Positions 1 through 57,328 of a DNA stretch of 57,328 nucleotides are shown here, in pieces (within the stretch, counting starts at the first letter, position 1; the number at the start of each line of letters is the position of its first letter). Source of the stretch: a virus; IMG/VR virus record IMGVR_UViG_3300032208_000014, positions 1 through 57,328 of that record; one strand, written 5' to 3'. Both the position numbers and the translations under genes were made by a program. The notes below the pieces were generated by a model. That model ran no database searches. It was not told where the DNA came from and saw nothing but the letters and a program-made list of their open reading frames with translations.

Positions 1-2
1 AA

Positions 3-8
3 TATAAA
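3..8 (+). promoter_or_regulatory. Possible -10 hexamer at the left end
   Basis: TATAAA lies at bases 3-8. If the map is circular, TTGACG at 57309-57314 sits 16 nt upstream, giving a sigma70-like promoter for the late block. Without the junction only the -10 is present, so the call depends on circularity. Confidence 0.35.
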
Positions 9-71
9 GTGCCTGTAGGAGTCCCTAGGGGGTCTAAAAAATTTCAATTCTAATTTCGTTTGGAGGTTCAG

Positions 72-542
72 GTGCCGAGGTACAAGGTCATGGAGGAGTG
101 GGATATAGACCCAATGATCGAGTTGGGTGCAGCGATGCACGCGGAGAGTGCCTTTCGTGACTTGGACTATAGTCGTGACAAGTGTTTTCAGTTAGGTGTG
201 CGTTGTATCTCGCACCCTGATCGTTACTTTGGATACTGCGCGTATGAGGGTGACGAGTTGACGGGTATGTTGATTGGTCAGCTGGTGCCTTACTATTTTG
301 GAAATGACCTTCTCGCAAACGACATTCTCTGGTATGTTAGGGAGGACAAGCGTGGTTCGATGATGGGTATTCGTTTGTTGAATGCCTTTAGGGACTGGGC
401 AAAGGAGCGAGGTGCGAGTGAGGTTTGCATTGGCGTTTCGACTGCGTTAGACTTGGATAGGACGCATAAATTGTTGTCACGGATGGGATTTACACATGTT
501 GGTGGCACATTCAAAGAGGCGGTGAAGAATGTTGAAGCTTGA
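72..542 (+). CDS. GNAT-family acetyltransferase-like protein
   Basis: This 156-residue protein has the length and layout of a GNAT N-acyltransferase. A central strand (GMLIGQLV) is followed by a basic loop (REDKRGSMMGIRLLNAF) resembling the acetyl-CoA pyrophosphate loop, then a helix and a C-terminal GF-type strand (LLSRMGFTHVGG). GTG at 72 is preferred because GGAGG at 62-66 lies 5 nt upstream; an in-frame TTG at 60 would overlap that site. The stop overlaps the next gene by 14 nt, so it is the first gene of the late operon. Similar genes sit beside terminase genes in marine phages. The substrate cannot be read from sequence. A role in modifying host or virion proteins is only a guess. Confidence 0.75.
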   Translation: MPRYKVMEEWDIDPMIELGAAMHAESAFRDLDYSRDKCFQLGVRCISHPDRYFGYCAYEGDELTGMLIGQLVPYYFGNDLLANDILWYVREDKRGSMMGIRLLNAFRDWAKERGASEVCIGVSTALDLDRTHKLLSRMGFTHVGGTFKEAVKNVEA

Positions 543-2049
543 TTGGTTGACTCTTGAACCTCGGTTCATTGATCGGAGTGTTTGTTTTTGTACTGGTGGC
601 AGTGATACGAGCGGCGATGAGCCAGACGGCGTAACGTTTACTTCAGGCCCGGGTTACAAACCAGGCGATGGTATTAAGATTAGTTCTGACACGTTGGCTG
701 CAAATTCCACCGATGACACTTATAGAGGGTTTAATACTTCTCCTGCAAGACAAGCTGAGATTTTTGGAACGGGCACTTACAACGATCCGTATGAAACTGG
801 CACGGGGGCTGATCCAAACATTGGATTTGTATCTGGTGTCACGGGCGATGCAGAGTTTACGGGTGCTCCGTCTGTTGCGAGTGCTGCGTTAGCATCATTA
901 GATGATTCTTTCAACTTGTCTCCTGCTGCCTCTCCATCACAGAACCTGACCGCTGAACAAAAGGCTATTGTTGAGACTGCTCTTTCTAGGGGAGAGCAGC
1001 CACCTGACTTTAGTAAGCCAATGACAGTTGCGGAGTTAGCACGCGAAAAAGAACTTGAGGATATTTTCAGTGAAACCAACCTTGACCCAGCAGCAGGTCA
1101 AGAGGAGCAACGCGCAAGAAACGAACAACAAATGGCTGACCGTGCGGTGGCGTTGAACGCAATCAATGACATGCTAGGTATTTCTCGTGCGCAGGATGCA
1201 ACAGCACAGGATGTTCTTGGTGGTGGCATCTCGACTATTACCGGTCCTGTATCTCGTCCGCAGGTGCAGGGTCCGCCTCAAATGCCCGACACGGTATATG
1301 ACTCAGACATGGGGATGGTCGGCTCTGGAACCTCGGCTCCTACTGGAGATTTGTACGGCGGTTATGAGGACGACCCAGCGTATGATGCGGACATTTTTGG
1401 CACACCTCGCTATGCTGGCGGCATTACAGGACTAGACGGCAAGTTGCAGGGCTTTGACATGACAGGTTACACAGGCCGGAGTGACCAGCCTCGTGACCCG
1501 AATGTTTCGAGCATGGGCGATTTTGTGGACACTGCAACAAGAGGCGGGATCCTAGGTAAGGTAACCGATTATGGAATAATCCCGAATGTTGTGTCTCGGC
1601 TCACGGGTCAGACACCTATGGACATGCGCCGCGAGAGTGTCAGAGAGTTCTTTGAAGCGGGTGCGCAGTTTAATCCAGAGTCCGGCAAGATGGAACTGCC
1701 TGCGGGTAAGGGGATGTTGAAGATGAGCGACTCCGGCATGGTTACTTACTCTGGTCAGTCCGATCCAAACTATACGGGCATGTACTCTAACTTGGTTAAT
1801 CCTTCGACAGGTGGAGGCGGAGGCGGCGGTAGCATGACCGATGCGACAGGTGCACCTGTTAATGACCCTTGTCCACCTGGATACAAAATGGTTGATGGTT
1901 CTTGCCAGCCAGACGGCACTAGCACAGATGGTTCACAGGCAGGGGTCGGCAGCACAACCTTCTCGCCTTTCTATACACCGCAGCAGGTTGCTACAATTAA
2001 CCCGTTTGTTCTTCAGCCCTATCCTAATCAAACCATGCCCTTTAGTTAG
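529..2049 (+). CDS. Low-complexity probable virion protein with a small Cys loop
   Basis: This is a 506-residue acidic protein rich in Gly, Ser, Thr and Asp, with no enzyme motif that I recognise. A run of seven glycines at about residues 425-431 precedes a short two-cysteine segment (DPCPPGYKMVDGSCQPD), which looks like a disulfide-closed minidomain. Two further cysteines lie near residues 19-21. The start overlaps the GNAT gene and the terminase gene follows 2 nt after the stop, so it is translated with packaging genes. Composition and position suggest a structural or accessory virion protein, but this is inference. The N-terminal LEPR codons fall on one copy of a 12-base word repeated in this window (552-563). 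Confidence 0.6.
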   Translation: MLKLDWLTLEPRFIDRSVCFCTGGSDTSGDEPDGVTFTSGPGYKPGDGIKISSDTLAANSTDDTYRGFNTSPARQAEIFGTGTYNDPYETGTGADPNIGFVSGVTGDAEFTGAPSVASAALASLDDSFNLSPAASPSQNLTAEQKAIVETALSRGEQPPDFSKPMTVAELAREKELEDIFSETNLDPAAGQEEQRARNEQQMADRAVALNAINDMLGISRAQDATAQDVLGGGISTITGPVSRPQVQGPPQMPDTVYDSDMGMVGSGTSAPTGDLYGGYEDDPAYDADIFGTPRYAGGITGLDGKLQGFDMTGYTGRSDQPRDPNVSSMGDFVDTATRGGILGKVTDYGIIPNVVSRLTGQTPMDMRRESVREFFEAGAQFNPESGKMELPAGKGMLKMSDSGMVTYSGQSDPNYTGMYSNLVNPSTGGGGGGGSMTDATGAPVNDPCPPGYKMVDGSCQPDGTSTDGSQAGVGSTTFSPFYTPQQVATINPFVLQPYPNQTMPFS

Positions 2050-2051
2050 TC

Positions 2052-3512
2052 ATGAGTCTTGAGACAGTACCAGAGGAAGTAGCACGCGAGATACTTGCTC
2101 TTCAGCAGCAGACGGTAAAGCTGCACATTCGCGAACAAGCGAAAGAAGAGTTCATGCCGTTTGTACACCATGTGTATGACGGCTTTGTTGAGGGAAGACA
2201 CCACCGCGTTATTGCGGAAAAACTGGAACGAGTAGCAAGGGGCGAGTTGAAGAGGCTCATAGTTAATATGCCTCCTCGTCACAGTAAGTCAGAGTTTGCA
2301 TCTTATTTGATGCCTGCTTGGTTCTTGGGTCGCAACTCAAAGCTCAAGATTATTCAAGCAACGCACAACACCGAGCTTGCCGTAAGGTTTGGTCGTAAGG
2401 TTCGTGACTTGTTAGCTACACCAGATTATCGAGTCGTGTTTCCCGATACCAACCTGAAGGCAGACGATAAGGCGGCTGGACGCTGGGGTACGGCAGAAGG
2501 CGGGGAGTATTTCGCGGCAGGGGTGGGCGCGGCGATGACTGGACGCGGTGCGGATTTGTTAATTATTGATGACCCGCACTCGGAACAGGACGCATTGTCG
2601 TCTACAGCATTTGATCATGCTTTTGAGTGGTACTCATCAGGACCACGACAACGTTTGCAGCCAGGTGGTGCGATCATTATTGTTATGACGCGCTGGGGCA
2701 TGAAAGACTTGACAGGTCAGGTTTTGAAGATGCAGGCGCAGGACTCTATGGCTGACCAATGGGAGGTTGTAGAGTTTCCGGCTATTTTGCCAAGTGACAA
2801 GCCTTTGTGGCCTGAGTTCTGGAAAATGGATGATTTGATTAAGGTCAAGGCATCGCTTCCTGTTGGCAAATGGAATGCGCAATGGCAACAAAATCCGACA
2901 GCCGCCGAAGGGGCGATTGTCAAGAAGGAGTGGTGGAATGTCTGGGAAAAGGAAGATATCCCTTCTGTTAAATACATTATTCAATCATACGATACCGCGT
3001 TTAGCAAAAAGGAAACCGCTGACTATTCTGCTATTACCACTTGGGGAGTATTTGAAAACGAAGAGACAGGAGCAGACAATGTTATACTTATGGATGCGCG
3101 AAGAGGTCGCTGGAATTTTCCAGAACTTAAAGGCGTTGCGGCAGAAGAGTATGAATACTGGGAACCAGATATGGTCATCATTGAAGCGAAAGCTTCAGGG
3201 CAACCGCTGACGGACGAGCTGCGTGCGGCGGGTATACCCGTCATGAACTATACACCAAGCAAAGGTCGTGATAAGATAACGCGTATGCACACAGTTGCTC
3301 CGTTGTTTGAGGCGGGTATGGTGTGGGCACCCGAACAGAAGTTCGCAGATGAGGTTATTGAAGAGTGTCTTGCGTTCCCGCATGGGGAGCATGACGACTT
3401 TGTCGATAGCATGACAATGGCACTGATGCGGTTTAGGCAGGGTGGCTTCATCGAACTAGACGGCGAGAACGACAACGAAAATTGGTATCCTAGGAAGAAG
3501 GAGTATTATTGA
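2052..3512 (+). CDS. terL: Terminase large subunit
   Basis: This 486-residue packaging ATPase-nuclease pumps DNA into the prohead. The ATPase part shows a Walker A-like PPRHSKSE (residues 74-81), Walker B LLIIDDPHSE (169-178) and a coupling motif VMTRW (211-215). The nuclease part keeps acidic residues in SYDTA (D314), IIEAK (E378) and HDDFVDS (D448-D452), the RNase H-like metal site expected of large terminases. Length is normal. The C-terminal part resembles the psiM2 ORF9-type phage terminase family. The stop overlaps the next ATG (TGATG). The small subunit is not next to it but near 52.8 kb, across the window ends. Confidence 0.95.
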   Translation: MSLETVPEEVAREILALQQQTVKLHIREQAKEEFMPFVHHVYDGFVEGRHHRVIAEKLERVARGELKRLIVNMPPRHSKSEFASYLMPAWFLGRNSKLKIIQATHNTELAVRFGRKVRDLLATPDYRVVFPDTNLKADDKAAGRWGTAEGGEYFAAGVGAAMTGRGADLLIIDDPHSEQDALSSTAFDHAFEWYSSGPRQRLQPGGAIIIVMTRWGMKDLTGQVLKMQAQDSMADQWEVVEFPAILPSDKPLWPEFWKMDDLIKVKASLPVGKWNAQWQQNPTAAEGAIVKKEWWNVWEKEDIPSVKYIIQSYDTAFSKKETADYSAITTWGVFENEETGADNVILMDARRGRWNFPELKGVAAEEYEYWEPDMVIIEAKASGQPLTDELRAAGIPVMNYTPSKGRDKITRMHTVAPLFEAGMVWAPEQKFADEVIEECLAFPHGEHDDFVDSMTMALMRFRQGGFIELDGENDNENWYPRKKEYY

Positions 3513-3673
3513 TGGCTGACAAGTCAACAAAAAAGAAGCTCAATAAGATTAGTGGGCAACTTAAAAAAGCTTCTAACATGCACGCGGCTCAGTCAAAAAA
3601 GATTGCTACACTCGCTAATTCTTTTAACGGTGGCGGCTTAGTCCGTAAGGGAACATTCAAAGGAACATTCTAA
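3512..3673 (+). CDS. 53-residue basic protein ending KGTFKGTF
   Basis: A tiny ORF fills the gap between terminase and portal, overlapping both at TGATG and TAATG junctions. It is lysine-rich (MADKSTKKKLNK at the start) and ends GGGLVRKGTFKGTF. A similar ending (GKSFSGTY) occurs in the protein at 7795-8196, so the short Gly-Lys-Phe tail may be a shared functional tag. Translational coupling on both sides makes it a real gene. The function is unknown; its place suggests a small packaging or portal accessory. Confidence 0.75.
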   Translation: MADKSTKKKLNKISGQLKKASNMHAAQSKKIATLANSFNGGGLVRKGTFKGTF

Positions 3674-6141
3674 TGGTTTTACCTCCACGCCCGATGGGCA
3701 GCTTGACAGACTCTGGTATTGAACCACCAGAGGGAATGGACATCGAAGTGCCGCAGGTAGAAGATTTTGCTGGTGGTGCAGAGGTCATGCAACAGCCTGA
3801 CGGCAGTGCAATGATACAGGCTCTAATGGGCGGCGAGGGAATGGCGGTTGAAGCCGAAGCCTATGACCATAACGCGAACCTAGCCGAAATTATTGATGAT
3901 GCTGTATTGGGTGAAATCTCTAGTGATCTTCGTGCTGCTTATGAAGATGACATGGAGTCAAGAGAAGAGTGGAAAGAAGCATACACAAAAGGTCTTGACC
4001 TTCTAGGTATTCGTTATCAGGAACGCAGTGAGCCATTTCAAGGAGCATCAGGCGTAACTCATCCTCTTATCGCTGAGTCCGTAACACAGTTTCAAGCACA
4101 GTCATACAAGGAACTTCTCCCAGCTGGCGGACCTGTCAAGACACAGGTTATAGGCTCGAAGACCGCCGAGAAAGAAGCACAAGCAAGTCGTGTCAAGAAC
4201 TTCATGAACTATCAGATTACTGAAGTCATGGAAGAATTCGACCCAGATACCGACCAAATGCTTTTCTATCTACCTCTGTCTGGGTCTACCTTTAAGAAAG
4301 TATATTTTGACCCCGCTAAGAATCGAGCGGTATCAGCCTTTGTCCCTGCCGAAGATTTGGTTGTGCCGTACTCCGCAACAGACTTGGCAACAGCCCCACG
4401 AGTGACACATGTTTTGCGCATGGACGACAATCAAGTGCGCAAGATGCAAGTTGCAGGTATCTATAAGGATGTAGAGATAACCGCCACTGACGATGATGAT
4501 GACATTGTTAAGGATAAGGTTGATGAGATTGAGGGTGTAAGTCGTGGATACACCGATGACATACATACAGTTCTTGAGTTTCATGTAGATTTAGACCTAG
4601 AGGGTTTTGAAGACGCAGGACCAGACGGCACGCCAACAGGCATCAAGCTCCCCTACATTGTGACGCTCGACCACGGGTCTGGCGAAATCCTGTCAATCAC
4701 AAGAAACTATGAGCAAGGCGACCAAAGCAAAACTAAGCGTCAATACTTTGTTCATTACAAGTTTTTGCCTGGTCTAGGTTTCTACGGCTTTGGTCTGATC
4801 CACATGATTGGTGGGCTGGGTCGTGCGGCTACAAGTATTCTGCGTCAGTTGATTGATGCTGGTACATTGGCGAACCTGCCATCTGGCTTTAAGGCACGCG
4901 GTATTCGTATTCGTAACGATGATGAGCCTTTGGCACCGGGTGAGTTCCGCGACATTGATGCACCCGGCGGAGACATTCGTAACTCTATCATCCCGCTACC
5001 TTTCAAAGAACCGTCCGGCACACTAGCGTCACTGCTTGGTAGTTTGATTGAAGGTGGACGCAGATTTGTGTCAATCGCAGACCAGCAAATAGGCGACAAC
5101 AAAAGCGGCGACATGCCTGTAGGCACAACAGTTGCGTTGCTTGAGCGTGGCATGAAAGTTATGTCTGCCATTCACAAACGTCTGCACTATGCGCAACGTA
5201 TTGAGTTTCGTTTGTTGGCACAGATTTTGGCACAGAACTTGCCGCCTGTGTATCCATACGAGGTAGCAGGTGCACCGTCCGAAATCAAAGCACAGGATTT
5301 TGATGGACGCGTGGATGTTATTCCAGTATCCGACCCGAACATCTTTTCGATGTCACAGCGTGTTACACTGGCGCAGACACAATTACAGTTGGCGCAGTCA
5401 AATCCACAGATCCATAATCTACACGCTGCGTATAAAAGAATGTATCAAGCCTTGGAAGTGCAGAACATTGATGAAATTCTGCCACCGAAGCCACAGCCAA
5501 AACCCACAGGTCCAAGCATCGAGAACGCGAAAGCGTTGCAGGGTGAAATCATAAATGCGTTTCAAGAACAAAACCATGATGCACACATCATGGCGCATGT
5601 GACATTTATGAAGCTACCAATAGTGCAGACGACTCCAAACATTTATGCTATATTCATGGCTCACCTTCAGGATCACATATCCATGAAGGCGCGGCTTCAG
5701 GTTATGCAACAAGTACAGGCTCAACAGGCTGAAGCACAACAGGCCGCGCTGGCTGCTCAAATGGGAGCAATCGACCCAATGGTTGCTCAACAGGCTATGC
5801 AACAGGCTCAGACGGTAACGCCGGAACAGATAGAGTCCGAAGTGGCTTTGTTGGAGGCACAGTTTACTGAGGAACTAACTCAGATGCTGGCACCCGCACA
5901 AGGTCAACAGGATCCATTAGTTCAAATACGGCAACAAGAACTTGCCATTAAGGCCGCAGAGGCAGAACGCCGTGCACAACAGGATTCAGCGGAACTTGAC
6001 TTAGAACGTCAGAAGCTCCAGCAAAAGGCCATGACTGACGCAGCGCGTATCGAACTCCAAGAGGAGATCGCAGAGGACAGAGCAGACGTTAACAGAGAGC
6101 GCATTCAGACCCAGCGAGAAATGGCGATGAATCGTGGCTAG
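3673..6141 (+). CDS. Portal protein (P22-like)
   Basis: At 822 residues this is the size of P22-type portals. It forms the dodecameric ring through which DNA enters and to which the connector binds. The N-terminal third contains the typical region around FQGASGVTHPLIAESV and the following QSYKELLPAGGPV. The C-terminal 150 residues are Gln/Ala/Glu-rich and predicted helical, matching the coiled barrel of P22-like portals. It starts on the TAATG junction with the preceding small gene. A poly-Asp stretch (DDDDD) is near residue 277. Position directly after terL supports the call. Confidence 0.9.
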   Translation: MVLPPRPMGSLTDSGIEPPEGMDIEVPQVEDFAGGAEVMQQPDGSAMIQALMGGEGMAVEAEAYDHNANLAEIIDDAVLGEISSDLRAAYEDDMESREEWKEAYTKGLDLLGIRYQERSEPFQGASGVTHPLIAESVTQFQAQSYKELLPAGGPVKTQVIGSKTAEKEAQASRVKNFMNYQITEVMEEFDPDTDQMLFYLPLSGSTFKKVYFDPAKNRAVSAFVPAEDLVVPYSATDLATAPRVTHVLRMDDNQVRKMQVAGIYKDVEITATDDDDDIVKDKVDEIEGVSRGYTDDIHTVLEFHVDLDLEGFEDAGPDGTPTGIKLPYIVTLDHGSGEILSITRNYEQGDQSKTKRQYFVHYKFLPGLGFYGFGLIHMIGGLGRAATSILRQLIDAGTLANLPSGFKARGIRIRNDDEPLAPGEFRDIDAPGGDIRNSIIPLPFKEPSGTLASLLGSLIEGGRRFVSIADQQIGDNKSGDMPVGTTVALLERGMKVMSAIHKRLHYAQRIEFRLLAQILAQNLPPVYPYEVAGAPSEIKAQDFDGRVDVIPVSDPNIFSMSQRVTLAQTQLQLAQSNPQIHNLHAAYKRMYQALEVQNIDEILPPKPQPKPTGPSIENAKALQGEIINAFQEQNHDAHIMAHVTFMKLPIVQTTPNIYAIFMAHLQDHISMKARLQVMQQVQAQQAEAQQAALAAQMGAIDPMVAQQAMQQAQTVTPEQIESEVALLEAQFTEELTQMLAPAQGQQDPLVQIRQQELAIKAAEAERRAQQDSAELDLERQKLQQKAMTDAARIELQEEIAEDRADVNRERIQTQREMAMNRG

Positions 6142-6153
6142 GGAGATTTTAAA

Positions 6154-6600
6154 ATTCTGGCGGAACTCGCGGCTGCAAATGCGGCTTTTACAATTATTAA
6201 GAAGGCTGTTCAAAACACAGGTGACATAGCCAAAGCAGGAAAAGCTATATCAGATTTTGTTATAGCGAAGGAAGAGTTACAACGTAAAGGCAACAAAAAG
6301 AAAAAGACTGGAGTTAGGTCTTCTGATTTGGAAGAGTTTATGGCTCTGGAAAGCATCCGGCAGAAAGAACAACAGTTAAAACAAATTATGATATACACAG
6401 GCAGGCCTGGGCTTTGGCATGATTGGCAAAAGTTTCAAGCAGATGCTAGAAAAGAAAGAAGGGTAAGAGAGGAACTTGCAAAACGCAGAAGAGCTGAAAT
6501 ACTAGATGCTATTGGAATAGGAGCGGTGGTGTTGTTAATATCAGCTATGGTTGCAGGTTTAGTTGCTTGGATTGCGTGGTTGAAGGGGATGTTTGATTAA
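6154..6600 (+). CDS. Membrane-anchored conserved phage protein, probable ATT start
   Basis: The frame is open from the portal stop at 6141 to 6600. The first ATG/GTG/TTG is TTG at 6328, but the upstream 58 codons read as a typical protein (AELAANAAFTIIKKAV, then ISDFVIAKEEL). They match the N-terminal pattern I recall for this marine phage family. AGGGAG at 6140-6145 lies 8 nt before an in-frame ATT at 6154, which I take as the start; CTG at 6157 is the alternative. The body has a helical stretch (MIYTGRPGLWHDWQKFQ) and a basic region, and it ends in one membrane helix (IGAVVLLISAMVAGLVAWIAW). It is coupled to the next gene by TAATG. The function is unknown; a lysis or virion-membrane role is possible. 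Confidence 0.65.
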   Translation: MLAELAAANAAFTIIKKAVQNTGDIAKAGKAISDFVIAKEELQRKGNKKKKTGVRSSDLEEFMALESIRQKEQQLKQIMIYTGRPGLWHDWQKFQADARKERRVREELAKRRRAEILDAIGIGAVVLLISAMVAGLVAWIAWLKGMFD

Positions 6601-6806
6601 TGAGTGCAGAAGACGTAGCAAGAAAGCTATTAGAACTTAAAATACTGCCCAGATTCATGATGTTGTGTATGACAGGCGTGTACATTAGATGCATAGAATG
6701 GGCACTTTCGCAGCCGGATTTAACAACTCAGCAGGCTTCGCTAATTTCAGTGGTCACGGGTGCCATGACAGGCAGTCTGGCAGTTTGGTTAAACTCAGAG
6801 AAGTAA
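6600..6806 (+). CDS. Small membrane protein, holin-like
   Basis: This 68-residue protein has two hydrophobic stretches (ILPRFMMLCMTGVYIRCIEW and SVVTGAMTGSLAVWL). Size and topology fit a small holin or antiholin-type protein. It overlaps the preceding stop (TAATG) and is followed without a gap by another membrane gene. No catalytic motif is visible. Context with two more membrane proteins supports a lysis role, but the endolysin is 30 kb downstream. Confidence 0.55.
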   Translation: MSAEDVARKLLELKILPRFMMLCMTGVYIRCIEWALSQPDLTTQQASLISVVTGAMTGSLAVWLNSEK

Positions 6807-7202
6807 ATGCCAGCTAAATTAAATGAAAATACTGAAGTAGCTTTGCCGCTTCGGAATATTATCAGCATGGTTGCAGCGGCTAGTTTGGCAACGTGGGCTT
6901 ACTTTGGGTTGATAGAGAGGCTCAATACATTAGAAACCAACCAGACTATGATGCAGGCTGACCTAGAGCAAAACACAGAGTTTCGGATTAAATGGCCTCG
7001 TGGCGAAATGGGCAGTCTACCTGCCGACAGCGAACAGTTTATGCTGATTGAGCATTTAGCAACTGAGTTAGAGAAGTTACAGGTAGAGATAGAAGAAGGC
7101 CGCGCTCCGTATGACCAGCAACAAAAATTGACACTAGAGTTTTACGAAAAACGTATTAGTAATCTTGAAGAAAACTTAGAAAAGATGCGGAACGGTGGTT
7201 GA
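6807..7202 (+). CDS. Single-pass membrane protein with coiled coil
   Basis: At 131 residues, it has an N-terminal membrane helix (about 17-36, IISMVAAASLATWAYFG), followed by a long heptad-rich region running to the C terminus (EHLATELEKLQVEIEEG and YEKRISNLEENLEKM). This one-helix plus periplasmic-coil layout is that of an i-spanin, though no overlapping o-spanin is clear. It begins directly after the preceding stop. The 3' end overlaps the next gene by 8 nt. The product may span the periplasm at lysis or sit in the virion; the sequence does not decide. Confidence 0.5.
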   Translation: MPAKLNENTEVALPLRNIISMVAAASLATWAYFGLIERLNTLETNQTMMQADLEQNTEFRIKWPRGEMGSLPADSEQFMLIEHLATELEKLQVEIEEGRAPYDQQQKLTLEFYEKRISNLEENLEKMRNGG

Positions 7203-7404
7203 GTTAACTTTTGTTTTATTGCTGGTTATGGGCGGGGAGAAAGTAGAATACACCCCGTACAAGTCACTTGGTGAGTGCCTTTCTGTGCGCCGCAAGATAA
7301 AACGTAATGTAGGCCACACCAACAATTTTGACCAAAAGTGGTCTTGTAAGGAATTAAAAGTTATGATGTTAAATGGAGAAATCTTAGATTTCATTGAGGA
7401 GTAA
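7195..7404 (+). CDS. Small hydrophobic-N-terminus cysteine protein
   Basis: At 69 residues with a GTG start overlapping the previous gene, it begins with a hydrophobic stretch (LTFVLLLVM) that could be a signal or anchor, then YTPYKSLGECLSVRR and a second cysteine (SCKEL). The same layout (short hydrophobic N terminus, a Y/P-x-S/T-x-x-x-C helix and one late cysteine) is seen in the proteins at 47887-48093 and 49147-49356. The family is not one I can name. Because it follows the coiled-coil membrane protein, an outer-membrane spanin partner was considered, but no lipobox is present. Confidence 0.5.
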   Translation: MVELTFVLLLVMGGEKVEYTPYKSLGECLSVRRKIKRNVGHTNNFDQKWSCKELKVMMLNGEILDFIEE

Positions 7405-7407
7405 ACT

Positions 7408-7788
7408 ATGTTTCAGGCTCTTATTGGCCCTATCGCATCATTGGCAGGCTCATTTGTTGAGGGGCAGGTATCCAAGCAAAAGGCGAAAGCAACTCTTGCA
7501 CAAACTGAGGCAGAAGCGAAAGCTGAAATAATGAAGACCGCAGCTACCCACGACAGTAAGTGGGAGTTGATTATGGCGGAGTCTACAAAATCCTCAATTA
7601 AAGATGAATTAGTCACGGTGATTATATTGATTCCCGTAATTCTGGTTTTTATTCCCGGCATGGAACAAGTGGTGAAGAATGGCTTTGACCGTTTGAACGA
7701 GTTGCCTGACTGGTATCAATACTTGGTTTTTCTTGTATGCTCTGCGGCACTAGGAATCAAGGGATTGGACAAGTTCCGTAAGAAGTAG
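7408..7788 (+). CDS. Three-TM holin-like protein (GTA holin type)
   Basis: This 126-residue protein has an N-terminal amphipathic/coiled part rich in Lys, Ala and Glu. Two clear membrane segments follow (LVTVIILIPVILVFIPGM, about 70-88, and YLVFLVCSAALGIKGL, about 106-121) and it ends KFRKK. Pattern and length match the 3TM holin family found in gene transfer agents and marine phages. Such holins form the membrane lesions that let endolysin reach the wall. It starts at ATG 7408, 3 nt after the upstream stop. The assignment is from family pattern, not a search. Confidence 0.65.
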   Translation: MFQALIGPIASLAGSFVEGQVSKQKAKATLAQTEAEAKAEIMKTAATHDSKWELIMAESTKSSIKDELVTVIILIPVILVFIPGMEQVVKNGFDRLNELPDWYQYLVFLVCSAALGIKGLDKFRKK

Positions 7789-7794
7789 TAATCT

Positions 7795-8196
7795 ATGGCA
7801 AAGGAGACTGTCATGCCAAAGAACAAATATACTGAAAAGCAAATGAAAATTGCTCGTGTAGCAGAACCGCGTGATGAAATCACAGGTGCGGATTTTGAGA
7901 AGCTCAACAATAGTAAAGCTATGGGCGGCATGATAAAGTACGCTGAAGGTGGTGATACACGCCGCGAGATGCTGATGCAATTACGCGAAGACGCTCTAGA
8001 AAAAGGTGACGATGATGCAATTAAAGAGATTGATGCAGAATTGTTTCAGATGGGTGATGATGGCGGTACAAAGAAGCTTCGTTACGGCGGTAAGGTCCAA
8101 GGGTACAAAGATGGTATGTCAGTGTCAGTAAACCCATCCAAAGGTCGTGGTTGTGGTATAGCTGTATCAGGCAAGAGCTTTAGCGGAACCTACTGA
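7795..8196 (+). CDS. Uncharacterised virion-region protein ending GKSFSGTY
   Basis: This is a 133-residue hydrophilic protein. ATG at 7795 and 7813 are both possible starts. The middle has a charged helix (RREMLMQLREDALEKG) and Gly-rich loops (GGMIKYAEGG, LRYGGKVQGYKDGM). The end reads KGRGCGIAVSGKSFSGTY, similar in style to the end of the 53-residue protein at 3512-3673. Such Gly-Cys-Gly plus F-x-G tails are familiar from marine podovirus small proteins but have no assigned role. It is coupled to the next gene by ATG overlap at 8196. Confidence 0.6.
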   Translation: MAKETVMPKNKYTEKQMKIARVAEPRDEITGADFEKLNNSKAMGGMIKYAEGGDTRREMLMQLREDALEKGDDDAIKEIDAELFQMGDDGGTKKLRYGGKVQGYKDGMSVSVNPSKGRGCGIAVSGKSFSGTY

Positions 8197-8558
8197 TGAC
8201 GATTAACATCTCCATAAGCATTTTGCCTGATGGGGCGATACCTGTAGATGTAATGGGCGGCGAAAACAACAACTGTCCATTAGCTACGCAGGATGAAGAA
8301 CTTAACGCTGAAAATCGTCAGATAGCGGTTGAAGAAGCGGACTATCGCGAAGCACTTCGCGCAGAATATGTATGTGGAAATTGTTCCGCGTACAACCAAA
8401 CCGATGAAATTAAGAAATGCATCGGTGACGATACAGGCAACACTGGATATTGTCAGATTTGGAAGTTTGTGTGCGAGAGCAAGAACGTGTGTGATAATTG
8501 GGCAGAAGGCGGTCCTATCACCAGTGAAAAACAACCTTCCTACAAAGACAATATGTAA
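8196..8558 (+). CDS. Cysteine-rich protein with HiPIP-like motif
   Basis: This 120-residue protein has seven cysteines (27, 60, 63, 75, 86, 93, 99). The core is CGNC, then a Cys after 11 residues, then GYCQIW, and then two more cysteines ending VCDNWAEGG. Cys-x2-Cys, a third Cys, and G-[YW]-C-x2-aromatic is the cluster-binding pattern of high-potential iron-sulfur proteins, so a 4Fe-4S centre is possible; zinc is the alternative. It lies between two small head-region genes and is coupled to both. Similar proteins occur next to scaffold and coat genes in marine phages. Whether it enters the virion is unknown. Confidence 0.6.
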   Translation: MTINISISILPDGAIPVDVMGGENNNCPLATQDEELNAENRQIAVEEADYREALRAEYVCGNCSAYNQTDEIKKCIGDDTGNTGYCQIWKFVCESKNVCDNWAEGGPITSEKQPSYKDNM

Positions 8559-8770
8559 TGGATGTTGCAGACTTTTCAAAACATGTTTATAACTTACTAG
8601 CAAGACGCGAAGAGCAAATCGCGGAGATGCTAACATCTGGTGGTGTTCAAAACTTTGAGCAGTACCAGCGGCTTGTAGGCGAGGTACAGGGTCTTGTCTA
8701 CGCTAAAGAAGAGATTAAATCCCTGCTGGAGAAACACATAGACGATGCCGAAGACTTTATACGTTCCTGA
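8558..8770 (+). CDS. Small helical protein of the head module
   Basis: This 70-residue, largely helical protein (QYQRLVGEVQGLVYAKEEIK, then LLEKHIDDAEDF) starts on a TAATG junction and overlaps the next gene by 26 nt. It resembles short helical proteins that accompany head genes in marine podoviruses and some head-tail adaptor helices. No motif fixes a function. Tight coupling to the GroES-like gene downstream suggests co-translation. Confidence 0.6.
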   Translation: MDVADFSKHVYNLLARREEQIAEMLTSGGVQNFEQYQRLVGEVQGLVYAKEEIKSLLEKHIDDAEDFIRS

Positions 8771-9206
8771 TCACATCGCGCAGGCAAAAGACAAACCCTC
8801 AGTTGAAACCGCTTATGTTGAGCAGACAGACAGGGTTCTTGACCCAAGTTTAATCGACAAATCTTTGACAGAACGCTTGCCGCAACCAACAGGTTGGCGG
8901 CTTCTTGTTATGCCTTATGCAGGTAAGGCTAAGACAGACGGCGGTATTTACATCCCAGATCAAGCACGAGAGCGGGAAGCATTAGCTACCGTTGTTGCGT
9001 ATGTTCTGAAACTAGGTCCATTGGCTTATCAAGATCCAAATAAGTTTGGAGACAATCCAGAGCCGTGGTGCGAAGAAGGCCAGTGGGTCTGCATAGGCAG
9101 GTATGCTGGGTCTAGATTTAAGATTGATGGCGGTGAAGTTCGCATTATTAATGATGATGAAGTTATCGCAACAATTCTTGAACCTGATGATGTAAAACAT
9201 GTCTGA
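8745..9206 (+). CDS. GroES/Cpn10 co-chaperonin homologue
   Basis: This 153-residue protein carries a Cpn10 core from about residue 45: LPQPTGWRLLVMPY, then KTDGGIYIPDQAREREALATVV, which corresponds to the mobile-loop and strand region, and an ending SRFKIDGGEVRIINDDEVIA similar to the last strands of GroES. It probably caps the host GroEL to help fold the coat protein, as T4 gp31 and related phage co-chaperonins do. The 40-residue N-terminal extension is not part of the family. It sits immediately upstream of scaffold and coat genes, which fits that job. Confidence 0.8.
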   Translation: MPKTLYVPDHIAQAKDKPSVETAYVEQTDRVLDPSLIDKSLTERLPQPTGWRLLVMPYAGKAKTDGGIYIPDQAREREALATVVAYVLKLGPLAYQDPNKFGDNPEPWCEEGQWVCIGRYAGSRFKIDGGEVRIINDDEVIATILEPDDVKHV

Positions 9207-9216
9207 GGAGTTAAAA

Positions 9217-10119
9217 ATGGCAGAGGCCGAAACGCAAGTTCAGGAGGACGAAAATGTTGAAGTTACTCTTGATCAGTCTAATGAACCTGATGAAAAGAAT
9301 ACTGAAGAAGTTACTGTTTCGTCTGAAGATACGAGCAGCGATAGTCCAGCTTCATCTGATGATGAGTTGGACAACTACAGTAAGGGTGTTCAAAAACGTA
9401 TTAAAAAGCTGACCGAAAAAGTTCGCTTTGCAGAACGAGACAAAGAAGAAGCGACTCGTCTTGCTAAGACCATTAAGGAAGAAAACGAAGAACTAAAGTC
9501 TCGCCTGACAAGTTTAGATACTGGATATTTAAACGAATACGGCACTCGACTTGAAAGTCAGCTTTCACAGGCTAAAGCCGCATATCGAGATGCTCATGAA
9601 CGTGGCGATGTGGATTCTATGTTTGACGCGCAACAGGCATTGTCTAAAATCTCTATAGAACAGGAGAGATACAGACTTGCAAAACAGCGACAAGAACAAC
9701 AACCCGCCGCGCCAGCCGCAGAAACAACACATAGTCAGGTTCAACCCAGTGCTGCACCGCAGGCGACAGCTCCAGACCCAAAGGCGGAAAAGTGGGCGGA
9801 AAAAAATGAATGGTTTGGTGATGACGAGATTATGACGCAGGCCGCGTTTGTCATTCACAACAATCTTCGCTCTGAAGGGTTTGACGGAACCGAAGATGAG
9901 TATTATACTCAACTTGATACTCGTCTAAAGGAACGCTTTCCTAAAGAGCTTGGATCAAAAGAAAACGAGGGAAGTCCGAGGGTCGCCTCCGCTTCAACTT
10001 CCGCATCTCGCAGTACAAAACAGGGGCGCAGGACCGTCAAGTTGTCACCGTCACAGGTGGCTATTGCTAAAAAACTTGGTGTTCCTTTAGAAGAATACGC
10101 TAAGTATGTAAAGGACTAG
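9217..10119 (+). CDS. Scaffolding protein
   Basis: This 300-residue, strongly acidic protein has an unstructured Glu/Asp/Ser N terminus and a coiled-coil segment (about residues 55-110, including KKLTEKVRFAERDKEEATRL). A second helix (YRDAHERGDVDSMFDAQQAL), a Gln/Ala/Pro linker and a basic C terminus (RRTVKLSPSQVAIAKKLGVP) follow. Acidic body with basic tail is typical of podovirus scaffolds, whose tail binds the coat protein. ATG 9217 is chosen because GAGGAG at 9205-9210 lies 6 nt upstream; an in-frame ATG at 9199 would lack a site. Position before the coat gene supports the call. Confidence 0.8.
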   Translation: MAEAETQVQEDENVEVTLDQSNEPDEKNTEEVTVSSEDTSSDSPASSDDELDNYSKGVQKRIKKLTEKVRFAERDKEEATRLAKTIKEENEELKSRLTSLDTGYLNEYGTRLESQLSQAKAAYRDAHERGDVDSMFDAQQALSKISIEQERYRLAKQRQEQQPAAPAAETTHSQVQPSAAPQATAPDPKAEKWAEKNEWFGDDEIMTQAAFVIHNNLRSEGFDGTEDEYYTQLDTRLKERFPKELGSKENEGSPRVASASTSASRSTKQGRRTVKLSPSQVAIAKKLGVPLEEYAKYVKD

Positions 10120-10122
10120 ACC

Positions 10123-10584
10123 ATGAATGACGCAAGAAAACCTCGGTCAACACAAACACGCGAAAAATCTTCGCGCCGCAAGCCTTGGGCACCGCCCAGC
10201 CGCTTAGATGCTCCTGAAGCACCTCCTGGATATCAGCATCGCTGGATCAGGACTGCACTCAGAGGTGAAGAAGACAAAATTAACGTTCATTCACGACTTC
10301 GTGAGGGATGGGAACCAGTCAGAGCCGATGAGTACCCCGGATCCGAGTTTGCTTCTATTGATGATGGTAAGCATGAGGGAGTTATTGGAAACGGTGGGTT
10401 AATGTTAGCCCGAATACCTGAAGAGACAGCGCAGGAAAGAACCGAATATTACCGGGGACGGACCCGCGAACAAATGACAGCTGTAGATCAGGACCTTATG
10501 AAGGAACAACATCCTTCTATGCCTATCACTAATGAAAGGCAAAGTCGTGTAACCTTCGGAGGCCGCACTCGCGACTCCGATTAA
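10123..10584 (+). CDS. Conserved marine phage head-region protein
   Basis: This 153-residue basic protein contains GYQHRWIRTALRGEEDKINV, REGWEPVRADEYPG, EGVIGNGGLMLARIPEE and SRVTFGG. This set of motifs recurs in marine podovirus genomes between scaffold and coat genes. The N terminus is Arg/Lys/Pro-rich and probably disordered. It starts 3 nt after the scaffold stop. I cannot assign a function; a minor head or decoration role is plausible from position. Confidence 0.65.
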   Translation: MNDARKPRSTQTREKSSRRKPWAPPSRLDAPEAPPGYQHRWIRTALRGEEDKINVHSRLREGWEPVRADEYPGSEFASIDDGKHEGVIGNGGLMLARIPEETAQERTEYYRGRTREQMTAVDQDLMKEQHPSMPITNERQSRVTFGGRTRDSD

Positions 10585-10603
10585 TTAGAGAGGTATTGCT
10601 ATC

Positions 10604-11239
10604 ATGGCAAATTCCAACGGTGCTTTCGGACTTCGTCCGATTGGTGTAGTCGGTCAGGCTGCAAACACCAATGGTGCGACTGAATATCGTATCGCCTCTG
10701 GAAACACAAACGCGATTTACCAAGGATCCCCTGTTATCCCACTGTCAACTGGTTTTATTGACATTGTTGGCGCGGCTGCTGGTGGATCTGTAGGTCTTGT
10801 TGGTGTGTTCTGGGGTTGCGAATACGTTTCGTCCACCACTGGTGAGAAAATTTTCTCAAACTACTGGCCTGGCTCAGGCGCGGATTCTAACCATCCCGTC
10901 AAAGCCTTCGTGTATGACAATCCAATGCAAACATTCGTTATCGCATCAGACGCTTCATTGACAAATGAAAGCACTGCACGCGGTCATGTGTTTGCTAACG
11001 CAAACTTTGCAGCGGGTGCTGATGGTTCAACAACCACAGGTATTTCTTCTGCTAAGTTGGGTGTCAGCACTATCGCAACTACCAACACGTTACATCTGCG
11101 TATTATGGGTATTCAAGACGACCCTGAAAATGCAGACTTTACCGCTGCTGGTATTGGTTTAATTGTTCGATTGAATAACAGTTTCAACTCACCAAACGGT
11201 GCGATTGCGGCTGGTACTCCATCGACTACTGGCGTATAA
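10604..11239 (+). CDS. Putative head structural protein upstream of coat
   Basis: This 211-residue Gly/Ala/Thr/Asn-rich protein begins with NGAFGLRPIG, a start seen in marine phage structural proteins. It has beta-rich composition with no signal peptide or cysteine cluster, and ends in a flexible tail (GAIAAGTPSTTGV). AGAGG at about 10586-10590 precedes ATG 10604. It is the gene just before the major coat protein and probably encodes a capsid decoration or minor coat protein. The assignment is from composition and neighbourhood. Confidence 0.7.
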   Translation: MANSNGAFGLRPIGVVGQAANTNGATEYRIASGNTNAIYQGSPVIPLSTGFIDIVGAAAGGSVGLVGVFWGCEYVSSTTGEKIFSNYWPGSGADSNHPVKAFVYDNPMQTFVIASDASLTNESTARGHVFANANFAAGADGSTTTGISSAKLGVSTIATTNTLHLRIMGIQDDPENADFTAAGIGLIVRLNNSFNSPNGAIAAGTPSTTGV

Positions 11240-11251
11240 GGAGACTGAGTA

Positions 11252-12163
11252 ATGGCTATTTCACGCGCACAACTCGCGAAAGAGCTTGAGCCTGGTCTTA
11301 ACGCTCTTTTTGGCATGGAGTACAATAGGTACGAAAACCAACATGCCGAAATTTTCACCACTGAGTCCTCAGATCGTGCATTTGAGGAAGAGGTGATGTT
11401 GTCAGGCTTTGGAGCCGCTCCGACTAAGTCGGAAGGTTCTGCCGTCAGTTTTGACGATGCCAACGAAGCATTCACCGCTCGGTACAACCATGAAACCATT
11501 GCACTGGCATTCTCAATCACTGAGGAAGCAGTCGAAGATAACCTGTATGACCGCTTGTCATCTCGTTATACTCGTGCTCTTGCCCGTTCAATGGCTCACA
11601 CAAAGCAGGTTAAAGCTGCATCTATCCTGAACAATGCATTTACCGCTGGCGCGTCAGCTGGTGGTGACGGTGTTGCTCTGTGTGATGCATCACACCCGCT
11701 TACAAACGGCAACACGTTTGCAAACGAACCCGGAACAGCTGCTGATCTGAACGAAACTTCTTTGGAAGACGCTTTGATCAACATCGCAGGTTTTGTTGAC
11801 GAACGTGGCCTGAAAGTTGCACTGCGTGGCACAAAGCTGATCATTCCGCGTCAGCTTCAGTTCATTGCAGAGCGTCTGATGGTGTCTAACCTTCGTGTTG
11901 GAACTGCTGACAACGATGTAAACGCACTTCGGTCAATGGGAATGTTGCCGGACGGCTACGCTGTCAACGACTTCTTGACAGACCCAGATGCGTTCTTCAT
12001 CATGACAGATGCACCTCGTGGCTTCTTGCACTTTGAGCGTGTTCCTCTGTCAACTCAGATGGAAGCAGACTTCGACACAGGCAACATGCGGTTCAAGGCT
12101 CGTGAGCGTTACAGCTTCGGCTTTTCTGACCCACGTTGCGTGTTCGGTTCACCCGGCGCATAA
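11252..12163 (+). CDS. Major capsid protein
   Basis: This 303-residue coat protein is of the Mu gpT-like/HK97-type group common in marine podoviruses. It shows the characteristic RAFEEEVMLSGFGAAP and YNHETIALAFSITEEAVEDN segments, ARSMAHTKQVKAASILNNAF, a HPLTNGN loop and a C-terminal RERYSFGFSDPR. The N-terminal arm, residues 3-24 (ISRAQLAKELEPGLNALFG and on), is repeated almost exactly in an unrelated small gene at 48704-48769. The gene ends 23 nt before a strong terminator, as expected for the most highly expressed product. Confidence 0.9.
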   Translation: MAISRAQLAKELEPGLNALFGMEYNRYENQHAEIFTTESSDRAFEEEVMLSGFGAAPTKSEGSAVSFDDANEAFTARYNHETIALAFSITEEAVEDNLYDRLSSRYTRALARSMAHTKQVKAASILNNAFTAGASAGGDGVALCDASHPLTNGNTFANEPGTAADLNETSLEDALINIAGFVDERGLKVALRGTKLIIPRQLQFIAERLMVSNLRVGTADNDVNALRSMGMLPDGYAVNDFLTDPDAFFIMTDAPRGFLHFERVPLSTQMEADFDTGNMRFKARERYSFGFSDPRCVFGSPGA

Positions 12164-12185
12164 ACAGTTTCCTCCCTGGAGACTT

Positions 12186-12214
12186 AAAGGGCGGCTTTTC
12201 AGTCGCCCTTTTTT
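12186..12214 (+). terminator. Rho-independent terminator after coat gene
   Basis: An 8-bp stem (AAAGGGCG at 12186-12193 pairing with CGCCCTTT at 12204-12211) has a 10-nt loop and a run of T. It would separate head genes from downstream virion genes or set coat mRNA level. Confidence 0.9.
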
Positions 12215-12281
12215 GTTGTATAGTTACTTATCCCTGACAGTCGCATGGTGCGGCTGACACTAGCCGAGACAGGAGATTAAA

Positions 12282-12764
12282 TTGGCTAATACAACATTTA
12301 ACGGTCCCGTCCGTTCAGAAAACGGGTTCAAGACAATCATCAAAAACTCCACAACTGGTGCTCTCACCAACGAAATGACTTTGTCTACCTACAGCACTTC
12401 AATCACAATCGCTGCATCTGGTACAGATCATAAAGAATCATCTATTGGTATTCCGTCTAACTTTATTCCTATGGGCGTTGCCATCACAGTAACAAGTGCT
12501 GCGGCTAACAACGTGAACTTGGTTGATATTGGCACAGACGCTGACACAGATGGTTTCGTAGACGGCATCGCTGTTGCTATTAACTCAACAGGGTTCAAAG
12601 GTTTCTTCCCTTGTAACGGTGTACTGGGCATGTCTGGTGGAACAACTACCGCTGCTACAGAGACTGCTGACGAAGTTGAAGTTGTGATTTCCGGCACAGC
12701 AGGTGCTGGTGGCGTTGTTGCTCTGAAGTTCTTTGGTATTGCTTCTGATTCACCAACTGCTTAA
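12282..12764 (+). CDS. Structural protein (TTG start)
   Basis: This 160-residue Thr/Gly/Ala-rich beta protein begins MANTTFNGPVRSENGFK, a start seen in marine phage virion proteins. TTG at 12282 is supported by AGGAG at 12271-12275, 6 nt upstream, with no ATG nearby. It is the first gene after the coat terminator. One cysteine is in FFPCNGV. It is probably a head-decoration or connector-region protein; no motif decides. Confidence 0.7.
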   Translation: MANTTFNGPVRSENGFKTIIKNSTTGALTNEMTLSTYSTSITIAASGTDHKESSIGIPSNFIPMGVAITVTSAAANNVNLVDIGTDADTDGFVDGIAVAINSTGFKGFFPCNGVLGMSGGTTTAATETADEVEVVISGTAGAGGVVALKFFGIASDSPTA

Positions 12765-12776
12765 TAGGAGGCTGAC

Positions 12777-13049
12777 ATGGCTGCTTCTATTACAGCAAAA
12801 ACAGCAACAGCTACAGGCACCTTGCTTGGTGGCAGAACTCGTCTAAAAGCGTTCTATGTAAAGACCGCTGGTAGTGGTTCACCTGCGGTTGTTTTTAAGA
12901 ACGGTTCTGGTGGTGCAACATTGTTGTCAATGGTCTTTCACACATCTGATGATAATCAGATAACAATACCCGATCACGGTATTGTGTTTGATGATGAATG
13001 CCATGTTACGTTGACCAACGTAGACTCAATTACAGGGTTCTTCGGCTGA
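12777..13049 (+). CDS. Small beta-rich structural protein
   Basis: This 90-residue protein (TLLGGRTRLKAFYVKTAG, then HGIVFDDECHVTLTNVD) resembles short virion proteins that follow the coat gene in marine podoviruses. It has an all-beta look, with no membrane segment. GGAGG sits 5-6 nt before ATG. The stop overlaps the next start (TGATG). Its role is unknown. Confidence 0.65.
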   Translation: MAASITAKTATATGTLLGGRTRLKAFYVKTAGSGSPAVVFKNGSGGATLLSMVFHTSDDNQITIPDHGIVFDDECHVTLTNVDSITGFFG

Positions 13050-13336
13050 TGGCACGCGCCCCGAAAAAGATGCCGAAACGAAACAAGAAAAATTTCCGCC
13101 CCACTGAAAAAGGGGCGGGAATGACTAAAGCTGGTGTCAAGGCTTACCGCCGTGCCAATCCTGGGTCAAAGTTAAAGACGGCTGTTACGGGCAAAGTAAA
13201 GAAAGGCTCGAAAGCAGCAAAACGCCGCGCATCATATTGTAGCCGTTCAAAAGGGCAGATGAAGATGCATAATATTAATTGTAGTAAAACACCGAAAAAG
13301 CGCATTTGCGCGGCTCGGCGGAGATGGAAGTGTTGA
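13049..13336 (+). CDS. Very basic small protein with conserved Cys (DUF6321-like)
   Basis: Of 95 residues, 33 are Lys or Arg. Landmarks are KAGVKAYRRANPGSKLKTAV, KKGSKAAKRRASYCSRSKGQM and the end ARRRWKC. This layout matches a family of basic phage and bacterial proteins that I recall as DUF6321, not verified here. ATG 13049 is chosen for its TGATG overlap; an upstream in-frame start would run far into the previous gene. It is the first of four consecutive very basic proteins (13.05-14.14 kb). A nucleic-acid-binding, perhaps packaged, role is an inference from charge. Confidence 0.75.
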   Translation: MARAPKKMPKRNKKNFRPTEKGAGMTKAGVKAYRRANPGSKLKTAVTGKVKKGSKAAKRRASYCSRSKGQMKMHNINCSKTPKKRICAARRRWKC

Positions 13337-13557
13337 ACTTGAACAGCATCATAGGTGGCGCAACGTTAGGATTCATTGGTTGGATAGCTTTTAGCGTGGT
13401 TGATTTGAAGACAGAAACGGCTGTTATAGCTGTTAAAGTTGATCAAAATCATAAAATGTTAGCAGAGCTTTGGGATTATTATCTTCAAGACAGGGTGAAT
13501 AATGACAATATCGCGTGGGCAACTCGCAAGCCAGATATCAAAATCACCTCGAACTAA
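13324..13557 (+). CDS. Small membrane protein
   Basis: At 77 residues from ATG 13324 (TTG 13306 is possible), it has one membrane helix (IIGGATLGFIGWIAFSVV) followed by a coiled segment (KTETAVIAVKVDQNHKMLAEL). It overlaps the end of the preceding basic gene by 13 nt and the start of the next by 56 nt. The pattern of one helix plus a short coil recurs in marine phages among head genes. The function is unknown. Confidence 0.55.
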   Translation: MEVLNLNSIIGGATLGFIGWIAFSVVDLKTETAVIAVKVDQNHKMLAELWDYYLQDRVNNDNIAWATRKPDIKITSN

Positions 13558-13744
13558 GGGGAAGAACATGGCAAAAGACGCATGTTACAAAAAGGTAAAA
13601 GCACGTTACAAAGTTTTTCCTAGTGCATATGCTTCAGGGGCTATCGCAAAGTGCCGCAAGGTTGGAGCGAAGAACTGGGGCACAGGTGGCAAGAAAAAGA
13701 AAAGGAAGTCTAGCAGTGGCAAAAGACGAGGTAAGACCTACTAG
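13502..13744 (+). CDS. Basic protein with SAYASGA motif (DUF5872-like)
   Basis: The conserved core is ACYKKVKARYKVFPSAYASG followed by CRKVGAKNWG, then a Lys/Arg/Ser tail. I recall this core as DUF5872, unverified. Two starts are possible. ATG 13502 gives an N terminus MTISRGQLASQIS, which echoes the coat protein start (MAISRAQLAKEL). ATG 13568 has the better ribosome site (AAGGGG) and gives 58 residues, 20 of them Lys/Arg. I list the longer form because the N-terminal motif looks selected. It is part of the basic-protein cluster; a DNA-binding role is inferred only from charge. Confidence 0.65.
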   Translation: MTISRGQLASQISKSPRTKGKNMAKDACYKKVKARYKVFPSAYASGAIAKCRKVGAKNWGTGGKKKKRKSSSGKRRGKTY

Positions 13745-13859
13745 ACCAAAACGTAAGTTTCGTGGAAAGTTAGTAAAGGGCACTGCGGTAGCTCGTGGCT
13801 GCGGTTGTGTTTGTGGTCGCAGGCGCAAAAGAACAAAAGGTGCAGTGGAGCAATCTTAA
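13716..13859 (+). CDS. 47-residue basic protein with GCGCVCG
   Basis: It starts at GTG 13716 (AGGA at 13703-13706) and overlaps the previous gene. Sixteen of 47 residues are Lys/Arg, with a short cysteine motif ARGCGCVCGRRRKRTKG near the C terminus. RGCG-x-V followed by a basic tail recurs in marine phage miniproteins. The cysteines could bind a metal or form a disulfide. It is coupled to the next gene through TAATG. Confidence 0.6.
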   Translation: MAKDEVRPTRPKRKFRGKLVKGTAVARGCGCVCGRRRKRTKGAVEQS

Positions 13860-14140
13860 TGGCTGTTCGTAAAACAAAAAAAGGACTAGCACTTAAACGT
13901 TGGTTCAAAGAGGATTGGAAAGATGTTCGCACAGGCAAGCCCTGTGGCAGGAAGAAAGGGGAAAAACGTGGTGTCCCTTATTGTCGCCCGTCTAAGCGAG
14001 TTTCAAGTAAAACCCCGAAGACATCGGGTGAATTGTCGTCAAGTGAAAAAAAGAGTAGAATATCTCAAAAGAAACGGTTGGGTCAGCCAGCTGGTAAACC
14101 TCGCCGTGTCAAAGCTGTTCGGCGAAAAAGGAGAAAGTGA
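13859..14140 (+). CDS. Very basic protein with WFKEDW motif
   Basis: This 93-residue protein has 36 Lys/Arg. Landmarks are LKRWFKEDWKDVRTGKPCGR, GVPYCRPSKRVSSKTPKTS and a C-terminal basic block. I recognise this as a recurrent phage family, with proteins sometimes annotated only as hypothetical, with two cysteines flanking a basic loop. It starts on TAATG and ends on TGATG, so it is tightly coupled. It is the last of the four basic proteins between the coat and connector genes. Confidence 0.7.
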   Translation: MAVRKTKKGLALKRWFKEDWKDVRTGKPCGRKKGEKRGVPYCRPSKRVSSKTPKTSGELSSSEKKSRISQKKRLGQPAGKPRRVKAVRRKRRK

Positions 14141-14340
14141 TGGGTCATTGTGTTTCAAAGAAATCCAAAAAACGGCAGGGCTTAAAAGATGGCGGTTTCG
14201 TCAGCCCTCGCAAAGCTATGGCTATGGGTTACCAGATGGGTGGGAATGTAGATGTGAAAAGAGCACAAGTATTTGCGCAGAATCTTGGAAATATGATGCG
14301 GGGTTCTGTTCCAATGCGTAAGCCCAAAGGCATGATGTAA
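14140..14340 (+). CDS. Small basic protein, unknown
   Basis: At 66 residues from ATG 14140 (AGGAG at 14129-14133), it is Lys/Met/Gly-rich, with QGLKDGGFVSPRKAMAMGYQ and an ending RGSVPMRKPKGMM. It overlaps both neighbours. There is no recognisable domain. It is probably another small virion-module protein. Confidence 0.6.
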   Translation: MGHCVSKKSKKRQGLKDGGFVSPRKAMAMGYQMGGNVDVKRAQVFAQNLGNMMRGSVPMRKPKGMM

Positions 14341-15008
14341 TGGCTACTTCAGGTTCAAGAGATTTTGACCTAGACTTTGCTGAACTGGCAGAGGAAGCCT
14401 ACGAGAGATGCGGCTTAGAGTATCGAACAGGATACGATGCTCGTACAGCAAGGCGTTCTCTAAATCTAATGTTTGCCGACTGGGCAAATAGAGGAGTAAA
14501 TCTCTGGACGGTGAAGCAGGGCACTCAAGCCTTGACTGCGGGTACAGCAACCTACACACTCAACAGCAGCTATTCAGATTTGCTTGAAGTTGTTCTTCGT
14601 AGGAGTGGCACAGACTACAATTTGTCTAGAATGTCTCGTTCTGACTACATGTCTCTGCCTAACAAAACCACACAGGGCAGGCCAAGTCAGTTTTTCTTCA
14701 ATCGACAAATAACGCCTGAGATAACACTTTGGGCGACCCCTGAAAACTCAACTGATACGTTGGTTTTTTACTATATACAACGCATTGAAGATGTTGATAC
14801 TTTGGCAAATACAACGGACGCACCTTTTAGGTTTTTGCCGTGTATGGTTGCTGGTTTGGCTTACTACCTTGCTATAAAACGAGCACCAGAGCGTGTTCAA
14901 CTATTAAAAGCCGTGTATGAGGAAGAGTTCCAACGTGCAGCTGATGAGGACGAGGATCGAGTACCGCTAAAGTTACAGCCAAGTATTAGTTATCTTCGTA
15001 TTGTGTGA
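14340..15008 (+). CDS. Head-tail connector protein (adaptor)
   Basis: At 222 residues, it opens with a helical segment (FAELAEEAYERCGLEYRTGY, ARTARRSLNLMFADWANRGV), then a beta region (LTAGTATYTLNSSYSDLLEV) and C-terminal helices (MVAGLAYYLAIKRAPERVQL). This is the pattern of P22 gp4/T7 gp11-like adaptor proteins that join portal and tail. It starts on the previous stop. A second protein of the same kind is at 16247-16894. Confidence 0.75.
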   Translation: MATSGSRDFDLDFAELAEEAYERCGLEYRTGYDARTARRSLNLMFADWANRGVNLWTVKQGTQALTAGTATYTLNSSYSDLLEVVLRRSGTDYNLSRMSRSDYMSLPNKTTQGRPSQFFFNRQITPEITLWATPENSTDTLVFYYIQRIEDVDTLANTTDAPFRFLPCMVAGLAYYLAIKRAPERVQLLKAVYEEEFQRAADEDEDRVPLKLQPSISYLRIV

Positions 15009-15583
15009 TGGCAAGATACGCATCTGGCAAAAACGCATACGGTATTTCTGACCGTTCTGGGTTTCGCTATAGACTTTCGGAAATGATCACCGAATGGAAC
15101 GGCGCAAAAGTTGGTCCAGATGAGTACGAGTCAAAGCATCCTCAATTAGAACCAGCTTTTCCTGGGGCTGACCCGCAAGCCCTTTTCAAACCTCGTCCAG
15201 ACACTACTAATGAGGTGGCTGGTCAAGTTCTTTTAATACTAAATCCCTTCCAGTCAGGTGCTTTAGGCTCTAATGTAATTACAGTGTACGAACCCTCTCA
15301 TGGTCGTAGTACATCTGATGTTGTTGTCTTTCGTAAAACGGAGGGATTTGATGGGTTTACAAAAACGTCTTTGGAAAAAGCTACAGGATATGCGATTACT
15401 GTTCTTAACGCTGACTCCTACACAATCGCAATCACTGGAGGTGAAACAGCAACAGTCGGAAACGCACGAGGCGGTGGTGGTCATGCGACCGCTGGGCCAG
15501 GCACAGCGTCAACAACAGCATCGACCTTTGATTCAACAAGTGTTACACTCGATTCGACAAGCAAGACTTATGATGAGGCTTAA
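15008..15583 (+). CDS. Conserved tail-region protein
   Basis: This 191-residue protein starts MARYASGKNAYGISDRSGFR, then LSEMITEWNGAKVGPDEYE and KHPQLEP, a set of motifs conserved in marine podoviruses between connector genes. The rest is a Thr/Ser/Gly-rich beta region. TGATG overlap fixes the start. It is probably a tail or connector accessory protein; the role is not known to me. Confidence 0.65.
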   Translation: MARYASGKNAYGISDRSGFRYRLSEMITEWNGAKVGPDEYESKHPQLEPAFPGADPQALFKPRPDTTNEVAGQVLLILNPFQSGALGSNVITVYEPSHGRSTSDVVVFRKTEGFDGFTKTSLEKATGYAITVLNADSYTIAITGGETATVGNARGGGGHATAGPGTASTTASTFDSTSVTLDSTSKTYDEA

Positions 15584-16234
15584 ATGGCAAAGCAAACAGT
15601 AGGAATTGGTTCAAACGCGAATGACGGCACGGGTGATACTCTGCGTGACGGCGCAGATAAGATTAATGATAATTTCACCGAAATCTACAATGCGTTGGGG
15701 AACGGCACTACACTAACTGACATCATTGATACAAACGGTGTTATTGACGTTAGTTCTGGTGCAAACAAAATTGTTTTTTACTATGCTGCTTTGACTGATT
15801 TGCCTAGCGCATCAACTTATCATGGTGCGATTGCACATGTCCACGCAAATGCTGGCATGTACTTTGCTCATGGCGGTAATTGGATACGAATAAACGATGA
15901 AGTTAGTGGTCCTATAACTAAATATACAGTAACAGCGGCTACGGGTTCTGCCTATACTTTTTCCGGTCCTGGGGCTACTGCTGGCAACAATCCTAACTTT
16001 ACCTTTTATAAAGGTCACACATACTTAATAGACAACTCTTCCTATGTTACTAGCCACCCTTTGCAGATACGGACATCTAATGGCGGCTCTGCTTTTACAA
16101 CAGGGGTCACAGAAAACTATAACAGCACCGCTGGGCTGACTCAGTTTATCGTGCCACATGAGCCTAGTGATACTTCGCTAGTATATCAATGCACTGTTCA
16201 CAGCAGCATGGTTGGAAACATAACAATAGTATAG
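15584..16234 (+). CDS. Virion protein with a C-terminal cupredoxin-like domain
   Basis: At 216 residues, the N terminus (GIGSNANDGTGDTLRDGADK, then INDNFTEIYNALG) is a trimeric fibre start found in T4-like and marine phage structural proteins. The C-terminal 100 residues have a cupredoxin pattern (FYKGHTYLIDNSS, SHPLQIR, FIVPHEPSD, VYQCTVHSSMVGNITI). The four type-1 copper ligands expected in that fold are present: His158, Cys203, His206 and Met209 (Cys-x2-His-x2-Met). Most likely it is a tail or neck fibre; whether it binds copper is unknown. Confidence 0.75.
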   Translation: MAKQTVGIGSNANDGTGDTLRDGADKINDNFTEIYNALGNGTTLTDIIDTNGVIDVSSGANKIVFYYAALTDLPSASTYHGAIAHVHANAGMYFAHGGNWIRINDEVSGPITKYTVTAATGSAYTFSGPGATAGNNPNFTFYKGHTYLIDNSSYVTSHPLQIRTSNGGSAFTTGVTENYNSTAGLTQFIVPHEPSDTSLVYQCTVHSSMVGNITIV

Positions 16235-16246
16235 TGAGCAAGTGAC

Positions 16247-16894
16247 ATGTCATTTACATATACACAGCTACAAGATGCAATAAAGGATTTCGCGGAAAAC
16301 ACCGAAACATCGTTTGTTACAAATTTGCCCGTGTTTATTCGTGGTGCAGAAGATCGTATTTTTACGATGGTTGATTTAGAACTGTTTCGTAAAAACGCCA
16401 CCTCTGCCCTAACGAGCAGCGATCCGTATCTAAGTGTTCCAACCGATTATTTGTCACCGTTTTCATTACAGATTACTAGCACGGGCAATAAAGCATTTTT
16501 ACTCCAAAAAGATGTAAATTTTGTTCAACAGTATGCGATTGATTACGGCAGTAATGCGGTGCCTCAATACTACAGTGTTTATGATGTTGACAATTTTATT
16601 GTTAGTCCAACTCCTGATAGTAATTACACCGTAGAACTTCACTACTACTACAGACCAGCTAGTATCACCGCTGGTTCTGGATCTGGTACGTCATGGCTGA
16701 GTGAGAACGCCCCTAATGCTCTTCTTTACGGTTCACTTGTGGAAGCGTATACTTACATGAAGGGTGAACAGGACATGATGCAGCTGTATGAGCAACGATT
16801 CTTACAGGAGATTCAACGTCTGAAAGATTTGGCAGAAGCTAGAGAAAATTCAGATGCGTATCGTAGGGGTTTACCCGATAGGCCAAGGACTTAG
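16247..16894 (+). CDS. Second connector/adaptor-like protein
   Basis: This 215-residue protein has helical ends and a beta middle. Landmarks are YTQLQDAIKDFAENTETSFV, FIRGAEDRIFTMVDLELFRK, LSVPTDYLSPFSLQI, LHYYYRPASI and LYGSLVEAYTYMKGEQDMMQ. The order matches podovirus adaptor or tail-tube proteins that plug the portal. It lies 12 nt downstream of the cupredoxin gene. Two paralogous adaptors in one genome are common in this phage group. Confidence 0.7.
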   Translation: MSFTYTQLQDAIKDFAENTETSFVTNLPVFIRGAEDRIFTMVDLELFRKNATSALTSSDPYLSVPTDYLSPFSLQITSTGNKAFLLQKDVNFVQQYAIDYGSNAVPQYYSVYDVDNFIVSPTPDSNYTVELHYYYRPASITAGSGSGTSWLSENAPNALLYGSLVEAYTYMKGEQDMMQLYEQRFLQEIQRLKDLAEARENSDAYRRGLPDRPRT

Positions 16895-16903
16895 GAGTAA
16901 CAA

Positions 16904-17332
16904 ATGGCAACAAGTAACGCAGCAACCACTTACCTTGAGAATAAAATACTTAGTTTTATTTTCAAGAATAATGCTGGTTCATTCGCAACACCGGGCGACA
17001 GTATATATGTTGGCTTGGCAACGGCAGTTTCTGACGCAGAGGCTGGTTCATTAACAGAAGCAACCTTTGGTTCGTATGCACGACAGCAAGTGACCGCAGC
17101 TAACTGGACACTGGCTTCTGCAAGCACGGATCAACAGACAGTTACCAACGCAGCTAATATTGAGTTTCCGGCATCAACTGGAACCAGCAATACTGTGACA
17201 CATGCATTTCTTGTAGATGCGGCTTCAAGCGGTAACATTCTGTTTGTTGGTGCGCTGGACGCAAACAAGACTATTGCTACGGGGGATATCTTCCGCATTA
17301 ACGCTGGGAATCTTACAGTCGAGTTGAAGTAA
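16904..17332 (+). CDS. Tail/fibre structural protein
   Basis: This 142-residue Ala/Thr-rich protein begins with YLENKILSFIFKNNAGSFAT, then GDSIYVGLATAVSDAEAGSL, a pattern recurrent in marine phage tail genes. It is beta-rich with no catalytic motif. AGGAG lies before ATG 16904. It is translationally coupled to the next fibre gene. It is probably a small tail fibre or fibre-base component. Confidence 0.65.
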   Translation: MATSNAATTYLENKILSFIFKNNAGSFATPGDSIYVGLATAVSDAEAGSLTEATFGSYARQQVTAANWTLASASTDQQTVTNAANIEFPASTGTSNTVTHAFLVDAASSGNILFVGALDANKTIATGDIFRINAGNLTVELK

Positions 17333-17712
17333 TGGCTCTTGTTCTGAAAGACCGCGTGAAAGAAACAACCACCACAACGGGCACTGGCACATATACTCTT
17401 GCTGGTGCTGTAGGTGGCTTTGAGGCGTTTAGTCAAATAGGTAATGGTAACACTACCTATTACGCTTGCACGGATGGAACCGACTTTGAGATAGGTATTG
17501 GAACCTACACTGCATCTGGTACAACCTTGGCTCGTACCACAATTTTGCAGTCTAGCAATTCTGATAATGCTGTTAGTTGGTCATCAGGCACCCGCACTAT
17601 CTTCTGTACGTTGCCAGCAGAGAAGATGATATTTAATGACGCGAGTGGAACCGCGCAGAACTTTACAGAACAAGACCCGAATGCGTTGGCATTCGCAATA
17701 GCATTGGGATAG
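17332..17712 (+). CDS. Small tail-fibre protein
   Basis: This 126-residue protein contains LKDRVKETTTTTGTGTYTLA, GFEAFSQIGNGNTTYYAC and LARTTILQSSN, the hallmark of a fibre module often found at the N terminus of marine and Caulobacter phage fibres. Beta-rich. It starts at the previous stop. It is likely a docking or shaft unit. Confidence 0.7.
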   Translation: MALVLKDRVKETTTTTGTGTYTLAGAVGGFEAFSQIGNGNTTYYACTDGTDFEIGIGTYTASGTTLARTTILQSSNSDNAVSWSSGTRTIFCTLPAEKMIFNDASGTAQNFTEQDPNALAFAIALG

Positions 17713-17716
17713 AAAA

Positions 17717-18046
17717 ATGGCTAACGCATTTAAAACATTTACAGACACCGCAGTGGGGACAGCCAACGCAGATGTTTATACCTGTCCTAGTTCAACGGAA
17801 ACAACAATTATCGGATTGAACATTGCCAACATCCTAACTGTTTCTATCACGGTAAACGTACAGCTAATCAACAATGATGGCGACAATGTGCATATTGTAA
17901 AGTCAGCTATTGTCCCTGTTGGCTCGTCACTGGTAGCAGTTGGCGGCGATCAGAAGATTGTGATGAACGCTTCTGACATTTTGAGAATAACAGCCAGCCA
18001 AGCATCAGCGGCGGACGTTACCCTGTCTGTATTGGAGATTACCTGA
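17717..18046 (+). CDS. Small beta-rich tail protein
   Basis: This 109-residue protein (TCPSSTETTIIGLNIANI, VQLINNDGDNVHIVKSAIVP, ASDILRITASQA) looks like a single compact beta domain, of a kind found in marine phage tail clusters. The next gene starts inside its stop codon. Its function is unknown beyond the fibre context. Confidence 0.65.
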   Translation: MANAFKTFTDTAVGTANADVYTCPSSTETTIIGLNIANILTVSITVNVQLINNDGDNVHIVKSAIVPVGSSLVAVGGDQKIVMNASDILRITASQASAADVTLSVLEIT

Positions 18047-18258
18047 TGGCACTTAGCACGATTGATACAAATCAGATTAAGGACGGTGGTGTGCATAACG
18101 CAGACATTGCGGCATCAACTACCACTAACCCGTTTCGCACAAACGCTACCAGCATTACTAGCGACCTGACTGTGGCTTCCACAGAAAACGCAGGGGCTTT
18201 TGGACCAATAACCATCTCCGCAACAATCACTGTTAATGGAGTGTTGACCGTTGTCTAG
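18046..18258 (+). CDS. Short fibre linker protein
   Basis: This 70-residue protein opens with a fibre-type ladder (STIDTNQIKDGGVHNADIAA) and ends with ITISATITVNGVLTVV. The same ending style (LTIDTSTAITVNGNLTIL) closes the protein at 22022-22750. It may be a short trimerising unit linking fibre genes. It overlaps the next gene by 8 nt. Confidence 0.6.
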   Translation: MALSTIDTNQIKDGGVHNADIAASTTTNPFRTNATSITSDLTVASTENAGAFGPITISATITVNGVLTVV

Positions 18259-18787
18259 TCGTATTCTTGTAGATGAAATATATGGCAAGACTTCTAACTC
18301 GTCTGCACTAACGATTGGCAGTAATGGTCTTGTTACGCCTAAAGCTGTAGCCTTTCAAGTTGAAGCCACTGACACAGACCAAAGTTATACAGCAAGTGCC
18401 TATGCGAAGATAACTTGGGAGACAGTTACATTAGATACTGGAAGTTATTGGGACACCACAAATAATAGATATACGCCACAGGTTGCTGGTTGGTATTTAT
18501 TTGGTGGCACAGTCAGAGTTCAATTTCCCAGTCTTGTAAACTTTGTTGCTTTTAACATAGCAAAAAACGGCAACACAAGTGATGGCACGGCTTTAATGTC
18601 ACAAATTCAAAACTCTTCTACGGATACTTTTGGCAATGGTGAGTATGCAATGCCCACTGGCATGATTCAACTGAACGGTTCTACCGATTATGTTGAGGTA
18701 TACTTTCAATCTGATGAAGCCGCAACTATTCACGACCACGCTACCAGAAAGTCGTATTTCTGGGGACATCTTGTTCACGCAACTTAG
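18251..18787 (+). CDS. Tail-fibre tip with C1q-like domain (copy 1)
   Basis: At 178 residues from TTG 18251, the N-terminal docking motif SSRILVDEIYGKTSNSSALT resembles that of the other short fibre genes here. The rest has a C1q/TNF-like jelly-roll pattern (YWDTTNNRYTPQVAGWYLFG, IAKNGNTSDGTALMSQ, FWGHLVHAT). Such domains are trimeric ligand-binding heads at phage fibre tips. It overlaps the previous gene by 8 nt. The target is unknown. Confidence 0.65.
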   Translation: MSSRILVDEIYGKTSNSSALTIGSNGLVTPKAVAFQVEATDTDQSYTASAYAKITWETVTLDTGSYWDTTNNRYTPQVAGWYLFGGTVRVQFPSLVNFVAFNIAKNGNTSDGTALMSQIQNSSTDTFGNGEYAMPTGMIQLNGSTDYVEVYFQSDEAATIHDHATRKSYFWGHLVHAT

Positions 18788-18795
18788 GAAAAACA

Positions 18796-19275
18796 ATGGC
18801 ATCAGAACTGGGCGTACAAACAATACAGCACACTAATGGCACAGATGCTATGACCATAGATAGCAGTGGTCGTATTCTTCAGCCAACTAAACCAGCGTTT
18901 ACAGCACACAGAACAAGTAATCAAAATTCAGGAATAATTATATTTGACACTGCTTTGGTAAACCAAGGTTCGCATTACAACACAAGCAATGGAAAATTTA
19001 CTGCGCCTATAGCAGGTCTTTATCATTTTTCATTTCAGGCTTTAAGCGATAATGACGGAACAGACGCTTATTATAGTGTGTCTTTATATATCAACGGGTC
19101 TTCGTATGCTGTTGAACAAAGTTACACTTACGAAGATAATGATTCAACTGCTGGAGGTTCTATTGTAGCGTCTCTTTCTGCTAACGATTATGTTCAAGTT
19201 CATAGTAGTAAAAAGGTATATGGGTACGCGGCAACCTTTAATTGTACATATTTTTCAGGCTTTCTAATAGGATAG
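18796..19275 (+). CDS. Tail-fibre tip with C1q-like domain (copy 2)
   Basis: At 159 residues, the N-terminal docking motif is ASELGVQTIQHTNGTDAM, then the linker TIDSSGRILQPTKPAF, then a clear C1q-like domain (IIIFDTALVNQGSHYNTSNG, FTAPIAGLYHFSFQA, YFSGFLIG end). GSHYN followed by G-x-F-x-AP-x-AG-x-Y is diagnostic. It is one of five copies in this array. Confidence 0.8.
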   Translation: MASELGVQTIQHTNGTDAMTIDSSGRILQPTKPAFTAHRTSNQNSGIIIFDTALVNQGSHYNTSNGKFTAPIAGLYHFSFQALSDNDGTDAYYSVSLYINGSSYAVEQSYTYEDNDSTAGGSIVASLSANDYVQVHSSKKVYGYAATFNCTYFSGFLIG

Positions 19276-19284
19276 AGTAACAGG

Positions 19285-19845
19285 ATGACTAGCATAATAA
19301 AAGCTGACCGTGTTCAAAGTACATCCGATGGGTTTGTTCTTCCTCCTGCTGGCGGCGTTATTCAAACGCAGTATTTACAATATACAAGCACAACTAGCAC
19401 TTCTTGTCCAAATGCCACTAATGTATCACTTGACCACTTAGCGGTGAGCATTACACCTATATCAACCAGTAGCATTATAAGAATTGATGCAATGGTAAAC
19501 GGTGAGTGGTCTAATCAAGGTTCTGCCTATAACTCAGTTTGGTTTTTTTACAGAGGTAGCACAAAGCTGGGTCATGTCAGTGCTGACCACTTACCTGTAG
19601 GTGTTCTTATGGGTACAAGTATAACTTATGATGCCGCAAACAACGCCTCGACACCAGAACACGCAGTTTACAGTTACTTTGATACGCCTTCGACAACCAG
19701 CCAGATAACTTACAAGGTAGGTGTTTATCAGGGTCAGAGTGCTACTCAAACGTGGTACACTAATAGAACTGTAGGTGATAGTACTAATAATTCTCAGTAT
19801 GAAAGAGGCACATCGTTTATTAGCGTGACGGAGATAGCTGGATAA
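19285..19845 (+). CDS. Tail-fibre protein, EIAG family (copy 1)
   Basis: At 186 residues, the start MTSIIKADRVQSTSDGFVLP is the docking motif. The body has LAVSITPISTSSIIRIDAMV, YFDTPSTTSQITYKVGVYQG and the end SFISVTEIAG. This family recurs at 23295-23837 and 24764-25282 and is common in marine phage fibres. The jelly-roll-like head probably binds a surface glycan or protein. ATG of the next gene overlaps the stop. Confidence 0.7.
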   Translation: MTSIIKADRVQSTSDGFVLPPAGGVIQTQYLQYTSTTSTSCPNATNVSLDHLAVSITPISTSSIIRIDAMVNGEWSNQGSAYNSVWFFYRGSTKLGHVSADHLPVGVLMGTSITYDAANNASTPEHAVYSYFDTPSTTSQITYKVGVYQGQSATQTWYTNRTVGDSTNNSQYERGTSFISVTEIAG

Positions 19846-20750
19846 TGGCATACATCGGCGCACAACCAAATAAGCAGTTAACAAAGACAACGAGTCAGTC
19901 CTTCAACGGCACAGGTTCGGCGACCGCGTTTACACTTAACCGCGCCGTGAACACTGGTGAGGAGCTAGAGGTGTTCGTTGACAACGTGCAGCAGGAGCCT
20001 GGGGTTGGCAAGTCATACACAGCCACAGGAACTACACTGACGTTTGACGAAGCCCCGCCGTCTGGTACAGGTAACGTGTACGTTATCTATCGCGGTCAGG
20101 CAGAGGTAACAACACGGCTGGAAGCACCAGACCTTTCTATTACAACTGCGAAGCTGGCGGCTAGTGCGGTGACTACAGCGAAGATAGCTGATGATGCTGT
20201 AACATCTGACAAGCTAGCGCATGACCTAACTGTGCAGACCAGCCTAAGTGTGCCAACAATCAAAGACAGCAGCGGTTCAAATACTGCTATGACGATTAAT
20301 AGCAGTGGGATTATTTCTACGCCAGCAAGGCCAGCATTTTACGCTTATGGTGACGATGGTTGGACAGGGCTGGCCGCTATTAATACTTATTACATAGGTG
20401 GTTTTGACCACACTGAGTTTAATATTGGCAGTCATTATAATACAAGCACTAAACTTTTCACTGTGCCTGTGAGTGGTGTTTATCTCTTTAGGTCGCAAGT
20501 TTATTTTAACGACAGTGGCAACCCGACAGTGCAAATTGCTTTTCAACAAACCAGTAGCGGCTCTACTACGCTTATAGCTTTTACGGCTCAACAGCAAGCT
20601 GGAGACGGAACTATTGGTATAACAAGAATTTATAATGCAGTGGCTGGTCAACAAATCGGTGCTTATGTTTACAAGTCCGCTCTTACTGCAAACACTGATT
20701 ATTTCTTAGGTATAAATCATTCTTATTTTTCTGGCGTATTTTTAGGGTAG
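19845..20750 (+). CDS. Long tail fibre with C1q-like tip (copy 3)
   Basis: At 301 residues, it combines an N-terminal baseplate-type domain (AYIGAQPNKQLTKTTSQSF, TGEELEVFVDNVQQEPGVGK) and a repeated ladder (TTAKLAASAVTTAKIADDAV). The linker is TINSSGIISTPARPAF, followed by a C1q-like head (HTEFNIGSHYNTSTKLFTVP, SYFSGVFLG end). It shows how the short neighbouring genes correspond to parts of longer fibres. The N-terminal domain is shared with 22022-22750. Confidence 0.75.
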   Translation: MAYIGAQPNKQLTKTTSQSFNGTGSATAFTLNRAVNTGEELEVFVDNVQQEPGVGKSYTATGTTLTFDEAPPSGTGNVYVIYRGQAEVTTRLEAPDLSITTAKLAASAVTTAKIADDAVTSDKLAHDLTVQTSLSVPTIKDSSGSNTAMTINSSGIISTPARPAFYAYGDDGWTGLAAINTYYIGGFDHTEFNIGSHYNTSTKLFTVPVSGVYLFRSQVYFNDSGNPTVQIAFQQTSSGSTTLIAFTAQQQAGDGTIGITRIYNAVAGQQIGAYVYKSALTANTDYFLGINHSYFSGVFLG

Positions 20751-20759
20751 GAGTTTGAA

Positions 20760-21848
20760 ATGCCATTAAGCAAAATTAAAACAAACTCTGTAGCTGACGA
20801 GGTTTTTGAAACAGGGCCTAATCTTATTCAAAACGGATCTATGGCTGTTAGCCAACGCGGAAGTAGCTTTAGCTTTGCACATGACGGAACGAGGTCAGCT
20901 TACACTTTAGATAGGTTTTCTTTTTCTATGAGAAGTACATCAGATGAGTTTGACTGTACAGTTGCACAAGTGACTGATGCGCCTGCTGGTTTTTCAAAGT
21001 CTCTAAAACTGACAACAGGCACTGCTGAAAGTGCTGTTGGTTCAGATGAATATTACAATTTCTATCACCCAATCGAGGCACAAAACTTACAGCACTTACA
21101 ACACGGCACATCAGGCGCAAAAAAAGTAACTGTATCTTTTTATGTTAAATCTTCAATAACAGGAACTTTTGGTTTTAGTGCATACAAAGCAGACAACACC
21201 CCGCGAGTTATAGCAAAAACTTACACAATAAGCAGTGCGAACACATGGGAAAGAAAAGAAATTACGATAGAGGGCGACACGAGCCAATCTATTGATAATG
21301 ATAATGGCGGAGGAATGTGGCTTTATTGGATGATGGGGGCGGGTACAGACTTTAACAGTGGTGCTTCTACAACAACTTGGGCAGATTATGGAAGTGGCAC
21401 AACATGGTTTCAAGCTAGTGCTACAAATAATGTTGTTACAACAGCAAGCGCAACTTGGCAACTAACAGGCGTACAACTTGAAGTAGGCGAAAAGGCAACG
21501 CCTTTTCAGCACGAGAGCTATGGGGCAACATTACGCAAATGCCAACGCTATTATTTCCCAGCGCAAAACTACAATATTTACTCAGGATGGGCTATGACAT
21601 GGGGCAGTGGTACGCAGTATCCAAAAGTTAACGCTGATTTTCCTGTCCCTATGAGAGCCGCGCCTAGTATTACTTACGGGCAGTCTAACAGCGGCACTGC
21701 GAATCAAATTGAATGGGTTGACGGTTCAACCACAGGCGCGAGTTCATGGGGTGTAGGCGTAAATGGTATCTATTACGTTTTTACCCCCTCAAACATAGCT
21801 GCAAATATTTCGGGTCAGTTTAGATATACAGCAGATGCGGAGATATAA
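20760..21848 (+). CDS. Tail fibre with carbohydrate-binding-like domain
   Basis: At 362 residues, it begins with PLSKIKTNSVADEVFETGPN, then LIQNGSMAVSQRG and YTLDRFSF. A CBM-like jelly roll follows, ending ATWQLTGVQLEVGEKATPFQ, HESYGATLRKCQRYYFP and a C-terminal variable domain. LIQNG, QLTGVQLEVG and the CQRYY motif are typical of phage fibres that bind surface carbohydrate. The C-terminal 100 residues are probably the receptor-contact part. Confidence 0.75.
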   Translation: MPLSKIKTNSVADEVFETGPNLIQNGSMAVSQRGSSFSFAHDGTRSAYTLDRFSFSMRSTSDEFDCTVAQVTDAPAGFSKSLKLTTGTAESAVGSDEYYNFYHPIEAQNLQHLQHGTSGAKKVTVSFYVKSSITGTFGFSAYKADNTPRVIAKTYTISSANTWERKEITIEGDTSQSIDNDNGGGMWLYWMMGAGTDFNSGASTTTWADYGSGTTWFQASATNNVVTTASATWQLTGVQLEVGEKATPFQHESYGATLRKCQRYYFPAQNYNIYSGWAMTWGSGTQYPKVNADFPVPMRAAPSITYGQSNSGTANQIEWVDGSTTGASSWGVGVNGIYYVFTPSNIAANISGQFRYTADAEI

Positions 21849-22022
21849 ATGAACATCACAAGCGCAAAGTACGGGACAGACCAGAACGGAAACAATATTG
21901 GGGTCATGGCAGTTATTGACGGCGGAACAATGTGGGTTCCAAATGACCCTGATAACCGACATTGGGAAGCTGTTGTTGAGTGGGAAAAGAAAGACGGCAA
22001 TACAATACAGGACGCTGACTAA
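21849..22022 (+). CDS. 57-residue protein between fibre genes
   Basis: This small acidic protein (MNITSAKYGTDQNGNNIGVM, WVPNDPDNRHWEAVVEWEKK) starts directly after one fibre gene and its stop overlaps the next start. The D-N-x-x-[YW]-x-x-[FV] pattern with a charged end resembles short tail-fibre accessory or assembly proteins found in marine phages. It is too short to assign firmly. Confidence 0.65.
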   Translation: MNITSAKYGTDQNGNNIGVMAVIDGGTMWVPNDPDNRHWEAVVEWEKKDGNTIQDAD

Positions 22023-22750
22023 TGGCATATATAGGCATTGACCCAAACGTAGGTGACATCAGCTTTCAGACCTTTACAGGCACTGGAAGCGCAACTGCGT
22101 TTACACTGGCACAAAGCGTTGTCAGCGGCGAAGCCATTATGGTTGTTATTGGTAACGTCATTCAAGAGCCAGGGATAGGCAAGGCGTATACAGCGCAAGG
22201 CACAACTCTCACCTTCTCCTCACCGCCAGCTAATGGCGATGTAATACAGGTGCGCTACTTTGGTCGTGCCGTGGATCAGCCTACCAGTTTTGCAATGCAG
22301 TTGTTCAGGTACACAGCAACAGCAAGTCAAACCGCCTTTACAGGTGCGGATGCTAACGGTGCAATACTGGCCTTCTCTGGTAACGATGTGGATGTATATC
22401 TAAACGGTGTGCATCTTGACAGTTCAGACTTCACTGCCAGCAATGGTGATACAATCACACTTGGTTCTGGTGCAGCGGTAAACGATGAGTTAGTTATCCG
22501 CGCTTTTCGTGCATTTACTGTGACAGATACAGTCAGCAAGTCTAGCGGCGGTACATTCGCGGCTGAGATTACAGCGACACAGTTTCAGACTACAAACACC
22601 ACAGTTGATACCGCTGTATTCCGCACCAATGGACAAACAGTAGACGAGGATACTACAATAGCATCGACCAAGAACGCATTGGCGATTGGTCCGTTGACCA
22701 TAGACACATCAACTGCGATTACCGTCAATGGTAATCTGACAATACTGTGA
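22022..22750 (+). CDS. Tail-fibre base protein
   Basis: This 242-residue protein starts AYIGIDPNVGDISFQTF and contains VVIGNVIQEPGIGKAYTAQG and VRYFGRAVDQP, the same N-terminal domain as 19845-20750. A second similar domain follows (AFSGNDVDVYLNGVHLDSSD, DELVIRAFRAF). It has no C1q head; it ends LTIDTSTAITVNGNLTIL. It probably provides a platform onto which separately encoded tips dock. Confidence 0.7.
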   Translation: MAYIGIDPNVGDISFQTFTGTGSATAFTLAQSVVSGEAIMVVIGNVIQEPGIGKAYTAQGTTLTFSSPPANGDVIQVRYFGRAVDQPTSFAMQLFRYTATASQTAFTGADANGAILAFSGNDVDVYLNGVHLDSSDFTASNGDTITLGSGAAVNDELVIRAFRAFTVTDTVSKSSGGTFAAEITATQFQTTNTTVDTAVFRTNGQTVDEDTTIASTKNALAIGPLTIDTSTAITVNGNLTIL

Positions 22751-22757
22751 GGCACAG

Positions 22758-23291
22758 ATGGCTTCAATACTGAATGTAAATAAGATTAGGGCGGCGGGTT
22801 CGACAGCAGACGGCCTTACGATTGACAGTAGTGGACGCATTAATACACCTGCCAGACCTTTATTTAGAGTTGGCATGACAAATACTACTTCAGGTTCAAC
22901 TGGCGGTATAATTATATTTGACACTGCTATAAACAATGTTGGTAATCATTACAGTACTAGCACGGGTATTTTTACTTGTCCTGTTGCTGGATTTTATCAA
23001 TTTGGGCATAGCATCTTATTTCAAGATGTAGCTACTTCAGATGACAGTATTCATACTTATTACAGGGTAAACAGTAATTCAGCTACTGGTTATCTTTTTG
23101 ACCGAGCAGATGGATTAGATGCAAATGGCTATTCAGGCACAGGCGGTTATTTAAATTCTAGAGGTAATGGTATAATGCAGCTCGCGGTTAACGATACGGT
23201 TGACTTGTATTTTACCTGCACTGGTTCAATTCAAATTCATGGAAACTCGAATTCAAATTGGAGTCAGTTTTACGGATATTTAATAGGATAA
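22758..23291 (+). CDS. Tail-fibre tip with C1q-like domain (copy 4)
   Basis: At 177 residues, the docking motif is ASILNVNKIRAAGSTADG, the linker LTIDSSGRINTPARPLF, then a C1q-like head (GGIIIFDTAINNVGNHYSTS, IFTCPVAGFYQFGHSI, WSQFYGYLIG end). It resembles copies 2 and 5 in order and length but diverges in the surface regions, as expected for receptor-binding variants. Confidence 0.75.
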   Translation: MASILNVNKIRAAGSTADGLTIDSSGRINTPARPLFRVGMTNTTSGSTGGIIIFDTAINNVGNHYSTSTGIFTCPVAGFYQFGHSILFQDVATSDDSIHTYYRVNSNSATGYLFDRADGLDANGYSGTGGYLNSRGNGIMQLAVNDTVDLYFTCTGSIQIHGNSNSNWSQFYGYLIG

Positions 23292-23294
23292 ATC

Positions 23295-23837
23295 ATGTCA
23301 ACATTATTCGTAGATACAATAAATGAGAAGACCACAAACAACGGGGTGGAGATTCCGGGTCATGTTATCAATGTTCAGTCTGTAAAGTTTAGTGGTACTC
23401 AAACTACAACCAGTAGTTCGTTTACAGATGTTACAGATTTAAGCATAACTATGACACCAAAATCATCTAGTTCTAAATTTTTTGTATCTTGTTCTATGGC
23501 TGTAGGTTGTGACAATTATTTTGTTTATCTTAGATTGGTAAGAAATGGAGTAGCTTTACTAACCCCTGACGACACAGGTAGCAATAGAAGTACGTCTCAT
23601 TTTCAATATATGAGTGATGTTGTTGGCTCAAGTGCTTATATACTTTTGCATCTTCCAGCGCAACATCTTGATTCACCTAATACTACATCTGCTGTTACTT
23701 ATAAAGTTCAATTTGCTATAAGGTCAGATACTAGTATGTCAGGCTATATTAATAGAACCCATAGAAATTTAGATAATGCAGGCGGCTATGATGCTAATGG
23801 TGTATCAACACTTACTGTTATGGAGATTGGCGGATGA
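23295..23837 (+). CDS. Tail-fibre protein, EIAG family (copy 2)
   Basis: At 180 residues, the start is STLFVDTINEKTTNNGVEIP. The body has DLSITMTPKSSSSKFFVSCS, LDSPNTTSAVTYKVQFAIRS and the end STLTVMEIGG. Same family as 19285-19845 and 24764-25282. The 3' end overlaps the next fibre gene by 4 nt. Confidence 0.7.
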   Translation: MSTLFVDTINEKTTNNGVEIPGHVINVQSVKFSGTQTTTSSSFTDVTDLSITMTPKSSSSKFFVSCSMAVGCDNYFVYLRLVRNGVALLTPDDTGSNRSTSHFQYMSDVVGSSAYILLHLPAQHLDSPNTTSAVTYKVQFAIRSDTSMSGYINRTHRNLDNAGGYDANGVSTLTVMEIGG

Positions 23838-24358
23838 CCAGCATATTAAAAGTCACCGAAATCCAAGACCCAACGAACTCGAACAGTGCGCTATCGATTG
23901 ACAGCACTGGACGCATCACTACCCCAGCTAGACCAGCGTTTAGAGCGGGGTTAACTGCCAATTATTCTCACGGAAGTGGGGGTGTTGATATGTCGGCTAA
24001 CGGAACTTGGGGCGTGCTTTTTGACATAGGTGGAAACTTCAACACTTCCACTGGACTGTTTACCGCCCCTGTAGCTGGCATTTATATGTTTACTGGAGTT
24101 TGGGGCACTAATTCAATGACCAACACTATGACTTATGCAAGTTGGGAGTTTACGGTTAATGGCTCAAGAACAAACACATTTTGGCATGGCCATGACCTTG
24201 ATGGTTCGGCATCATATCACGGTCACGCTAACACTGGCGTTTACCAGTTATCAGCAAATGATACAGTTGGTATATATTCCGAAATATCACAATCAGTAAC
24301 AATAAATGGTAACGCTAGTATGACTTACAGTAACTTCTGCGGGTTTTTGGTGGGGTAA
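23834..24358 (+). CDS. Tail-fibre tip with C1q-like domain (copy 5)
   Basis: At 174 residues, the docking motif is TSILKVTEIQDPTNSNSA, the linker LSIDSTGRITTPARPAF, then a C1q-like head (FDIGGNFNTSTGLFTAPVAG, FWHGHDLDGSASYHGHA, SNFCGFLVG end). A His-rich surface loop (HGHDLDGSASYHGHAN) is peculiar to this copy and could bind metal. It overlaps the previous gene (ATGA). Confidence 0.7.
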   Translation: MTSILKVTEIQDPTNSNSALSIDSTGRITTPARPAFRAGLTANYSHGSGGVDMSANGTWGVLFDIGGNFNTSTGLFTAPVAGIYMFTGVWGTNSMTNTMTYASWEFTVNGSRTNTFWHGHDLDGSASYHGHANTGVYQLSANDTVGIYSEISQSVTINGNASMTYSNFCGFLVG

Positions 24359-24361
24359 ATA

Positions 24362-24760
24362 ATGGCATCAGTATCAGAAGCAATTCAAGCACTAGACCCA
24401 AACTGTCAGTTTGTACTGCGTGGCGAACCCACAGACGCGATTAGTTTTAACGCGGCCTTTAGTCTTGTAGTGGGCGTAGATGAGAGTGGTTCAGCTATAC
24501 TATCTGATGACTCAAATGATTGGGAAAGGGCAGGAATAACATGGGGCACGGTCAAAACAAAACTGAACGAACTTAACGAACTAGAGCCAATGAAGCGGTT
24601 GCGCGAGGAGCGTAACCGCCGTATCGCTGAGACAGATTGGTGGGCATCGTCTGACCTTACCATGTCCGCAGAACGCACAGCCTATCGTCAGGACTTGCGC
24701 GACATAACTAAAATCTTCTCATCACTTGACGATGTGGTGTGGCCTGATAAGCCGGAGTAA
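24362..24760 (+). CDS. Tail fibre assembly chaperone-like protein
   Basis: At 132 residues, the C-terminal half (RLREERNRRIAETDWWASSD, then RTAYRQDLRDIT) matches the conserved end of phage tail-fibre assembly proteins, where R-x-x-R-N-x-x-[IL]-x-x-T-D-W is the signature. Such proteins help fold or trimerise fibres and are encoded beside them. The N-terminal half is variable. Confidence 0.75.
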   Translation: MASVSEAIQALDPNCQFVLRGEPTDAISFNAAFSLVVGVDESGSAILSDDSNDWERAGITWGTVKTKLNELNELEPMKRLREERNRRIAETDWWASSDLTMSAERTAYRQDLRDITKIFSSLDDVVWPDKPE

Positions 24761-24763
24761 GCT

Positions 24764-25282
24764 ATGAGTAACGCCCGTAATCTTGCTAATCTGTTAGGTA
24801 CAAGCACTACAGTTCCGTCTTCTAAACAGCCTGCTGGTTCTGTGTTGCAGGTAAAAAGTGATGTTTTAACAGGAGCTGCATCCACTTCAGGCACAACTTT
24901 TGTTGACACTGGGCTGTCTGTTGATATTACACCAAGCTCTACGTCCAGTAAATTTTTAATTATAGTAAATTTGGGTCTTGTCGGTGTAAATTCAAGCGAT
25001 GGTGTTATGACCAAACTTTTTAGAGATTCTACTGAGATAGCTTCTGCAACTGGTGCAGATACACGAAATCTTTTTACACAGAGTTACTACGGTGCTACAT
25101 CCAATTATTATGTAGGAACTAGCAATCACTTTTTTGATACGCCTTCTACATCATCACAAATTACTTACAAGCTACAATTTGCAATGACAGGCTCAACAAA
25201 CACAGGCTACATAAATAGAAGACCCAGTGATAATTTTGCTAGAACAAGCTCTAATTTTACTGTTATGGAAATAGCAGGCTGA
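24764..25282 (+). CDS. Tail-fibre protein, EIAG family (copy 3)
   Basis: At 172 residues, the start is SNARNLANLLGTSTTVPSSK, a fibre N terminus common in marine phages. The body has LSVDITPSSTSSKFLIIVNL, FDTPSTSSQITYKLQFAMTG and the end NFTVMEIAG. Third member of this family in the array. The next gene starts on its last base (TGATG). Confidence 0.7.
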   Translation: MSNARNLANLLGTSTTVPSSKQPAGSVLQVKSDVLTGAASTSGTTFVDTGLSVDITPSSTSSKFLIIVNLGLVGVNSSDGVMTKLFRDSTEIASATGADTRNLFTQSYYGATSNYYVGTSNHFFDTPSTSSQITYKLQFAMTGSTNTGYINRRPSDNFARTSSNFTVMEIAG

Positions 25283-26001
25283 TGTTCGGCGAACTGTCGA
25301 TATCAGAAAACCCGCTTGCCACCCAAGGCATTGTGCTTTTTGGGTCTGAATCGCTTGACGCAAACTTCACGCAGTCAACAGACTTATCCGCCATACTTAA
25401 CGGTAGTATGTCGGTTGATGCTTTCTTCTCAAAGGTGTCCGCAGCGGCGGGGACGCTGGTTGCTGAAATAGAAATTACATCTGACTTTACACAGACCACA
25501 CAGGGGCTGCGTTTTGCTACTGGCGTGGCTGACTTAGATTTTCAGTTTGACCAGACAACAGCGGCAAACCTTACAGCGTCTGGTGACGCATCAGTTGATG
25601 CTAACTTCACACAGACAAGCACCGCAGTCAAAGTAGCCTCTGGCGTAGCTCAAGTAGACTTTAACTTCACACAAACATCCGCTGCTATAGCTATACTTTA
25701 CTTGCTCAGTGACCAAACTGCACAATTTGATTACGACCCACTAGGTGGTTTGCTGCTTAGAACAGGGCTGAGTATGGATTCTCAGTTCGACATTACGCAG
25801 GCTCTGGGCGGGTTCTTGCGCTTTGCGGCGCAGACAATGGACAGTGTGTTTATTATGACGGCAGATGGTGCTATACTCTGGGTAAAGGTTGACGCAGGTG
25901 GTACACCAGAAAGCTGGACACAGGTGACACACACAGGCGATAGCTGGACTGAAATAAACGCAGGCACATCGTCTGAAACATGGACAAACAAGGTGGTATA
26001 A
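25282..26001 (+). CDS. Repetitive tail protein (FTQT repeats)
   Basis: At 239 residues, it is built from degenerate repeats of roughly 20-25 residues with the core V/L-D-x-x-F-T-Q-T/S (SLDANFTQSTDLSAIL, EIEITSDFTQTTQGLRFATG, ASVDANFTQTSTAVKVASG, QVDFNFTQTSAAI). The C-terminal Trp-rich part (ESWTQVTHTGDSWTEINA) has SxxW repeats. Such repeats suggest an elongated beta-stack or shaft. No homologue is named with confidence. Confidence 0.65.
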   Translation: MFGELSISENPLATQGIVLFGSESLDANFTQSTDLSAILNGSMSVDAFFSKVSAAAGTLVAEIEITSDFTQTTQGLRFATGVADLDFQFDQTTAANLTASGDASVDANFTQTSTAVKVASGVAQVDFNFTQTSAAIAILYLLSDQTAQFDYDPLGGLLLRTGLSMDSQFDITQALGGFLRFAAQTMDSVFIMTADGAILWVKVDAGGTPESWTQVTHTGDSWTEINAGTSSETWTNKVV

Positions 26002-26793
26002 ATGGCAAGTACATTTACTTCAAACTCAGGTATTGAAAAACCGGGATCTGGTGAACAGGCTGGGGCTTGGGGGACAACTGTCAATACAAACTTTGACATC
26101 ATTGACCGTGTCTTAAACGGCGTTGTTACGCTTACTTTGACAGGTACAACCACAACACTTACCACAACAGACGGGGCTTTGTCAGACGGTCACTATAAAG
26201 TGTTGGTGTTATCTGGTTCTCCGTCAGGCACAAATACAGTTACTATTACTCCAAATGACCAGTCAAAGCTGTATCTTGTAAACAACACCACCTCACAATC
26301 TGTTGTGTTCACACAAGGCTCTGGCGGTAACGTTACTATTTTAGCAGGAGCATCCGCTTGGATTTATGGCGATGGCGCGGGTTCTGGCGCACAGGTTCGT
26401 GTGTTGCCCTCTGATGTTGTTGGGGACACGACCCCACAGCTTGGAGGAGATTTGGACGTTAATGGAAACTCGATTGTCTCTACCAGCAACGGAAATATTA
26501 ACATTACACCCAACGGCACAGGCACAGTTGCCATATCTAAGTTGCAGGCAGCAAGCTTAAACTATCCTACGGCTGACGGCACAAACGGTCAGTATCTGCA
26601 AACAAACGGATCTGGCACTCTAAGTTTTTCTACTGTGCCGATCAGCGGCACTACCTTTACACTAGGTAGTTGGACTATAAGTGTAGTTAGTAATGAACTG
26701 GTATTTAGCTACAGCGGCACGGGTGTAGCTAAAATAAAAACCACAGGTGAAATTGTATCTGCGGACGACATCACAGCTTCAGGAACAATCTAA
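26002..26793 (+). CDS. Tail-fibre protein
   Basis: This 263-residue Thr/Gly/Ser-rich protein starts with FTSNSGIEKPGSGEQAGAWG, TTVNTNFDIIDRVLNG, a fibre N-terminal module widespread in marine podoviruses. It also contains QLGGDLDVNGNSIVSTSNGN, a beta-ladder unit, and ends in a short beta domain. It begins directly after the previous stop. Confidence 0.7.
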   Translation: MASTFTSNSGIEKPGSGEQAGAWGTTVNTNFDIIDRVLNGVVTLTLTGTTTTLTTTDGALSDGHYKVLVLSGSPSGTNTVTITPNDQSKLYLVNNTTSQSVVFTQGSGGNVTILAGASAWIYGDGAGSGAQVRVLPSDVVGDTTPQLGGDLDVNGNSIVSTSNGNINITPNGTGTVAISKLQAASLNYPTADGTNGQYLQTNGSGTLSFSTVPISGTTFTLGSWTISVVSNELVFSYSGTGVAKIKTTGEIVSADDITASGTI

Positions 26794-27519
26794 ATGGCTC
26801 TTCCAAGTTCTGGCGCAATTAGTTTAAGCGAAATAGCTTCACAGTATGGCGGAACCGCACCGCACAGCTTGAAGGATTATTATCGTAATGGCACAGAAGG
26901 TGTTCCTGATACAGCATCAACGCAAAGCATACCGACAAGCGGTGAGATTGGAATTAAGGACTTTTATGGTAGTTCTGAATCCAGCAACAGAGACATACGG
27001 GTTTGGATGTCTTATTTGTTTAACGAAAACGGATTTGGCGTAACCTCACAAAGCAGCACAGCCGCTCCTTCGAGCATATCCGCCGTTGCAAATGCTGTAG
27101 CTTGGCAACCTGTGTTTCGTGCGGGGCTAGGCTATATAACCAGTGCAAGTATTACAATTTCACAAAACGAAGATACATCTGCCTACAACAACAATGTGGT
27201 TTTGTACGGCGGCACAAGTGACAGCACCGTGACTAATGTAGTTGCGGCTTGGAACGCTGGATCTAGCGGCAGCACTGGTGGAGCTAGAAGCTACAGCATA
27301 GCATGGACTAATGCGGGGCTTATAAGCTCTATTACTTACACAGGTGGAAGCTATAACACGGGCATTATTGTTTGGGCTACCGATAATGTAAGCTCCGCAA
27401 ATAGCTCTGGATATACATGGTTTGGATTTAAAGTTACCAACCCTCCTAGCTTTGGTAAGGGTGCCCGTGTTCTGGGCGGTACTTTCTATAGTTCTTCTTC
27501 ACAGCCGCAACCGTCATAG
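26794..27519 (+). CDS. Tail protein with ALPSSGAISLSEIA start
   Basis: At 241 residues, the N terminus ALPSSGAISLSEIASQYGGT, APHSLKDYYRNG recurs in many marine phage tail proteins and ends with GEIGIKDFYG, a repeat of the same phrase. The C-terminal 180 residues form a Ser/Ala/Asn-rich beta domain. It is the last gene of the fibre array. Confidence 0.65.
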   Translation: MALPSSGAISLSEIASQYGGTAPHSLKDYYRNGTEGVPDTASTQSIPTSGEIGIKDFYGSSESSNRDIRVWMSYLFNENGFGVTSQSSTAAPSSISAVANAVAWQPVFRAGLGYITSASITISQNEDTSAYNNNVVLYGGTSDSTVTNVVAAWNAGSSGSTGGARSYSIAWTNAGLISSITYTGGSYNTGIIVWATDNVSSANSSGYTWFGFKVTNPPSFGKGARVLGGTFYSSSSQPQPS

Positions 27520-27526
27520 GTGGTAC

Positions 27527-29668
27527 ATGCCCTTAACTAAGTTACAGTTTAAGCCAGGTATTAACAGAGAGGTCACTTCGTATTCAAACGAAGGGGGCTG
27601 GCGCGACTGTGACAAAATTAGATTTCGGTTTGGCTATCCTGAAAAAATGGGTGGTTGGGAAAAGTACACAGAAAGTACCTATGATGGCTCTGCTCGTGCG
27701 CTGCATAACTGGATTGCGCTAGATGGCTCTGACTATCTGGGCATAGGCACTCACCTTAAATACTATATTGAAGAAGGTGAAAGCCTGAACAACATAACCC
27801 CGCTTCGCAACACCACTGCGGCAGGAGACGTTACATTCGCTGCAACAAATGGTTCTGCTACTATTACTGTTACAGATGTAGGACACGGTGCTTTTCAGTT
27901 CGATTTTGTTACTTTTTCCGGGGCAGTTAGTCTTGGAGGTGTAATTACCGCTACCGTTCTTAATCAGGAATATCAAGTTGCACGAGTTGTAGACGCTGAC
28001 ACATACGAGATTACCAGCGCAGTAGCCGCTAACTCGTCAGACTCAGGTAACGGTGGTTCAAGCACCGTAGGTGCGTACCAAATAAATGTAGGTCTAAACA
28101 CCTCTGTTGGCGGTACAGGTTGGGGTGCGGGTCTTTACTATGGTGTAACTAACGGCGCATTGCAGACAACACTCAACGAAGGCGGCACACTGTCCGCAGC
28201 CGACACAACAATTACCGTAACAAGCACCACAGGCATTGTAGCTAGTGATGTTGTGTTAATTGGCAATGAACTTATTCTAGTTGGTGGTATATCAAGCAAC
28301 GACCTGACAAGTTGTACACGCGGTCACTCTGGCACTACAGCTACAACACATGCTGATGGTTCTGTTGTAAGATTAGCACTAGGTAACGCTGACCCAGCAA
28401 ATGACTTTTCAGGCTGGGGACAAGCGGCATCAGGTGGTTTGACAACGACCACACAGATACGTTTGTGGTCACATGATAACTTTGGGGAAGATCTGCTTAT
28501 CAATCCACGCGATGATGAAATCTACTATTGGGACAGAACAAACAACCTGTCCACTCGTGCTGTAAAGTTGAACACAATCACAGGCACAAAGCGAAGTGTT
28601 CCGACTGTAGCCAAACAGGTTCTTGTTTCTGACCGTGACAGGCATGTTATTGCTTTTGGAGCAGACGGTTTGAACGCTAGTGCATCAGCAACAGATGGCA
28701 ATGGCACACAAGACCCTTTGCTCATCCGCTTTTCTGACCAAGAGAACCCAACTGAATGGTATCCTACGGCAACCAACACAGCGGGTGATTTACGTTTGGG
28801 TGCAGGATCAACCTTCATGCAAGCCGTAGAAACAAAGCGTGAGATACTGGTGTGGACGGACACCGCCCTTACTTCCATGCGTTTTATTGGTCCGCCATTT
28901 ACTTTTGGCCTACAGCAACTGTCCAGTAACATCACAATCATGAGTCCAAATGCGGCTGTAGCGACAGAAGATTTTGTTTTCTGGATGGGTATTGATACGT
29001 TCTATGTCTATGCTGGACAGACACAAACACTTCCCTGCACAGTTAAGGACAAGGTTTTCCTAGATTTTAACCTTACACAAAAAGACAAGGTTGTCGCAGG
29101 CATCAACTCTGAGTTTAGTGAAGTAACATGGTTCTATCCGTCCGCTAGTTCTAGTGAAAACAATCGATATGTCACATACAACTACAGTGAAAAGGTATGG
29201 TACTTTGGTACGCTTGAAAGAACGGCATGGTTGGATCGTGGAACTCGAACCTTCCCTATAGCTACAGGGGACGGATACATTTACAACCATGAGCTTGGTT
29301 ATGATGACGATGGCTCTGCTATGAGTTCATTTATCGAGTCGGCGGCGATAGATATTGGTGACGGCGATAGATTTACATATTTGCGTAAAGTCATACCTGA
29401 CCTAACTTTTGACGGGTCAACTAATCTTGCTTCACCGCAAGCTACGTTTACAGTCAAGGCGCGTAATAATCCTGGGGCAGACTTTGACAGCACGCAGTCC
29501 GGCACAACCAGTCGTACACAAACCACACCAGTGGAGGAGTTTACAGAACAGCTTGATTTAAGAGTGCGTGGACGTTCTTTTGCTCTTCGTGTAGAATCAA
29601 GTGCATTAGGGTCTAAATGGAAGTTGGGCAGTCCTCGCGTAGATATAAGACAAGACGGTAGAAGATAA
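27527..29668 (+). CDS. P22 gp10-like tail hub / DNA stabilisation protein
   Basis: At 713 residues, it starts with LTKLQFKPGINREVTSYSNE, GGWRDCDKIRFRFGYPEKMG, GW, the signature of the large stabilisation protein in marine podoviruses. Later landmarks are RSVPTVAKQVLVSDRDRHVI, LIRFSDQENPTEWYPT, VWTDTALTSMRFIGPPFTFG and VFWMGIDTFYVYAG, a beta-propeller-like pattern. ATG 27527 is preferred; an upstream in-frame start would overlap the previous gene by 98 nt. It seals the portal-connector after packaging. Confidence 0.8.
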   Translation: MPLTKLQFKPGINREVTSYSNEGGWRDCDKIRFRFGYPEKMGGWEKYTESTYDGSARALHNWIALDGSDYLGIGTHLKYYIEEGESLNNITPLRNTTAAGDVTFAATNGSATITVTDVGHGAFQFDFVTFSGAVSLGGVITATVLNQEYQVARVVDADTYEITSAVAANSSDSGNGGSSTVGAYQINVGLNTSVGGTGWGAGLYYGVTNGALQTTLNEGGTLSAADTTITVTSTTGIVASDVVLIGNELILVGGISSNDLTSCTRGHSGTTATTHADGSVVRLALGNADPANDFSGWGQAASGGLTTTTQIRLWSHDNFGEDLLINPRDDEIYYWDRTNNLSTRAVKLNTITGTKRSVPTVAKQVLVSDRDRHVIAFGADGLNASASATDGNGTQDPLLIRFSDQENPTEWYPTATNTAGDLRLGAGSTFMQAVETKREILVWTDTALTSMRFIGPPFTFGLQQLSSNITIMSPNAAVATEDFVFWMGIDTFYVYAGQTQTLPCTVKDKVFLDFNLTQKDKVVAGINSEFSEVTWFYPSASSSENNRYVTYNYSEKVWYFGTLERTAWLDRGTRTFPIATGDGYIYNHELGYDDDGSAMSSFIESAAIDIGDGDRFTYLRKVIPDLTFDGSTNLASPQATFTVKARNNPGADFDSTQSGTTSRTQTTPVEEFTEQLDLRVRGRSFALRVESSALGSKWKLGSPRVDIRQDGRR

Positions 29669-29898
29669 TGTCAAGTAATCAAGTTGCACCACCAAGGCTC
29701 CCCGAACCGCCAGTTGAATACACACAACAATATATGGCGGATCTAACCCGCTCGTTACAAACTTTTATTGAGCAGGAGCGTAACCCCGGTGAAATGCGCG
29801 GCACTAAATTAACCTTAACAGACCTGCCAACGTCAGCGACTGGACTTGAGGTGGGAAGCCTATATAATGATAGTGGCACAGTGAAGGTTGTAACATAA
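29668..29898 (+). CDS. Small tail protein
   Basis: This 76-residue protein (PPRLPEPPVEYTQQYMADLT, RSLQTFIEQERNPGEMRG, TGLEVGSLYNDSGTVKVV) has a helix followed by a beta hairpin typical of short fibre-attachment proteins in marine podoviruses. It is coupled to both neighbours by overlapping stop/start codons. Confidence 0.65.
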   Translation: MSSNQVAPPRLPEPPVEYTQQYMADLTRSLQTFIEQERNPGEMRGTKLTLTDLPTSATGLEVGSLYNDSGTVKVVT

Positions 29899-30707
29899 TG
29901 TTAAAAGGTCTGAAAAGTTTATTACCAATAGCAGGAGCCGCCGCTGGATACTTTCTTGGCGGTCCTGCGGGTAGCGCGGCTATAAACGCGGCTCTCGGCT
30001 CTGGTATCGGCACACTAGCAGCTGGTGGGGATCCTGAAGACGCAATCAAAAACGCTATTCTAGCTGGCGGTGCTGGTGCTGGCCTTAGTTCTTTGGGTAT
30101 TGGAACAGGTGCAACAGGTGTCGCGGCACAGTCCGCAGGCGCAAAAGCCGCAACTCAGGCGGCGGCAACAAAAGCGGCGGCAACAAAAGTGGCGGCTGGA
30201 GAGGCAGCAAAAGGCGGCTTGTTTGGTTCAGGGATTAGTGCTGGGGACGTAGCTCTTGGTAGTTCTCTCTTAGGTCTGTTGAGTGGCGCAGAGGACGAGG
30301 ACATTACAGACGAACCTGTCGGAGAAACAAACCCTGATTATGAGGGAATACCATATAAAGGCTTGTTTGTAGACCCAGATACAGGAATAGCGTATGATAC
30401 AATAGAAGAATTAGAGGACGCAGTAAATGCGCGGAAGAATCTTGCCTCTGGTGGTATTGTTGCTTTGAAAGAAGGTGGCACAGCTACTCCCGGTGAAGCA
30501 GGGTACATCGAAGGTCCTGGTACTGGTACATCGGACAGTGTCGATGCAGCAATATTCCAAAATGGAAAACGGGTATCAGAAGCCGCACTATCTGATGGTG
30601 AATTTGTATTTAGGGAAAAATCTGTTGTAGGCGCAGGAAATGGAGACAGAGAGCTAGGTGCCAAACGTCTGTACGCTATGATGGATCATTTTGAAAGGAT
30701 GGCTTGA
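29898..30707 (+). CDS. Internal virion protein with Gly/Ala-rich N terminus
   Basis: At 269 residues, the first 120 are hydrophobic Gly/Ala-rich (LPIAGAAAGYFLGGPAGSAA and on), suggesting membrane insertion. The C-terminal region has IEGPGTGTSDSVDAAIF, ALSDGEFVFREKSVVGAGNG and RELGAKRLYAMMDHFERMA, conserved in marine podoviruses. It is probably one of the ejection proteins that enter the host envelope with the DNA. Confidence 0.65.
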   Translation: MLKGLKSLLPIAGAAAGYFLGGPAGSAAINAALGSGIGTLAAGGDPEDAIKNAILAGGAGAGLSSLGIGTGATGVAAQSAGAKAATQAAATKAAATKVAAGEAAKGGLFGSGISAGDVALGSSLLGLLSGAEDEDITDEPVGETNPDYEGIPYKGLFVDPDTGIAYDTIEELEDAVNARKNLASGGIVALKEGGTATPGEAGYIEGPGTGTSDSVDAAIFQNGKRVSEAALSDGEFVFREKSVVGAGNGDRELGAKRLYAMMDHFERMA

Positions 30708-31576
30708 TGTCAACCGTTACTTCAACCTCACAATCTCTTCCTGCGTATCAGGAAGAGTATTTAAAAAACTTACTGTCTAGTGCAGAAGGGTTAGCCAATC
30801 AGCCGACCACAATTCCCGATTATCAAGTTGCGGAGATGACACCCGCCCAACAACGGGCTATTCAACTTGGTATTGATGGCATAGGCGCGTATCAGCCTAT
30901 GATGCAGGCAGGTGCTACGACACTAGGTCAGGGCGTAGCCGCCCTAACACCATCTGGCTACCAGCAATTTATGAATCCATACATCGACCAAGTTGTAGAT
31001 CAAAGTATGCAGGATTTACAGCGTCAGGCAGACATTGAGCGTCAGCGGATTGGTTCTGGTGCCATACAAAGCGGTGCTTTTGGTGGCTCTCGTCAGGCGG
31101 TGGCAGAACAAGAACTACAGAGAAATACAGCCGATGCAATGGCTCGTCAGTCTGGACAGCTTCGCTCACAAGCGTTTGAAAGCGCACAGAACAGAGCACA
31201 GCAAGCAGGAGAACTGTTTGGTAAGCTCGGACTCCAACAAGCTGCGCTAGGCGAATCCGCGCAAGCTGCACAACAACGAGATATCGGCATCTTGTCTCAG
31301 TTAGGTGGTCAAGAGCAACAACAGATGCAGGCCGAGATTGACGCACAACGTGCCACGAGCCTTGAACGCCAGTACGAACCATATCAGCGAATTGGCTTTA
31401 TGTCTGACATTTTCCGTGGTGTACCAACACAAACACAGACACTGACTTCCACAACTGCACCTAAACCAAGTCTGTTTTCACAAATAGGTGGTATCGGCAT
31501 GGGTATCGCGGGACTTCAACAAGCAGGTGCGTTTGGTGAGGGCGGGTTGTTCAGTAGCATATTTAATAGAGGTTAG
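30707..31576 (+). CDS. Internal virion protein, Gln/Ala-rich
   Basis: At 289 residues from ATG 30707 (TGATG), it is helical, Gln/Ala/Gly-rich, with conserved AYQEEYLKNLLSSAEGLANQ, YQQFMNPYIDQVVDQSMQDL and GAIQSGAFGGSRQAVAEQEL. A short hydrophobic Gly-rich stretch is near the end (IGGIGMGIAGLQ). This profile matches the second ejection-type protein in this phage group. Confidence 0.7.
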   Translation: MSTVTSTSQSLPAYQEEYLKNLLSSAEGLANQPTTIPDYQVAEMTPAQQRAIQLGIDGIGAYQPMMQAGATTLGQGVAALTPSGYQQFMNPYIDQVVDQSMQDLQRQADIERQRIGSGAIQSGAFGGSRQAVAEQELQRNTADAMARQSGQLRSQAFESAQNRAQQAGELFGKLGLQQAALGESAQAAQQRDIGILSQLGGQEQQQMQAEIDAQRATSLERQYEPYQRIGFMSDIFRGVPTQTQTLTSTTAPKPSLFSQIGGIGMGIAGLQQAGAFGEGGLFSSIFNRG

Positions 31577-31579
31577 GAC

Positions 31580-33760
31580 ATGAGCGTATACAATCGTAAG
31601 ATGTTTAAGCGGAATGCCCGTAACGCTTTAAATCAATCAGCAGGGGTACAAAACTTCCGACTTGGTGGACAGGTAGGACCGTATCAAACATTTACTGACC
31701 CCACATCTGGTAGAACCTACGGCGGAATCAGCCCGTCAAGTGGCGGTGTTAGATCTCTTCAACCGTTTAGTCTCGCGCAAAGATATCTTCAAGGTGGACG
31801 CAGTGCTGGTTATGGAAGAGGTTCTGCTATCAGTCCGGGTGAGTTTGCTGCCTTGCAAGCCTATGAAAGCGCGAACATGGCGGGGCGGAGAATAAAAGAT
31901 CCAACAGGTACAAGAATTGGTGGGGTGTTTGAAAGTATCTTAAATCCCGCTGGTAGAGTTGCGGCAGGTGGTGGCGCATTTGCTCGTAGCCTTGCTAGTT
32001 CGGCAACACAGGGGATTTTAGGTTCTGGAAAAGAAGGCGATGCTACATTTGGTGATCGCGTATCTTCAATGCGCGGACCTGAGCTTGATAGAGATTTTCT
32101 TGCTGACCAAGGAATCGCAGAACTTATAGACGCTAGAAATATGCAAACGGCATCTTCTCGTGGTCGTGGGTTTCCTGTCACTCGCATACCTGAAGGTGGT
32201 ATGGCGGCAGATCGAATTAAGCAAGAACAACTTAATCGTAATACTATGGATAACAGCCCAGAAGCCATTGCGCGTAGAGAAGCAGAAGCAGAAGCACGCA
32301 AGCAGATGGAACAACAAGGCATTGTTTTCTCAGATCAAGAGACTGGTAAAGTTGGTGACAAAAGCGAAACCGAATTTATGGCTGGTTTGATTATGGATGA
32401 CATTCAAGCCGCCCAGCAAGACCAGCGTAAAGAAGATGAGTATCTAAAAGCAGTAGAGGCGGCAGATCGTGACGAAGCTGATGTGGATCTAGCAGAGTAC
32501 AAAAAAGAAGAGGATAAGTCTGGTGACGGTGCATCTGGTGGCGGCGGTCAAGAGGGTGGTGATGCCGCCCCCTCCGCCAAAGAGGAAATCGAAAGAGTTA
32601 TTAATAGCGGAACAAAAGAAGAGCAAGAAAAAACTCTAGACGGGTTTATTCAGGAGTTCATGGATAAGGCACCGGGTTACGAAGGTGCAGACAGCGGTCT
32701 TATTCTTGCCAAGATTGGTTTTGCTATGGCGGCGGGTAAGAGTCCGAACGCTATCGAGAACATCGCTTCTGCCATGAGCGATGGTGCGGATATGCTGATT
32801 AAAGACAAAGCAAAACGAGACGAGTTTGACCGTCAACTTAAATTATCGGCAATGCAGTATGGATTAACTGAAACAAGTAAACTAAGAGCACAAGAAAGAC
32901 TTGATGATCGTAACTTCTTGAGTTTAGTAGACAAGGACGGAAAACCTGCACGCATAAGCATGACAGAGTTAATGGCAAATGACGGTAAAATCCCAGAAGG
33001 GCTACTGGATAAAGATGTGTACTTAGCTCAAGAAAAAGCAGCTTTAGAAAGATTAAGGAATGTAAACGCTCAAACGAAGGCACTAAGATCAGAACTTTTG
33101 TTATCGGATGAGGCTGCTCGTAAGATACAAGGGGATTATGGGAAAGAGGCGAAACGTTACATAGATGCTGAAGTGGGTATTGAGTTTACGGAAAAGGCTT
33201 TACTTAACATAGCGGATGATGGGTCTGTTGTAGGTCTTAAAGGTGGTGCAAAAGATTTAGCAAACAGACTGGCAAACGCAGGTGGAATTGATCTTGGAAC
33301 AAGCTTTGAAACAAAAGCCGAATTTGAAGCAAACGTAAGACAGGCTTTTCAAAAATTAATTCCTGTTTCTTTGGCTGGGGTACAATCTGCAAATTCTATT
33401 TCAAACAAAGATGTTCAATTTCTAGCTGATGCCTATATTGAGTCAGCAATTTTACAAGGCGGAGTCTTTAATTTAGCGATGATTGACGAAGACGTTTTAG
33501 CTAAAAAGTTAGGTGGAGTTATAAACGAGTTTAGAAGAAATCAAGCTCTTGCTGCAGGAAACATGCGGGGTATTGAAGAAAGACTTACAAATCGTATTTT
33601 ACCGGGTCAAGGTCAAGGTTCGGCGGTAACGCTTTTAGCAGAGTCAAAGAAGTCGCTTGAACCGTTTGGTGTTGGTCAAAGAACTACATCAGGGTTGGTT
33701 GACACTGGTGAGAAAAACTCTCAAGGTATGCCTATCTTTAAACTACCGTCCGCTGGTTAG
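31580..33760 (+). CDS. Large internal virion protein
   Basis: This 726-residue protein has a basic N terminus with PYQTFTDPTSGRTYGGISPS, and a long charged helical middle with GGGGQEGGDAAPS separating two parts. In the C-terminal half, GADSGLILAKIGFAMAAGKS, PNAIENIASAMSDGADMLIK recurs in marine podoviruses. It is probably ejected with DNA or forms the inner core. No enzymatic motif is visible. Confidence 0.65.
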   Translation: MSVYNRKMFKRNARNALNQSAGVQNFRLGGQVGPYQTFTDPTSGRTYGGISPSSGGVRSLQPFSLAQRYLQGGRSAGYGRGSAISPGEFAALQAYESANMAGRRIKDPTGTRIGGVFESILNPAGRVAAGGGAFARSLASSATQGILGSGKEGDATFGDRVSSMRGPELDRDFLADQGIAELIDARNMQTASSRGRGFPVTRIPEGGMAADRIKQEQLNRNTMDNSPEAIARREAEAEARKQMEQQGIVFSDQETGKVGDKSETEFMAGLIMDDIQAAQQDQRKEDEYLKAVEAADRDEADVDLAEYKKEEDKSGDGASGGGGQEGGDAAPSAKEEIERVINSGTKEEQEKTLDGFIQEFMDKAPGYEGADSGLILAKIGFAMAAGKSPNAIENIASAMSDGADMLIKDKAKRDEFDRQLKLSAMQYGLTETSKLRAQERLDDRNFLSLVDKDGKPARISMTELMANDGKIPEGLLDKDVYLAQEKAALERLRNVNAQTKALRSELLLSDEAARKIQGDYGKEAKRYIDAEVGIEFTEKALLNIADDGSVVGLKGGAKDLANRLANAGGIDLGTSFETKAEFEANVRQAFQKLIPVSLAGVQSANSISNKDVQFLADAYIESAILQGGVFNLAMIDEDVLAKKLGGVINEFRRNQALAAGNMRGIEERLTNRILPGQGQGSAVTLLAESKKSLEPFGVGQRTTSGLVDTGEKNSQGMPIFKLPSAG

Positions 33761-33768
33761 GAGAGGTT

Positions 33769-36700
33769 ATGGGTTCTATTATTGTTGAAACCGCTCAAGG
33801 ACCTGTTCAGGTAGACATTGCTGGAGACACTCCAACAGAAGAAGAACAGCAAGCTATTATTTCACAGTTTAGCGGACCACAACCGACTCAGTCCGAAATT
33901 GATTTTGCAACAGCCTCTTTGGATGAAATCAGAGACTATGCACGCGCCAAACGCATGGCAGGCATAGACCCAAAAACAGGGGAACAAATCACTGAAGAAG
34001 AGTATGTCAGCAAGTACAAAGAACCTGGTGTAGATTATACCTCTGGGGTTGACAGTATTGGTGGTTTCTCACGCTTCCAGTTTGGTCGTATGGACACGGC
34101 TGATGAAAAGTCCAACTATCTGCGCACTGTTGTGGGCAGCGATGGTTATCGTGTAGACCCGCTAGGCAGGCATATTCTGACACAAGAAGGTCGCACCAAA
34201 CTCGGTCTTGGTGAAGGTCGTGAACTTGCCATCGATGAAGAAGGTTTCTCATTTAACGATGTCAAAGAGTTTGCAGGAGCGACTGCACTACCTATCGCTA
34301 CAGGCATAGGTGCGAGTCTTGTTGCATCTGGCGTAGGATTCTTACCCGGCGTGTTAATTGTCGGCGGGGCAACCGCCGCAGGTAAACTTCTTGACGAAGG
34401 CATCGAAGCAGCAGAAGGTCTGCAAATGCAGTCGGCTGGTGAGATTGCTCGTGACGTTGCAATGGAAGGTGTGTTTGGTGGTCTTGGTGAAGGCGTTGGA
34501 CGAGGCATATCAAAGCTGTTTGGTCGCATCATCAAAGGTCCAGGGGGCGAAGCAAACGAAGCATTGCGTGCACAGGCTCGTGACGTAATTAATCGCGGCT
34601 ACCGTCCAACCGTAGCAGGCGCAACCAGTGAAGAGTTTCGCCCTATCCTGAACCGTTTGCAAGCGGTGTACGAAGGGGTCTTTCCGAATCAAAAGGCCGC
34701 GATGCAAAACCTACAGCAAGTGGTCGCTGACCTTCGAGCCGCTGGTATTGCAGATGACTCAGCAATCAACAACCTTGATGAGATTGTGAAAAAAGACATT
34801 ACCGATTTCTTTGCATCTGGAGATGAAACGCTTGCTCAAGCACAACGCCGGATGGATGATGCTGTGCGCAATGAAATAGATCAAGTCATGCGTAACTTGA
34901 AGGATGGCAAGAGCATACCAAAAAATCTACAGGACATGATTCGCCAGCGCAAAGCTGTCTTTGATGAGGACGTAGACCGTTTGTACACAATGGCAACGAA
35001 TGCGTTGCGCGGCAAAAAAATCATTTCAACAAAAGGTATTAAAGAAGAACTCGCTCGTCTTGAAACTGATAGCATCGCTGATATTGCGAGCACAGGGTTT
35101 GCTGCAAAAGTGCGCGCACTTGGAGAGTTTGCTACACCTCAAGAAATAGGTCGTCTGCGTAAAGGTTTGACAGATGCAACGTACAATCCGTCAATTATGA
35201 ATGATGTCAACGTAGGAGCACTTGGTTCATTAAAAGCCTCAATCAATGACGCTTTTACACAAGCCGAAATAAATCTGGGTTTAATGCAAAATCCTGCATT
35301 GATACCCGCCGATGCAACGGTGACTTTACCAAAAGGGTTTACGTTAGGTGACATTTCCGCTGAACAGGGTAAAGAAGCACTCGGTCTGTTGCGTAGAACA
35401 AACCTGTTGTATCGCACTGGAATAAAACGTTTTGACAACGTGGTGGTGCAGGACATCGTCAAGCAAGCGCAGAACGGTCAGATGAATATGAAGTTCATCT
35501 TTGACAAGATTGTGCAAGAAGATAATCCAGAAGCACTTGATCAACTATTGAAAGCTATTCGTGGTGCGCCAACAAACAAGGCACTTGGCGCAGAAGCAGG
35601 TATAGCAGACTTGGACGCTGGTGCTCGAATCTTGAAACAGCAACAGATTGGCGGACGGAGCGTTGAACAAGCTCTTAAAGATGTAGAGGGTCTTGCACCA
35701 AACGACCCAACCAGACGATTCGTGGAAGGTGAAGCGGCACGTTTGGAACGGGAAGCCTTTGAACGCGCAAAAATACGCGGCAAGGGTTCAGAGATGGCGG
35801 ATCAAGTTCGTCAGGGTCTAGCCAAGATGTATCTTGAAAAACAACTCCGTGCATCTCGAACCATTGACCCCGCAACGGGGGAGGCTGTTATCGACCCTAT
35901 TGAACTTGTCGCAAACCTACGTCAAAAAGGAACAACGGTTGACAAACTGTTTGGCGATGACATGAAAGCACTCGATGATGTTATTAGTGTTCTTGAGCGC
36001 GGCAAGGCAAACCTTTCACCAGGGGTAGCAGAAGCACTGCGAAGCAAGCCACTTGGTCAGGCACTTAAAGACTTTCAAGCCGCACAGACTGCACGTTCTG
36101 CTTTAAACAGAGACAGGCTAATAAACACTTTACAACAAACAGATGACCCTGAAGTCATCGCACAGACAGTGTTTAATTCACCTAGTTCTATTCGTCAGGC
36201 ACAAAAGTTCTTGTCCCCTGAGAGAATGAATCAGGTGAAAGATGCTGCAATGGGCAGAATCCTTAAACAGATTGGTGCCACTGTCGATGAGGCTGGCGAA
36301 ATTCGCATGACGGACGACTTCATAGAGTCCTTTAAGTCTGGCAGGCTTGGTAACAAACTGCAATCTGTATTGCGGTCTTATGGTGACGATACACTAAACG
36401 CAATGTTTGGACCTAACGGTGCAGAAGGTTTGACAGCTATGGCGGAGACAATGGTTAAAGCTTCTAACGCATCAATCAAAGGCAAAGGCGGTTTGGCGGC
36501 ACCAAATATCGCCCTTGGTCTGGGCTTGTTTCAGCTTATGGGCAACCTAACTACGGCGTTGCCAACTGCCGTCATGTACGCGGGAATGTCTAAGGCATTG
36601 CGTAATCCAAAGGTTCTTCGTATGATGATGGCTTCTCGCAAGCCGAATAGTGTCAAGGAATTTATGTCTGGCAAGTTCAAGGCGAATGACCCCATCGCGC

Positions 36701-36963
36701 AAGGTTTTCAAGCATTCTGGCAAATCATGTCCGCAGCAACTGTTCAAGGTGGTCGGATGGCTACTGAGCAAGCAACAGAAGAAGCAAGACCCGCAACACA
36801 ATTAGCAATGCAAGAATTACAGCCACAGATACAACAAACAATAAGTCAGATACCACAGGTGCAACCAGCACAGGCAGGCACAACGGCACAGGTATCTCCA
36901 ATCTTGAATCCTAACCCCGCCACGCAGGCACTTGCGCAGGCACTTGGGAGAACTAATCCATGA
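33769..36963 (+). CDS. Very large ejection-type internal virion protein
   Basis: At 1064 residues, it is the longest gene in the window. The N terminus begins with GSIIVETAQGPVQVDIAGDT, PTEEEQQAIISQFSG. A Gly/Ala hydrophobic segment (about 177-208) could insert into membrane, and most of the rest is charged helix. Near the C terminus is another hydrophobic region (LGLGLFQLMGNLTTALPTAV) and a Gln/Pro/Ala tail. There is no lytic transglycosylase motif, unlike some T7 gp16-like proteins. The stop overlaps the lysozyme gene (ATGA). Confidence 0.65.
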   Translation: MGSIIVETAQGPVQVDIAGDTPTEEEQQAIISQFSGPQPTQSEIDFATASLDEIRDYARAKRMAGIDPKTGEQITEEEYVSKYKEPGVDYTSGVDSIGGFSRFQFGRMDTADEKSNYLRTVVGSDGYRVDPLGRHILTQEGRTKLGLGEGRELAIDEEGFSFNDVKEFAGATALPIATGIGASLVASGVGFLPGVLIVGGATAAGKLLDEGIEAAEGLQMQSAGEIARDVAMEGVFGGLGEGVGRGISKLFGRIIKGPGGEANEALRAQARDVINRGYRPTVAGATSEEFRPILNRLQAVYEGVFPNQKAAMQNLQQVVADLRAAGIADDSAINNLDEIVKKDITDFFASGDETLAQAQRRMDDAVRNEIDQVMRNLKDGKSIPKNLQDMIRQRKAVFDEDVDRLYTMATNALRGKKIISTKGIKEELARLETDSIADIASTGFAAKVRALGEFATPQEIGRLRKGLTDATYNPSIMNDVNVGALGSLKASINDAFTQAEINLGLMQNPALIPADATVTLPKGFTLGDISAEQGKEALGLLRRTNLLYRTGIKRFDNVVVQDIVKQAQNGQMNMKFIFDKIVQEDNPEALDQLLKAIRGAPTNKALGAEAGIADLDAGARILKQQQIGGRSVEQALKDVEGLAPNDPTRRFVEGEAARLEREAFERAKIRGKGSEMADQVRQGLAKMYLEKQLRASRTIDPATGEAVIDPIELVANLRQKGTTVDKLFGDDMKALDDVISVLERGKANLSPGVAEALRSKPLGQALKDFQAAQTARSALNRDRLINTLQQTDDPEVIAQTVFNSPSSIRQAQKFLSPERMNQVKDAAMGRILKQIGATVDEAGEIRMTDDFIESFKSGRLGNKLQSVLRSYGDDTLNAMFGPNGAEGLTAMAETMVKASNASIKGKGGLAAPNIALGLGLFQLMGNLTTALPTAVMYAGMSKALRNPKVLRMMMASRKPNSVKEFMSGKFKANDPIAQGFQAFWQIMSAATVQGGRMATEQATEEARPATQLAMQELQPQIQQTISQIPQVQPAQAGTTAQVSPILNPNPATQALAQALGRTNP

Positions 36964-37412
36964 ACTTAGATAAACTACGCGAAGAGCTTGCAGAAGATGA
37001 AGGCTGCAAGTATGAAATTTATTTGGACCACCTTGGTCTGGAGACATTCGGAATTGGTCACCTCGTGACAATGGACGACCCTGAGTACGGTAAACCCGTA
37101 GGTTCGCCTATCACGCAAGAACGTGTTCAGTCTGTGTTTCGGCGCGACATCGCCATAACAATGGACGACTGCAATCGTATGTATGACAACTTCGAGGACC
37201 TGCCGGAAGAAGCACAATTAATCCTAGCAAACATGATGTTCAATCTTGGTTACAGCCGCATGAGCAAATTTAAAAAACTTCGTGCCGCTGTAGAGTCACG
37301 GAACTGGGATGAATGTGCCGCTCAGATGGAAGACTCGAAGTGGTATACGCAGGTGCCGAATCGCGCACGGCGTTTGATTTCCAGGATGCAGGATTTATCC
37401 GAACAAAAGTAG
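36960..37412 (+). CDS. Endolysin, T4-type lysozyme (GH24)
   Basis: At 150 residues, the T4 lysozyme catalytic triad is visible: Glu14 in EDEGCKYEIY, Asp23 in YLDHLGLETFGIGH and Thr29. The ending NRARRLISRMQ corresponds to T4 NRAKRVI. It cleaves the glycan strand of peptidoglycan. No signal peptide or SAR helix is present, so it needs a holin; candidates are 29-30 kb upstream (6.6-7.8 kb). It overlaps the ejection gene by 4 nt. Confidence 0.9.
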   Translation: MNLDKLREELAEDEGCKYEIYLDHLGLETFGIGHLVTMDDPEYGKPVGSPITQERVQSVFRRDIAITMDDCNRMYDNFEDLPEEAQLILANMMFNLGYSRMSKFKKLRAAVESRNWDECAAQMEDSKWYTQVPNRARRLISRMQDLSEQK

Positions 37413-37453
37413 GACAGGCAGGCTTCCCCTGCAATACTCATGCGGGGGGAGTC

Positions 37454-37864
37454 ATGTTTGCACGAGAACTTCACACAGGCAAAATTGGAGAGCACATATG
37501 TGCTTTGCGTATGCTCAAGGCAGGAATCAGCGCATCTATTGTTAATTTAGAAACAGTTGATGTCATAGCTTGGGACAGAAACAAGGTCTGGCGTGTGCAA
37601 GTTAAGTCTGGGCATATTCGATATGAAAAGGATCGGCAGGCAGGATATCAGTTTAACATAGCGGTGGGGGGCAAGCAAAAACGCCCCCTTACTTATGAGG
37701 ACTGTGACATCGTTGCTTTGGTTGCTATTGAACACGAACAGGTTTGGTTTTATCCAGTCGATACGCTGCGCAGAGCAAAATCAAAACGCGTCAAAACATC
37801 TAAGTTTGATGACCCGCATCTATGTCTGAAAACATGGGAACGTGCACTAGACCACTACTCATGA
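37454..37864 (+). CDS. PD-(D/E)XK endonuclease-like protein
   Basis: At 136 residues from ATG 37454 with a G-rich site just upstream. The motif set GKIGEHICALRMLKAGI (Glu), VDVIAWDRN (Asp) and WRVQVKSGH (Gln-x-Lys) matches the PDDEXK_5-type nuclease core. The rest has a beta-rich C terminus. Possible roles are Holliday junction or host DNA cleavage. An in-frame upstream extension would overlap the lysozyme gene and is not supported. It is the last gene before the terminator that ends the 37 kb plus-strand block. Confidence 0.7.
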   Translation: MFARELHTGKIGEHICALRMLKAGISASIVNLETVDVIAWDRNKVWRVQVKSGHIRYEKDRQAGYQFNIAVGGKQKRPLTYEDCDIVALVAIEHEQVWFYPVDTLRRAKSKRVKTSKFDDPHLCLKTWERALDHYS

Positions 37865-37867
37865 AAA

Positions 37868-37910
37868 AAAAGACTGCGTTGATCAGGGTTGCCTGCACAG
37901 TCTTTTCTTT
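37868..37910. terminator. Bidirectional terminator between converging blocks
   Basis: A 9-bp stem (AAAAGACTG at 37868-37876 with CAGTCTTTT at 37898-37906) has an inner CAGG/CCTG hairpin. A runs lie before and T runs after it, so both strands can terminate. It separates the late plus-strand operon from the minus-strand DNA polymerase. Confidence 0.85.
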
Positions 37911-37934
37911 CGTGGTGACTATATAGATATGATC

Positions 37935-39839
37935 CTAGCCTACTTCACCCCAGTTGTCACCAAGTTCTTGATCAACTTTGCTAGGAATTTTTAACTCTAG
38001 GCTCGTTTCCATAATCTCTGTAATACGCGATGCCTGTTGCTCGGACTCGACATTGAAGCATAGTTCGTCATGCACCGTGAGCAACGGCACTAGTCCCTCC
38101 TTGTAACACTCTACCATCGCCTGTTTGGTTTGATCGGCTGCCGAACCTTGGATCAATCTGTTCAATGCCTTGTATGTAAACGCACGCTGCAACGGTTGCA
38201 TGGGATATTCTTTACGCGCCTTGTCTAACGGCAGAGGCTTATTGTACCCAAACTTCTTTGGTTCCCACATATCAAATCTGCATAACCTGCCAAGTATCGT
38301 TCTAATCTGTCCGTGGGCATCGGCTCTTTCCGCCACCATGTCCGCCAAGCCTTTAACAAACGGAACCCTGTTATGGTACTGCTTCAATAGGTCTGTAGCT
38401 TCATCTTTGGTGATATCCATCGTGTTTGCCAGCTTGCCCTTGCCCATACCGTACATGATACCAAGGTTTACCGTCTTAGCCTGTTTGCGCGTAATACCTG
38501 CAAGGTCTGCCACCATTTGATGGAAGTCAGCATCCCCTTTCTTGTATTCTTCAACCACTTCATCAATAGCATAGTGCCTTTGATCGTTTGGTAGGGATGC
38601 ACAGTAATGCACCAAGAGCCTCGGTTCTTGGCTCGAATAGTCGAAGCTGCCCCATTTGCACCCATCATCCGGCACAAACAGGCCACGAATCATGGACTTA
38701 ATCTCTGGGTCACGCGCAGGGATTTGCTGGAGGTTTGGATTACTGGACGAAAATCTACCTGTCACAGTTCCGCCATCATCTGACCGCAGTGGATGAAACT
38801 CGCAGTGTATCCGCCCTTTGTACGAGAACTTTAAAATGTTGTCGATGAATGTATTGCTTGCCTTATCTAGTTCGCGCAGCCTAAGTATGCGTCCTGCAAT
38901 CTCATGTGGGTGGTTCTGTAAAAACTCTTTTCTGAAAGACGGCTGTTTAGTGTCTTCTGTCCGGCTGTAGTAAAGACCATAGTGGTCAAATACTTTTGCC
39001 ACACTGGTTGCTACCCACGGCTGTACCTCGATTCCTGTGTCGTGCTTAATGCCCGAAACAAGTTCTTTCTTTGCCTTAATTAAGCCAGCTTTTGCCTGCT
39101 CGGCTTTGTCTAGATCTACAGCCACACCCTTCTCGCGCATGTCAAGCAGGACAGGTATCAACGCTGTTTCAATGTCAAAGATTGTCATCAGGCTCTGCTG
39201 TTCCAAATCGATACGCATCTGGTTCCACAGCTTTAAGGTAAGTTCTGCATCTTTCTCGGCGTATGCACCCACAAAGCTAGAGTTTAGCTTCCACATCTCA
39301 GCCTTGGGGTCGATGCCAAAGTCCGCCGCTGCGGCTCGAAGAGTGCGCTCATCCTTACGCTCGTTCAGATAATCTTTTGCCAGATTGTTCAGGCTGTAGC
39401 TGAAGCGGTTCTCGTTCAGTAGCGGCGCGGCAATCATGGTGTCGATTATCGTGCCTTGAACCTTGACTCCTGCCCACCGTAGCCAGCCAGCATCGTATGT
39501 GGCGTTGTGCATAATTTTAGGAATGTCTGGTGTAGCCAACTGATCCTTCAGCCAAGACATCACACGCTTCTTTGAAATGTTGCCCCCGCCCTCGTGTGCG
39601 ATTGGGTAGTATCCAACAAAGTCACCAGCTGCGATAGCCACACCTACAATAAAGCCATCGCCCCTTGCCCAGCCAGGACCTAGCGTCATGATGTTGGGGT
39701 CACTTGTTTCCAAGTCAATGGCAATGTAATCCGCGTTACGCAGATCAGGGAAGTGGTCAGGTGGGAACCAATCTTTCTCGATTGTGTCCAAGTCCAGCCT
39801 GTTCAGATAACTAATCTGACTGCTTTCTTTCGAGGTCAT
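37935..39839 (-). CDS. DNA polymerase, family A, with 3'-5' exonuclease
   Basis: This 634-residue replicative polymerase shows exonuclease residues in IDLET (D42, E44), HNATYD (D116) and YAEKD (Y193, D197). Polymerase motif A is FDYSSQEPR (D400, E405), motif B RKQAKTVNLGIMYG (R451, K455, Y463) and motif C VHDE (590-592). The position equivalent to E. coli Phe762 is Leu459 (codon CTT at 38463-38465), a variant well known in marine viruses. ATG 39839 is chosen because GGTGGAGAG lies just upstream; an in-frame ATG at 39878 has no site. There is no 5' nuclease domain. It is the last gene of the replication operon. Confidence 0.93.
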   Translation of the reverse strand: MTSKESSQISYLNRLDLDTIEKDWFPPDHFPDLRNADYIAIDLETSDPNIMTLGPGWARGDGFIVGVAIAAGDFVGYYPIAHEGGGNISKKRVMSWLKDQLATPDIPKIMHNATYDAGWLRWAGVKVQGTIIDTMIAAPLLNENRFSYSLNNLAKDYLNERKDERTLRAAAADFGIDPKAEMWKLNSSFVGAYAEKDAELTLKLWNQMRIDLEQQSLMTIFDIETALIPVLLDMREKGVAVDLDKAEQAKAGLIKAKKELVSGIKHDTGIEVQPWVATSVAKVFDHYGLYYSRTEDTKQPSFRKEFLQNHPHEIAGRILRLRELDKASNTFIDNILKFSYKGRIHCEFHPLRSDDGGTVTGRFSSSNPNLQQIPARDPEIKSMIRGLFVPDDGCKWGSFDYSSQEPRLLVHYCASLPNDQRHYAIDEVVEEYKKGDADFHQMVADLAGITRKQAKTVNLGIMYGMGKGKLANTMDITKDEATDLLKQYHNRVPFVKGLADMVAERADAHGQIRTILGRLCRFDMWEPKKFGYNKPLPLDKARKEYPMQPLQRAFTYKALNRLIQGSAADQTKQAMVECYKEGLVPLLTVHDELCFNVESEQQASRITEIMETSLELKIPSKVDQELGDNWGEVG

Positions 39840-40092
39840 ATATCTCTCCACCCAGTGCTGCGTAACCTGCGATATCAACCCATGTGTCTGTATGTTCTGG
39901 GCTGTTAATTAAACGCGATAGTTTCAAAGAAATCATTGCCTGTACGACCTGCGCAACAGTAACTTCTTGTCCGAATATGGGACTCCATAAGTCTGCTACA
40001 CGCTGGAAATTTTCAGCAGCATCACCATAGTCCTCGGCTCTCGGACCATTGACCAGTCCCTCGGCTTTTTCTAGAAGTTCTTTTCTGTTCAT
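39811..40092 (-). CDS. DUF6378-like protein
   Basis: At 93 residues, the conserved phrases LVNGPRAEDYGDAAENFQRV, ADLWSPIFG, MISLKLSRLINSPEHTDTWV and DIAGYAALGGEIY fit the phage family I know as DUF6378 (unverified). The helical build resembles small nucleotide-pool hydrolase folds, but no catalytic set is clear. It is coupled to the helicase upstream (overlap 4 nt) and to polymerase downstream. Confidence 0.75.
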   Translation of the reverse strand: MNRKELLEKAEGLVNGPRAEDYGDAAENFQRVADLWSPIFGQEVTVAQVVQAMISLKLSRLINSPEHTDTWVDIAGYAALGGEIYDLERKQSD

Positions 40093-41609
40093 ATGTCGTA
40101 CCTGTATTTAGCCTCGTGGTCTACGATGTGTAAGTTTTCTTTTGCGCGAGTGATGCCTGTGTAAAACACTCGATGTTCATCGTCTTGGTCAGGGTTGTTC
40201 ACGGCAGGCCAACAAGACTCCGTAAACAACATGATATTATCGTCCTCACCACCTTTCATGCGGTGAATTGTAGACAGCTTTATGCGTGGGGTTTTAAGCG
40301 ATTCGCCTCGGAGTTGCAGAGCAGCAACATACCTTCTATCCTCCTTGGACATATTAACTATGTCCGCCGCTGGAGTGTCCATCCCAGCTATAAGTCCATG
40401 ATTTTCAACAAGTATATCATAGCCGTATAAACCCTCTGGGTCTAGTGCAGACAATGATTTTATAGAACCACGCTTGACAACGGCATTATCACCCGCCTTG
40501 GGCACTGCCTCATACAACTTAATCAGTGCGTCATGACTAACAACCTTGCCTTCCGCCAAGGCGTTCCAAATGTTCATGACCTCTAGCATTGTTTCGTTGA
40601 TGCTAAGTTTGTTGTTGATTCTAAAGAGATAGCCGTCATCCCGAAGCTGATGCGCTATCTTTGTAATGATTTTGTTAGTCCGCCCCATGATAGTCCACGA
40701 ACCCTGATCTACATCAATGTCATACCAGCTGCTATGAAACTGCACATCTCCGTGTCGCTCCATTGGGTTCCAGTCTTTTTGATAACGGTAGTCAATCCGC
40801 CTCACGACACTGTTAGCTAGAGAAAACACAGATTGCGGTACGCGATAGCTTTGCGTCAGAACGGTCTTGTTATCACAAGCGTTCATAAACTGCCCTACAT
40901 CTACGCCGTTCCAACGGTGGATACACTGGTCATCGTCACCTGCATACCAGACACGCTCGGCATTCTCTTTAACAACCTGAACCTGCTTCCACTGCAACGG
41001 TGTCAGGTCCTGGGCCTCGTCTACAATCAGAACATCTAACTGAGGTGCTGTGCCTTGCTCCACAAACAATTCAATCATGTCTGTAAAATCATACTTGTTG
41101 TTGTCGGCCTTGTAGTCAGCGTACACATGGTCAATATGAAGCAACTGTTCCCAATGTAGGTCGTAGTCGGCTCTGTCGTTAAACTCATCCTCTATCAAAA
41201 TGCACCGCATCTTGGCTCTGGATATTATTGACAAATACTTATTGCCCATCTGGTGCGACATAGGTATCAGCCCCTCGCCCATTTGTTCGGACGTACTGGA
41301 ATCAAACCTAACCCCAAGATCCCATTCTAATGCTTGCAAGTCTGTAGGTCCGATAACGTTTTGTTTTTCCATGCCCAACCACGCAAAGCCTAATGCGTGT
41401 AGTGTCTTGAACCACGGCAAGTCGTTGATCTCCAGATTAAACTTGCCCATAGCCCTGTCTCTTGCTTCCTCGATTGATTTCTTAGAGAAAGAAACAAAAC
41501 CTATGCGGTCAGGAGGCGTACCATTATCAAGCTCCTTCTGCATGATTTCCATCAAGGTATGGGTCTTACCGCATCCAGGTGGTCCGAATATAAGAGTTTC
41601 AGTCGGCAT
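40089..41609 (-). CDS. UvrD/Rep-like superfamily 1 helicase
   Basis: At 506 residues, Walker A is GPPGCGKT (near residues 8-15), Walker B IVDEAQDLTPLQ, motif III AGDDDQCIHRW, motif IV QSYRVP, motif V STIHRMKGGEDDNI and motif VI FYTGITRAKENL. The complete set indicates an active 3'-5' DNA helicase. ATG 41609 starts inside the upstream HTH gene. It probably unwinds DNA for the phage polymerase or repairs forks. Confidence 0.9.
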   Translation of the reverse strand: MPTETLIFGPPGCGKTHTLMEIMQKELDNGTPPDRIGFVSFSKKSIEEARDRAMGKFNLEINDLPWFKTLHALGFAWLGMEKQNVIGPTDLQALEWDLGVRFDSSTSEQMGEGLIPMSHQMGNKYLSIISRAKMRCILIEDEFNDRADYDLHWEQLLHIDHVYADYKADNNKYDFTDMIELFVEQGTAPQLDVLIVDEAQDLTPLQWKQVQVVKENAERVWYAGDDDQCIHRWNGVDVGQFMNACDNKTVLTQSYRVPQSVFSLANSVVRRIDYRYQKDWNPMERHGDVQFHSSWYDIDVDQGSWTIMGRTNKIITKIAHQLRDDGYLFRINNKLSINETMLEVMNIWNALAEGKVVSHDALIKLYEAVPKAGDNAVVKRGSIKSLSALDPEGLYGYDILVENHGLIAGMDTPAADIVNMSKEDRRYVAALQLRGESLKTPRIKLSTIHRMKGGEDDNIMLFTESCWPAVNNPDQDDEHRVFYTGITRAKENLHIVDHEAKYRYDI

Positions 41610-41820
41610 CAACCTTGTCCCGTGGCCTGTTTGCTAACCAATCCTCAACCTCGGAACGCAACCAACGTGTGGTGCTGTTCTGGTCTGCTTCTGGTCCTAG
41701 CACTACTGGCTTTGGGAAATGATCTTGGTCTACCCATCGGTAGATTGTGGAACGGGCAACGCCCAACCAATCTGTCAGGTCACCCACCTTCAGGTAACGA
41801 TCATCAGAATGGGATGTCAT
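41599..41820 (-). CDS. AlpA-like helix-turn-helix regulator
   Basis: At 73 residues, YLKVGDLTDWLGVARSTIYR, WVDQDHFPKPVVLGP and TRWLRSEVEDWLANRPRDK match the AlpA/HTH_17 (MerR-like) winged-helix pattern found in phage regulators and excisionases. Nested inside the replication operon with overlaps on both sides, it may regulate that operon. No integrase gene is present, so a pure excisionase role is unlikely. Confidence 0.8.
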   Translation of the reverse strand: MTSHSDDRYLKVGDLTDWLGVARSTIYRWVDQDHFPKPVVLGPEADQNSTTRWLRSEVEDWLANRPRDKVDAD

Positions 41821-43336
41821 TTTCTATCTCCTTCTTTGGAATATGAACTTCGTTATCGTCAAACTCTGGAACAAACCAAACGCGGACATTTTGCCATCGC
41901 CCTGTCTTGTCATCCTTGAGCTTGTAGTATGTGTTACAGTCACCACCGTTGTTTAAAATCTTCAGTCGTTCCTGTATCTGTGGCCTGTTAAGCTGCACGA
42001 AGTTTCGTGATCGTAAAAACTCTTGCAACCCCTTCATCGTAAAGAACGTCAAATCGTTCTCTGTCCACGGCTTACCAAGCCGTAGTTCTTCTGGTGCTCT
42101 CGCACGAATCCTGCTTGTACAAAAGATTTCCAAAAGTTCTTCAAACTGACCTGTGGTAGTCAGTTCTTTCGGCACCTCAATCGCCGTAGCAGTAGACATC
42201 AGATTGTTTACAAGCTGTTGCCAATCCGCTGGCTTCATGGTCGGAGGCATAAAATCAATTTGCTCCATACACGCACGTTGAAACTGCAACGGCATTTGCA
42301 GTTGTTCAGTAGACAACTCCAACCGCTGACCATTGACATCCAAGAAGTACAGGCGCGGGTCAGACTTCAGAATAGTAAGACCGCCCATAGATGGAGCCGC
42401 AGCGGAACCGCCCACACCATGTTCCATCGTCCGGCATTGGTCACGATTACAATAACTAGACATCGGCTCTTCCTTACATTTGTAGCCGTACTTGTCTTTT
42501 TCGATTGACTTCTGCAACGTGACCACTTCGTCCGCTGGCATCGGTGGTTTACATATCTTCTGGTTCCACGACTCTAGCTTCTTTTTCCAGTCGTCTGGAT
42601 ACTTCTTGCGTAAGAACACACCTGTATGAAACATAGCGTTGTTCCGCATACCCTGTGGTATGCCCATCAATACAAGGTTCTTGATACATGGTATCAGGCC
42701 GTCAAACTCATCGCTCTTAGTCTCAAACTTCAAAGCGTTCAACGCATCCAATGTAGTGCGTTTCTTTTCAATAACCTTCAAGAAATCAAGTAACTCAAGT
42801 TCTTCCCCCTTATCATCAAAAGCATATCGCACAGTGTTCTCGCTATCGAAGTATGGCAGGTTGATAAAGTTACCAACATCGCCACGGTCAGCGAGGATCT
42901 GATCTTGTTTTGGAAATATTTCACAGCCAGAAAAGCCGAGCACCGCAGAGAACTCGGTCAGACAGTCGCGCATGTCTACAGCCCTAATCCACTCTTTTGT
43001 GAACAGGTAGAGATGTGCACCACCAGATTTAGAACGACAAACTACAAACGGTATCTTGAGTTGCTTGCACTTCTTGGCTATCTCGGCATGGTCGATAGGG
43101 TACTTGTCAATGTCCAATACACCGAACTTACACATATTCTTATCATTAATAGGAATTGATCCCACACCTTTTTCACCATTGATATGTTGTGCAATTAACT
43201 CCTTTGTAAGCGGCTGTTTGACGATAAAACTTTTAGCTTCTGTTTTACCATTACGGCGTTGCTGTCCGATTGTGGTTTGACCGTGGGCGGCATCCGATCC
43301 CTCGAATGCCGCCGCAAAACGATCAACAATATCCAT
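41804..43336 (-). CDS. Archaeo-eukaryotic-type primase with SSB-like tail
   Basis: At 510 residues, AEP-type motifs are GVLDIDKY (D75-D77 region) and CRSKSGGAHLYLF (His108), with QDQILADRGDVGNFINLPYF following. A Cys cluster is near residues 285-300 (YKCKEEPMSSYCNRDQC), and a C-terminal helical domain follows. The protein ends EIENDIPF, identical in its last four residues to the SSB of this phage (HEDDIPF) and to E. coli SSB (DDDIPF). It probably makes primers for the family A polymerase. TOTE-type and phage primase-helicase relatives are alternatives, but no helicase motifs are present. Confidence 0.8.
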   Translation of the reverse strand: MDIVDRFAAAFEGSDAAHGQTTIGQQRRNGKTEAKSFIVKQPLTKELIAQHINGEKGVGSIPINDKNMCKFGVLDIDKYPIDHAEIAKKCKQLKIPFVVCRSKSGGAHLYLFTKEWIRAVDMRDCLTEFSAVLGFSGCEIFPKQDQILADRGDVGNFINLPYFDSENTVRYAFDDKGEELELLDFLKVIEKKRTTLDALNALKFETKSDEFDGLIPCIKNLVLMGIPQGMRNNAMFHTGVFLRKKYPDDWKKKLESWNQKICKPPMPADEVVTLQKSIEKDKYGYKCKEEPMSSYCNRDQCRTMEHGVGGSAAAPSMGGLTILKSDPRLYFLDVNGQRLELSTEQLQMPLQFQRACMEQIDFMPPTMKPADWQQLVNNLMSTATAIEVPKELTTTGQFEELLEIFCTSRIRARAPEELRLGKPWTENDLTFFTMKGLQEFLRSRNFVQLNRPQIQERLKILNNGGDCNTYYKLKDDKTGRWQNVRVWFVPEFDDNEVHIPKKEIENDIPF

Positions 43337-43338
43337 GA

Positions 43339-44166
43339 CTAGAACGGAATATCGTCTTCGTGGTCTATGTTGGTGGTTCCTTGCGCGATATCAGAGCCAG
43401 TTGACTCCTCTTCCTGTTGGGCTTTTGCTTCGCCCTTTAGAACCATCTCACGGAACGCTTTTGCCTCTGCAAAGACATTAGCACTGTCAACCTGACCAAT
43501 CCTTGAGATTGACCAAGACGACCAGCTACCACGGTCATTGGACTCGTCAATACCTGTAAAGTTCCACATAATCCCGAACAGCGGTGGGGTACGCATGTTA
43601 CCCTGCGAGTCCGGCAGCTTTTGCATCGCAATTTGTGTCTTCCAACGGCGGCTCACCTTCAGACCTGTAGAACGGAAGTCAATCACAGCCTTTTGTGTAG
43701 TTCCGTCTTCATTGAGGATCATGCAGTAAAAATTGTCAGACTTTACCAACTCACCTTCTACATTGCCGCCTGCGTCCATGACCCATTCCTTCGCACCATC
43801 ACGCTTCACACGCTTCAACAAGGGCTGAAGCTTTGGGTCAGAGAGATTGTATCTTTCATACCCACCTGCGTCAGTCTTAAACGCATAAATAGTTTCTTGG
43901 TGGACTGGAATAACAGTGATGCCTTTCTCTGGATCCCAAATCTGCTTCGTGATGGTGTTATAGATTTCACCCGCACGAAGTTCTTTGATGAAAGCAGGTT
44001 TCGCTTTCTGCATGGCCTCCGACATTGGATGCGCTAGACGGACATACGGGATTTCCATTTCACTAACATCAAAGTTAACACCCGCTCCCTCTTCCTCAAA
44101 CATTGCATCCATAAGATCATTGGTTGCGACAGCGGTTTCTTTTTTCTTTGCTACTTGTGTGCTCAT
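43339..44166 (-). CDS. Single-stranded DNA-binding-like protein
   Basis: At 275 residues, beta-rich core motifs include EIPYVRLAHPMSEAMQK, IYNTITKQIWDPEKGITVIP, and NFYCMILNEDGTTQKAVIDF. A Gln/Glu-rich linker and an acidic tip NIDHEDDIPF follow, the last four residues of which match the tail of bacterial SSB that recruits replication proteins. It likely coats ssDNA. It lies 2 nt upstream of the primase gene. Confidence 0.75.
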   Translation of the reverse strand: MSTQVAKKKETAVATNDLMDAMFEEEGAGVNFDVSEMEIPYVRLAHPMSEAMQKAKPAFIKELRAGEIYNTITKQIWDPEKGITVIPVHQETIYAFKTDAGGYERYNLSDPKLQPLLKRVKRDGAKEWVMDAGGNVEGELVKSDNFYCMILNEDGTTQKAVIDFRSTGLKVSRRWKTQIAMQKLPDSQGNMRTPPLFGIMWNFTGIDESNDRGSWSSWSISRIGQVDSANVFAEAKAFREMVLKGEAKAQQEEESTGSDIAQGTTNIDHEDDIPF

Positions 44167-44736
44167 TTATTTATTCCTCTTTACATCGGCAGTTCTTGCA
44201 ACATAGGCTCCAAACATATCCAAATCTATTGGTAGATTTTTCTCGACACGTTCTTTTACAAACGCCTTCAAGGTCATTGCGTGGATATGTGTTTTCTTTT
44301 CGGGGTGAAACCCCTTCTGCTCAAGGTCGTACATCACATCACCTGCAACGTTATCTTCACCTCGACCAAAAGAAACGATGACATCGTTCTTTATAATGTC
44401 ATCCAGACCGTGTTCACGGAGCCATGCAAAGGCTTCCTGCCTGCGGTCAGCAGGGATAGACGCAGATACAAAAGGTTTCAGCTGCACGGTTGCACCGTCA
44501 ACGTCCACACGCTCGATACCCATTTCATCCATGAGCATCGGTATTTGTTCCGTAGCTATCCGCTGTTTCTCTGCTTTTAGTTGCTTGAGATATTCTTCAC
44601 ACTGAATGATTTGCTCATTCTTATCCCTCAAGTCTTTAACCAAATCAGAAAGTGTTTTGCCTGTGTCGGCATTTACACCAGATAATGACGAGGGGTCTAC
44701 GACCTCATCGTCAAAGATGTCGATTACTTCTTTCAT
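44167..44736 (-). CDS. Coiled-coil protein at head of replication operon
   Basis: At 189 residues, the N-terminal 80 contain a long helix (KDLRDKNEQIIQCEEYLKQL and KAEKQRIATEQIPML). The remainder has EAFAWLREHGLDDIIKNDVI, VSFGRGEDNVA, and KKTHIHAMTLKAFVKERVE. The same protein type occurs next to SSB genes in marine podoviruses; Gam-like nuclease inhibitor was considered but not supported. First gene of the minus-strand replication operon. Confidence 0.65.
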   Translation of the reverse strand: MKEVIDIFDDEVVDPSSLSGVNADTGKTLSDLVKDLRDKNEQIIQCEEYLKQLKAEKQRIATEQIPMLMDEMGIERVDVDGATVQLKPFVSASIPADRRQEAFAWLREHGLDDIIKNDVIVSFGRGEDNVAGDVMYDLEQKGFHPEKKTHIHAMTLKAFVKERVEKNLPIDLDMFGAYVARTADVKRNK

Positions 44737-44764
44737 ACAAGTATATCCTCTTCAGGTTTATGGG

Positions 44765-44793
44765 TTGACGGAACCACTCCGAACCTCTATGTT
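44765..44793 (+). promoter_or_regulatory. Sigma70-like promoter for the SNF2 operon
   Basis: TTGACG (44765-44770), 17-nt spacer, TATGTT (44788-44793). A ribosome site AGGAGG (44803-44808) and the start codon follow within 25 nt. The whole 78-bp divergent gap with the replication operon is a likely control region. Confidence 0.8.
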
Positions 44794-44814
44794 GTACCAT
44801 ATAGGAGGACATGT

Positions 44815-46272
44815 ATGGAAGTCAACTACAAATTTAAAACGACACCATATGTACACCAGAAGGAAGCCCTAGACCGTAGTATTCACAAGAACCTTTACGG
44901 GTTCTTTATGGAGATGGGGACTGGTAAGTCGAAGGTGTTAATAGATACCATTGCGTATCTTAGCGACACAAATCAGATTAACTTTGCTTTTATTATCGCG
45001 CCCAAGGGCGTGTACCGTAATTGGGTAAACAAAGAAATACCTGACCACTTTTGTGAAGATGTCCCCCATCATGTTTGCTACTGGCAAGCCAAAGACACTA
45101 AGGCTTATCGCAAAGAGCTAGAACAATTCTTCATGAATACCGAACCAGGTGTCAAGATATTTGTTATGAATGTCGAAGCATTTAGTTCAGGCAAAGGCAA
45201 GAAGATCGGGGAATGGATTGCCCATAAATTTGGCTGTCAAGGATTGATTGCTATTGACGAATCCACAACTATTAAAACCCCCACTGCCAAACGCACGAAG
45301 GTGCTTACAAAGATAGCGTCCAGCTTCAAGTATCGCAGGCTGCTGACAGGTTCGCCTGTAACTAAATCGCCTATGGATCTTTATACTCAATGTGAGTTTC
45401 TTGAACCTCGGCTCTTGGGTTATGATTCCTACTATGCGTTTCGGGGTCGGTACGCAATCCTGCGCAAACAGAAGATGGGCATTAAAGAGTTTCAAACGAT
45501 AGTCGGGTTTCGTAACTTAGAGGAGTTAACAGACAAGATTGCTCCGTTTACTTATCGGGTTCTGAAAAAAGATTGTCTGGACCTGCCGGATAAAAACTAC
45601 ACCGTGCGCTATGTGGATATGACGCTAGAACAGGTGCGCATGTACAAGGACATTCAGAAAGAGGCGATGGTGTTGCTGGAAAACGGCGACATCGTGACAG
45701 CTATGCAGGTGATGACGCAGCTTCTGCGGCTCCAGCAAATACTTTCGGGACACCTGAAGACAGATGATGGCGATATAGTTGAGGTGGACACTAACCGCAT
45801 ACATGCGCTGCTTGAATGTGTTGAAGAAGTTTCGGGTAAGATAATCATCTGGTCGCGCTTCCGTTACGATATCAAGAAAATTTTTACTGCCCTGCAACGT
45901 CAATTCGGGAACAATTCTGTGGTATGCTATTATGGAGACACAAGTGACGAAGATCGTCAGAAAGCGATACATCAGTTCCAGAACGGTGACGCTCGATTCT
46001 TTGTAGCTAATCCTGCAACAGCTGGTTATGGCCTCACGCTGACTGCGGCAAACACCGTGATATATTATGCTAATGACTTTAATCTTGAAACTCGGATCCA
46101 GTCAGAAGATAGATGTCACCGAATAGGTCAGAAGAACGCGGTCACATACATAGACCTGATTACAGAAAAAAGCATTGATGAAAAAATTGTGAAGTCGTTA
46201 CGAAACAAGATTGACATCGGGGCGAAGGTACTCGGAGAGGAGGCGAGAGAATGGCTACAGATCCAAAAATAA
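44815..46272 (+). CDS. SNF2-family helicase-like ATPase
   Basis: At 485 residues, motif I is MEMGTGKS (residues 32-39), motif II AIDESTTIK, motif III LTGSPVTKSPMDLY, motif V GYGLTLTAANTVIYY and motif VI SEDRCHRIGQK. This is a complete SNF2/DEAD-like core, short and without extra domains, as in phage SNF2 proteins. Such proteins remodel or unwind DNA in replication, repair or defence. It heads the plus-strand operon behind a strong promoter and Shine-Dalgarno AGGAGG. Confidence 0.9.
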   Translation: MEVNYKFKTTPYVHQKEALDRSIHKNLYGFFMEMGTGKSKVLIDTIAYLSDTNQINFAFIIAPKGVYRNWVNKEIPDHFCEDVPHHVCYWQAKDTKAYRKELEQFFMNTEPGVKIFVMNVEAFSSGKGKKIGEWIAHKFGCQGLIAIDESTTIKTPTAKRTKVLTKIASSFKYRRLLTGSPVTKSPMDLYTQCEFLEPRLLGYDSYYAFRGRYAILRKQKMGIKEFQTIVGFRNLEELTDKIAPFTYRVLKKDCLDLPDKNYTVRYVDMTLEQVRMYKDIQKEAMVLLENGDIVTAMQVMTQLLRLQQILSGHLKTDDGDIVEVDTNRIHALLECVEEVSGKIIIWSRFRYDIKKIFTALQRQFGNNSVVCYYGDTSDEDRQKAIHQFQNGDARFFVANPATAGYGLTLTAANTVIYYANDFNLETRIQSEDRCHRIGQKNAVTYIDLITEKSIDEKIVKSLRNKIDIGAKVLGEEAREWLQIQK

Positions 46273-46475
46273 GTGGATGTATTGATATCCTGATTGAATA
46301 CAAAAAGGGCGGGTATACTTTAGACCAAGCAGTAGACAGATTTAGAAAGCTTTCGGGAATGCGAGAGGATGTCGCAAGAGAGTATATCCGAAGCATGTCT
46401 CGTGATAATATTATCTCTCTAAACACGAAACGAAAAGCATTGGAGAATGATAATGAGCCAGATATTGCAGGGTGA
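46251..46475 (+). CDS. Small helical protein
   Basis: This 74-residue protein (SGCIDILIEYKKGGYTLDQA, VDRFRKLSGMREDVAREYIR) is helical and overlaps both neighbours (22 and 23 nt). Pattern and length suggest a small DNA- or protein-binding helper of the SNF2 operon. No family is recognised. Confidence 0.55.
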   Translation: MATDPKISGCIDILIEYKKGGYTLDQAVDRFRKLSGMREDVAREYIRSMSRDNIISLNTKRKALENDNEPDIAG

Positions 46476-46659
46476 CGGGAAGATGCAGCAAGATTTAAAA
46501 ATGGGACTTTGCCCAAGATGCCGGACAAATATGCCACCCGTAAATGTACACGGGCACACGCAGTGCACTGTATGCCACTTGGTTATAGACGAGTGCTGTC
46601 AAGGCGAAACTGCATCTTGCAACTTTGACACAACAGACAAGGCTGGGTCGCTGTCGTGA
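46453..46659 (+). CDS. Zinc-ribbon miniprotein
   Basis: At 68 residues, two Cys-x2-Cys pairs (LCPRCRTNMPPV and HTQCTVCHLVI) form a zinc ribbon, followed by DECCQGETASC. ATG 46453 has TGGAGA 6 nt upstream (a second ATG at 46447 abuts the site). Found next to SNF2 genes in marine phages, it may help recruit or regulate the helicase, which is inference. Confidence 0.7.
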   Translation: MSQILQGDGKMQQDLKMGLCPRCRTNMPPVNVHGHTQCTVCHLVIDECCQGETASCNFDTTDKAGSLS

Positions 46660-47108
46660 AACTGGAGGTTGTCCCTGTAACTACACGCGAGGCGAATGAG
46701 TTTGTTGCTAATTTTCACAGACACAACAAACCAACTAACGGCGGAAAGTTTTCAATCGGGGCAATTTACGGTGATGAACTTGTCGGAGTTGCTATAGTCG
46801 GGCGACCCGTGGCAAGGATGCTCGATGATGGGTTGACTGTTGAGGTTACCAGAGTTTGCGTTGTAGATCACGCACCCAAAAACACTTGCAGTTTTTTGTA
46901 CGGACGGTGCTGGCGCATCTGGCAACAGATGGGCGGCAAGCGCATGATTACATATACTTTGCAGGAAGAGTCGGGGTCTTCGCTTCGGGGTGCTGGCTGG
47001 AAAATAGTCGGGGAAGTAAAACCCACAGAGCGGGGCTGGGACAGGGATAACCGCAAACGAAATTGGCAACCAATCTACGGACAGATGAAGTTCAGGTGGG
47101 AAGCATGA
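46656..47108 (+). CDS. XF1762-family protein (GNAT-like)
   Basis: At 150 residues from GTG 46656, overlapping the previous stop (GTGA). Key phrases FVANFHRHNKPTNGGKFSIG, VGVAIVGRPVARMLDDG, VEVTRVCVVD and TYTLQEESGSSLRGAGWKIV fit the XF1762 family of phage and prophage proteins, predicted to be acyltransferases with a role in modifying DNA or protecting it. Found beside a PP-loop reductase-like gene here and in other phages. Confidence 0.8.
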   Translation: MKLEVVPVTTREANEFVANFHRHNKPTNGGKFSIGAIYGDELVGVAIVGRPVARMLDDGLTVEVTRVCVVDHAPKNTCSFLYGRCWRIWQQMGGKRMITYTLQEESGSSLRGAGWKIVGEVKPTERGWDRDNRKRNWQPIYGQMKFRWEA

Positions 47109-47887
47109 TTTTATCTTGGTGGTCGGCAGGCGTGACCAGCGCGGTAGCAACTAAACTTGCAATCGACAAATACGGGAAAGACAGAGTGCTGCCCGTCTAC
47201 TTCCATATCGACTCGGCTCACCCAGACAACGAGCGGTTCATTCGGGAGTGCGAGGAGTGGTATGGTCGGGACATCATGATCACCAAGTCGCACAAGCATA
47301 ACAACCAGTTCGAGGTCATCGAGAAAGACAAGTATGTAAACGGTCCTGGGGGTGCACGCTGCACTCTGGTTTTGAAGAAACGGGTTCGGGAGCGGATTGA
47401 ACGGGAGATGGAGTATGAGGCACAGGTCTTCGGGTTCGAGTTTTCCAAGAAAGAAGTCAATCGGGCGGTGCGGTTCAAGGAACAATATCCTGGGTCAAAG
47501 CCCATCTTTCCGCTCATCGAGAAGAAGCTGACCAAGCCGGAGTGTCTGTATTATCTTGAGGCGGCTGGCATCGAGCGACCAGAAATGTATAAGCTTGGCT
47601 ACGGCAACAATAACTGCATCGGTTGCGTAAAAGGCGGCAAAGGGTACTGGAATAAAATCCGCAAAGACTTCCCCGAATATTTTGACCGCATGGCTGCAGC
47701 AGAGCGGCTGGTTGGTAACTCATGCCTGCGTGGTGTGTATCTGGACGAGCTAGATCCAAACTCTGGACACAAGCAGAATTATGTCATGCCTGACTGCGGA
47801 AACTTTTGTGAAATAGAATTTGCAGATATCATGCACAAAGATATAGACTTAATAATGAAGCAACCAGAACAGTTGAGTTTATTCTAA
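47105..47887 (+). CDS. PP-loop (PAPS reductase-like) protein with C-terminal clamp motif
   Basis: At 260 residues, the PP-loop ATP-pyrophosphatase signature is SWWSAGVTSAVATK (residues 4-17), with HIDSAHPDNERF after it. Cys pairs in NNNCIGCVKGG and MPDCGNFCEIEF suggest an Fe-S or zinc site. The last five residues are QLSLF, the consensus peptide by which proteins bind the bacterial beta sliding clamp. ATG 47105 overlaps the previous stop. PP-loop enzymes of this type act in sulfur chemistry, including DNA phosphorothioation; a DNA-modifying role is likely but unproven. Confidence 0.85.
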   Translation: MILSWWSAGVTSAVATKLAIDKYGKDRVLPVYFHIDSAHPDNERFIRECEEWYGRDIMITKSHKHNNQFEVIEKDKYVNGPGGARCTLVLKKRVRERIEREMEYEAQVFGFEFSKKEVNRAVRFKEQYPGSKPIFPLIEKKLTKPECLYYLEAAGIERPEMYKLGYGNNNCIGCVKGGKGYWNKIRKDFPEYFDRMAAAERLVGNSCLRGVYLDELDPNSGHKQNYVMPDCGNFCEIEFADIMHKDIDLIMKQPEQLSLF

Positions 47888-48093
47888 TGTATGAGGCGGC
47901 ATTACTTGCCTGCTTGATGGGCAACCCAAAACACTGCATGGAAGCAACGGATATCAGAGGACCTTATCCAACGGCTGAACAGTGCGAAGAACGATTGGTC
48001 GAAATGACTCGCGACACAATAAAAATGTGGAAGGAGTTTGGTGCGCCTATCTTAATTGTCCGCACAGGTTGTAAAGAAAGAAAAAGTATTTGA
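47887..48093 (+). CDS. Small cysteine protein
   Basis: At 68 residues, it starts on the previous stop (TAATG). Hydrophobic N terminus (AALLACLMG), then KHCMEA, GPYPTAEQCEERLVEMTRD and a last Cys (TGCKERK). Layout parallels the proteins at 7195-7404 and 49147-49356. A periplasmic or membrane-associated role is possible; nothing proves it. Confidence 0.55.
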   Translation: MYEAALLACLMGNPKHCMEATDIRGPYPTAEQCEERLVEMTRDTIKMWKEFGAPILIVRTGCKERKSI

Positions 48094-48118
48094 CTTGTTA
48101 AATCCTGGATATTATAAA
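48090..48118 (+). promoter_or_regulatory. Sigma70-like promoter
   Basis: TTGACT (48090-48095), 17-nt spacer, TATAAA (48113-48118), overlapping the stop of the previous gene. It drives the 60-residue gene at 48145. The core ACTTGTT, ATCCTGGATAT and TAAAC recur upstream of the minus-strand gene at 54689. Confidence 0.8.
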
Positions 48119-48144
48119 CAAGTATAAATAGTCAGGAGGACAAT

Positions 48145-48327
48145 ATGACAATCAAACATGAAATCCGTAAAATGAAAGAAACTCGTGAAGATGAGAGCGG
48201 TATCACCTATCTATATAGCTTTGGCAGATACAAGTATCTCACATATAAAGAGGCCAAAGAGATAGAAGAGAAGTATCACATTTGTAAGTCTCAACTTTGG
48301 CAAGGTGAAAAGTTGATTTCATATTAA
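48145..48327 (+). CDS. Small basic protein, own promoter and terminator
   Basis: At 60 residues (TIKHEIRKMKETREDESGIT, EIEEKYHICKSQLWQGEKL), it forms a monocistronic unit: promoter 48090-48118, AGGAGG ribosome site, gene, terminator 48331-48355. Such isolated, well-expressed small genes are typical early phage host-takeover genes. The function is unknown. Confidence 0.65.
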   Translation: MTIKHEIRKMKETREDESGITYLYSFGRYKYLTYKEAKEIEEKYHICKSQLWQGEKLISY

Positions 48328-48330
48328 AGA

Positions 48331-48358
48331 AAAGGGGCGGTTCTTCCGCCCCTTTCTC
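48331..48358. terminator. Terminator between converging operons
   Basis: A perfect 10-bp stem (AAAGGGGCGG at 48331-48340 with CCGCCCCTTT at 48346-48355), 5-nt loop and T-rich tail. A-rich sequence on the other side allows it to work for the minus-strand gene 48422-48601 as well. Confidence 0.85.
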
Positions 48359-48389
48359 GTATAGTGTTTTTTGGATTTAACGACCCGCA

Positions 48390-48401
48390 TCTTGAACCTC
48401 G
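48390..48401 (+). repeat. 12-base dispersed word TCTTGAACCTCG
   Basis: The same 12 bases occur at 552-563, 45399-45410, 48390-48401, 51907-51918 and 52394-52405, always on the plus strand, although the genes they lie in point in both directions. This copy is intergenic, followed by GATCTCGGATC. Chance expectation in this window is below 0.01 copy. Confidence 0.7.
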
Positions 48402-48421
48402 GATCTCGGATCTTTATCGGG

Positions 48422-48601
48422 TTACGTTTTGCCATATTCCTTTCGGATAAGCACCGCCAACTGCCGTGCTATTGTCCGCTCCTCTTCCTCTGCTGCGCTG
48501 CGCAACAAATTATAGGCATCAATCGGGACAGCCACATTTCGGAACTGTGCCTTATTCTCAACAGGGGGTCTACCCCTTTTTACTGCTTGAACCGCTTCCA
48601 T
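48422..48601 (-). CDS. 59-residue ribbon-helix-helix-like protein
   Basis: Starting directly after the stop of the upstream gene (TAA then ATG), it reads MEAVQAVKRGRPPVENKAQF, then RNVAVPIDAYNLLRSAAEEE and ERTIARQLAVLIRKEYGKT. The strand (NVAVPI), two helices and an N-terminal RGRP AT-hook-like core are the layout of Arc/CopG-type DNA-binding dimers. It is probably a transcription regulator. Last gene of the minus-strand operon, next to the terminator. Confidence 0.7.
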   Translation of the reverse strand: MEAVQAVKRGRPPVENKAQFRNVAVPIDAYNLLRSAAEEEERTIARQLAVLIRKEYGKT

Positions 48602-49163
48602 TTATGCCGCCTTTCTTGGTCTGCCGCGCTTTTTCTTTTTGTTTGCGTGGTACTTTTCCCGAGCCTTCCGATTTCTTTCCAGTCGGGCTTTTTCCTCTTG
48701 GTCGTATTCCGTTCCGAACAGGGCGTTCAACCCTGGCTCTAGCTCCCTTGCTAGTTGAGCGCGAGGGATGTTCCGAGCCTTCCCCCGTGTCTCGCGATGC
48801 GGATCCACATAAATCATCTTCTCTTGGTCGTACACGAGATCCATTTCGTCTATCATGTTCACTAAGTTTCTGATCATCCGCAGGTCGCAATCCTCCAGAA
48901 TGAACCTGACGCTTTTTCCGCGCAGCAGGTTTAGTGTGTCGTTTATGACATTCAGTTGTGTTGACATCCTTGTGCCTCCTTACTTCTACTTCGATATAAT
49001 ACCCATGATGACCATCGCCTCTCCTCGGCACGCTGGCTTGCTGGTCCAGCTGGTCAATCACGGCCTCCAACTCGGTGGGCTTACAGACCACCTCCTTCAC
49101 AATCGCTTTCCTGTTTGAGTACAGCGTAATTGTGAAATCTAATATTTTATTTTCGTTCTTCAT
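48570..49163 (-). CDS. Small protein with an unusually long overlapping frame
   Basis: The first 66 codons (ENKILDFTITLYSNRKAIVK, ELEAVIDQLDQQASVPRRGD, YIEVEVRRH) look like a real beta-alpha miniprotein. No in-frame stop follows until 48570, so the frame reads 130 more codons (very basic, Arg/Lys/Ser/Gly) across the whole AT-hook gene in another frame. Either the gene truly is 197 residues and overprints its neighbour, or a single-base error hides a stop near 48950. The N-terminal part is likely genuine; the end is uncertain. Confidence 0.45.
   Translation of the reverse strand: MKNENKILDFTITLYSNRKAIVKEVVCKPTELEAVIDQLDQQASVPRRGDGHHGYYIEVEVRRHKDVNTTECHKRHTKPAARKKRQVHSGGLRPADDQKLSEHDRRNGSRVRPREDDLCGSASRDTGEGSEHPSRSTSKGARARVERPVRNGIRPRGKSPTGKKSEGSGKVPRKQKEKARQTKKGGINGSGSSSKKG
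48602..48967 (-). CDS. AT-hook protein carrying a coat-protein N-terminal peptide
   Basis: At 121 residues. Residues 67-88 (IPRAQLARELEPGLNALFGT and on) match coat protein residues 3-24 at 19 of 22 positions; 13 of the 19 identical residues use different codons, so the peptide, not the DNA, is conserved. The C terminus is a basic helix and KKKKRGRPRK, an AT-hook core. The N-terminal 60 residues (LNVINDTLNLLRGKSVRFIL, NLVNMIDEMDLVYDQEKMIY) are helical. AAGGAGG sits 7 nt before ATG. It could bring DNA and coat protein together, or block coat assembly. Unlike any family I know. Confidence 0.75.
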   Translation of the reverse strand: MSTQLNVINDTLNLLRGKSVRFILEDCDLRMIRNLVNMIDEMDLVYDQEKMIYVDPHRETRGKARNIPRAQLARELEPGLNALFGTEYDQEEKARLERNRKAREKYHANKKKKRGRPRKAA

Positions 49164-49356
49164 GTTTGTAGCTTGTTATTACACAATCATCAAGAACTAT
49201 TTTTTGATTACGAGGCAACTCATAGAGCCGCCACTGGTTTAGTTGAACATTACATTCTTGCACAGACTGGAAAGTTTTTGGATAAAATTCAGTCGTGCAC
49301 TTACTGTCGCCGCCAGCATAAACTGTGCAGACGAGTGCCATCGCTTTAACAATCAT
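49147..49356 (-). CDS. Small cysteine protein with hydrophobic N terminus
   Basis: At 69 residues (MIVKAMALVCTVYAGGDSKC, then YPKTFQSVQECNVQLNQWRL and VLDDCVITS), it has the same layout as 7195-7404 and 47887-48093. A second start (Met6, 49341) would shorten the N terminus by five residues. It overlaps its neighbours at both ends. Export or membrane attachment is possible. Confidence 0.55.
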   Translation of the reverse strand: MIVKAMALVCTVYAGGDSKCTTEFYPKTFQSVQECNVQLNQWRLYELPRNQKIVLDDCVITSYKHEERK

Positions 49357-49534
49357 AATTATCGTCAGCCTCTGTATAACTTATAATTTTTAAATTTATG
49401 ACTTCGCTGTCCGTGGGGTGCAGTTCAGGATCTTCTTCAATCAGCTCAACTGCCTTCCCCATCGTTTCCGCCTTGACAATGAAATAGTGCGTACCATGAA
49501 CGATATATTCTTGGGCTACTAAAAATTCTTTCAT
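49346..49534 (-). CDS. Small acidic protein
   Basis: At 62 residues from ATG 49534, which overlaps the upstream stop (ATGA). It reads MKEFLVAQEYIVHGTHYFIV, KAETMGKAVELIEEDPELHP, a beta-alpha-beta ferredoxin-like pattern. An upstream in-frame start would add 16 residues inside the previous gene and is not supported. Unknown function. Confidence 0.6.
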   Translation of the reverse strand: MKEFLVAQEYIVHGTHYFIVKAETMGKAVELIEEDPELHPTDSEVINLKIISYTEADDNYDC

Positions 49535-49701
49535 AAAGTGCGCCGCCGTTGCATCGTGCGTTTTGTTATCGGACTGCCCCAATCATTCTTCCGCCACTTC
49601 GCACCAACATCCTTGCGCAGCGGGGAGGCATACAGCTCTTCCCGCTTGCGCTTCAGATAGTTTTCAAATTCTTGGACGGTCATTTCAGCCGCTGTTTTCA
49701 T
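49531..49701 (-). CDS. Small basic protein
   Basis: At 56 residues from ATG 49701 (AAGGAG 7 nt upstream), overlapping the previous stop by 17 nt. It reads MKTAAEMTVQEFENYLKRKR, EELYASPLRKDVGAKWRKND, with a basic tail. Helical and Arg/Lys-rich, it could bind nucleic acid. No family recognised. Confidence 0.6.
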   Translation of the reverse strand: MKTAAEMTVQEFENYLKRKREELYASPLRKDVGAKWRKNDWGSPITKRTMQRRRTL

Positions 49702-50008
49702 TTTCGCGCTCCTTGTCATAGTCCATCCATGATTTGACGATGGGGTCATCTTTTTTGATGTCCACAAAAATTTCCATCCTTACGGTATCGTCACTCCCAC
49801 AGTACGGGTCTTCCTTACTGTGTTCTTTCAACTTAGCCTTCCAATGACCATACGGAGCAAAGTGATCAAAAAAATCTGCCACATCTTCAAACGTGAGATA
49901 ATACATTCCGCACTCATGGTCGCGACAACTAGCTTTAATCACCTCAGTCGCACCGCCACGCCTTTGCGTAATTATCGCTTGATATGTGCTATGTGGTTCA
50001 TACGGCAT
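49685..50008 (-). CDS. Small phage protein, unknown
   Basis: At 107 residues from ATG 50008; ATG 50017 is possible but abuts GGGAGG. It reads YQAIITQRRGGATEVIKASC, YYLTFEDVADFFDHFAPYGH, and ends in an acidic tail. It looks like a compact alpha-beta domain. Overlaps at both ends show it is co-translated in the minus-strand operon. Confidence 0.6.
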   Translation of the reverse strand: MPYEPHSTYQAIITQRRGGATEVIKASCRDHECGMYYLTFEDVADFFDHFAPYGHWKAKLKEHSKEDPYCGSDDTVRMEIFVDIKKDDPIVKSWMDYDKERENENSG

Positions 50009-50216
50009 CCTCTCCATCCTCCCTTTTCAATATATCGCGGATCACATGAAACTCGGTGACCTTGCCATCGACCATCCATTCCAATTCCCTATCGGGTTGG
50101 GCTTTGCTTTCCCATATCTGGAACGCTTCTTCACGTTCGTCTGCGGCATCATCGCTGACCTGCATCTCGAACATATAGGTAACCTGTTCGGTCACCTCGA
50201 CCCTATATTTCCGCAT
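49998..50216 (-). CDS. Small phage protein
   Basis: At 72 residues from ATG 50216, with GGAGG 6 nt upstream. It reads MRKYRVEVTEQVTYMFEMQV, REEAFQIWESKAQPDRELEW, VTEFHVIRDI, a beta-alpha-beta pattern seen in many small phage proteins. Unknown function. Confidence 0.6.
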   Translation of the reverse strand: MRKYRVEVTEQVTYMFEMQVSDDAADEREEAFQIWESKAQPDRELEWMVDGKVTEFHVIRDILKREDGEDAV

Positions 50217-50427
50217 CTTCATCCTCCACATAGCCATCGCCATCGCACTTCTCGCAAGTGTCCATGTAGCCTTCGAGATAGCCACCGTTCATCCAATCAA
50301 CGACTGGACGTTCATATTCCACTTCACCATAGCCACCGCATTCAGGGCAGAGTTTCATCCCTGCCTGAATTTGTGCTGCGTGGTACTGCTCACGCCAATG
50401 TTTCGTGATGTCTGACAAATTGCCCAT
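50203..50427 (-). CDS. Mini zinc-finger protein (DnaJ-type CxxCxGxG)
   Basis: At 74 residues from ATG 50427 with GGAGG upstream. Two motifs, LCPECGGYGEV and CEKCDGDGY, give the paired Cys-x2-Cys-x-Gly-x-Gly of the DnaJ zinc domain, here in a tiny free-standing protein. It probably binds one zinc. A second such protein is at 52225-52419. It may act as a folding or regulatory helper, which is not shown. Confidence 0.7.
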   Translation of the reverse strand: MGNLSDITKHWREQYHAAQIQAGMKLCPECGGYGEVEYERPVVDWMNGGYLEGYMDTCEKCDGDGYVEDEDAEI

Positions 50428-50578
50428 CCTGGACCTCCAACTGCTCAAGTTCCATTAAACGCCTGACATCCTCCCAGACCCTAACGCACGACATACCATG
50501 CTTCGCGACCCACGCTTCTCGGCTCATGTCCATCGCGTCCTCTTCCATATCCATCAGCCATGCCTTGACTTTTCCCAT
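50390..50578 (-). CDS. Small protein overlapping two frames
   Basis: At 62 residues from ATG 50578 with a perfect GGAGG site. It reads MGKVKAWLMDMEEDAMDMSR, EAWVAKHGMSCVRVWEDVRR. It overlaps the zinc-finger gene downstream by 38 nt and the gene at 50481-50684 by 98 nt in another frame. The strong ribosome site supports it. Confidence 0.6.
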   Translation of the reverse strand: MGKVKAWLMDMEEDAMDMSREAWVAKHGMSCVRVWEDVRRLMELEQLEVQDGQFVRHHETLA

Positions 50579-50684
50579 TTTTACCTCCGTAAATTTGAAA
50601 CCAATGGTCAGTGCAGTACGCCCGATTTCCATCGAGCGCATCCGCCTTTTTATCGCATTTATCGCATTTTCTGATACTAAGCAT
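50481..50684 (-). CDS. Small Cys-rich protein after the methyltransferase
   Basis: At 67 residues, ATG 50684 overlaps the methyltransferase stop. It reads MLSIRKCDKCDKKADALDGN, RAYCTDHWFQIYGGK. Cys-x2-Cys followed by a Cys-x2-His suggests a treble-clef-like zinc site. The second half overlaps 50390-50578 in another frame and looks less protein-like, so the true end may differ. Confidence 0.5.
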   Translation of the reverse strand: MLSIRKCDKCDKKADALDGNRAYCTDHWFQIYGGKNGKSQGMADGYGRGRDGHEPRSVGREAWYVVR

Positions 50685-51813
50685 TCATCCCCCTCATCAA
50701 GTGACAGATAACATCAACCGTCCATCCATTACCAAGCATACGATACCGCTGGGTATTTGACACATGATTTGTGTAATTTTCTGGAACGGTCTGTAAACGC
50801 TCACATTCTAAAGGCGTAAGCTTACGCCATTGAAGCTGGTCAATGTCAGCCACAATGCTGTCCTTATATATGGTGGACAGACAATTCGACTTCTCATCTT
50901 CTCGCACCTCGACCCTTGATTTGAGGGGAATGGACTTGTCGTTATCTTTGCGCTTGCCATTCTCATCGAGCCTGCGTTTCACGATCCTCGCACCTCGAAG
51001 CAACACTTTTGGTTCAAGATTGCCACCAGATGCCGCGCACAAACTTGGGGCTTTGCCGTCTGGATCATAAACCCTGCGATTATAATCGTGACCCTTCAAG
51101 TCTGCGTGCCCAGCCAATATCAAGCCTGTGCCATCCAACTCCATGTCGAACACAAGCTGTCTGCGATTTTTCTGAAAATATGACTTCAGATTACCGCCCT
51201 TGAAATAGTTCGCATCTATGCAATGCGACTTGTCACGGTCAGTCCAGCCATCTTCGAGAATATCTTTGAGCATGATATTTCGGTTGCGTGGTGCACCCTC
51301 GACAGGGATGTTTGTCCAATACAGGCGGTCACGATTTTGCGCTGACACCAGATTAGAATTTATCCTGATAGGTTCGACCCCAAGCTGACTGGAAATTACA
51401 TCCTGATATTCCTGTTTCATATTAACATTCTCAAGCAGGAAATATTTTGGCTTCAACTCCCTCAACAGGCGCACATATTCAAAAAACAATTTACTGCGTG
51501 GGTCGTCAAAGTTCAGTTGCTTGCCAGCAAACGAAAACCCCTGACAGGGCGAACCGCCAATCAATATGTCTATCGTGTGTCGAAAGAAACCCTTTTCGAG
51601 GTCAACACCATTATGAGCGACACACAAACGCCCATCCTTGGTTTTAAGTTTGGTCACATCGCCCATGTGTATCGTGTCAGGATAATTGGCCTTCGCAACT
51701 TGGATTGCATATTTGTCAATTTCTGACGCGAAATAATTTTCGACCTTGAAGCCGCACCGCTCAAGAGCGATGCGACCACAAGACATTCCATCAAATAAAC
51801 TAAGAACGTTCAT
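50677..51813 (-). CDS. DNA (cytosine-5) methyltransferase
   Basis: At 378 residues, it shows motif I LSLFDGMSCGRIALERCGF, motif IV GGSPCQGFSFAG with catalytic Cys90, motif VI LLENVN, motif VIII QNRDRLYWTN, motif IX KLTPLECERLQTVPENYT and motif X YRMLGNGWTVDVICHL. All parts of an active Dcm/DNMT-type enzyme are present. The target-recognition region is about residues 185-310. It probably methylates phage DNA against host restriction; no restriction enzyme is beside it. Confidence 0.9.
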   Translation of the reverse strand: MNVLSLFDGMSCGRIALERCGFKVENYFASEIDKYAIQVAKANYPDTIHMGDVTKLKTKDGRLCVAHNGVDLEKGFFRHTIDILIGGSPCQGFSFAGKQLNFDDPRSKLFFEYVRLLRELKPKYFLLENVNMKQEYQDVISSQLGVEPIRINSNLVSAQNRDRLYWTNIPVEGAPRNRNIMLKDILEDGWTDRDKSHCIDANYFKGGNLKSYFQKNRRQLVFDMELDGTGLILAGHADLKGHDYNRRVYDPDGKAPSLCAASGGNLEPKVLLRGARIVKRRLDENGKRKDNDKSIPLKSRVEVREDEKSNCLSTIYKDSIVADIDQLQWRKLTPLECERLQTVPENYTNHVSNTQRYRMLGNGWTVDVICHLMRGMNA

Positions 51814-52235
51814 GCCGCTCCCCTTCCATATTCTTCCATCATCTCATCGTGAGTGCCTTCCCAGATAGTTTCCCATTCAGTCGAACCATCCTTGTAATAT
51901 CTGGACTCTTGAACCTCGACACATAAAGCCTGAACACCATCTAAACGATTAAAGTAAATGGTGTAATAATAGTCGCACCAATGATGCTCCTCTAAAACAT
52001 CATCCTCACCATTCAAATGATTTGACACCAGCCGAACCTCGCCACCACGCTTATTCTTGTTGGCGGCAACAAACGCGGACGCAAATTCGTCCGCCTCGAA
52101 CCTCGGCAGTTTCCATGCGAAACCCTTCGCGGCCTCGATGAAATGAACCGCACCCTGCGGATAATTGTCGTAATGCTTGTACACAAAGCACTCGCCATCA
52201 CCATCCCGAAATTTATAAATTGCTCTAGTTCCCAT
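51810..52235 (-). CDS. Conserved phage protein (MGTRAIYKF start)
   Basis: At 141 residues from ATG 52235 with GGAGG. It reads MGTRAIYKFRDGDGECFVYK, HYDNYPQGAVHFIEAAKGFA, WKLPRFEADEFASAFVAANK, a family frequent in phages with unknown function. A copy of the dispersed 12-base word falls in the V-E-V-Q-E codons. ATGA overlap with the methyltransferase. Confidence 0.7.
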   Translation of the reverse strand: MGTRAIYKFRDGDGECFVYKHYDNYPQGAVHFIEAAKGFAWKLPRFEADEFASAFVAANKNKRGGEVRLVSNHLNGEDDVLEEHHWCDYYYTIYFNRLDGVQALCVEVQESRYYKDGSTEWETIWEGTHDEMMEEYGRGAA

Positions 52236-52419
52236 TTTCGTCCTCCATAGTATAATGAAACTTGAACCCCGAACCCGAACACTTGTGACAATCAACAACG
52301 TCACCATAGTTATCAGCCTCGAAACCGTGGCCGCAGCACCAATCACAGTACACACCAAACTCGATGCGTGAACCTTGAACCACGAGCCTTGTATCTTGAA
52401 CCTCGCTTACATAAGCCAT
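52225..52419 (-). CDS. Second mini zinc-finger protein (CxxCxGxG)
   Basis: At 64 residues from ATG 52419 with GGAGG 5 nt upstream. YCDWCCGHGF and CHKCSGSGF give two DnaJ-type Cys-x2-Cys-x-Gly-x-Gly motifs. The N-terminal EVQDTRLVVQGSR is encoded by a short repetitive DNA stretch (12-base word plus a related copy). First gene of the 48.4-52.4 kb minus-strand operon. Confidence 0.7.
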   Translation of the reverse strand: MAYVSEVQDTRLVVQGSRIEFGVYCDWCCGHGFEADNYGDVVDCHKCSGSGFKFHYTMEDENGN

Positions 52420-52480
52420 TTTTACCTCCATGTAATAAGACTTTATATAATATACTACTACAAGACAACATAGGACACAA
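52420..52480 (-). promoter_or_regulatory. AT-rich promoter region for the minus-strand operon
   Basis: Read on the minus strand, TTGTCT is followed 15 nt later by TATAAA, then the GGAGG of the gene at 52419. The spacing is short, so the exact promoter is uncertain, but the AT-rich block before a long operon is the expected place. Confidence 0.4.
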
Positions 52481-52496
52481 GATATAATATGCAAAT

Positions 52497-52785
52497 GTTT
52501 GTCACGTTTGTCACATATATAGAAGGATTTCCTGAAAAAAAAAAAATAAAAAAAATATTTCCAGACGGTGTGACAAGTGTGACAAGTGTGACAAGGGGGG
52601 TTAAACACATGAAAAACAACAATACTGCTTGTCACGTTTGTGTCACGTTTGTCACGGTACTAAGGGGGTTTTGGTATTTTCCCATATATATAGCTTGTGG
52701 AATTATGTCTAAGTTTTTGCTAAAACAGGGGGAGAAGTGTGACAAGTGTGACAAATTGAGAGGACAACCGTGACAAGTGTGACAA
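52497..52785. repeat. Iteron-like array of TTGTCAC/GTGACAA with an A-tract
   Basis: Eleven perfect copies of the heptamer TTGTCAC (on either strand) lie in 289 bp. Plus-strand copies are at 52499, 52508, 52629 and 52649. Inverted copies GTGACAA are at 52570, 52579, 52588, 52739, 52748, 52770 and 52779, mostly as 9-bp tandem units. A run of A with few T (52535-52557) lies between the first groups. No convincing gene fills 52420-52769: the frame that spans it is just repeated Val-Thr-x codons. The array ends inside the first codons of terS. It could be a replication origin, packaging site or operator. Confidence 0.75.
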
Positions 52786-53321
52786 CAATAGAAGAGGACG
52801 ACAAACAGGTAAATAATCGCCAGCGCGAATTTGCTCGTTATTATGTGGAGGGCATATATTCAAATGCTGAATGTGCTAGAAAAGCTGGTTACTCTCCTGC
52901 CTCTGCCATGTCGATGGCATCTAAATTATTGAACGGCTCATATGCTCCTCATGTTGTGGAGTATATACAAGAACTCCGACAGGAACGTGAAAGGCGATAT
53001 GGCGTGACCGTCATTGGTCAGCTGAAAAGACTGGACGAACTTTCGAGAGGGGCTGAAGATGCTGGTCAATTCTCAGCTGCAATCAACGCTGAAAAAATCC
53101 GTTCCGCTCTGGGTGGGTTGACTGTCGATAGACGAGAACAAATCCACCAGCTTGACGATATGACAAAAGAAGATATCGCCCTGCGGCTCAGTGAACTTCG
53201 GAAGCAATATCCGCAGGCGTTTATCGAGGGTACATATACGGAGAAAACGGATGCTAGAGAAAAACTTTTGGTCAGCAGTAAAGAAGAACCTGCCACCGAA
53301 ATCCTTTCCGACACGGATTGA
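52770..53321 (+). CDS. terS: Terminase small subunit
   Basis: This 183-residue DNA-recognition subunit has conserved QREFARYYVEGIYSNAECAR, KAGYSPASAMSMASKLLNGS, EYIQELRQERERRYGVTVIG, RLDELSRGAEDAGQFSAAIN and AEKIRSALGGLTVDRREQ, typical of a phage small terminase with an N-terminal helix-turn-helix and helical oligomerisation core. GTG 52770 lies within the repeat array, so the protein could control itself. It sits on a plus-strand island inside minus-strand genes and is about 6 kb from terL only if the ends join. Confidence 0.88.
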   Translation: MTSVTTIEEDDKQVNNRQREFARYYVEGIYSNAECARKAGYSPASAMSMASKLLNGSYAPHVVEYIQELRQERERRYGVTVIGQLKRLDELSRGAEDAGQFSAAINAEKIRSALGGLTVDRREQIHQLDDMTKEDIALRLSELRKQYPQAFIEGTYTEKTDAREKLLVSSKEEPATEILSDTD

Positions 53322-53712
53322 AAACAGGCATGGGGGTGGTGTTCCTGATGTTCATGTTGTGTGGGATTGTTTGCCCTTCTGGGTAGAATTAAAAGTAAGC
53401 AAAGGAAAGGGTGTAAATCTCTCGCCCCAACAAATTGCGTGGAATACCGCATATTCTCGTTGTGGAGGGGTTTCATTCATCTTGGTTAAAGGGACAAGGT
53501 CGGGCGACCTATTTTTATTTGAGGGCAGTCGGGCGGCTGAAATCGGGGAAATCGGGCTTGCAGCGGAACCTTTGTATCGGGGTCGGGACTGGACAGAGCT
53601 ATGGGACAGGGTTCGGGACTCGTGGTTCGGGGATCGGGGTTCCAGGGTCGGGGCTATCGGGTCGGGGGTCCAGGCCCAGGACTCACCAGTCCAAGGGGTC
53701 AGTATGAACTGA
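53251..53712 (+). CDS. PD-(D/E)XK-type nuclease
   Basis: At 153 residues from ATG 53251, overlapping terS by 71 nt. The core HGGGVPDVHVVWDCLPFWVE, LKVSKGKGVNLSPQQIAWN shows Asp and Glu-x-Lys of a VRR-NUC or Holliday-junction-resolvase-like fold, then YSRCGGVSFILVK. The last 45 residues are encoded by a G-rich repetitive stretch (53535-53690) and look unlike the family, so they may be a recent addition. It may resolve DNA before packaging. Confidence 0.75.
   Translation: MLEKNFWSAVKKNLPPKSFPTRIENRHGGGVPDVHVVWDCLPFWVELKVSKGKGVNLSPQQIAWNTAYSRCGGVSFILVKGTRSGDLFLFEGSRAAEIGEIGLAAEPLYRGRDWTELWDRVRDSWFGDRGSRVGAIGSGVQAQDSPVQGVSMN
53629..53668 (+). repeat. G-rich island 1 (G-quadruplex motif)
   Basis: Six runs of three to five G (53629, 53636, 53645, 53650, 53659, 53664) are separated by 2-5 bases on the plus strand, enough for a G-quadruplex. 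It lies within the 3' end of the nuclease gene and is built on TCGGG units as at 54.8 and 56.2 kb. Confidence 0.6.
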
Positions 53713-53884
53713 CCTCTCGGAGGATCTTGATCAGCTGGTCGGGAGTGTCCGCAGCGAGAGTGTTGTCGTGCTCCCCTACGTTGTTATCGAAAATGACCAC
53801 ATGGTAGCGGTCACCTTCATAGTTTTCTGTCACCTGGACCTGCCACCCATTAGGCAGGTCCGCGTCAAATGCAAGGTCGGTCAT
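53699..53884 (-). CDS. Small acidic phage protein
   Basis: At 61 residues (TDLAFDADLPNGWQVQVTEN, YEGDRYHVVIFDNNVGEHDN), a compact beta-rich protein. It overlaps the nuclease gene tail by 14 nt on the other strand (converging ends) and the next minus-strand gene by 4 nt. Unknown. Confidence 0.6.
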   Translation of the reverse strand: MTDLAFDADLPNGWQVQVTENYEGDRYHVVIFDNNVGEHDNTLAADTPDQLIKILREVSSY

Positions 53885-54090
53885 TCAAATGCCTCCCTTG
53901 CTATCTGTCTTAGTTTTGCTGCGTGCTTCCTTTCCTCTAAGGTCGCTTCCCTTGCCTGATCATCCCATTCGAGAAGATCCTCTAAACTATCAAAGCCTAG
54001 ATCCGCGTCTTTTGGATCAGGCGTGTCTGTTAACGTGCCATCCGGCTGTAGGTAAAAAGGCCAGCTGTCACTCATTACATACATTTTCAT
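53881..54090 (-). CDS. Small acidic protein
   Basis: At 69 residues (KMYVMSDSWPFYLQPDGTLT, DSLEDLLEWDDQAREATLEE, RKHAAKLRQIAREAFE), it starts on the previous gene's ATGA. A beta start and C-terminal charged helix. Unknown function. Confidence 0.6.
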   Translation of the reverse strand: MKMYVMSDSWPFYLQPDGTLTDTPDPKDADLGFDSLEDLLEWDDQAREATLEERKHAAKLRQIAREAFE

Positions 54091-54689
54091 TTTACCGCCT
54101 CCACAATTTGAGAAACTCCGTTATTAGGAATGTAGCAAAGCAAACAGTCTTTGCATTTTTGACCTGTGCAATTCTGCACTGTCTCACTGTCAGGTGACAC
54201 GTTGTTAAATGTTCTGTCGAAGAATCGCGGTGGTGTGTCCATAACCGCATCAATGCGCGGATTGGAATAGATAAGGATTAAATTGTCCGGCTTGTCGTTC
54301 TGTAAATAGAACTTGCGGATGAATCCCTTGCGCTTAGTCCATAGCGCGAACTTTGTATGCGGATTGTGTAACGCGATGTTGTGCAAGTTTTCAAGATGCG
54401 TCATATTGATTAATTCGCCATGACCTTGAAACCGAACAAACGCTTGTAGGAATGTTGGCAATAAATGAGTTGGAATGATGCCAAGTGATAAAGCTTGGCT
54501 ATTCCGTTCCCATGCCGGAATGCATCCCTTGCGGAATGTTTCTAACATCTCGACTGAATAGCATTTTGTGCAGATGATATCATCCGAGCCGCACGCGTGC
54601 ATTTTTTGGCAATAAGGATTCGATAGCGTGTTAGTATTAACAGCTTTGAAATCCTCAAGCTTGCCTGTCATATTTGAAATTGTAAGCAT
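54087..54689 (-). CDS. GP88-like protein with two Cys clusters
   Basis: At 200 residues, it has LSNPYCQKMHACGSDDIICT, KCYSVEM near the N terminus and CTGQKCKDCLLCY near the C terminus. Middle phrases THLENLHNIALHNPHTKFAL, WTKRKGFIRKF resemble the GP88 family of phages and bacteria, in which paired Cys clusters may hold an Fe-S centre. Family assignment is from memory and moderate. Confidence 0.6.
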   Translation of the reverse strand: MLTISNMTGKLEDFKAVNTNTLSNPYCQKMHACGSDDIICTKCYSVEMLETFRKGCIPAWERNSQALSLGIIPTHLLPTFLQAFVRFQGHGELINMTHLENLHNIALHNPHTKFALWTKRKGFIRKFYLQNDKPDNLILIYSNPRIDAVMDTPPRFFDRTFNNVSPDSETVQNCTGQKCKDCLLCYIPNNGVSQIVEAVK

Positions 54690-54723
54690 TTAACCCTCCA
54701 TAGTTTTGCTTATAATTTAGTTT

Positions 54724-54753
54724 ACCATATCCAGGATGATAAAAACAAGTAAA
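54724..54753 (-). promoter_or_regulatory. Probable promoter of the 54689 unit
   Basis: On the minus strand TTTACT, 18-nt spacer, TATGGT. The stretch shares ACTTGTT, ATCCTGGATAT and TAAAC with the promoter at 48090-48118, so it is probably the same class even though its hexamers are weaker. Confidence 0.5.
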
Positions 54754-54760
54754 AAGATAT

Positions 54761-54804
54761 TCGGGTCGGGCAGCACTAAGACCGGGGTCGGGGTCGGGGT
54801 CGGG
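54761..54804 (+). repeat. G-rich island 2 (G-quadruplex motif)
   Basis: GGGG, TC, GGGG, TC, GGGG, TC, GGG at 54784-54804, with a further TCGGGTCGGG at 54761-54770, is a regular G-quadruplex motif. It lies between the terminator of the upstream unit and the promoter of the 54689 gene, in no gene. Confidence 0.7.
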
Positions 54805-54806
54805 AT

Positions 54807-54838
54807 TAAAAATAGCCCAGGAGCTGCAGCCCCTGGGC
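54807..54838 (-). terminator. Terminator of the 55.8-54.9 kb unit
   Basis: A stem GCCCAGG (54815-54821) with CCTGGGC (54832-54838), followed on the minus strand by TATTTTTAA. It ends transcription of the genes between 55761 and 54900. Confidence 0.75.
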
Positions 54839-54899
54839 CTCTTGTTATATGGAGGACTAACAAGAATTATTAACATATACACCTGGACCAGCTGCGCAG

Positions 54900-55004
54900 T
54901 CAATCATCAAACTTAATCGCGTAGATGAGACTGGAGATAATGGCGACTAGATAAAAGATAACCAGCCCGATGTTGATCAGGCTGGTTATATCAAAGTTGT
55001 TCAT
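54900..55004 (-). CDS. 34-residue membrane miniprotein
   Basis: Starting one base after the upstream stop (TAG, C, ATG), this reads MNNFDITSLINIGLVIFYLV, then AIISSLIYAIKFDD: a single membrane helix with short polar ends. GGTGG lies just before ATG. Very short, so chance cannot be ruled out, but the hydrophobic segment and coupling favour a gene. Confidence 0.45.
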   Translation of the reverse strand: MNNFDITSLINIGLVIFYLVAIISSLIYAIKFDD

Positions 55005-55005
55005 G

Positions 55006-55383
55006 CTACCACCAGCAATCGTAAAACACTCTGGCGTTGTCTGACAATTCTTGTCTCGCCCATTGGCAAAACTCTAAATCCCTGTCACGGTATTCCTCTT
55101 GCGACTCATCTTGAAATTGATGACCCCAAAAACATCCGCCTTCTGAGTGTGGTAAAGTTTTAGTTTTAATTGCTTCTTCCAGCTGGTCGATATCATCAAG
55201 AGACAGTTCAACAGGGTTGCAATTAAAATCGCGCTCACCATTAACTCCACCTTTCTTGTTGAATACATCCACCATAAACTCGTGAAGTTTAGCGTGTTTG
55301 CGCCATTGAAATTGGAAGTGAACATTCCCTTCCTTTACATCATCCATATCATCTGCTGAAAATGCATATTGGTCTAAACCCAT
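55006..55383 (-). CDS. Conserved phage protein (MGLDQYAFSA start)
   Basis: At 125 residues, it has MGLDQYAFSADD, FQFQWRKHAKLHEFMVDVFN, FNCNPVELSLDDIDQLEEAI, GGCFWGHQFQ and an end VFYDCWW, a set of phrases that recurs in many phages and gives a small alpha-beta enzyme-like protein. Its function is unknown. GGAGG and ATG sit 7-9 bases after the previous stop. Confidence 0.75.
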   Translation of the reverse strand: MGLDQYAFSADDMDDVKEGNVHFQFQWRKHAKLHEFMVDVFNKKGGVNGERDFNCNPVELSLDDIDQLEEAIKTKTLPHSEGGCFWGHQFQDESQEEYRDRDLEFCQWARQELSDNARVFYDCWW

Positions 55384-55392
55384 TTTGTCCTC

Positions 55393-55761
55393 CTATGCTA
55401 CGATTTCTAATTGTGTTTCAGATAAGCCAATTTCTAGTTCGCATGTTTCCATCATACGCTGAACCTGTTTCTTGGCTAATGGGATAAACTCCGCAAAGTC
55501 ATCACGACTAACCGCGTAAGTCTTGTCCCAAATGTCAGGCTGGTTTCTGTCATAGCCCTTAGCATAAATGACATGAACACCATCTGCGCCATCTATGTCA
55601 CGCTCGGCAGATGGTGACATAACATAAATGCCATCATCTTTAACCAACCACAATCCATAGTCGTCTGTTGTTTCGTCAACGTATGGAATCTTGCGATCAT
55701 GTTTCATCATGTGCGTTAGCATACGCTGAAACTCTTTACTCTTAAATTTTAGTCTATGCAT
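55393..55761 (-). CDS. DUF3085-like protein
   Basis: At 122 residues from ATG 55761 with a GGAGG site. Key region LKFKSKEFQRMLTHMMKHDR, YGLWLVKDDGIYVMSPSAER, GVHVIYAKGYD resembles DUF3085 phage proteins (unverified). An upstream in-frame start would place the N terminus on the promoter region. First gene of its unit. Confidence 0.7.
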   Translation of the reverse strand: MHRLKFKSKEFQRMLTHMMKHDRKIPYVDETTDDYGLWLVKDDGIYVMSPSAERDIDGADGVHVIYAKGYDRNQPDIWDKTYAVSRDDFAEFIPLAKKQVQRMMETCELEIGLSETQLEIVA

Positions 55762-55794
55762 TATTACCTCCATATAGACTGTTGTTGATGTCTC

Positions 55795-55823
55795 ATCATA
55801 CCATAATAACAAGTATAAAACAA
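55795..55823 (-). promoter_or_regulatory. Sigma70-like promoter, minus strand
   Basis: TTGTTT, 17-nt spacer, TATGAT. It is followed by the GGAGG of the gene at 55761. It contains ACTTGTTATTATGG, the repeated promoter element. Confidence 0.75.
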
Positions 55824-55825
55824 AC

Positions 55826-55850
55826 AAAAAGGGCGGCATTTCTGCCGCCC
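55826..55850 (-). terminator. Terminator of gene 55873-56154
   Basis: A perfect 8-bp stem GGGCGGCA (55831-55838) with TGCCGCCC (55843-55850) and a 4-nt loop, followed on the minus strand by TTTTTGTTTG. Confidence 0.85.
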
Positions 55851-55872
55851 CTTCCGCATCCTATGGAGGAAT

Positions 55873-56154
55873 TTATGGATGAACATAGTCCCATCGTCTA
55901 GGATTGTCTCTATGATTTTCATCAAACGGTGGGTTGTCCACAATCTCGACCTTATCGCCCATGCTCTCTAGTTTGTGGATGAACTTAGGAAGATCAACAT
56001 CCTCTTCAAGAGCATAGATTTCTCGGTTAGGCGTGCAATAAGAAAACTTGCTGATATCGTTTTCTGTCATTCTCGCATGAGCGAGCTGATGTTTTGTGAC
56101 AAGTCCCCATCCATGCGATGGGTCAGATACAAATGTTACGGTTGTGGTGTGCAT
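55873..56154 (-). CDS. Conserved phage protein (FVSDPSHGWG)
   Basis: At 93 residues from ATG 56154 (GGAGG upstream); a 97-residue form starts at 56166. It reads HTTTVTFVSDPSHGWGLVTK, YALEEDVDLPKFIHKLESMG, a small alpha-beta protein found in many phages and bacteria. The function is unknown. It has its own promoter and terminator. Confidence 0.7.
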   Translation of the reverse strand: MHTTTVTFVSDPSHGWGLVTKHQLAHARMTENDISKFSYCTPNREIYALEEDVDLPKFIHKLESMGDKVEIVDNPPFDENHRDNPRRWDYVHP

Positions 56155-56186
56155 ATTATCCTCCATTAGACTGTTAGCAATAATTT

Positions 56187-56215
56187 ATATTATCACATCA
56201 AGACAGAATAAACAA
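56187..56215 (-). promoter_or_regulatory. Sigma70-like promoter, minus strand
   Basis: TTGTTT, 17-nt spacer, TAATAT, followed by GGAGG of the gene at 56154. Confidence 0.75.
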
Positions 56216-56227
56216 ATAAAATTAATC

Positions 56228-56262
56228 GGGTTCGGGTCGGGATTGTTCGGGTCGGGTTCGGG
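56228..56262 (+). repeat. G-rich island 3 (G-quadruplex motif)
   Basis: Six GGG runs with loops 3, 2, 7, 2 and 3 form a nearly mirror-symmetric G-quadruplex motif on the plus strand. As at 54.8 kb, it lies between a terminator (56340-56368) and a promoter of minus-strand genes. Confidence 0.7.
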
Positions 56263-56277
56263 ACTGGTGAGACTGGT

Positions 56278-56304
56278 GACATGGTCGGCAGGCCATGTCT
56301 TTTA
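56278..56304 (+). terminator. Hairpin with T tail on the plus strand
   Basis: GACATGG (56278-56284) pairs with CCATGTC (56293-56299), followed by TTTTA. It looks like a terminator for plus-strand RNA, though no plus-strand gene is nearby; it may end an antisense or island-derived RNA. Confidence 0.4.
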
Positions 56305-56339
56305 TATAGTAAGAACACTATTTGAACAAAACTCCAGTC

Positions 56340-56368
56340 GAAAAAAATGGGCGGATTGCTCCGCCCAT
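56340..56368 (-). terminator. Terminator of the 56.8-56.4 kb unit
   Basis: A 9-bp stem ATGGGCGGA (56347-56355) with TCCGCCCAT (56360-56368), 4-nt loop, and on the minus strand seven T. Confidence 0.85.
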
Positions 56369-56372
56369 CCTA

Positions 56373-56612
56373 TTAGTCCAGCAGTACCATGTAGGCACGC
56401 GGCTCATGCTGCCTGAACCAATCCAGACCAGCGCGTACAATTTGCCAATGCTCTTCGCGTCCAGATTTTTCTGCTAACATTTGCGTGCCCATGATAACGT
56501 CATAGACTGCTACTGCATCTGGTGAGAGCATTACGCTCTCACCTGTAAAAATGTTTGATACCTCTTCTGGCTCATCAAGAACCATGCATTTAAATGGTAA
56601 TTCTCTTTTCAT
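56373..56612 (-). CDS. Conserved small phage protein ending YMVLLD
   Basis: At 79 residues from ATG 56612, ATGA overlap with the previous gene. It reads MKRELPFKCMVLDEPEEVSN, MLSPDAVAVYDVIMGTQMLA, GLDWFRQHEPRAYMVLLD. This layout is common among marine phage small proteins. The function is unknown. Confidence 0.65.
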   Translation of the reverse strand: MKRELPFKCMVLDEPEEVSNIFTGESVMLSPDAVAVYDVIMGTQMLAEKSGREEHWQIVRAGLDWFRQHEPRAYMVLLD

Positions 56613-56791
56613 ATCCACAATGCTCCGTCCCAATAATCTTCATTAGCGCAATTGATTGCCTCTTTTGGAGACAGGCCGTCCTGATAGTAATCATACCAGC
56701 TGGCATCAGGTAGATCATCGATGCCTAGACCAATAAGAGAAGACACGATTTTGTCGCACTGCTCATACCATTTCATGAATTTATTTTCCAT
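56609..56791 (-). CDS. Small acidic protein
   Basis: At 60 residues from ATG 56791 (GGAGG). It reads NKFMKWYEQCDKIVSSLIGL, GIDDLPDASWYDYYQDGLSP, typical of small phage proteins. It starts 22 nt after a terminator hairpin, so it may be read by leaky termination. Confidence 0.6.
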   Translation of the reverse strand: MENKFMKWYEQCDKIVSSLIGLGIDDLPDASWYDYYQDGLSPKEAINCANEDYWDGALWI

Positions 56792-56807
56792 TGTTACCTC
56801 CATAGGA

Positions 56808-56835
56808 AAATTGGCTAGGCCATGATGGCCTAGCC
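56808..56835 (-). terminator. Terminator hairpin
   Basis: A perfect 10-bp inverted repeat GGCTAGGCCA (56813-56822) and TGGCCTAGCC (56826-56835) with a 3-nt loop, followed on the minus strand by AATTTT. It lies between the genes at 56843-57085 and 56609-56791. Confidence 0.75.
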
Positions 56836-56842
56836 TAGGTGA

Positions 56843-57085
56843 TTATTTCCAAGTAAACATTTTGCGTGTTTGCGTGTATGCCTCTTTAGCGGCATATTGA
56901 AAATCCTGCTCTTGATAAAAAGCATAGCCTGCGTCAACCGCTAGCGACTGCGTGTCTTTCAAGCGAGCTTGTGTTTTCTTGATAATTTCCTTCAGGTGAT
57001 AAACCTCAGCCTGCATGGCCTCTTTGTCACCTGAAGTAGCTAATTTCTTAGCGGCAGTTAAGTCTTTTTGGATTTGATGTAACAT
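56843..57085 (-). CDS. Helical coiled-coil protein, first gene of the right arm
   Basis: At 80 residues (MLHQIQKDLTAAKKLATSGD, EVYHLKEIIKKTQARLKDTQ), helical and Lys/Gln-rich. ATG 57085 has GGAGG upstream, and its promoter is at 57123-57151. The first gene read leftward from the palindrome array, so probably early. Function unknown. Confidence 0.65.
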   Translation of the reverse strand: MLHQIQKDLTAAKKLATSGDKEAMQAEVYHLKEIIKKTQARLKDTQSLAVDAGYAFYQEQDFQYAAKEAYTQTRKMFTWK

Positions 57086-57122
57086 AATCTTACCTCCATA
57101 GTTTGGTTATGTTTACCTAGTA

Positions 57123-57151
57123 AACATAATACTTAAACATATAAAAAACAA
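57123..57151 (-). promoter_or_regulatory. Sigma70-like promoter, minus strand
   Basis: TTGTTT, 17-nt spacer, TATGTT (same -10 as at 44788). It reads leftward into the gene at 57085 and lies about 20 nt from the first palindrome of the array. Confidence 0.75.
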
Positions 57152-57172
57152 GTGATAAGCAGCTTTTTTTGT

Positions 57173-57313
57173 GTCAAACGTTTGACAGGCTCGGCTGGTC
57201 CTGGCGTCAAATTACTGACGCGTTTGTCAAATTATTGACTTGACAAGGGGTTACTTGGGGTATTTCGGACGGGTCGTCAAATTATTGACACCCCACCCCG
57301 TCAAATTTTTGAC
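57173..57313. repeat. Array of five 14-bp palindromic GTCAAA sites
   Basis: Five sites of the form GTCAAxxxxxTGAC start at 57173, 57206, 57226, 57276 and 57300. The first (GTCAAACGTTTGAC) is a perfect palindrome; two are GTCAAATTATTGAC. Gaps between starts are 33, 20, 50 and 24 bp. TTGAC half-sites resemble -35 boxes. No gene lies in 57086-57328. Probably an operator or origin cluster controlling divergent transcription. Confidence 0.8.
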
Positions 57314-57328
57314 GGGTCTGTGCCGCCC

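What the first reader, a model, noticed from the sequence alone, without database searches (positions are those of the whole stretch)
16904..27519. A 10 kb array of interchangeable short fibre genes
About 17 consecutive short genes encode modules that in other phages are fused: base domains (2), C1q-like tips (5), EIAG-type heads (3), a CBM-like fibre and an assembly chaperone. Several tips share a docking start (S-I-L-x-V-x-x-I) and a linker TIDSSGRI-x-TPARPAF. The virion may carry several tips at once or exchange tips by recombination.
Basis: partly seen in the sequence, partly recalled or inferred. Interest (0 to 1): 0.72.

Follow-up and report, generated by a model that had tools for sequence, protein, structure and literature searches.

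The report
Swappable receptor-tip cassette of marine phages
This uncultured marine virus of bacteria carries a row of about a dozen small genes for cell-gripping tips; in its relatives each place in the row keeps its own short attachment peptide, while the gripping heads behind that peptide are swapped, even between places, probably a fast way to change which bacteria the virus can grip.

Summary
The array is real. Nineteen tightly packed, same-strand ORFs fill 16904-27519; the variable part is 18046-25282, and the outer genes are conserved flank proteins. The five C1q tips, three 'EIAG' heads, two bases, CBM-like fibre and chaperone are confirmed; EIAG heads are predicted TNF/C1q-type lectin folds. 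In about 88 related IMG/VR contigs the gene places ('slots') are fixed, and each slot has its own 10-25-residue N-terminal plug. The nearest relative by plug lies in the same slot for 242 of 243 proteins; by head, for only 138 of 243. Heads move between slots at up to 98.5% DNA identity, with junctions at codons 11-29, and four window heads have close copies in other slots elsewhere. One close relative has the whole array replaced by an HMO-2011-like one; other relatives have one or two large fused fibres. Tips with an SxLxVxxI plug occur only downstream of a 'dock' domain, usually three per dock. Exchange of heads is therefore well supported. Display of all tips on one virion, and plug-dock binding itself, are inferred. 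This is a strong new variant of the known anchor/branched receptor-binding-protein principle and of marine metaviromic islands, not a new kind of system.

The parts
15584..16234 (+). T4 gp9/10-N-like protein, candidate fibre anchor upstream of the array
   Evidence: Pfam PF07880 E 2.8e-7
16247..16894 (+). conserved virion structural protein upstream of the array (adaptor-like, role inferred)
   Evidence: phrog_2941 E 9e-27; weak match to a phage adaptor chain 7z47, E 0.039
16904..17332 (+). GP4 fibre-I (gp80)-like protein, conserved left flank
   Evidence: PF23140 E 2.7e-33; PDB 8jou E 1.7e-11
17332..17712 (+). g06, conserved flank; N-terminal part of 550-1040 aa proteins in fused-type relatives
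17717..18046 (+). g07, conserved flank
   Evidence: phrog_1276 E 9e-9; conserved in relatives
18046..18258 (+). slot A: plug MALSTIDTNQI followed by a free-standing 'dock' domain (paralogue of the g14 C-terminus)
   Evidence: 44% identity to g14 164-242, E 1e-10; in other loci the same plug carries an EIAG or CBM head
18251..18787 (+). slot B tip (g09): plug MSSRILVDEIYGKT + C1q-like head
   Evidence: PF00386 just below cut-off; same head in slot G of L007/L014/L088, DNA 94.6% to L088
18796..19275 (+). slot C tip (g10): plug MASELGVQTIQHTNGTDAMTIDSSGR + C1q head
   Evidence: PF00386 E 1.2e-20
19285..19845 (+). slot D tip (g11): plug MTSIIKADRVQ + EIAG (TNF-like) head
   Evidence: phrog_6942 E 5e-18; family fold
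19845..20750 (+). base1 (g12): T7-gp17-N-like base fused to a C1q head (slot E)
   Evidence: 53% identity to g14 N; PF00386; same head free-standing in slot G of L109/L113
20760..21848 (+). slot F (g13): plug MPLSKIKTNSVADEVFETG + CBM-like fibre head
   Evidence: phrog_4492 E 9e-52; first 60 nt match L009 slot F (96%), C-terminal part matches L009 slot J (80-95% per 60-nt window)
21849..22022 (+). 57-aa protein that travels with CBM-type heads, candidate chaperone
22022..22750 (+). base2 (g14): T7-gp17-N-like domain + T4gp10/TSP4-XD-like domain + C-terminal dock domain
   Evidence: AF2 and VIA-align 2; phrog_18673
22758..23291 (+). slot G tip (g15): plug MASILNVNKIR + C1q head
   Evidence: PF00386 E 1e-12; head 95.9% DNA-identical in slot I of L098
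23295..23837 (+). slot H tip (g16): plug MSTLFVDTINEKTTNNGVEIPGH + EIAG head
   Evidence: AF2 pLDDT 85, TNF-like lectin Z 15.1
23834..24358 (+). slot I tip (g17): plug MTSILKVTEIQDPTNSNSAL + C1q head
   Evidence: PF00386 E 1.6e-7
24362..24760 (+). Phage_tail_APC tail-fibre assembly chaperone (g18)
   Evidence: PF16778 E 5.7e-10
24764..25282 (+). slot J (g19): plug MSNARNLANLLGTSTTVPSSK + EIAG head
   Evidence: 36% identity to g16 over 164 aa
25282..26001 (+). repeat protein, conserved right flank (rep239)
   Evidence: internal repeats visible; conserved
26002..26793 (+). conserved right-flank protein (g21)
   Evidence: phrog_31104 E 2e-27
26794..27519 (+). conserved right-flank protein (g22)
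27512..29668 (+). stabilisation/nozzle-like virion protein used as anchor for the comparison
   Evidence: phrog_3287 E 5e-70; PDB 9nwi E 6.5e-9; homologue annotated 'stabilization protein' in DSL-LC04

Best explanation
The region encodes a split, plug-and-socket receptor-binding apparatus. Two base proteins (g12-N, g14) hold the apparatus on the tail; domains of g14 resemble T7 gp17-N and the T4gp10/TSP4 branching fold. Dock domains (C-terminus of g14; free-standing g08) carry short tips, usually three per dock, through N-terminal plugs of the form SxLxVxxI (slots B, C, D and G, H, I). Other slots (A, F, J) use different plugs. Each slot keeps its own plug; behind it sits one of several interchangeable heads (C1q, TNF-like 'EIAG' lectin, CBM with its 57-aa partner, and others). 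Recombination at the plug/linker border swaps heads within and between slots, and sometimes the whole array, changing the surface-binding repertoire without disturbing assembly. Shown: slot order, slot-specific plugs, head exchange within and between slots, association of tips with dock domains, and predicted folds of an EIAG head and of parts of base2. Inferred: physical plug-dock binding, simultaneous display of all tips, receptor binding, and that general recombination does the swapping.
For: Plug nearest neighbour is in the same slot for 242/243 proteins, head for 138/243; within-locus label shuffles give 41 +/- 7 for heads. Identity falls from about 0.9-1.0 in residues 1-10 of most slots to about 0.1-0.3 by residues 35-40. 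There are 105 cross-slot head pairs at 60% or more; nine inspected at DNA level align at 88.9-98.5% from codons 11-29 to the stop or up to 17 nt beyond. Twelve 85%-identity head clusters span slots, one with two independent samples in each slot. Window versus L009, L007 and L089 at DNA level: conserved islands of about 80-130 nt at gene starts between unrelated heads. L104/L106 are 99.76% identical over 7816 nt and then diverge at codon 27 of slot I. Pairs sharing one of the G/H/I heads rarely share the other two. SxLxVxxI tips between g07 and base1 occur in 9/9 loci with a free dock and 0/57 without; exactly three follow base2 in 59/73 loci. EIAG fold: TNF-like lectin, Z 15.1 over 125 residues. 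Base2 second domain matches CBA120 TSP4, Z 9.0, 1.6 A over 64 residues.
Against: No virion, binding or proteomic data. Almost all relatives are metagenome contigs; chimeric assembly at shared linkers could imitate some swaps, though repeated head-slot pairs in independent samples argue against that as the general cause. Loci are related, so counts and the Fisher p-value are not independent; the nine dock-positive loci may be only a few lineages. G/H/I labels in the nearest-neighbour test were taken only from loci with exactly three genes in that stretch. The base2 model is weak (pLDDT 66, pTM 0.36). Some slots take only one head family (H and D EIAG, C C1q), so interchange is not unlimited.
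Confidence: 0.75

Rival explanations
1. Alternative display: the tips compete for the same sites, so each fibre or each virion carries only one or a random few of them; the array is a store of options rather than a fixed multi-tip organ.
For: All SxLxVxxI plugs share a core motif and several tips follow a single dock.
Against: Plugs are slot-specific and conserved while heads turn over; no two heads in one genome exceed 56% identity. Competition for one site would not be expected to preserve distinct plugs.
Confidence: 0.25
2. Heterotrimer: the three tips after a dock are the three chains of one C1q/TNF-like heterotrimeric head, as in complement C1q, and slots B/C/D and G/H/I are the three chain positions.
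For: Three tips per dock is the commonest count; EIAG heads are predicted to share the jelly-roll fold of C1q.
Against: Heads in G, H and I are replaced independently of one another and can belong to different families, for example C1q between GDLA-type tips in HMO-2011, which should break a shared interface.
Confidence: 0.12
3. Chimeric metagenome assembly: shared linkers joined heads to the wrong plugs, and the apparent cross-slot exchange is an artefact.
For: Linkers repeat within one genome (four 50-nt copies at 60-72% identity); the L104/L106 divergence point lies in the linker.
Against: Some head-slot pairs recur in independent samples; several junctions, for example L014 J / L109 F, lie outside the C1q linker; many contigs have intact arrays in the same order.
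Confidence: 0.06
4. Programmed variation by a diversity-generating retroelement or a DNA invertase.
For: C-terminal hypervariability of receptor-binding proteins behind a conserved N-terminus is typical of such systems (established knowledge).
Against: No reverse transcriptase or serine recombinase match in the record; all array ORFs on one strand; heads differ by whole-domain replacement, not point changes.
Confidence: 0.02
5. Decay: the array is the remains of fused fibre genes broken into pieces, without function.
For: Relatives carry large fused fibres in the same place.
Against: Starts, plugs and slot order are conserved across about 88 contigs and the ORFs are intact; HMO-2011, an isolated phage, carries such an array.
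Confidence: 0.02

Closest known systems
Anchor-branched receptor-binding systems (G7C, CBA120, KP32-like, Menlow and PhiK64-1 groups; phiKp24)
   Same: A base with a T4gp10-like domain and further receptor-binding proteins attached by short conserved N-terminal peptides, with highly variable C-terminal modules (PMC6872550; PMC9700779).
   Different: There the receptor-binding proteins are large depolymerase spikes; here most tips are 150-190 aa with no enzyme domain recognised, placed behind a separate dock domain, usually three per dock, and heads move between slots while slot plugs stay.
Puniceispirillum phage HMO-2011 short tail-fibre gene array
   Same: About 14 short genes with the same kinds of part: dock-bearing base, tips with SxLxVxxI plugs, C1q, EIAG, APC, CBM and a 58-aa partner.
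   Different: Apparently a different phage backbone (not listed in the portal search); mostly GDLA-type tips. Plug/head behaviour is not described in the papers found here.
Metaviromic islands of marine phages (Mizuno et al. 2014)
   Same: C1q, carbohydrate-binding and tail-fibre genes under-recruit, with conserved N-termini and variable C1q domains (PMC3909814).
   Different: That work shows variability from read recruitment; the passages read give no slot plugs, dock rule or movement of heads between slots.
Bead-chain neck fibre of cyanophage A-1(L); fibre I of podophage GP4
   Same: Fibres assembled from separate short gene products, N-terminal hairpins docking head to tail (PMC10966104); the window has a GP4 gp80 homologue next to the array.
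   Different: Few gene products and repeated identical beads in A-1(L), not a row of different tips; whether the gp80-like protein joins this apparatus is unknown.

Membership tests
Anchor-branched receptor-binding protein systems | anchored protein with a T4gp10-like branching domain | tested here: inconclusive
   base2 residues 91-163 match CBA120 TSP4 (Z 9.0, 1.6 A over 64) and other phage fibre bases, but the model is weak (pLDDT 66)
Anchor-branched receptor-binding protein systems | further receptor-binding proteins with a short conserved N-terminal peptide and a variable C-terminus | tested here: met
Anchor-branched receptor-binding protein systems | peptide binds the branching domain in the virion | not testable with these tools
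   needs structure or pull-down
HMO-2011-type split fibre array | dock-bearing base followed by short tips with SxLxVxxI plugs, APC, CBM + small partner | tested here: met
   window parts match HMO-2011 parts at 28-49% identity
HMO-2011-type phage (whole genome) | shared portal | tested here: inconclusive
   HMO-2011 was not among the 15 records listed of 18 in the portal search; the best were HTVC027P, 023Pt_psg01, HTVC023P and DSL-LC04
Metaviromic island | under-recruitment of reads from the same habitat | not testable with these tools
   no reads held; contig comparison shows comparable variability
Diversity-generating retroelement | reverse transcriptase | tested here: not met
   no PF00078 match at E <= 1
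Invertible tail-fibre switch | serine recombinase and inverted gene copies | tested here: not met
   no PF00239 match at E <= 1; all array ORFs on the + strand
C1q/TNF-like jelly-roll domain | fold of EIAG heads | tested here: met
   AF2 pLDDT 85, pTM 0.83; Z 15.1 to lectin PLTL, about 11 to C1q domains

The most novel reading that the evidence does not exclude
A combinatorial plug-and-socket tail: slot-addressed N-terminal plugs seat a set of different trimeric lectin tips, three kinds per dock, on every virion, while heads are traded between addresses and between unrelated phage backbones in the ocean, so that tip repertoires are reshuffled without loss of assembly.
Probability: 0.4. Interest if true: 0.8.

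Novelty: new variant of a known kind. Interest (0 to 1): 0.68.

Why it matters
It shows from sequence where the border between attachment and recognition lies in a widespread group of uncultured marine phages, and that recognition heads are portable across slots, fibre types and phage backbones. That gives a concrete mechanism for hypervariable host-recognition islands in marine phages, a simple key (the plug) for annotating hundreds of short 'hypothetical' genes, and testable predictions on stoichiometry (tips per dock) and on natural host-range change.

Tried and rejected
Near-identical DNA in INPHARED: none. Profile search of base2 against PDB gave only antibody light chains at weak E-values, about half without a passing stretch, taken as noise. 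Repeat protein g20 and g06 against PDB: nothing significant. P22-gp4-like protein against PDB: none. DGR and invertase: no sign. Isolates CRP-901, HTVC023P, DSL-LC04 and 023Pt_psg01, nearest by nozzle/portal, show no such array next to the nozzle in their annotations, and HMO-2011-type roseophages show fused fibres, so no pair of isolates could test head swapping free of assembly doubt. Foldseek/VIA rows for base2 below Z 8 were not used as evidence of relationship by themselves. A regex assignment of plugs was replaced by position-only slots.
Full report
What is there. The window is a 57,328-base IMG/VR virus record. Its nearest cultured relatives by nozzle-like protein and portal are Pelagibacter phages HTVC023P and HTVC027P, DSL-LC04, 023Pt_psg01 and Roseobacter phages CRP-901/902, at about 33-49% protein identity. 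Between a P22-gp4-like/adaptor block and a nozzle-like protein lie 19 packed ORFs. The outer ones are conserved flank genes: a GP4 fibre-I (gp80) homologue, g06 and g07 on the left; a repeat protein and two others on the right. Inside (18046-25282) are a free dock domain, five C1q-type heads (one fused to base1), three EIAG heads, a CBM-like fibre with a 57-aa partner, two bases and an APC chaperone.

Folds. An AlphaFold model of the EIAG tip g16 (69 sequences; pLDDT 85, pTM 0.83) leaves the first ~22 residues without regular structure and folds the rest as a TNF/C1q-like jelly roll, closest to bacterial TNF-like lectins (Z 15.1, 2.1 A over 125 residues for PLTL; 14.3 for BC2L-C) and about 11 to C1q domains. 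Base2 gives a weaker model (pLDDT 66, pTM 0.36): domain 10-80 resembles T7 gp17-N (Z about 7), domain 91-163 the branching-domain region of CBA120 TSP4 and other phage fibre bases (Z 9.0), then a low-confidence linker and C-terminal dock strands. A shared fold does not prove function.

Slots and plugs. Scans with the nozzle-like protein and with base2 brought in about 160 loci, some overlapping. With HMMs of the window's parts, the order is the same across the relatives of the window: g07, slot A (with B, C, D when slot A is a dock), base1 with head E, slot F, base2, slots G, H, I, APC, slot J, flank. I assigned slots by position only, then compared the first 16 residues (plug) and residues 41 to the end (head) among 243 distinct proteins. 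The nearest neighbour in another locus has the same slot for 242 by plug and 138 by head; within-locus label shuffles give about 41 for either. Mean identity drops from about 0.9-1.0 at residues 1-10 to 0.1-0.3 by residues 35-40 in most slots; in slot F only the first five residues are invariant, and in slot D the fall is shallower.

Heads move. 105 pairs of heads in different slots are at least 60% identical. At DNA level nine such pairs align at 88.9-98.5% from codons 11-29 to the stop codon or up to 17 nt beyond. In the window, head B equals slot G of L007/L014/L088, the C1q head fused to base1 equals a free tip in slot G of L109/L113, head G equals slot I of L098/L099 (clusters at 85% identity), and the CBM fibre has the plug of L009's slot F but the C-terminal part and 57-aa partner of L009's slot J. 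Relatives with nearly identical base2 differ by single heads: L104 and L106 are 99.76% identical over 7,816 nt and diverge inside the slot I linker (codon 27); L116-L119 show several combinations of G, H and I heads. Once base2 DNA identity falls below 97%, about 90% of same-slot heads are under 50% identical while plugs average 0.74-0.86 identity.

Whole-array and fused states. L006 has flanks 84-88% identical in DNA on both sides but an almost wholly different array resembling that of the SAR116 phage HMO-2011 (several proteins 69-88% identical). Other relatives have large proteins (about 700-1,190 aa) in the same place, as do HMO-2011-type roseophages (about 669-1,443 aa) compared with HMO-2011's ~14 short genes.

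Dock rule. Tips with the SxLxVxxI plug follow genes with a dock domain. Between g07 and base1 they occur in 9 of 9 loci with a free dock and 0 of 57 without; exactly three follow base2 in 59 of 73 loci, and three follow the 152-residue dock protein in 6 of 7. The short free dock itself is followed by three in 6 of 12 loci and two in 6. I read this as dock = socket for about three tips. The loci are related, so this is association, not proof.

Mechanism. The short conserved islands at gene starts (about 80-130 nt, 85-96% identical) and the repeated linker are plausible sites for general recombination. No reverse transcriptase or serine recombinase was found. Which enzyme recombines is unknown.

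Relation to the known. Conserved anchor or peptide plus variable receptor-binding module is established for branched systems (PMC6872550, PMC9700779); variable C1q domains with conserved N-termini are known from metaviromic islands (PMC3909814); fibres built from several short gene products are known from A-1(L) (PMC10966104). What I did not find described is the slot-specific plug, movement of heads between slots, and the dock with about three tips. The literature held here is open-access only, so an earlier description may exist elsewhere.

Limits. Nearly all evidence is comparative and from metagenome contigs; loci are not independent; there are no data on virions or receptors; the host is unknown (relatives by backbone infect SAR11 and Roseobacter; the HMO-2011-like array points to SAR116 for some relatives).

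Noticed in passing
L124, L125, L128, L130, L141, L144, L146, L151 (gp80-like gene): The GP4 fibre-I-like protein has one domain (142-146 aa) in the window's relatives but 3-4 tandem domains (about 350 aa) in another clade.
   Followed up: no
L077 3066-6137; L089, L092, L098 nozzle-like gene: The nozzle-like protein seems to carry an in-frame insertion of about 310 residues in L077 (1024 aa), and extra DNA of about 900 nt at a similar place in the others.
   Followed up: partly
L132, L134, L137, L157: The same base2-G-H-I-APC-J array is followed by different genes from the rep239-g21-nozzle block, so the array rides on another phage backbone.
   Followed up: no
L173-L178 versus L168: HMO-2011-type phages alternate between one fused fibre (669-1443 aa) and a split array of short genes at the same place.
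   Followed up: partly
L167 (PQ492659, Limnohabitans phage DC33): Filed under Inoviridae in the record although it is 39 kb with tailed-phage-type fibre genes, including a large fibre ending in a C1q-like head.
   Followed up: no
window 25282-26001: Protein with about 24-residue repeats (xxDANFTQTxx), conserved next to the nozzle; in some relatives 360-411 aa with more repeats. Could be a rope-like fibre part.
   Followed up: no

What the first reader, a model, noticed from the sequence alone, without database searches (positions are those of the whole stretch)
41804..44166. SSB-type tail on both the SSB and the primase
The SSB-like protein ends EDDIPF and the primase ends ENDIPF. The bacterial SSB tip DDDIPF recruits replication proteins. 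A primase carrying the same tip could load on host partners directly or compete with SSB for them.
Basis: partly seen in the sequence, partly recalled or inferred. Interest (0 to 1): 0.7.

Follow-up and report, generated by a model that had tools for sequence, protein, structure and literature searches.

The report
Shared docking tail on two phage proteins
In this phage the protein that coats single-stranded DNA and the enzyme that starts new DNA strands end in the same short tag, which is kept across relatives and most likely lets both plug into one common partner in the phage's own copying machine.

Summary
The SSB-like gp34 (43339-44166, minus) ends EDDIPF and the archaeo-eukaryotic-type primase (41804-43336, minus) ends ENDIPF. 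No other ORF of 40 aa or more in the window ends this way. In about 80 close relatives every complete primase ends in PF. In 33 lineages of the wider family, 29 primases and 28 SSBs end in a hydrophobic residue, against 2/33 for the upstream gene product and 7/27 for the polymerase.

DIPF itself is only one state. The ends drift, often as matched pairs: KSRSPF/SGATPF, PPPFV/DIPFA, ENIV/QDIV, EPDL/EPEL. Three Klebsiella, Salmonella and Acinetobacter phages put the host-type DDD(I/L)PF tip on a separate small SSB, while gp34 and primase end differently. This points away from general mimicry of the host SSB tip. It points towards a docking tag shared by SSB and primase and read by a phage-encoded partner, as in phage T7. 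DNA polymerase A is the leading candidate, not shown.

Pairwise matching is suggestive only (p=0.052 over 33 lineages; 0.001 with five unrelated phages). Structure models leave both tails unplaced. Verdict: a real, conserved new variant of a known kind.

The parts
43339..44166 (-). SSB-like protein gp34 (275 aa): OB-fold body, disordered linker, tip EDDIPF
   Evidence: PF23977 Pam3_Gp34 E=4.9e-41, phrog_2402; AF2 pLDDT 87 with residues 259-273 disordered; matches dominated by OB-fold ssDNA-binding proteins
43342..43359 (-). codons of the SSB tip EDDIPF
   Evidence: sequence
41804..43336 (-). AEP-type primase (510 aa): AEP domain with D75-I-D77 and S104-GGAH108 motifs, PriCT-1-like region, C-terminal winged helix, tip ENDIPF
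   Evidence: PF22548 AEP-TOTE E=1e-18; phrog_21866 primase E=1e-92; AEP fold Z 19.9 to CAPP Prim-Pol on relative L023
41807..41824 (-). codons of the primase tip ENDIPF
   Evidence: sequence; conservation
41599..41820 (-). small AlpA/HTH_17 protein whose start codon lies inside the primase tail codons (overlap, probable translational coupling)
44167..44736 (-). gp33-like protein of unknown function (DUF7307/phrog_2378), directly upstream of the SSB; candidate partner
   Evidence: found with gp34 across the family
40089..41612 (-). UvrD/Rep-like helicase; candidate partner
   Evidence: PF00580 E=1.9e-24
37935..39878 (-). family A DNA polymerase with 3'-5' exonuclease domain; leading candidate receptor of both tails
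   Evidence: PF00476 and PF01612; best PDB chain 7pbk
44815..46272 (+). SNF2-type helicase, divergent neighbour of the module; candidate partner
   Evidence: PF00176 E=1.6e-20

Best explanation
The C-terminal tips of gp34 and the primase are copies of one short docking ligand: a flexible, usually acidic linker ending in a free hydrophobic carboxy-terminus (DIPF here). Both are read by the same pocket on a phage-encoded replisome component, most likely the family A DNA polymerase. The SSB tail would recruit that component to coated single strands. The primase tail would bring it to, or release it at, a fresh primer, so the two tails compete and allow a hand-off. Shown here: both tails exist, are conserved at protein level and predicted disordered, and drift within the family. 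Inferred: that they share a receptor, that it is phage-encoded, and that it is the polymerase.
For: Terminal hydrophobic residue in 29/33 primase and 28/33 SSB lineages; gp33 2/33, PolA 7/27, SNF2 12/28. Matched drift: ENIV/QDIV in all complete pairs of the HTVC027P clade, PPPFV/DIPFA, EPDL/EPEL, HEAPF/QDAPF; exact last-residue match 14/33 against 10.5 expected. Acidity is lost in one clade while PF stays (mean net charge of the last ten primase residues +0.88 in clade B, -2.88 in the window clade), so the receptor has probably co-diverged with the phage. T7 gp2.5 and gp4A both end in acidic...DF and gp4 tails bind basic patches on gp5, a family A polymerase (PMC12593628; PMC8472574). In unrelated Casjensviridae-type phages SSB, primase and exonuclease share a tail: DEDEV (Enc34), DDDL/EDDL (SS2019XI), DEL/EDL (FoX4). 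Nearly all lineages with gp34 plus AEP primase also encode PolA where enough sequence is held.
Against: Pairwise matching over 33 gp34 lineages is only p=0.052 (exact residue) and 0.24 (residue class), and sister lineages are not fully independent; within the window clade only 2-3 independent contrasts exist. AF2 on a natural read-through of gp33-SSB-primase left both tails unplaced (pLDDT under 40); PolA and helicases could not be tested this way. PB1-like phages keep an acidic...F tail on gp34 but showed no AEP primase and carry a Pol III-type polymerase, so PolA cannot be the only receptor. UvrD also ends in a conserved aliphatic residue (24/31).
Confidence: 0.5

Rival explanations
1. Host mimicry: both tips imitate the bacterial SSB tip and recruit host SSB partners (PriA, RecO, chi, ExoI), or pull them from host SSB.
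For: EDDIPF/ENDIPF match the host consensus DDDIPF closely, with the acidic run and C-terminal Phe that pockets such as DnaG K447/R452/K518 read (PMC5872125). Three Z-genome-type phages do carry a DDD(I/L)PF tip, on a separate small SSB, so phages use host-type tips.
Against: Most relatives lack the acidic run or the I: KSRSPF, EENF, SEF, NIV, PDL. Hosts of some (Klebsiella, Salmonella) have DDDIPF (PMC4137731). The SSB -3 residue drifts freely (14 changes on the clade tree).
Confidence: 0.2
2. The primase tail binds the SSB itself: it copies the SSB's own tail and docks in the OB cleft of gp34, so primase is recruited directly to coated DNA, as human PrimPol docks on RPA70N through an acidic/aromatic C-terminal motif.
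For: [quoted passage not shown] PrimPol D519/F522 bind the basic cleft of RPA70N, an OB fold (PMC5457501). gp34 is a co-diverging phage protein with an OB fold.
Against: AF2 of the SSB-primase read-through did not place the primase tail on gp34. PB1-like phages keep the gp34 tail although no AEP primase was found.
Confidence: 0.15
3. The tails are generic acidic C-termini (DNA-mimic or solubility tails) that keep the protein off its own DNA-binding site; the likeness is convergence without a shared receptor.
For: Acidic tails are proposed to tune DNA binding in Enc34 ORF6 and T7 gp2.5 (PMC5686142).
Against: Clade B primase tails are not acidic yet keep SPF. The last residue is the most conserved of the tail, which generic acidity does not predict.
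Confidence: 0.1
4. The primase tail is a by-product of the overlapping start of the downstream HTH gene.
For: In most of the window clade the HTH start codon lies 14-20 bases before the end of the primase gene.
Against: Substitution pattern favours the primase frame; the tail persists without the overlap in L067-L078 and in most of the other clades.
Confidence: 0.02

Closest known systems
Phage T7 gp2.5 (SSB) and gp4 (primase-helicase) acidic tails that bind gp5 DNA polymerase
   Same: SSB and priming enzyme of one phage both end in an acidic tail with terminal Phe; a family A polymerase is present
   Different: Unrelated proteins: AEP primase without helicase domain, and an OB-fold gp34 without a sequence hit to gp2.5; the tip is DIPF, not DF; no binding data
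Bacterial SSB C-terminal tip (DDDIPF)
   Same: Nearly the same six residues at a free C-terminus after a disordered linker
   Different: Body is not PF00436; the second bearer is a primase; across relatives the acidic run and I are lost
Enc34/Casjensviridae module (DUF2815 SSB, Prim-Pol/PriCT-2/DUF5906 primase, DUF2800 exonuclease, PolA)
   Same: SSB and primase share a lineage-specific acidic-hydrophobic tail
   Different: Tail ends V or L; exonuclease also bears it; different SSB family
Human PrimPol RPA-binding motif
   Same: AEP enzyme with an acidic/aromatic C-terminal docking motif (PMC5457501)
   Different: Motif is not terminal, forms a helix, and binds RPA70N; the SSB does not carry it
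HK620 SSB tail NDYPPF and phage partner Sak4
   Same: Phage SSB tail of SSB-tip type needed for a cognate phage partner (PMC5928155)
   Different: No primase with the tail reported there

Membership tests
Pam3_Gp34 (PF23977 / phrog_2402) | profile match over the body | tested here: met
   E=4.9e-41, residues 17-248; phrog_2402 E=2.4e-48
Bacterial SSB (PF00436) | PF00436 OB domain | tested here: not met
   no PF00436 hit; no NCBIfam hit
Bacterial SSB (PF00436) | C-terminal acidic tip ending in IPF | tested here: met
   EDDIPF
OB-fold ssDNA-binding protein (T4 gp32-like) | OB fold resembling gp32 core | tested here: inconclusive
   AF2 pLDDT 87; gp32 Z 5.7, BRCA2 OB Z 6.8, phiC31 RDF Z 8.4; Foldseek E>0.01
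OB-fold ssDNA-binding protein (T4 gp32-like) | binds ssDNA | not testable with these tools
   needs purified protein
AEP superfamily primase / Prim-Pol | AEP fold | tested here: met
   PF22548 E=1e-18; relative L023 model Z 19.9, 194 aligned, to CAPP Prim-Pol 7nqf
AEP superfamily primase / Prim-Pol | catalytic DxD and sxH motifs | tested here: met
   D75-I-D77 and S104-GGA-H108; invariant in 29 relatives
AEP superfamily primase / Prim-Pol | primer synthesis | not testable with these tools
   needs assay
T7-type shared-tail replisome | acidic, Phe-terminated tail on both SSB and priming enzyme | tested here: met
T7-type shared-tail replisome | TOPRIM primase fused to SF4 helicase (gp4) | tested here: not met
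   AEP plus PriCT-1 only
T7-type shared-tail replisome | tails bind the family A polymerase | not testable with these tools
   polymerase present; no binding data
Host SSB-tip mimic | acidic run and IPF conserved across the family | tested here: not met

The most novel reading that the evidence does not exclude
Phage replisomes commonly run on a private tail code: SSB, primase and sometimes nuclease of one phage carry the same lineage-specific C-terminal tip, read by one phage receptor, and this has arisen independently in at least three unrelated replication systems (T7, Enc34-like, and this gp34/AEP module), with the bacterial SSB tip as one version of the same principle.
Probability: 0.35. 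Interest if true: 0.8.

Novelty: new variant of a known kind. Interest (0 to 1): 0.55.

Why it matters
If right, a phage's replication partners can be read from matching C-termini alone, and the receptor pocket becomes a defined, testable target. It would explain how a stand-alone AEP primase is coordinated with SSB and polymerase without being fused to a helicase. It also separates phage-private docking tips from true mimicry of the host SSB tip, which some phages carry on another protein.

Tried and rejected
Chance likeness: rejected by background counts and conservation. Overlap with the HTH gene as cause: rejected. Tail docking on gp33, SSB or primase by AF2 of a natural three-gene read-through (L023): tails unplaced, so no support; only gp33, SSB and primase could be tested that way. 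Mixed alignment A1 was mis-registered and not used. I/V/A matching at position -3 within the clade: same direction in the few contrasts, too few to test. Aromatic/non-aromatic association: p=0.17 over 33 lineages, 0.0015 over 61 less independent ones. PDB sequence search with SSB, primase and gp33: nothing usable. Host of the window: unknown; only MAG contigs labelled Maricaulis and SAR202 carry near relatives, which may be viral contamination. No fold was found or sought for gp33 alone. No paper was found that describes an SSB-type tip on an AEP primase; the library lacks most subscription journals.

Full report
Observation. The window is a 57,328-base virus record. The SSB-like protein at 43339-44166 (minus) ends EDDIPF and the primase at 41804-43336 (minus) ends ENDIPF. 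They are neighbours in one operon: gp33-like gene, SSB, primase, small HTH protein, UvrD-like helicase, DUF6378 protein, family A DNA polymerase; a SNF2 helicase runs the other way. No other ORF of 40 aa or more in the window ends this way.

What the two proteins are. The SSB-like protein belongs to Pam3_Gp34 (PF23977, E=4.9e-41), not to the bacterial SSB family. An AlphaFold2 model (pLDDT 87) has an OB-type body and a disordered C-terminal linker (259-273). Its structural matches are mostly OB-fold ssDNA-binding proteins (phiC31 RDF Z 8.4, BRCA2 OB Z 6.8, T4 gp32 Z 5.7, many SSBs and RPA at Z about 3). This is consistent with an SSB but does not prove ssDNA binding, and Foldseek gave no strong hit. 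The primase is an AEP enzyme (PF22548 E=1e-18; phrog_21866 E=1e-92) with intact DxD and SGGxH motifs. The corresponding domain of relative L023 matches the CRISPR-associated Prim-Pol of Marinitoga at Z 19.9, and its C-terminal domain looks like a winged helix.

Conservation. All complete primases among the 80 nearest IMG/VR loci end in PF, with IPF, VPF or APF; their SSBs end PF, or HF in one subgroup. In the window clade (25 representatives) the last two primase residues are invariant and codons vary, while residues -5 to -15 vary. On the clade tree the -3 position changed at least 4 times in the primase and 14 times in the SSB. Only 5 of 3898 unrelated ORFs in the same loci end in PF. The start codon of the HTH gene lies inside the primase tail, but the substitution pattern and relatives without overlap show that the primase frame is the one under selection.

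The wider family. Scans with six primases gave over 400 loci in all and the annotated phage collection gave 25 records. The tips (primase/SSB) are: window clade DIPF/DIPF; Phage DSL-LC04 clade KSRSPF/SGATPF and similar; 023Pt_psg01 clade EENF/DSTPY; HTVC027P clade ENIV/QDIV; ct3Et533 PPPFV/DIPFA; DMU1 SEF/GEF; Kokobel2 AEF/SEF; VLCpiS6a SEF/EDM; L167 EPDL/EPEL; MAG contigs HEAPF/QDAPF and EMPF/DLPF. Reduced to 33 lineages at 60% identity, the last residue is hydrophobic in 29 primases and 28 SSBs, against 2/33 for gp33 and 7/27 for PolA. The acidic run is not conserved: the last ten primase residues average -2.88 in the window clade and +0.88 in the DSL-LC04 clade. Nanhaivirus R26L and Pan1, and HTVC023P, have no primase tail but an SSB ending VPF. 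PB1-like phages, in whose held stretches no AEP primase was found, keep an acidic-F tail on gp34. So the SSB tail is broader and the primase tail belongs to part of the family.

Matching. The two tails are often alike within a genome. The exact last residue agrees in 14 of 33 lineages against 10.5 expected (p=0.052). With five phages from two unrelated systems (T7, Enc34, SS2019XI, FoX4, ASh-2020a) it is 18 of 38 against 11 (p=0.001). T7 and Enc34 were chosen because they were known analogues; the other three were picked by SSB homology before their tails were seen. This is suggestive, not proof; sister lineages are not fully independent.

Host mimicry or private tag. Klebsiella, Salmonella and Pseudomonas SSBs end DDDIPF (PMC4137731). 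Klebsiella phage VLCpiS6a and Salmonella phage PMBT28 carry SEF on the primase and EDM/TEM on gp34, but encode another small SSB (phrog_18154 in VLCpiS6a) that ends DDDIPF; Acinetobacter phage DMU1 has DDDLPF on its small SSB, and SEF/GEF on primase and gp34. Within one genome the host-type tip and the gp34/primase tip are therefore different things. This argues that the gp34/primase tip is read by a partner that co-diverges with the phage. In the window clade the tip happens to be close enough to the host version that host binding cannot be excluded.

Mechanism. In T7 the SSB gp2.5 ends DEDGDF and the primase-helicase gp4 ends SNDTDF; gp4 tails bind basic patches on the family A polymerase gp5 (PMC12593628; PMC8472574), and gp2.5's tail is implicated in interaction with polymerase and primase-helicase (PMC5686142). 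In Enc34-like phages SSB, primase and a DUF2800 exonuclease share an acidic V- or L-ended tail. The most economical reading is that the window's SSB and primase carry two copies of one docking ligand for a common phage receptor. Family A polymerase is the leading candidate because T7, Enc34-like and nearly all of these phages share it; it is not the only one possible, since PB1-like phages keep the SSB tail with a Pol III-type polymerase. The primase tail would recruit or release the polymerase at a new primer and compete with the SSB tail. An AF2 model of a natural three-gene read-through (gp33-SSB-primase of L023) left both tails unplaced, which gives no support to docking on gp33, SSB or primase and does not test PolA or the helicases.

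Verdict. Observation confirmed; interpretation partly supported. It is a new variant of a known kind: it works like the T7 shared tail but is not a member of that system, because the primase is of a different superfamily and no binding is shown. The wider claim, a lineage-private tail code in several unrelated phage replisomes, is open and cheap to test.

Noticed in passing
L250:29101-29427, L252:29099-29440, L258:30124-30426: Klebsiella, Salmonella and Acinetobacter relatives with adenylosuccinate-synthetase-like genes (Z-genome type) carry a second, small SSB ending DDDIPF/DDDLPF next to PolA, distinct from gp34.
   Followed up: partly
L406 (Enc34), L408 (SS2019XI), L409 (FoX4): Four proteins of one replication region (primase, DUF2815 SSB, DUF2800 exonuclease, a small unknown protein) end in nearly the same acidic V- or L-terminated tail; in Enc34 the small terminase subunit ends DDDEV too.
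   Followed up: partly
window 41804-41820: The start codon of the small AlpA-like HTH gene lies inside the primase tail codons in most of the window clade, at offsets of 14 to 20 bases.
   Followed up: yes
window 44167-44736: gp33-like protein (DUF7307) is found upstream of gp34 across the family, including PB1-like phages; function unknown.
   Followed up: partly
window 40089-41612: The UvrD-like helicase ends in a conserved aromatic-X-I/L C-terminus in most relatives.
   Followed up: no
window 43339-44166: Best structural match of gp34 is the phiC31 recombination directionality factor (Z 8.4), suggesting that this RDF may share an SSB-like fold.
   Followed up: no
window 46656-47887 and 50677-51813: Mom-like DNA modification gene next to a PAPS-reductase-like gene, and a C5 cytosine methylase.
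   Followed up: no
L253, L254, L256: Nanhaivirus and HTVC023P primases lack the tail while their gp34 ends VPF: natural controls for tail loss.
   Followed up: partly
L351, L367, L398: gp34 relatives whose C-terminus ends in arginines (ARRR, SFRR) instead of a hydrophobic residue; two of the three partner primases end in I rather than F.
   Followed up: no

What the first reader, a model, noticed from the sequence alone, without database searches (positions are those of the whole stretch)
47105..47887. PP-loop protein ends in a canonical sliding-clamp motif
The last residues QLSLF match the beta-clamp-binding consensus. A PAPS-reductase-like enzyme docked on the clamp would act on newly made DNA, hinting at replication-coupled DNA modification. 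The clamp would be the host's, since none is encoded here.
Basis: partly seen in the sequence, partly recalled or inferred. Interest (0 to 1): 0.72.

Follow-up and report, generated by a model that had tools for sequence, protein, structure and literature searches.

The report
Phage sulfur-enzyme with clamp-docking tail
A phage enzyme resembling DNA-sulfur-modification proteins ends in the peptide bacteria use to dock proteins onto the ring that follows DNA replication; relatives keep this tail and a second, unrelated phage DNA-modifying family carries the same kind of tail, so some phages may mark new DNA by riding the host's replication ring.

Summary
Window 47105-47887 encodes a 260-aa PP-loop protein ending exactly in QLSLF, the beta-clamp-binding consensus. 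Chance is very unlikely (about 1.7e-6 per protein). The motif is conserved: all complete relatives at 84% identity or more end QL[SNM]LF, and most at 66-77% end QLxL[FIL], with Leu codons that vary synonymously. Some branches have lost it, and relatives below about 62% identity lack the tail. So it is a lineage-specific add-on. In an unbiased scan of 2,915 ORFs from related loci, only two families with more than one hit carry such C-termini: this one (50/145) and the phage DpdA family (18/58), which puts 7-deazaguanine into DNA. All other families of four or more members together gave one hit, a DNA methyltransferase. The core belongs to the family of PDB 21fy 'PptA' (a Vibrio-phage protein) and resembles SspD of DNA phosphorothioation. 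It is not a CysH-type sulfate reductase. Base-modification genes (mom, dcm, dpdA, DNA methyltransferases) are enriched directly upstream. Best reading: a phage DNA sulfur-modification enzyme that acquired a host-clamp docking peptide. Clamp binding and chemistry are untested. Caveats: the phage encodes its own family-A polymerase, and the tail is modelled as partly helical.

The parts
47105..47887 (+). PP-loop (PAPS-reductase-fold) protein, phrog_424 / PptA family, 260 aa, ending QLSLF
47870..47884 (+). C-terminal clamp-binding-type pentapeptide Q256-L-S-L-F260
   Evidence: sequence; conservation and codon variation
47123..47140 (+). PP-loop motif S7-A-G-V-T-S12 (SxGxxS; S7, G9, S12 invariant in 67 homologues)
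47360..47362 (+). invariant Cys86 of the RCT motif
47615..47626 (+). invariant C171-x-x-C174 in GYGNNNCIGCVKGG
47795..47809 (+). invariant C231-xxx-C235; with C171/C174 a possible Fe-S ligand set (inferred)
46656..47108 (+). Mom-like DNA-modification protein (Pfam Mom, phrog_1384, XF1762 family), overlapping the PP-loop gene start by ATGA
50677..51813 (-). C5-cytosine DNA methyltransferase; relatives sit directly upstream of the PP-loop gene in L028/L078, L037 and L038
37935..39878 (-). Phage family-A DNA polymerase (context: the phage does not rely on host Pol III for its polymerase)

Best explanation
It is a phage DNA sulfur-modification enzyme of the PptA/SspD-like PP-loop type. The ATP-pyrophosphatase fold and conserved cysteines activate the substrate and transfer sulfur (family-level inference). 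In this lineage a C-terminal tail ending QLxL(F/I/L) has been added; it inserts into the hydrophobic peptide pocket of the host beta sliding clamp (inferred). That would tether the enzyme to freshly replicated DNA, so that phage DNA is marked as it is made, before host restriction or nuclease systems act. Shown here: the exact motif, its lineage-wide conservation, the family and fold, linkage to DNA-base-modification genes, and the same kind of tail on phage DpdA enzymes. Inferred: clamp binding, phosphorothioate-like chemistry, and timing at the fork.
For: QLSLF is exact. 57 of 76 labelled relatives at 66% identity or more have both Q1 and L4, 19 have neither, and none is mixed; only 3 changes are needed on the tree. 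The Leu codons vary among synonyms while Leu is kept. In the whole-ORF scan, hits fall in the PP-loop family 50/145 and DpdA family 18/58, with one DNA methyltransferase in the remaining 95 families and 5/1969 background. DpdA tails are disordered in the model, vary in length and keep Q-x-[SDEG]-[LM]-[FLI]; 9 of 23 clusters have the motif against 0.2 in shuffled tails. DpdA identity: phrog_887, a preQ0-transporter-type neighbour in most loci, and the homologue in phage MED16 whose DNA carries dADG (PMC8306585). Core: PDB 21fy PptA E=2e-93; SspD model E=1.2e-7 and 1.5e-11 for the VH-5 relative. Neighbours: 12/135 modification genes at position -1. Precedents: C-terminal QLxLF peptides bind beta in transposases, and Q1/F5 or Q1/L4 mutation abolishes binding (PMC4549789); DNMT1 binds PCNA (PMC9690074).
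Against: No binding data exist. The tail is modelled as a short helix with pLDDT 83-87, not as disorder, and positions 2 and 5 stay hydrophobic even in branches that lost Q1/L4 (KLRKI, LMRGI), so part of the pattern may be for packing. Within this family the motif has few independent origins, so its spread is mostly shared ancestry, and the Q1-L4 coupling cannot reach significance. The solved PptA relative and all relatives below about 62% lack the tail, so core activity does not need it. The phage has its own PolA. No SspB/SspC/Dnd partner was found among the window proteins tested. Mom and Dcm neighbours carry no such tail.
Confidence: 0.55

Rival explanations
1. The motif binds the host clamp, but to interfere with host replication or to keep the protein near the host chromosome (host takeover); the PP-loop chemistry is a separate matter.
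For: Proteins that occupy the clamp pocket to block replication are known (toxin SocB, PMC9690074). The phage has its own polymerase and so can afford to block Pol III.
Against: The same tails sit on DpdA and on DNA methyltransferases, enzymes whose substrate is DNA, which points to targeting of DNA modification rather than inhibition.
Confidence: 0.15
2. The C-terminal residues only pack the last helix onto the core; the likeness to the clamp consensus is a by-product of a PxxLxxI helix end.
For: The tail is modelled as helical with pLDDT 83-87. L2 and a hydrophobic residue 5 persist in branches without Q1/L4.
Against: It does not explain why Q1 and L4 are kept or lost together, why the exact QLSLF/QLNLF consensus appears, or why an unrelated fold (DpdA) carries the same motif on a disordered tail.
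Confidence: 0.15
3. The PP-loop enzyme modifies tRNA or a nucleotide or cofactor (TtuA, LarE, YcfA-like), and clamp docking, if any, is incidental.
For: The fold is also close to the tRNA thiolases TtuA/NcsA and to YcfA.
Against: Nearest curated profile is SspD. The immediate upstream neighbours are enriched in DNA-base-modification genes. A clamp tail has no evident use for a tRNA enzyme.
Confidence: 0.12
4. It is an assimilatory PAPS reductase, an auxiliary metabolic gene supplying sulfite.
For: Fold and Pfam domain.
Against: No ECGLH active-site motif in the sequence; five other invariant cysteines; not matched by any NCBIfam model, the CysH one included.
Confidence: 0.03

Closest known systems
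PptA (PDB 21fy, from a Vibrio phage; same sequence region as vB_VhaP_VH-5 QGH73774)
   Same: Homologous over residues 1-236, including the PP-loop, RCT and GYNNNNCxGCVKGG motifs
   Different: PptA ends shortly after the last conserved cysteine and has no QLxLF tail. No paper on PptA was found, so its activity is not known to me; 'phage phosphorothioate' as the meaning of the name is a guess.
SspD (PADLOC PDLC02782) of Ssp DNA phosphorothioation; DndC by analogy
   Same: PP-loop enzyme, profile match 1.2e-7
   Different: No SspB/SspC/Dnd partners were seen among the window proteins tested; phage stand-alone gene; clamp-type tail
Phage DpdA (phrog_887) with C-terminal clamp-type motif
   Same: DNA-modification enzyme of phages with a C-terminal Q-x-x-[LM]-[FLI] tail; adjacent upstream gene in L002 and two genes upstream in L008
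   Different: Unrelated fold and chemistry; absent from this window
IS-family transposases with C-terminal beta-binding motif (PMC4549789)
   Same: Mobile-element enzymes using a C-terminal QLxLF peptide to reach the host clamp
   Different: Shown by experiment there, only by sequence here; transposition, not base or backbone modification
DNMT1-PCNA (reviewed in PMC9690074)
   Same: A DNA-modifying enzyme recruited to new DNA by a clamp-binding peptide
   Different: Eukaryotic, PCNA-binding motif, maintenance methylation

Membership tests
Beta-clamp-binding-motif proteins | Pentapeptide QL(S/D)LF or close variant, usually C-terminal | tested here: met
   Exact QLSLF at residues 256-260
Beta-clamp-binding-motif proteins | Motif conserved in orthologues beyond chance | tested here: met
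   Conserved in all relatives at 84% identity or more and most at 66-77%; lost in two sub-branches
Beta-clamp-binding-motif proteins | Motif in an accessible or flexible segment | tested here: inconclusive
   Modelled as helix, pLDDT about 83-87; residues 224-231 before it have pLDDT under 50
Beta-clamp-binding-motif proteins | Physical binding to the clamp pocket | not testable with these tools
   Needs a pull-down or structure
PptA family (PDB 21fy) / phrog_424 | Sequence homology over the whole core | tested here: met
   Profile E=2e-93 over 1-236; phrog_424 3.9e-47
SspD/DndC phosphorothioation enzymes | Match to SspD profile | tested here: met
   PDLC02782 1.2e-7, residues 32-201
SspD/DndC phosphorothioation enzymes | Partner genes (SspB/SspC, DndD/DndE) | tested here: inconclusive
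   None among ten window proteins scanned; not every window ORF was scanned
SspD/DndC phosphorothioation enzymes | Phosphorothioate in DNA | not testable with these tools
   Needs LC-MS of virion DNA
Assimilatory PAPS reductase (CysH) | C-terminal ECGLH catalytic motif | tested here: not met
   Absent from the sequence; C-terminal cysteines are DCGNFC, followed by the tail
Assimilatory PAPS reductase (CysH) | PAPS-reductase fold | tested here: met
   Best PDB matches Z 11.6-13.2

The most novel reading that the evidence does not exclude
Phages have repeatedly fitted host-clamp-binding peptides to unrelated DNA-modification enzymes (PptA-like PP-loop enzymes, DpdA transglycosylases, some DNA methyltransferases), so that hypermodification is coupled to replication through the host clamp, a bacterial-virus counterpart of DNMT1-PCNA.
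Probability: 0.45. Interest if true: 0.82.

Novelty: new variant of a known kind. Interest (0 to 1): 0.64.

Why it matters
How phages modify their DNA fast and completely enough during replication is an open question. A clamp-docking peptide on two unrelated families of phage DNA-modifying enzymes would give a simple, directly testable answer: remove five residues and measure modification. It would also name the host clamp as a shared recruitment platform, and it gives an unannotated phage 'PAPS reductase' a likely role in DNA modification rather than sulfur metabolism.

Tried and rejected
A PP-loop/methyltransferase gene fusion in L163 looked like strong evidence, but it spans a run of N; the near relative L151 has two separate genes. 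A dedicated Mom-PP-loop pair is not general: mom adjoins only some members of the window's own lineage, and dpdA, dcm, methyltransferases or unrelated genes take its place elsewhere. Mom and Dcm families carry no clamp tail. The Q1-L4 coupling test has too few independent pairs (in that call the window row has no label because the protein file held two records, which does not affect the others). At 75% identity clusters the PP-loop motif counts only 3 of 60, so its spread in this family is one or few origins. The DpdA-like model (pLDDT 77) found no TGT in the PDB by Foldseek, so its identity rests on PHROG, neighbours and MED16. Scanning with methyltransferase L230 gave only 4 loci. No clamp chain of PDB 21fy turned up; for the large E. 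coli clamp groups only some entries are listed. No paper on PptA was found in the held library.

Full report
Observation. The gene runs from ATG 47105 to the stop at 47885-47887, overlapping the mom-like gene upstream by ATGA and meeting the next gene at TAATG. The last five residues are QLSLF. Nothing else in the window ends in a strong clamp-like motif. From residue frequencies, QL[SDN]LF at a C-terminus is expected 1.7e-6 times per protein.

Conservation. Relatives were drawn from viral contigs, bacterial genomes and cultured phages. Every complete relative at 84% identity or more ends in QLSLF, QLNLF or QLMLF. Most at 66-77% end in QLQLI, QLKLI, QLRLL, QLRLF or QLSFM. Branches with KLRKI, KLMEI, LMRGI or a bare EKL end lack Q1 and L4. 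Relatives below about 62% identity have no such tail. Both leucines vary among synonymous codons while remaining leucine. Q1 and L4 are always present or absent together (57 against 19, none mixed), with three changes on the tree; this is consistent with a joint function, but too few changes for a test.

Specificity. In 2,915 distinct ORFs from the collected loci, a strict C-terminal clamp regex hit 50 of 145 PP-loop proteins and 18 of 58 members of one other family. In the other 95 families of four or more members it hit a single DNA methyltransferase. In small families it hit 5 of 1969, two of which look like DNA methyltransferases by their start or Pfam match. Further methyltransferases next to these genes end in QYSLF, QLDLFVPQPVAI and QITLFDLGMERI.

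The second family. It is phrog_887, annotated as queuine tRNA-ribosyltransferase. Its neighbours are mostly a Vut_1/queuosine-precursor transporter. Its relative in Pantoea phage MED16 is that phage's DpdA, whose DNA contains 2'-deoxy-7-amido-7-deazaguanosine (PMC8306585). I therefore call it DpdA, noting that the predicted model did not retrieve TGT. Its tails vary in sequence and length but keep the motif: QMGLFE, QMEMFA, QQDMFAA, QQSLFT, QLSLIDD and, in cultured phages, PEQMELIA, PEQMELAS and PEQLELVD; MED16's own DpdA does not have it. The last residues have pLDDT under 50. Nine of 23 clusters match, against 0.2 expected for shuffled tails. It lies directly upstream of the PP-loop gene in L002, and upstream of mom plus the PP-loop gene in L008.

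What the core is. The profile matches PDB 21fy PptA (E=2e-93 over residues 1-236), a Vibrio-phage protein, and the PADLOC SspD model (1.2e-7; 1.5e-11 for the VH-5 relative). The model (pLDDT 90.5) is closest to PAPS/APS reductases (Z about 12-13), followed by GMP synthetases and by [4Fe-4S] PP-loop thiolases such as TtuA and NcsA. S7, G9, S12, C86, C171, C174, C231 and C235 are invariant in 67 homologues. The CysH ECGLH motif is absent.

Neighbourhood. DNA-base-modification genes occupy the position immediately upstream in 12 of 135 distinct loci, against 7 of 542 at distances of four to six genes. In the window this neighbour is mom, and a cytosine methyltransferase lies 3 kb away.

Mechanism. 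Most likely the protein is a sulfur-inserting DNA-modification enzyme recruited to newly made DNA by the host clamp. The closest experimental precedents are transposases, whose C-terminal QLxLF peptides bind beta and lose binding when Q1/F5 or Q1/L4 are changed (PMC4549789), and DNMT1 with PCNA (PMC9690074). Shown: motif, conservation, family, linkage, parallel family. Inferred: binding, chemistry, timing.

Weak points. The tail may be partly ordered. The motif has few origins within this family. The phage carries its own family-A polymerase, so whether host clamps load on phage DNA is unknown. The window lacks a clamp of the DnaN and PCNA types; the gp45 search had no positive control.

Noticed in passing
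window 43339-44166 (-) and 41804-43336 (-): Two adjacent replication-module proteins (phrog_2402 unknown; primase) end in DHEDDIPF and ENDIPF, which resemble the acidic DDDIPF tail of bacterial SSB used to recruit replication proteins.
   Followed up: no
L303 1989-2681, L304 2001-2681, L305 2001-2681, L307 2001-2747, L308 2001-2756: Tails of DpdA-like proteins in cultured phages: Pam5 PEQMELIA, RHph_N3_2 PEQMELAS, Mae-JY30 PEQLELVD, Athena1 QLGLSF, BTP1 QLQLAV; possible pentapeptide or hexapeptide clamp motifs in phages with named hosts.
   Followed up: partly
L162 3923-4747: A tail-less PP-loop relative starts MAKAPEQPALFDLSP, a possible clamp motif at the other end of the protein, right after a DNA methyltransferase gene.
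   Followed up: no
L248 1644-2504, L273 5046-5864, L276 690-1547: A different PP-loop family (SFSGGRTS..., SspD match 7e-14 and BrxP 9e-7 for L273) sits near dpdA in several contigs.
   Followed up: partly
L213 3675-4001 and L229 3762-4001: Small uncharacterised proteins lie directly upstream of dpdA in many loci (families of 19 and 8 members), no Pfam match.
   Followed up: no
L172 6704-7375 (-): A protein with MCGRFYVDEG near its start (SRAP/YedK-like by eye) ends in QQSLFLT, another possible clamp motif.
   Followed up: no

What the first reader, a model, noticed from the sequence alone, without database searches (positions are those of the whole stretch)
48602..48967. Coat-protein N-terminal peptide reused in an AT-hook protein
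Residues 67-88 of a 121-residue minus-strand protein match residues 3-24 of the coat protein (11258-11323) at 19 of 22 positions. Thirteen of the 19 shared residues use different codons, so selection acts on the peptide. The protein ends in an AT-hook core (RGRPRK). It might tether DNA to the capsid, copy a coat-assembly surface to control assembly, or hitch a ride into the virion. I know no family with this pairing.
Basis: partly seen in the sequence, partly recalled or inferred. Interest (0 to 1): 0.88.

Follow-up and report, generated by a model that had tools for sequence, protein, structure and literature searches.

The report
Capsid-arm peptide reused in early proteins
A group of marine phages has put a 20-odd-residue copy of the front end of its shell protein into at least eight otherwise unrelated small proteins, several of them DNA-binding, and has kept it at the protein level, which suggests a docking tag that links early or DNA-binding proteins to capsid assembly.

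Summary
P0001 residues 67-88 match residues 3-24 of the window's HK97-fold major capsid protein (MCP) at 19/22 positions, 13 by different codons; shuffled P0001 never exceeded 10/22. It is not a one-off. The gene belongs to a small phage family in which 17 of 23 members carry the peptide, or a decayed copy, between a conserved N-domain and a basic tail. The other six lack it and end directly in an AT-hook. The window protein is the only member found with both, so the AT-hook pairing is incidental. The same peptide sits in eight unrelated non-capsid protein families (nine architectures) of marine viruses, at N-terminal, middle or C-terminal positions. Carriers include HTH, winged-HTH, Myb-like-plus-transmembrane, DUF6378 and holin-like proteins, mostly in replication gene blocks. 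A variant (KELLPGLNALFG) also occurs in both MCPs and non-MCP proteins. All matches to the strict pattern in 84,980 prokaryote genomes were MCPs. Synonymous sites between copies are near saturation while residues are kept (dN/dS 0.08), so selection acts on the peptide. Best reading: a coat N-arm mimic that docks its carrier on scaffold or coat during procapsid assembly, analogous to T4's capsid-targeting sequence. Docking is inferred; packaging versus regulation is undecided.

The parts
48602..48967 (-). Tagged small protein P0001 (121 aa): N-domain + coat-arm peptide + basic region + AT-hook-like end
   Evidence: homologues L004-L013, L055-L073
48975..48980 (-). Shine-Dalgarno AGGAGG, 7 nt before the start codon
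48800..48967 (-). Conserved N-domain (residues 1-56; ...INDTLNLLRGKSVRFILED...), no Pfam/PHROG or PDB-fold match
48704..48769 (-). Coat-arm peptide (residues 67-88, IPRAQLARELEPGLNALFGTEY)
48629..48694 (-). Basic region EKARLERNRKAREKYHANKKKK (residues 92-113), co-travels with the peptide in homologues
48611..48628 (-). AT-hook-like core RGRPRK (residues 114-119), below Pfam cut-off
48422..48601 (-). Adjacent downstream gene: 59-aa protein with KRGRPP near its start and a ribbon-helix-helix-like domain; probable co-transcribed partner
11252..12163 (+). Major capsid protein, HK97 fold (303 aa)
11258..11323 (+). MCP N-arm peptide (residues 3-24), the other copy in this virus
9199..10119 (+). Probable scaffolding protein (306 aa, phrog_28737), a few genes upstream of the MCP
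   Evidence: role inferred from position and composition
10039..10116 (+). Scaffold C-terminal motif KLSPSQVAIAKKLGVPLEEYAKYVKD, the candidate receptor of the arm peptide
   Evidence: conserved C-terminally in 124 ORFs; binding is inference from P22
39811..40092 (-). DUF6378 gene, untagged here; at the same gene-order position it carries the peptide in other viruses (L092/L100 and L224)

Best explanation
The peptide is a transferable docking tag identical in kind to the N-terminal arm of these phages' coat protein. Shown: it exists in the MCP and in eight unrelated non-capsid families, is under strong purifying selection, and is found only in this kind of virus. Inferred: in the procapsid the coat N-arm helix is gripped from inside by the C-terminal helices of the scaffolding protein, as in P22. 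A protein carrying a copy of the arm is then gripped by the same scaffold end, or by the arm-binding groove of a neighbouring coat subunit, and is brought to or into the growing procapsid. For the window protein this would place a basic, DNA-binding tail at the inner face of the shell, to condense or guide incoming DNA or to be delivered with it. Docking to the coat/scaffold machinery is the part I think likely; packaging as the outcome is only the leading version of it.
For: The peptide is shared by the MCP and eight clusters of proteins that are unrelated once it is masked. The carrier position varies (N-terminal, internal, C-terminal), as a tag would. Purifying selection on it exceeds that on the carrier domain, and synonymous divergence between copies in one genome rules out recent copying or a DNA-level element. 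In 43 MCPs the arm is near-invariant. DUF6378 carries it in two different architectures at the same locus, before polA. Seven near-complete or large tagged records each hold a tagged MCP plus exactly one other tagged protein. Five relatives of 40-57 kb without this MCP have no tag. The scaffold C-terminus is conserved in step. P22 precedent: scaffold R293/K296 bind D14/E15/E18 of the coat N-arm (PMC9965877). [quoted passage not shown]
Against: No binding was computed or measured; the structure tool does monomers only. The MCP N-arm is modelled as a helix but at low confidence (pLDDT about 50). Most tagged genes lie in replication blocks, presumably expressed earlier than the coat, which fits cargo less well than regulation or recruitment. 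Many phages with the same MCP have no second copy, including five genome records in GenBank (HTVC023P, HTVC027P, 023Pt_psg01, DSL-LC04, Pag-Yong1), so it is dispensable. Among the unselected fragments from the broad scan, one in about 120 held a non-MCP copy.
Confidence: 0.5

Rival explanations
1. Assembly-state regulator: the tagged DNA-binding proteins are controlled by free scaffold (or by free coat). Scaffold binds their arm copy early; as coat accumulates it competes for scaffold and frees the regulator, switching replication or transcription to packaging.
For: Most carriers are or resemble DNA-binding proteins (AT-hook/basic, HTH, winged HTH, Myb-like) and sit among polymerase, helicase and SSB-like genes; usually one per virus.
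Against: Holin-like and transmembrane carriers (L151, L225-type) fit less well; no expression data; the enzyme-like DUF6378 carriers need not be regulators.
Confidence: 0.2
2. Recruitment hub: the peptide is an address for the replication/assembly site. Tagged DNA-binding and membrane proteins gather coat/scaffold at phage DNA or at the membrane so that procapsids form next to the genome.
For: Carriers with a Myb-like domain plus a C-terminal transmembrane helix (L225-L250) and a holin-like protein (L151); position in replication blocks.
Against: No phage compartment is known for this group; five genome records with the same MCP lack any carrier.
Confidence: 0.15
3. Shared recognition by another factor: for example the phage GroES-like protein (8745-9206) with host GroEL, a protease, or a host target, acts on coat and carriers through the same peptide.
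For: A GroES-like gene lies next to scaffold and coat here and in HTVC027P, as T4 gp31 serves gp23 (own knowledge).
Against: Small DNA-binding carriers are unlikely to need a dedicated chaperonin; the tag is far more constant than a generic chaperone site.
Confidence: 0.08
4. Inert recombination relic: fragments of the MCP gene were pasted into other genes and persist without function.
For: Phages recombine freely; L060 shows a decayed copy (AELEPRLNALFSKEY); six family members lack it.
Against: dN/dS 0.083 with pS about 0.5; 11 core residues unchanged in 17 of 18 N-domain ORFs counted, a set found without using the peptide; eight independent carriers.
Confidence: 0.04

Closest known systems
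Phage T4 capsid-targeting sequence of internal proteins (IPI, IPII, IPIII, Alt)
   Same: Diverse small proteins of one phage group share little but a short conserved peptide; in T4 it takes them into the scaffolding core of the prohead (PMC3012670).
   Different: T4's sequence is N-terminal and is not a copy of the coat protein (own knowledge). Here the peptide equals the coat N-arm, can be at either end or inside, and carriers are mostly in replication blocks. Encapsidation untested.
P22 coat N-arm / scaffolding C-terminal helix-loop-helix interaction (gp5/gp8)
   Same: An N-terminal coat helix with conserved acidic residues; a scaffold ending in a conserved two-helix basic motif (PMC9965877).
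   Different: No non-coat P22 protein is described there as carrying the arm; the interaction here is inferred.
Encapsulin cargo-loading/targeting peptides
   Same: Short peptide on unrelated cargo proteins docks inside an HK97-fold shell (PMC8346489).
   Different: The cargo peptide is not a copy of the shell protein's own arm; these are phage capsids with a scaffold, not nanocompartments.
HTVC023P-type pelagiphage major capsid proteins
   Same: The window's MCP N-terminus is 89% identical over 54 residues to HTVC023P and HTVC027P.
   Different: Those two phages have a single copy of the peptide, in the MCP only.

Membership tests
HK97-fold major capsid proteins (PF25209 / phrog_371) | Family profile match and HK97 fold | tested here: met
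   PF25209 1.2e-11, phrog_371 2.5e-22; Foldseek to GTA, T5, HK97 and other capsids, E down to 6.5e-8
AT-hook proteins (PF02178) | AT-hook profile above gathering score | tested here: not met
   14.0 bits against 17.4; core RGRPRK present, and a GRP core conserved in the six tag-less homologues
T4-type capsid-targeting sequence carriers | Short peptide is the only thing shared by several unrelated proteins of one phage group | tested here: met
   Eight clusters after masking the peptide
T4-type capsid-targeting sequence carriers | Peptide at the N-terminus | tested here: not met
   N-terminal, internal and C-terminal positions; internal in P0001
T4-type capsid-targeting sequence carriers | Carrier is packaged in the prohead core and cut by the prohead protease | not testable with these tools
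   Needs virion proteomics
P22-type coat N-arm/scaffold docking | Scaffold C-terminus conserved and basic, binds coat N-arm acidic residues | tested here: inconclusive
   C-terminal motif conserved in 124 ORFs, acidic E11 and E13 invariant in the arm; binding not tested
Encapsulin cargo-loading peptides | Cargo peptide distinct from the shell sequence and shell without scaffold/packaging genes | tested here: not met
   The peptide equals the shell's own N-arm; portal-, terminase- and scaffold-like genes present by eye and by family search
Mobile DNA element inserted in genes | Copies more alike at DNA level than protein selection requires | tested here: not met
   44/60 nt identity between window copies with 13.0 of 14.7 synonymous sites changed; about 75-80% across families

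The most novel reading that the evidence does not exclude
The coat N-arm has become a general address label in this phage group. One DNA-binding or membrane protein per virus carries it, so that capsid assembly is sensed by, or spatially tied to, genome replication: a dedicated assembly-to-replication coupling that I do not know from other tailed phages. A more remote version is that the early-made copies act as decoys for host defences that sense the coat protein.
Probability: 0.3. Interest if true: 0.92.

Novelty: new variant of a known kind. Interest (0 to 1): 0.8.

Why it matters
Short docking peptides in phage biology are usually found one at a time by experiment. Here nature has run the swap many times: the same coat-arm peptide on eight unrelated carriers, in two sequence variants. 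That marks the N-arm as a self-contained binding module, gives ready-made peptides for testing coat/scaffold docking, and offers a computable way to find virion cargo or assembly regulators among the unknown genes of abundant marine phages. It also bears on how phages coordinate replication with capsid assembly.

Tried and rejected
(1) Chance match: rejected. (2) Recent duplication or DNA-level element: rejected by near-saturated synonymous divergence. (3) The AT-hook as part of the conserved design: rejected; the window protein is the only tagged family member with a GRP core. (4) A general protein motif: rejected. The strict pattern scan of 84,980 prokaryote genomes gave 16 hits, none in the non-MCP list. 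(5) First search for related loci with P0001 found nothing because its patterns missed the family; the neighbour gene at 47063-47887 worked. (6) Fold search for the N-domain gave nothing. (7) A tree of the N-domain could not decide between one and several tag gains (4 changes on the best tree, one origin not excluded). (8) Direct co-variation of tag variant with MCP variant in one virus could not be tested: the contigs with KELLPGLNALFG carriers hold no MCP. (9) PDB sequence search with the MCP profile: no hits. (10) Literature searches found no report of this sharing, but the library lacks most subscription journals.

Full report
1. Check of the observation. The ORF at 48602-48967 (-) encodes 121 residues ending KKKKRGRPRKAA, with AGGAGG 7 nt before the ATG. 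Residues 67-88 (IPRAQLARELEPGLNALFGTEY) align without gaps to residues 3-24 (ISRAQLAKELEPGLNALFGMEY) of the protein at 11252-12163 (+): 19 of 22 identical, 13 of those 19 by different codons. In an ungapped six-frame BLOSUM62 scan of the window the second copy scores 91 and the next best stretch 25. Shuffled P0001 never exceeded 10 identities in 22. The 11252-12163 protein is an HK97-fold major capsid protein: PF25209 and phrog_371, and Foldseek matches to GTA, T5 and HK97 capsids.

2. The gene family. A direct search missed relatives. The neighbouring gene at 47063-47887 brought in 50 related contigs, and the N-domain alignment brought 30 loci in all. Among 23 distinct family members, 16 carry an intact peptide, one a decayed copy (L060), and six go straight from the N-domain to an AT-hook (L071, L074-L077, L079). 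The peptide travels with a basic stretch (EAxRLExNRKAREKYHAKKK). Linkers between N-domain and peptide range from none to about 80 residues (L098 against L102). The window protein is the only one with both the peptide and a GRP hook. In L003 and L049 the whole gene is missing and the downstream ribbon-helix-helix-like gene starts at its place.

3. Selection. Across the 16 intact family members, dN/dS is 0.083 for the peptide, 0.178 for the N-domain and 0.134 for the tail. The window's two copies differ at 13.0 of 14.7 synonymous sites and 3.0 of 45.3 non-synonymous sites. The core ELEPGLNALFG is intact in 17 of the 18 peptide-bearing N-domain ORFs counted; that set was found through the neighbouring gene and the N-domain, without using the peptide. 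In 43 MCPs the arm is near-invariant; most of those MCPs were fetched with a pattern that fixes the core, so the independent support is the MCPs found by protein search (HTVC023P, HTVC027P and others).

4. Other carriers. DNA-pattern scans of IMG/VR, followed by six-frame reading and separation of MCPs by phmmer, gave non-capsid carriers. With the peptide masked, they fall into eight unrelated clusters: (a) the window's N-domain family; (b) Myb/HTH-like repeats with a C-terminal transmembrane helix (L225-L250); (c) HTH-like small proteins with the KELLPGLNALFG variant (L369-L378), in tandem in two contigs; (d) DUF6378 proteins in two architectures, HTH-peptide-DUF6378 (L091, L092, L096, L097, L100) and DUF6378-peptide-Cys-rich tail (L224, L232, L242-L244, L247, L248); (e) winged-HTH proteins (L226, L228, L233, L235, L240, L241; PF01022 above its cut-off); (f) a holin-like protein in the head-gene block (L151); (g) L368; (h) L379. 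Caveat: some scans asked for particular residues after the FG, to avoid MCPs, so residue 22 in non-MCP copies is a biased statistic. The same kind of pattern in 84,980 prokaryote genomes gave 16 hits, none of them in the non-MCP list.

5. Context. Carriers other than L151 mostly sit in replication blocks: helicase, DUF6378-tag, DNA polymerase (L224, L092); SSB-like, winged-HTH-tag, helicase (L235); DNA polymerase, HTH-tag, PD-(D/E)XK-like (L373); VRR-NUC-like, tag, DNA polymerase (L379) (annotations are by eye except where a family search is cited). In the window the DUF6378 gene at the same position (39811-40092) is untagged and the tag is on P0001 instead. Seven large records with a non-MCP tag and an MCP (window, G001, G002, G029, G030, G032, G038) each have exactly one non-MCP copy. 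Six records of 40-56 kb and five GenBank genomes (HTVC023P, HTVC027P, 023Pt_psg01, DSL-LC04, Pag-Yong1) have the MCP copy only. Five relatives of 40-57 kb that lack this MCP have no copy at all. The seven were chosen because of the tag, so these numbers are not frequencies.

6. Mechanism. In P22 the scaffold's C-terminal helix-loop-helix (R293, K296, Y292, S285) docks on the coat, chiefly on its N-arm helix (D14, E15, E18, N4), on the inside of the procapsid (PMC9965877). Here the protein a few genes upstream of the MCP (9199-10119, phrog_28737) has the position and composition of a scaffold and ends in KLSPSQVAIAKKLGVPLEEYAKYVKD, conserved C-terminally in 124 ORFs from the fetched loci. AlphaFold2 models the MCP arm as a helix 5-28 at low confidence and the P0001 segment as helix 69-84 at pLDDT about 63-68. 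Inferred chain: coat arm is recognised by scaffold C-terminus or by a coat groove; a carrier of the arm copy is recognised likewise; the carrier is brought to the procapsid. What happens then (cargo, DNA organisation, regulation, spatial coupling) is open. The replication-block location speaks for regulation or recruitment, the analogy with T-even internal proteins (diverse proteins that share only a capsid-targeting sequence, PMC3012670) speaks for cargo.

7. Verdict. The AT-hook is incidental. The feature is a shared docking peptide of a kind known from T4 internal proteins and encapsulin cargo, but new in being a copy of the coat's own arm, in its free placement and in its repeated acquisition by replication-block proteins. 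I rate it a new variant of a known kind, with a real chance of a new kind of coupling.

Noticed in passing
L426:451-667 (record G082:C1:13700-16500): In one related phage the MCP gene is interrupted by a group I intron (Rfam Intron_gpI, 90.9 bits, gathering 50). Three further records (G081, G085, G088) show a similarly short 94-98-residue MCP frame.
   Followed up: partly
G069 (69322-base record), near 9751 and 68635: Two different complete-looking MCPs of this family in one record; either two coat genes or a chimeric assembly.
   Followed up: partly
G030:C1:17696-18600: The MCP frame of this 56-kb virus is broken into pieces with in-frame stops; sequencing error, intron or decay not resolved.
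   Followed up: no
window 48422-48601 (-): 59-aa ribbon-helix-helix-like protein with KRGRPP near its start, directly after the TAA of P0001; in L003/L049 it follows the upstream gene directly, as if P0001's gene had been lost.
   Followed up: partly
window 8745-9206 (+): GroES-like co-chaperonin next to the head genes, as annotated in HTVC027P.
   Followed up: no
L369 and L377: Two adjacent, related small HTH-like genes both carry the KELLPGLNALFG-type peptide.
   Followed up: no
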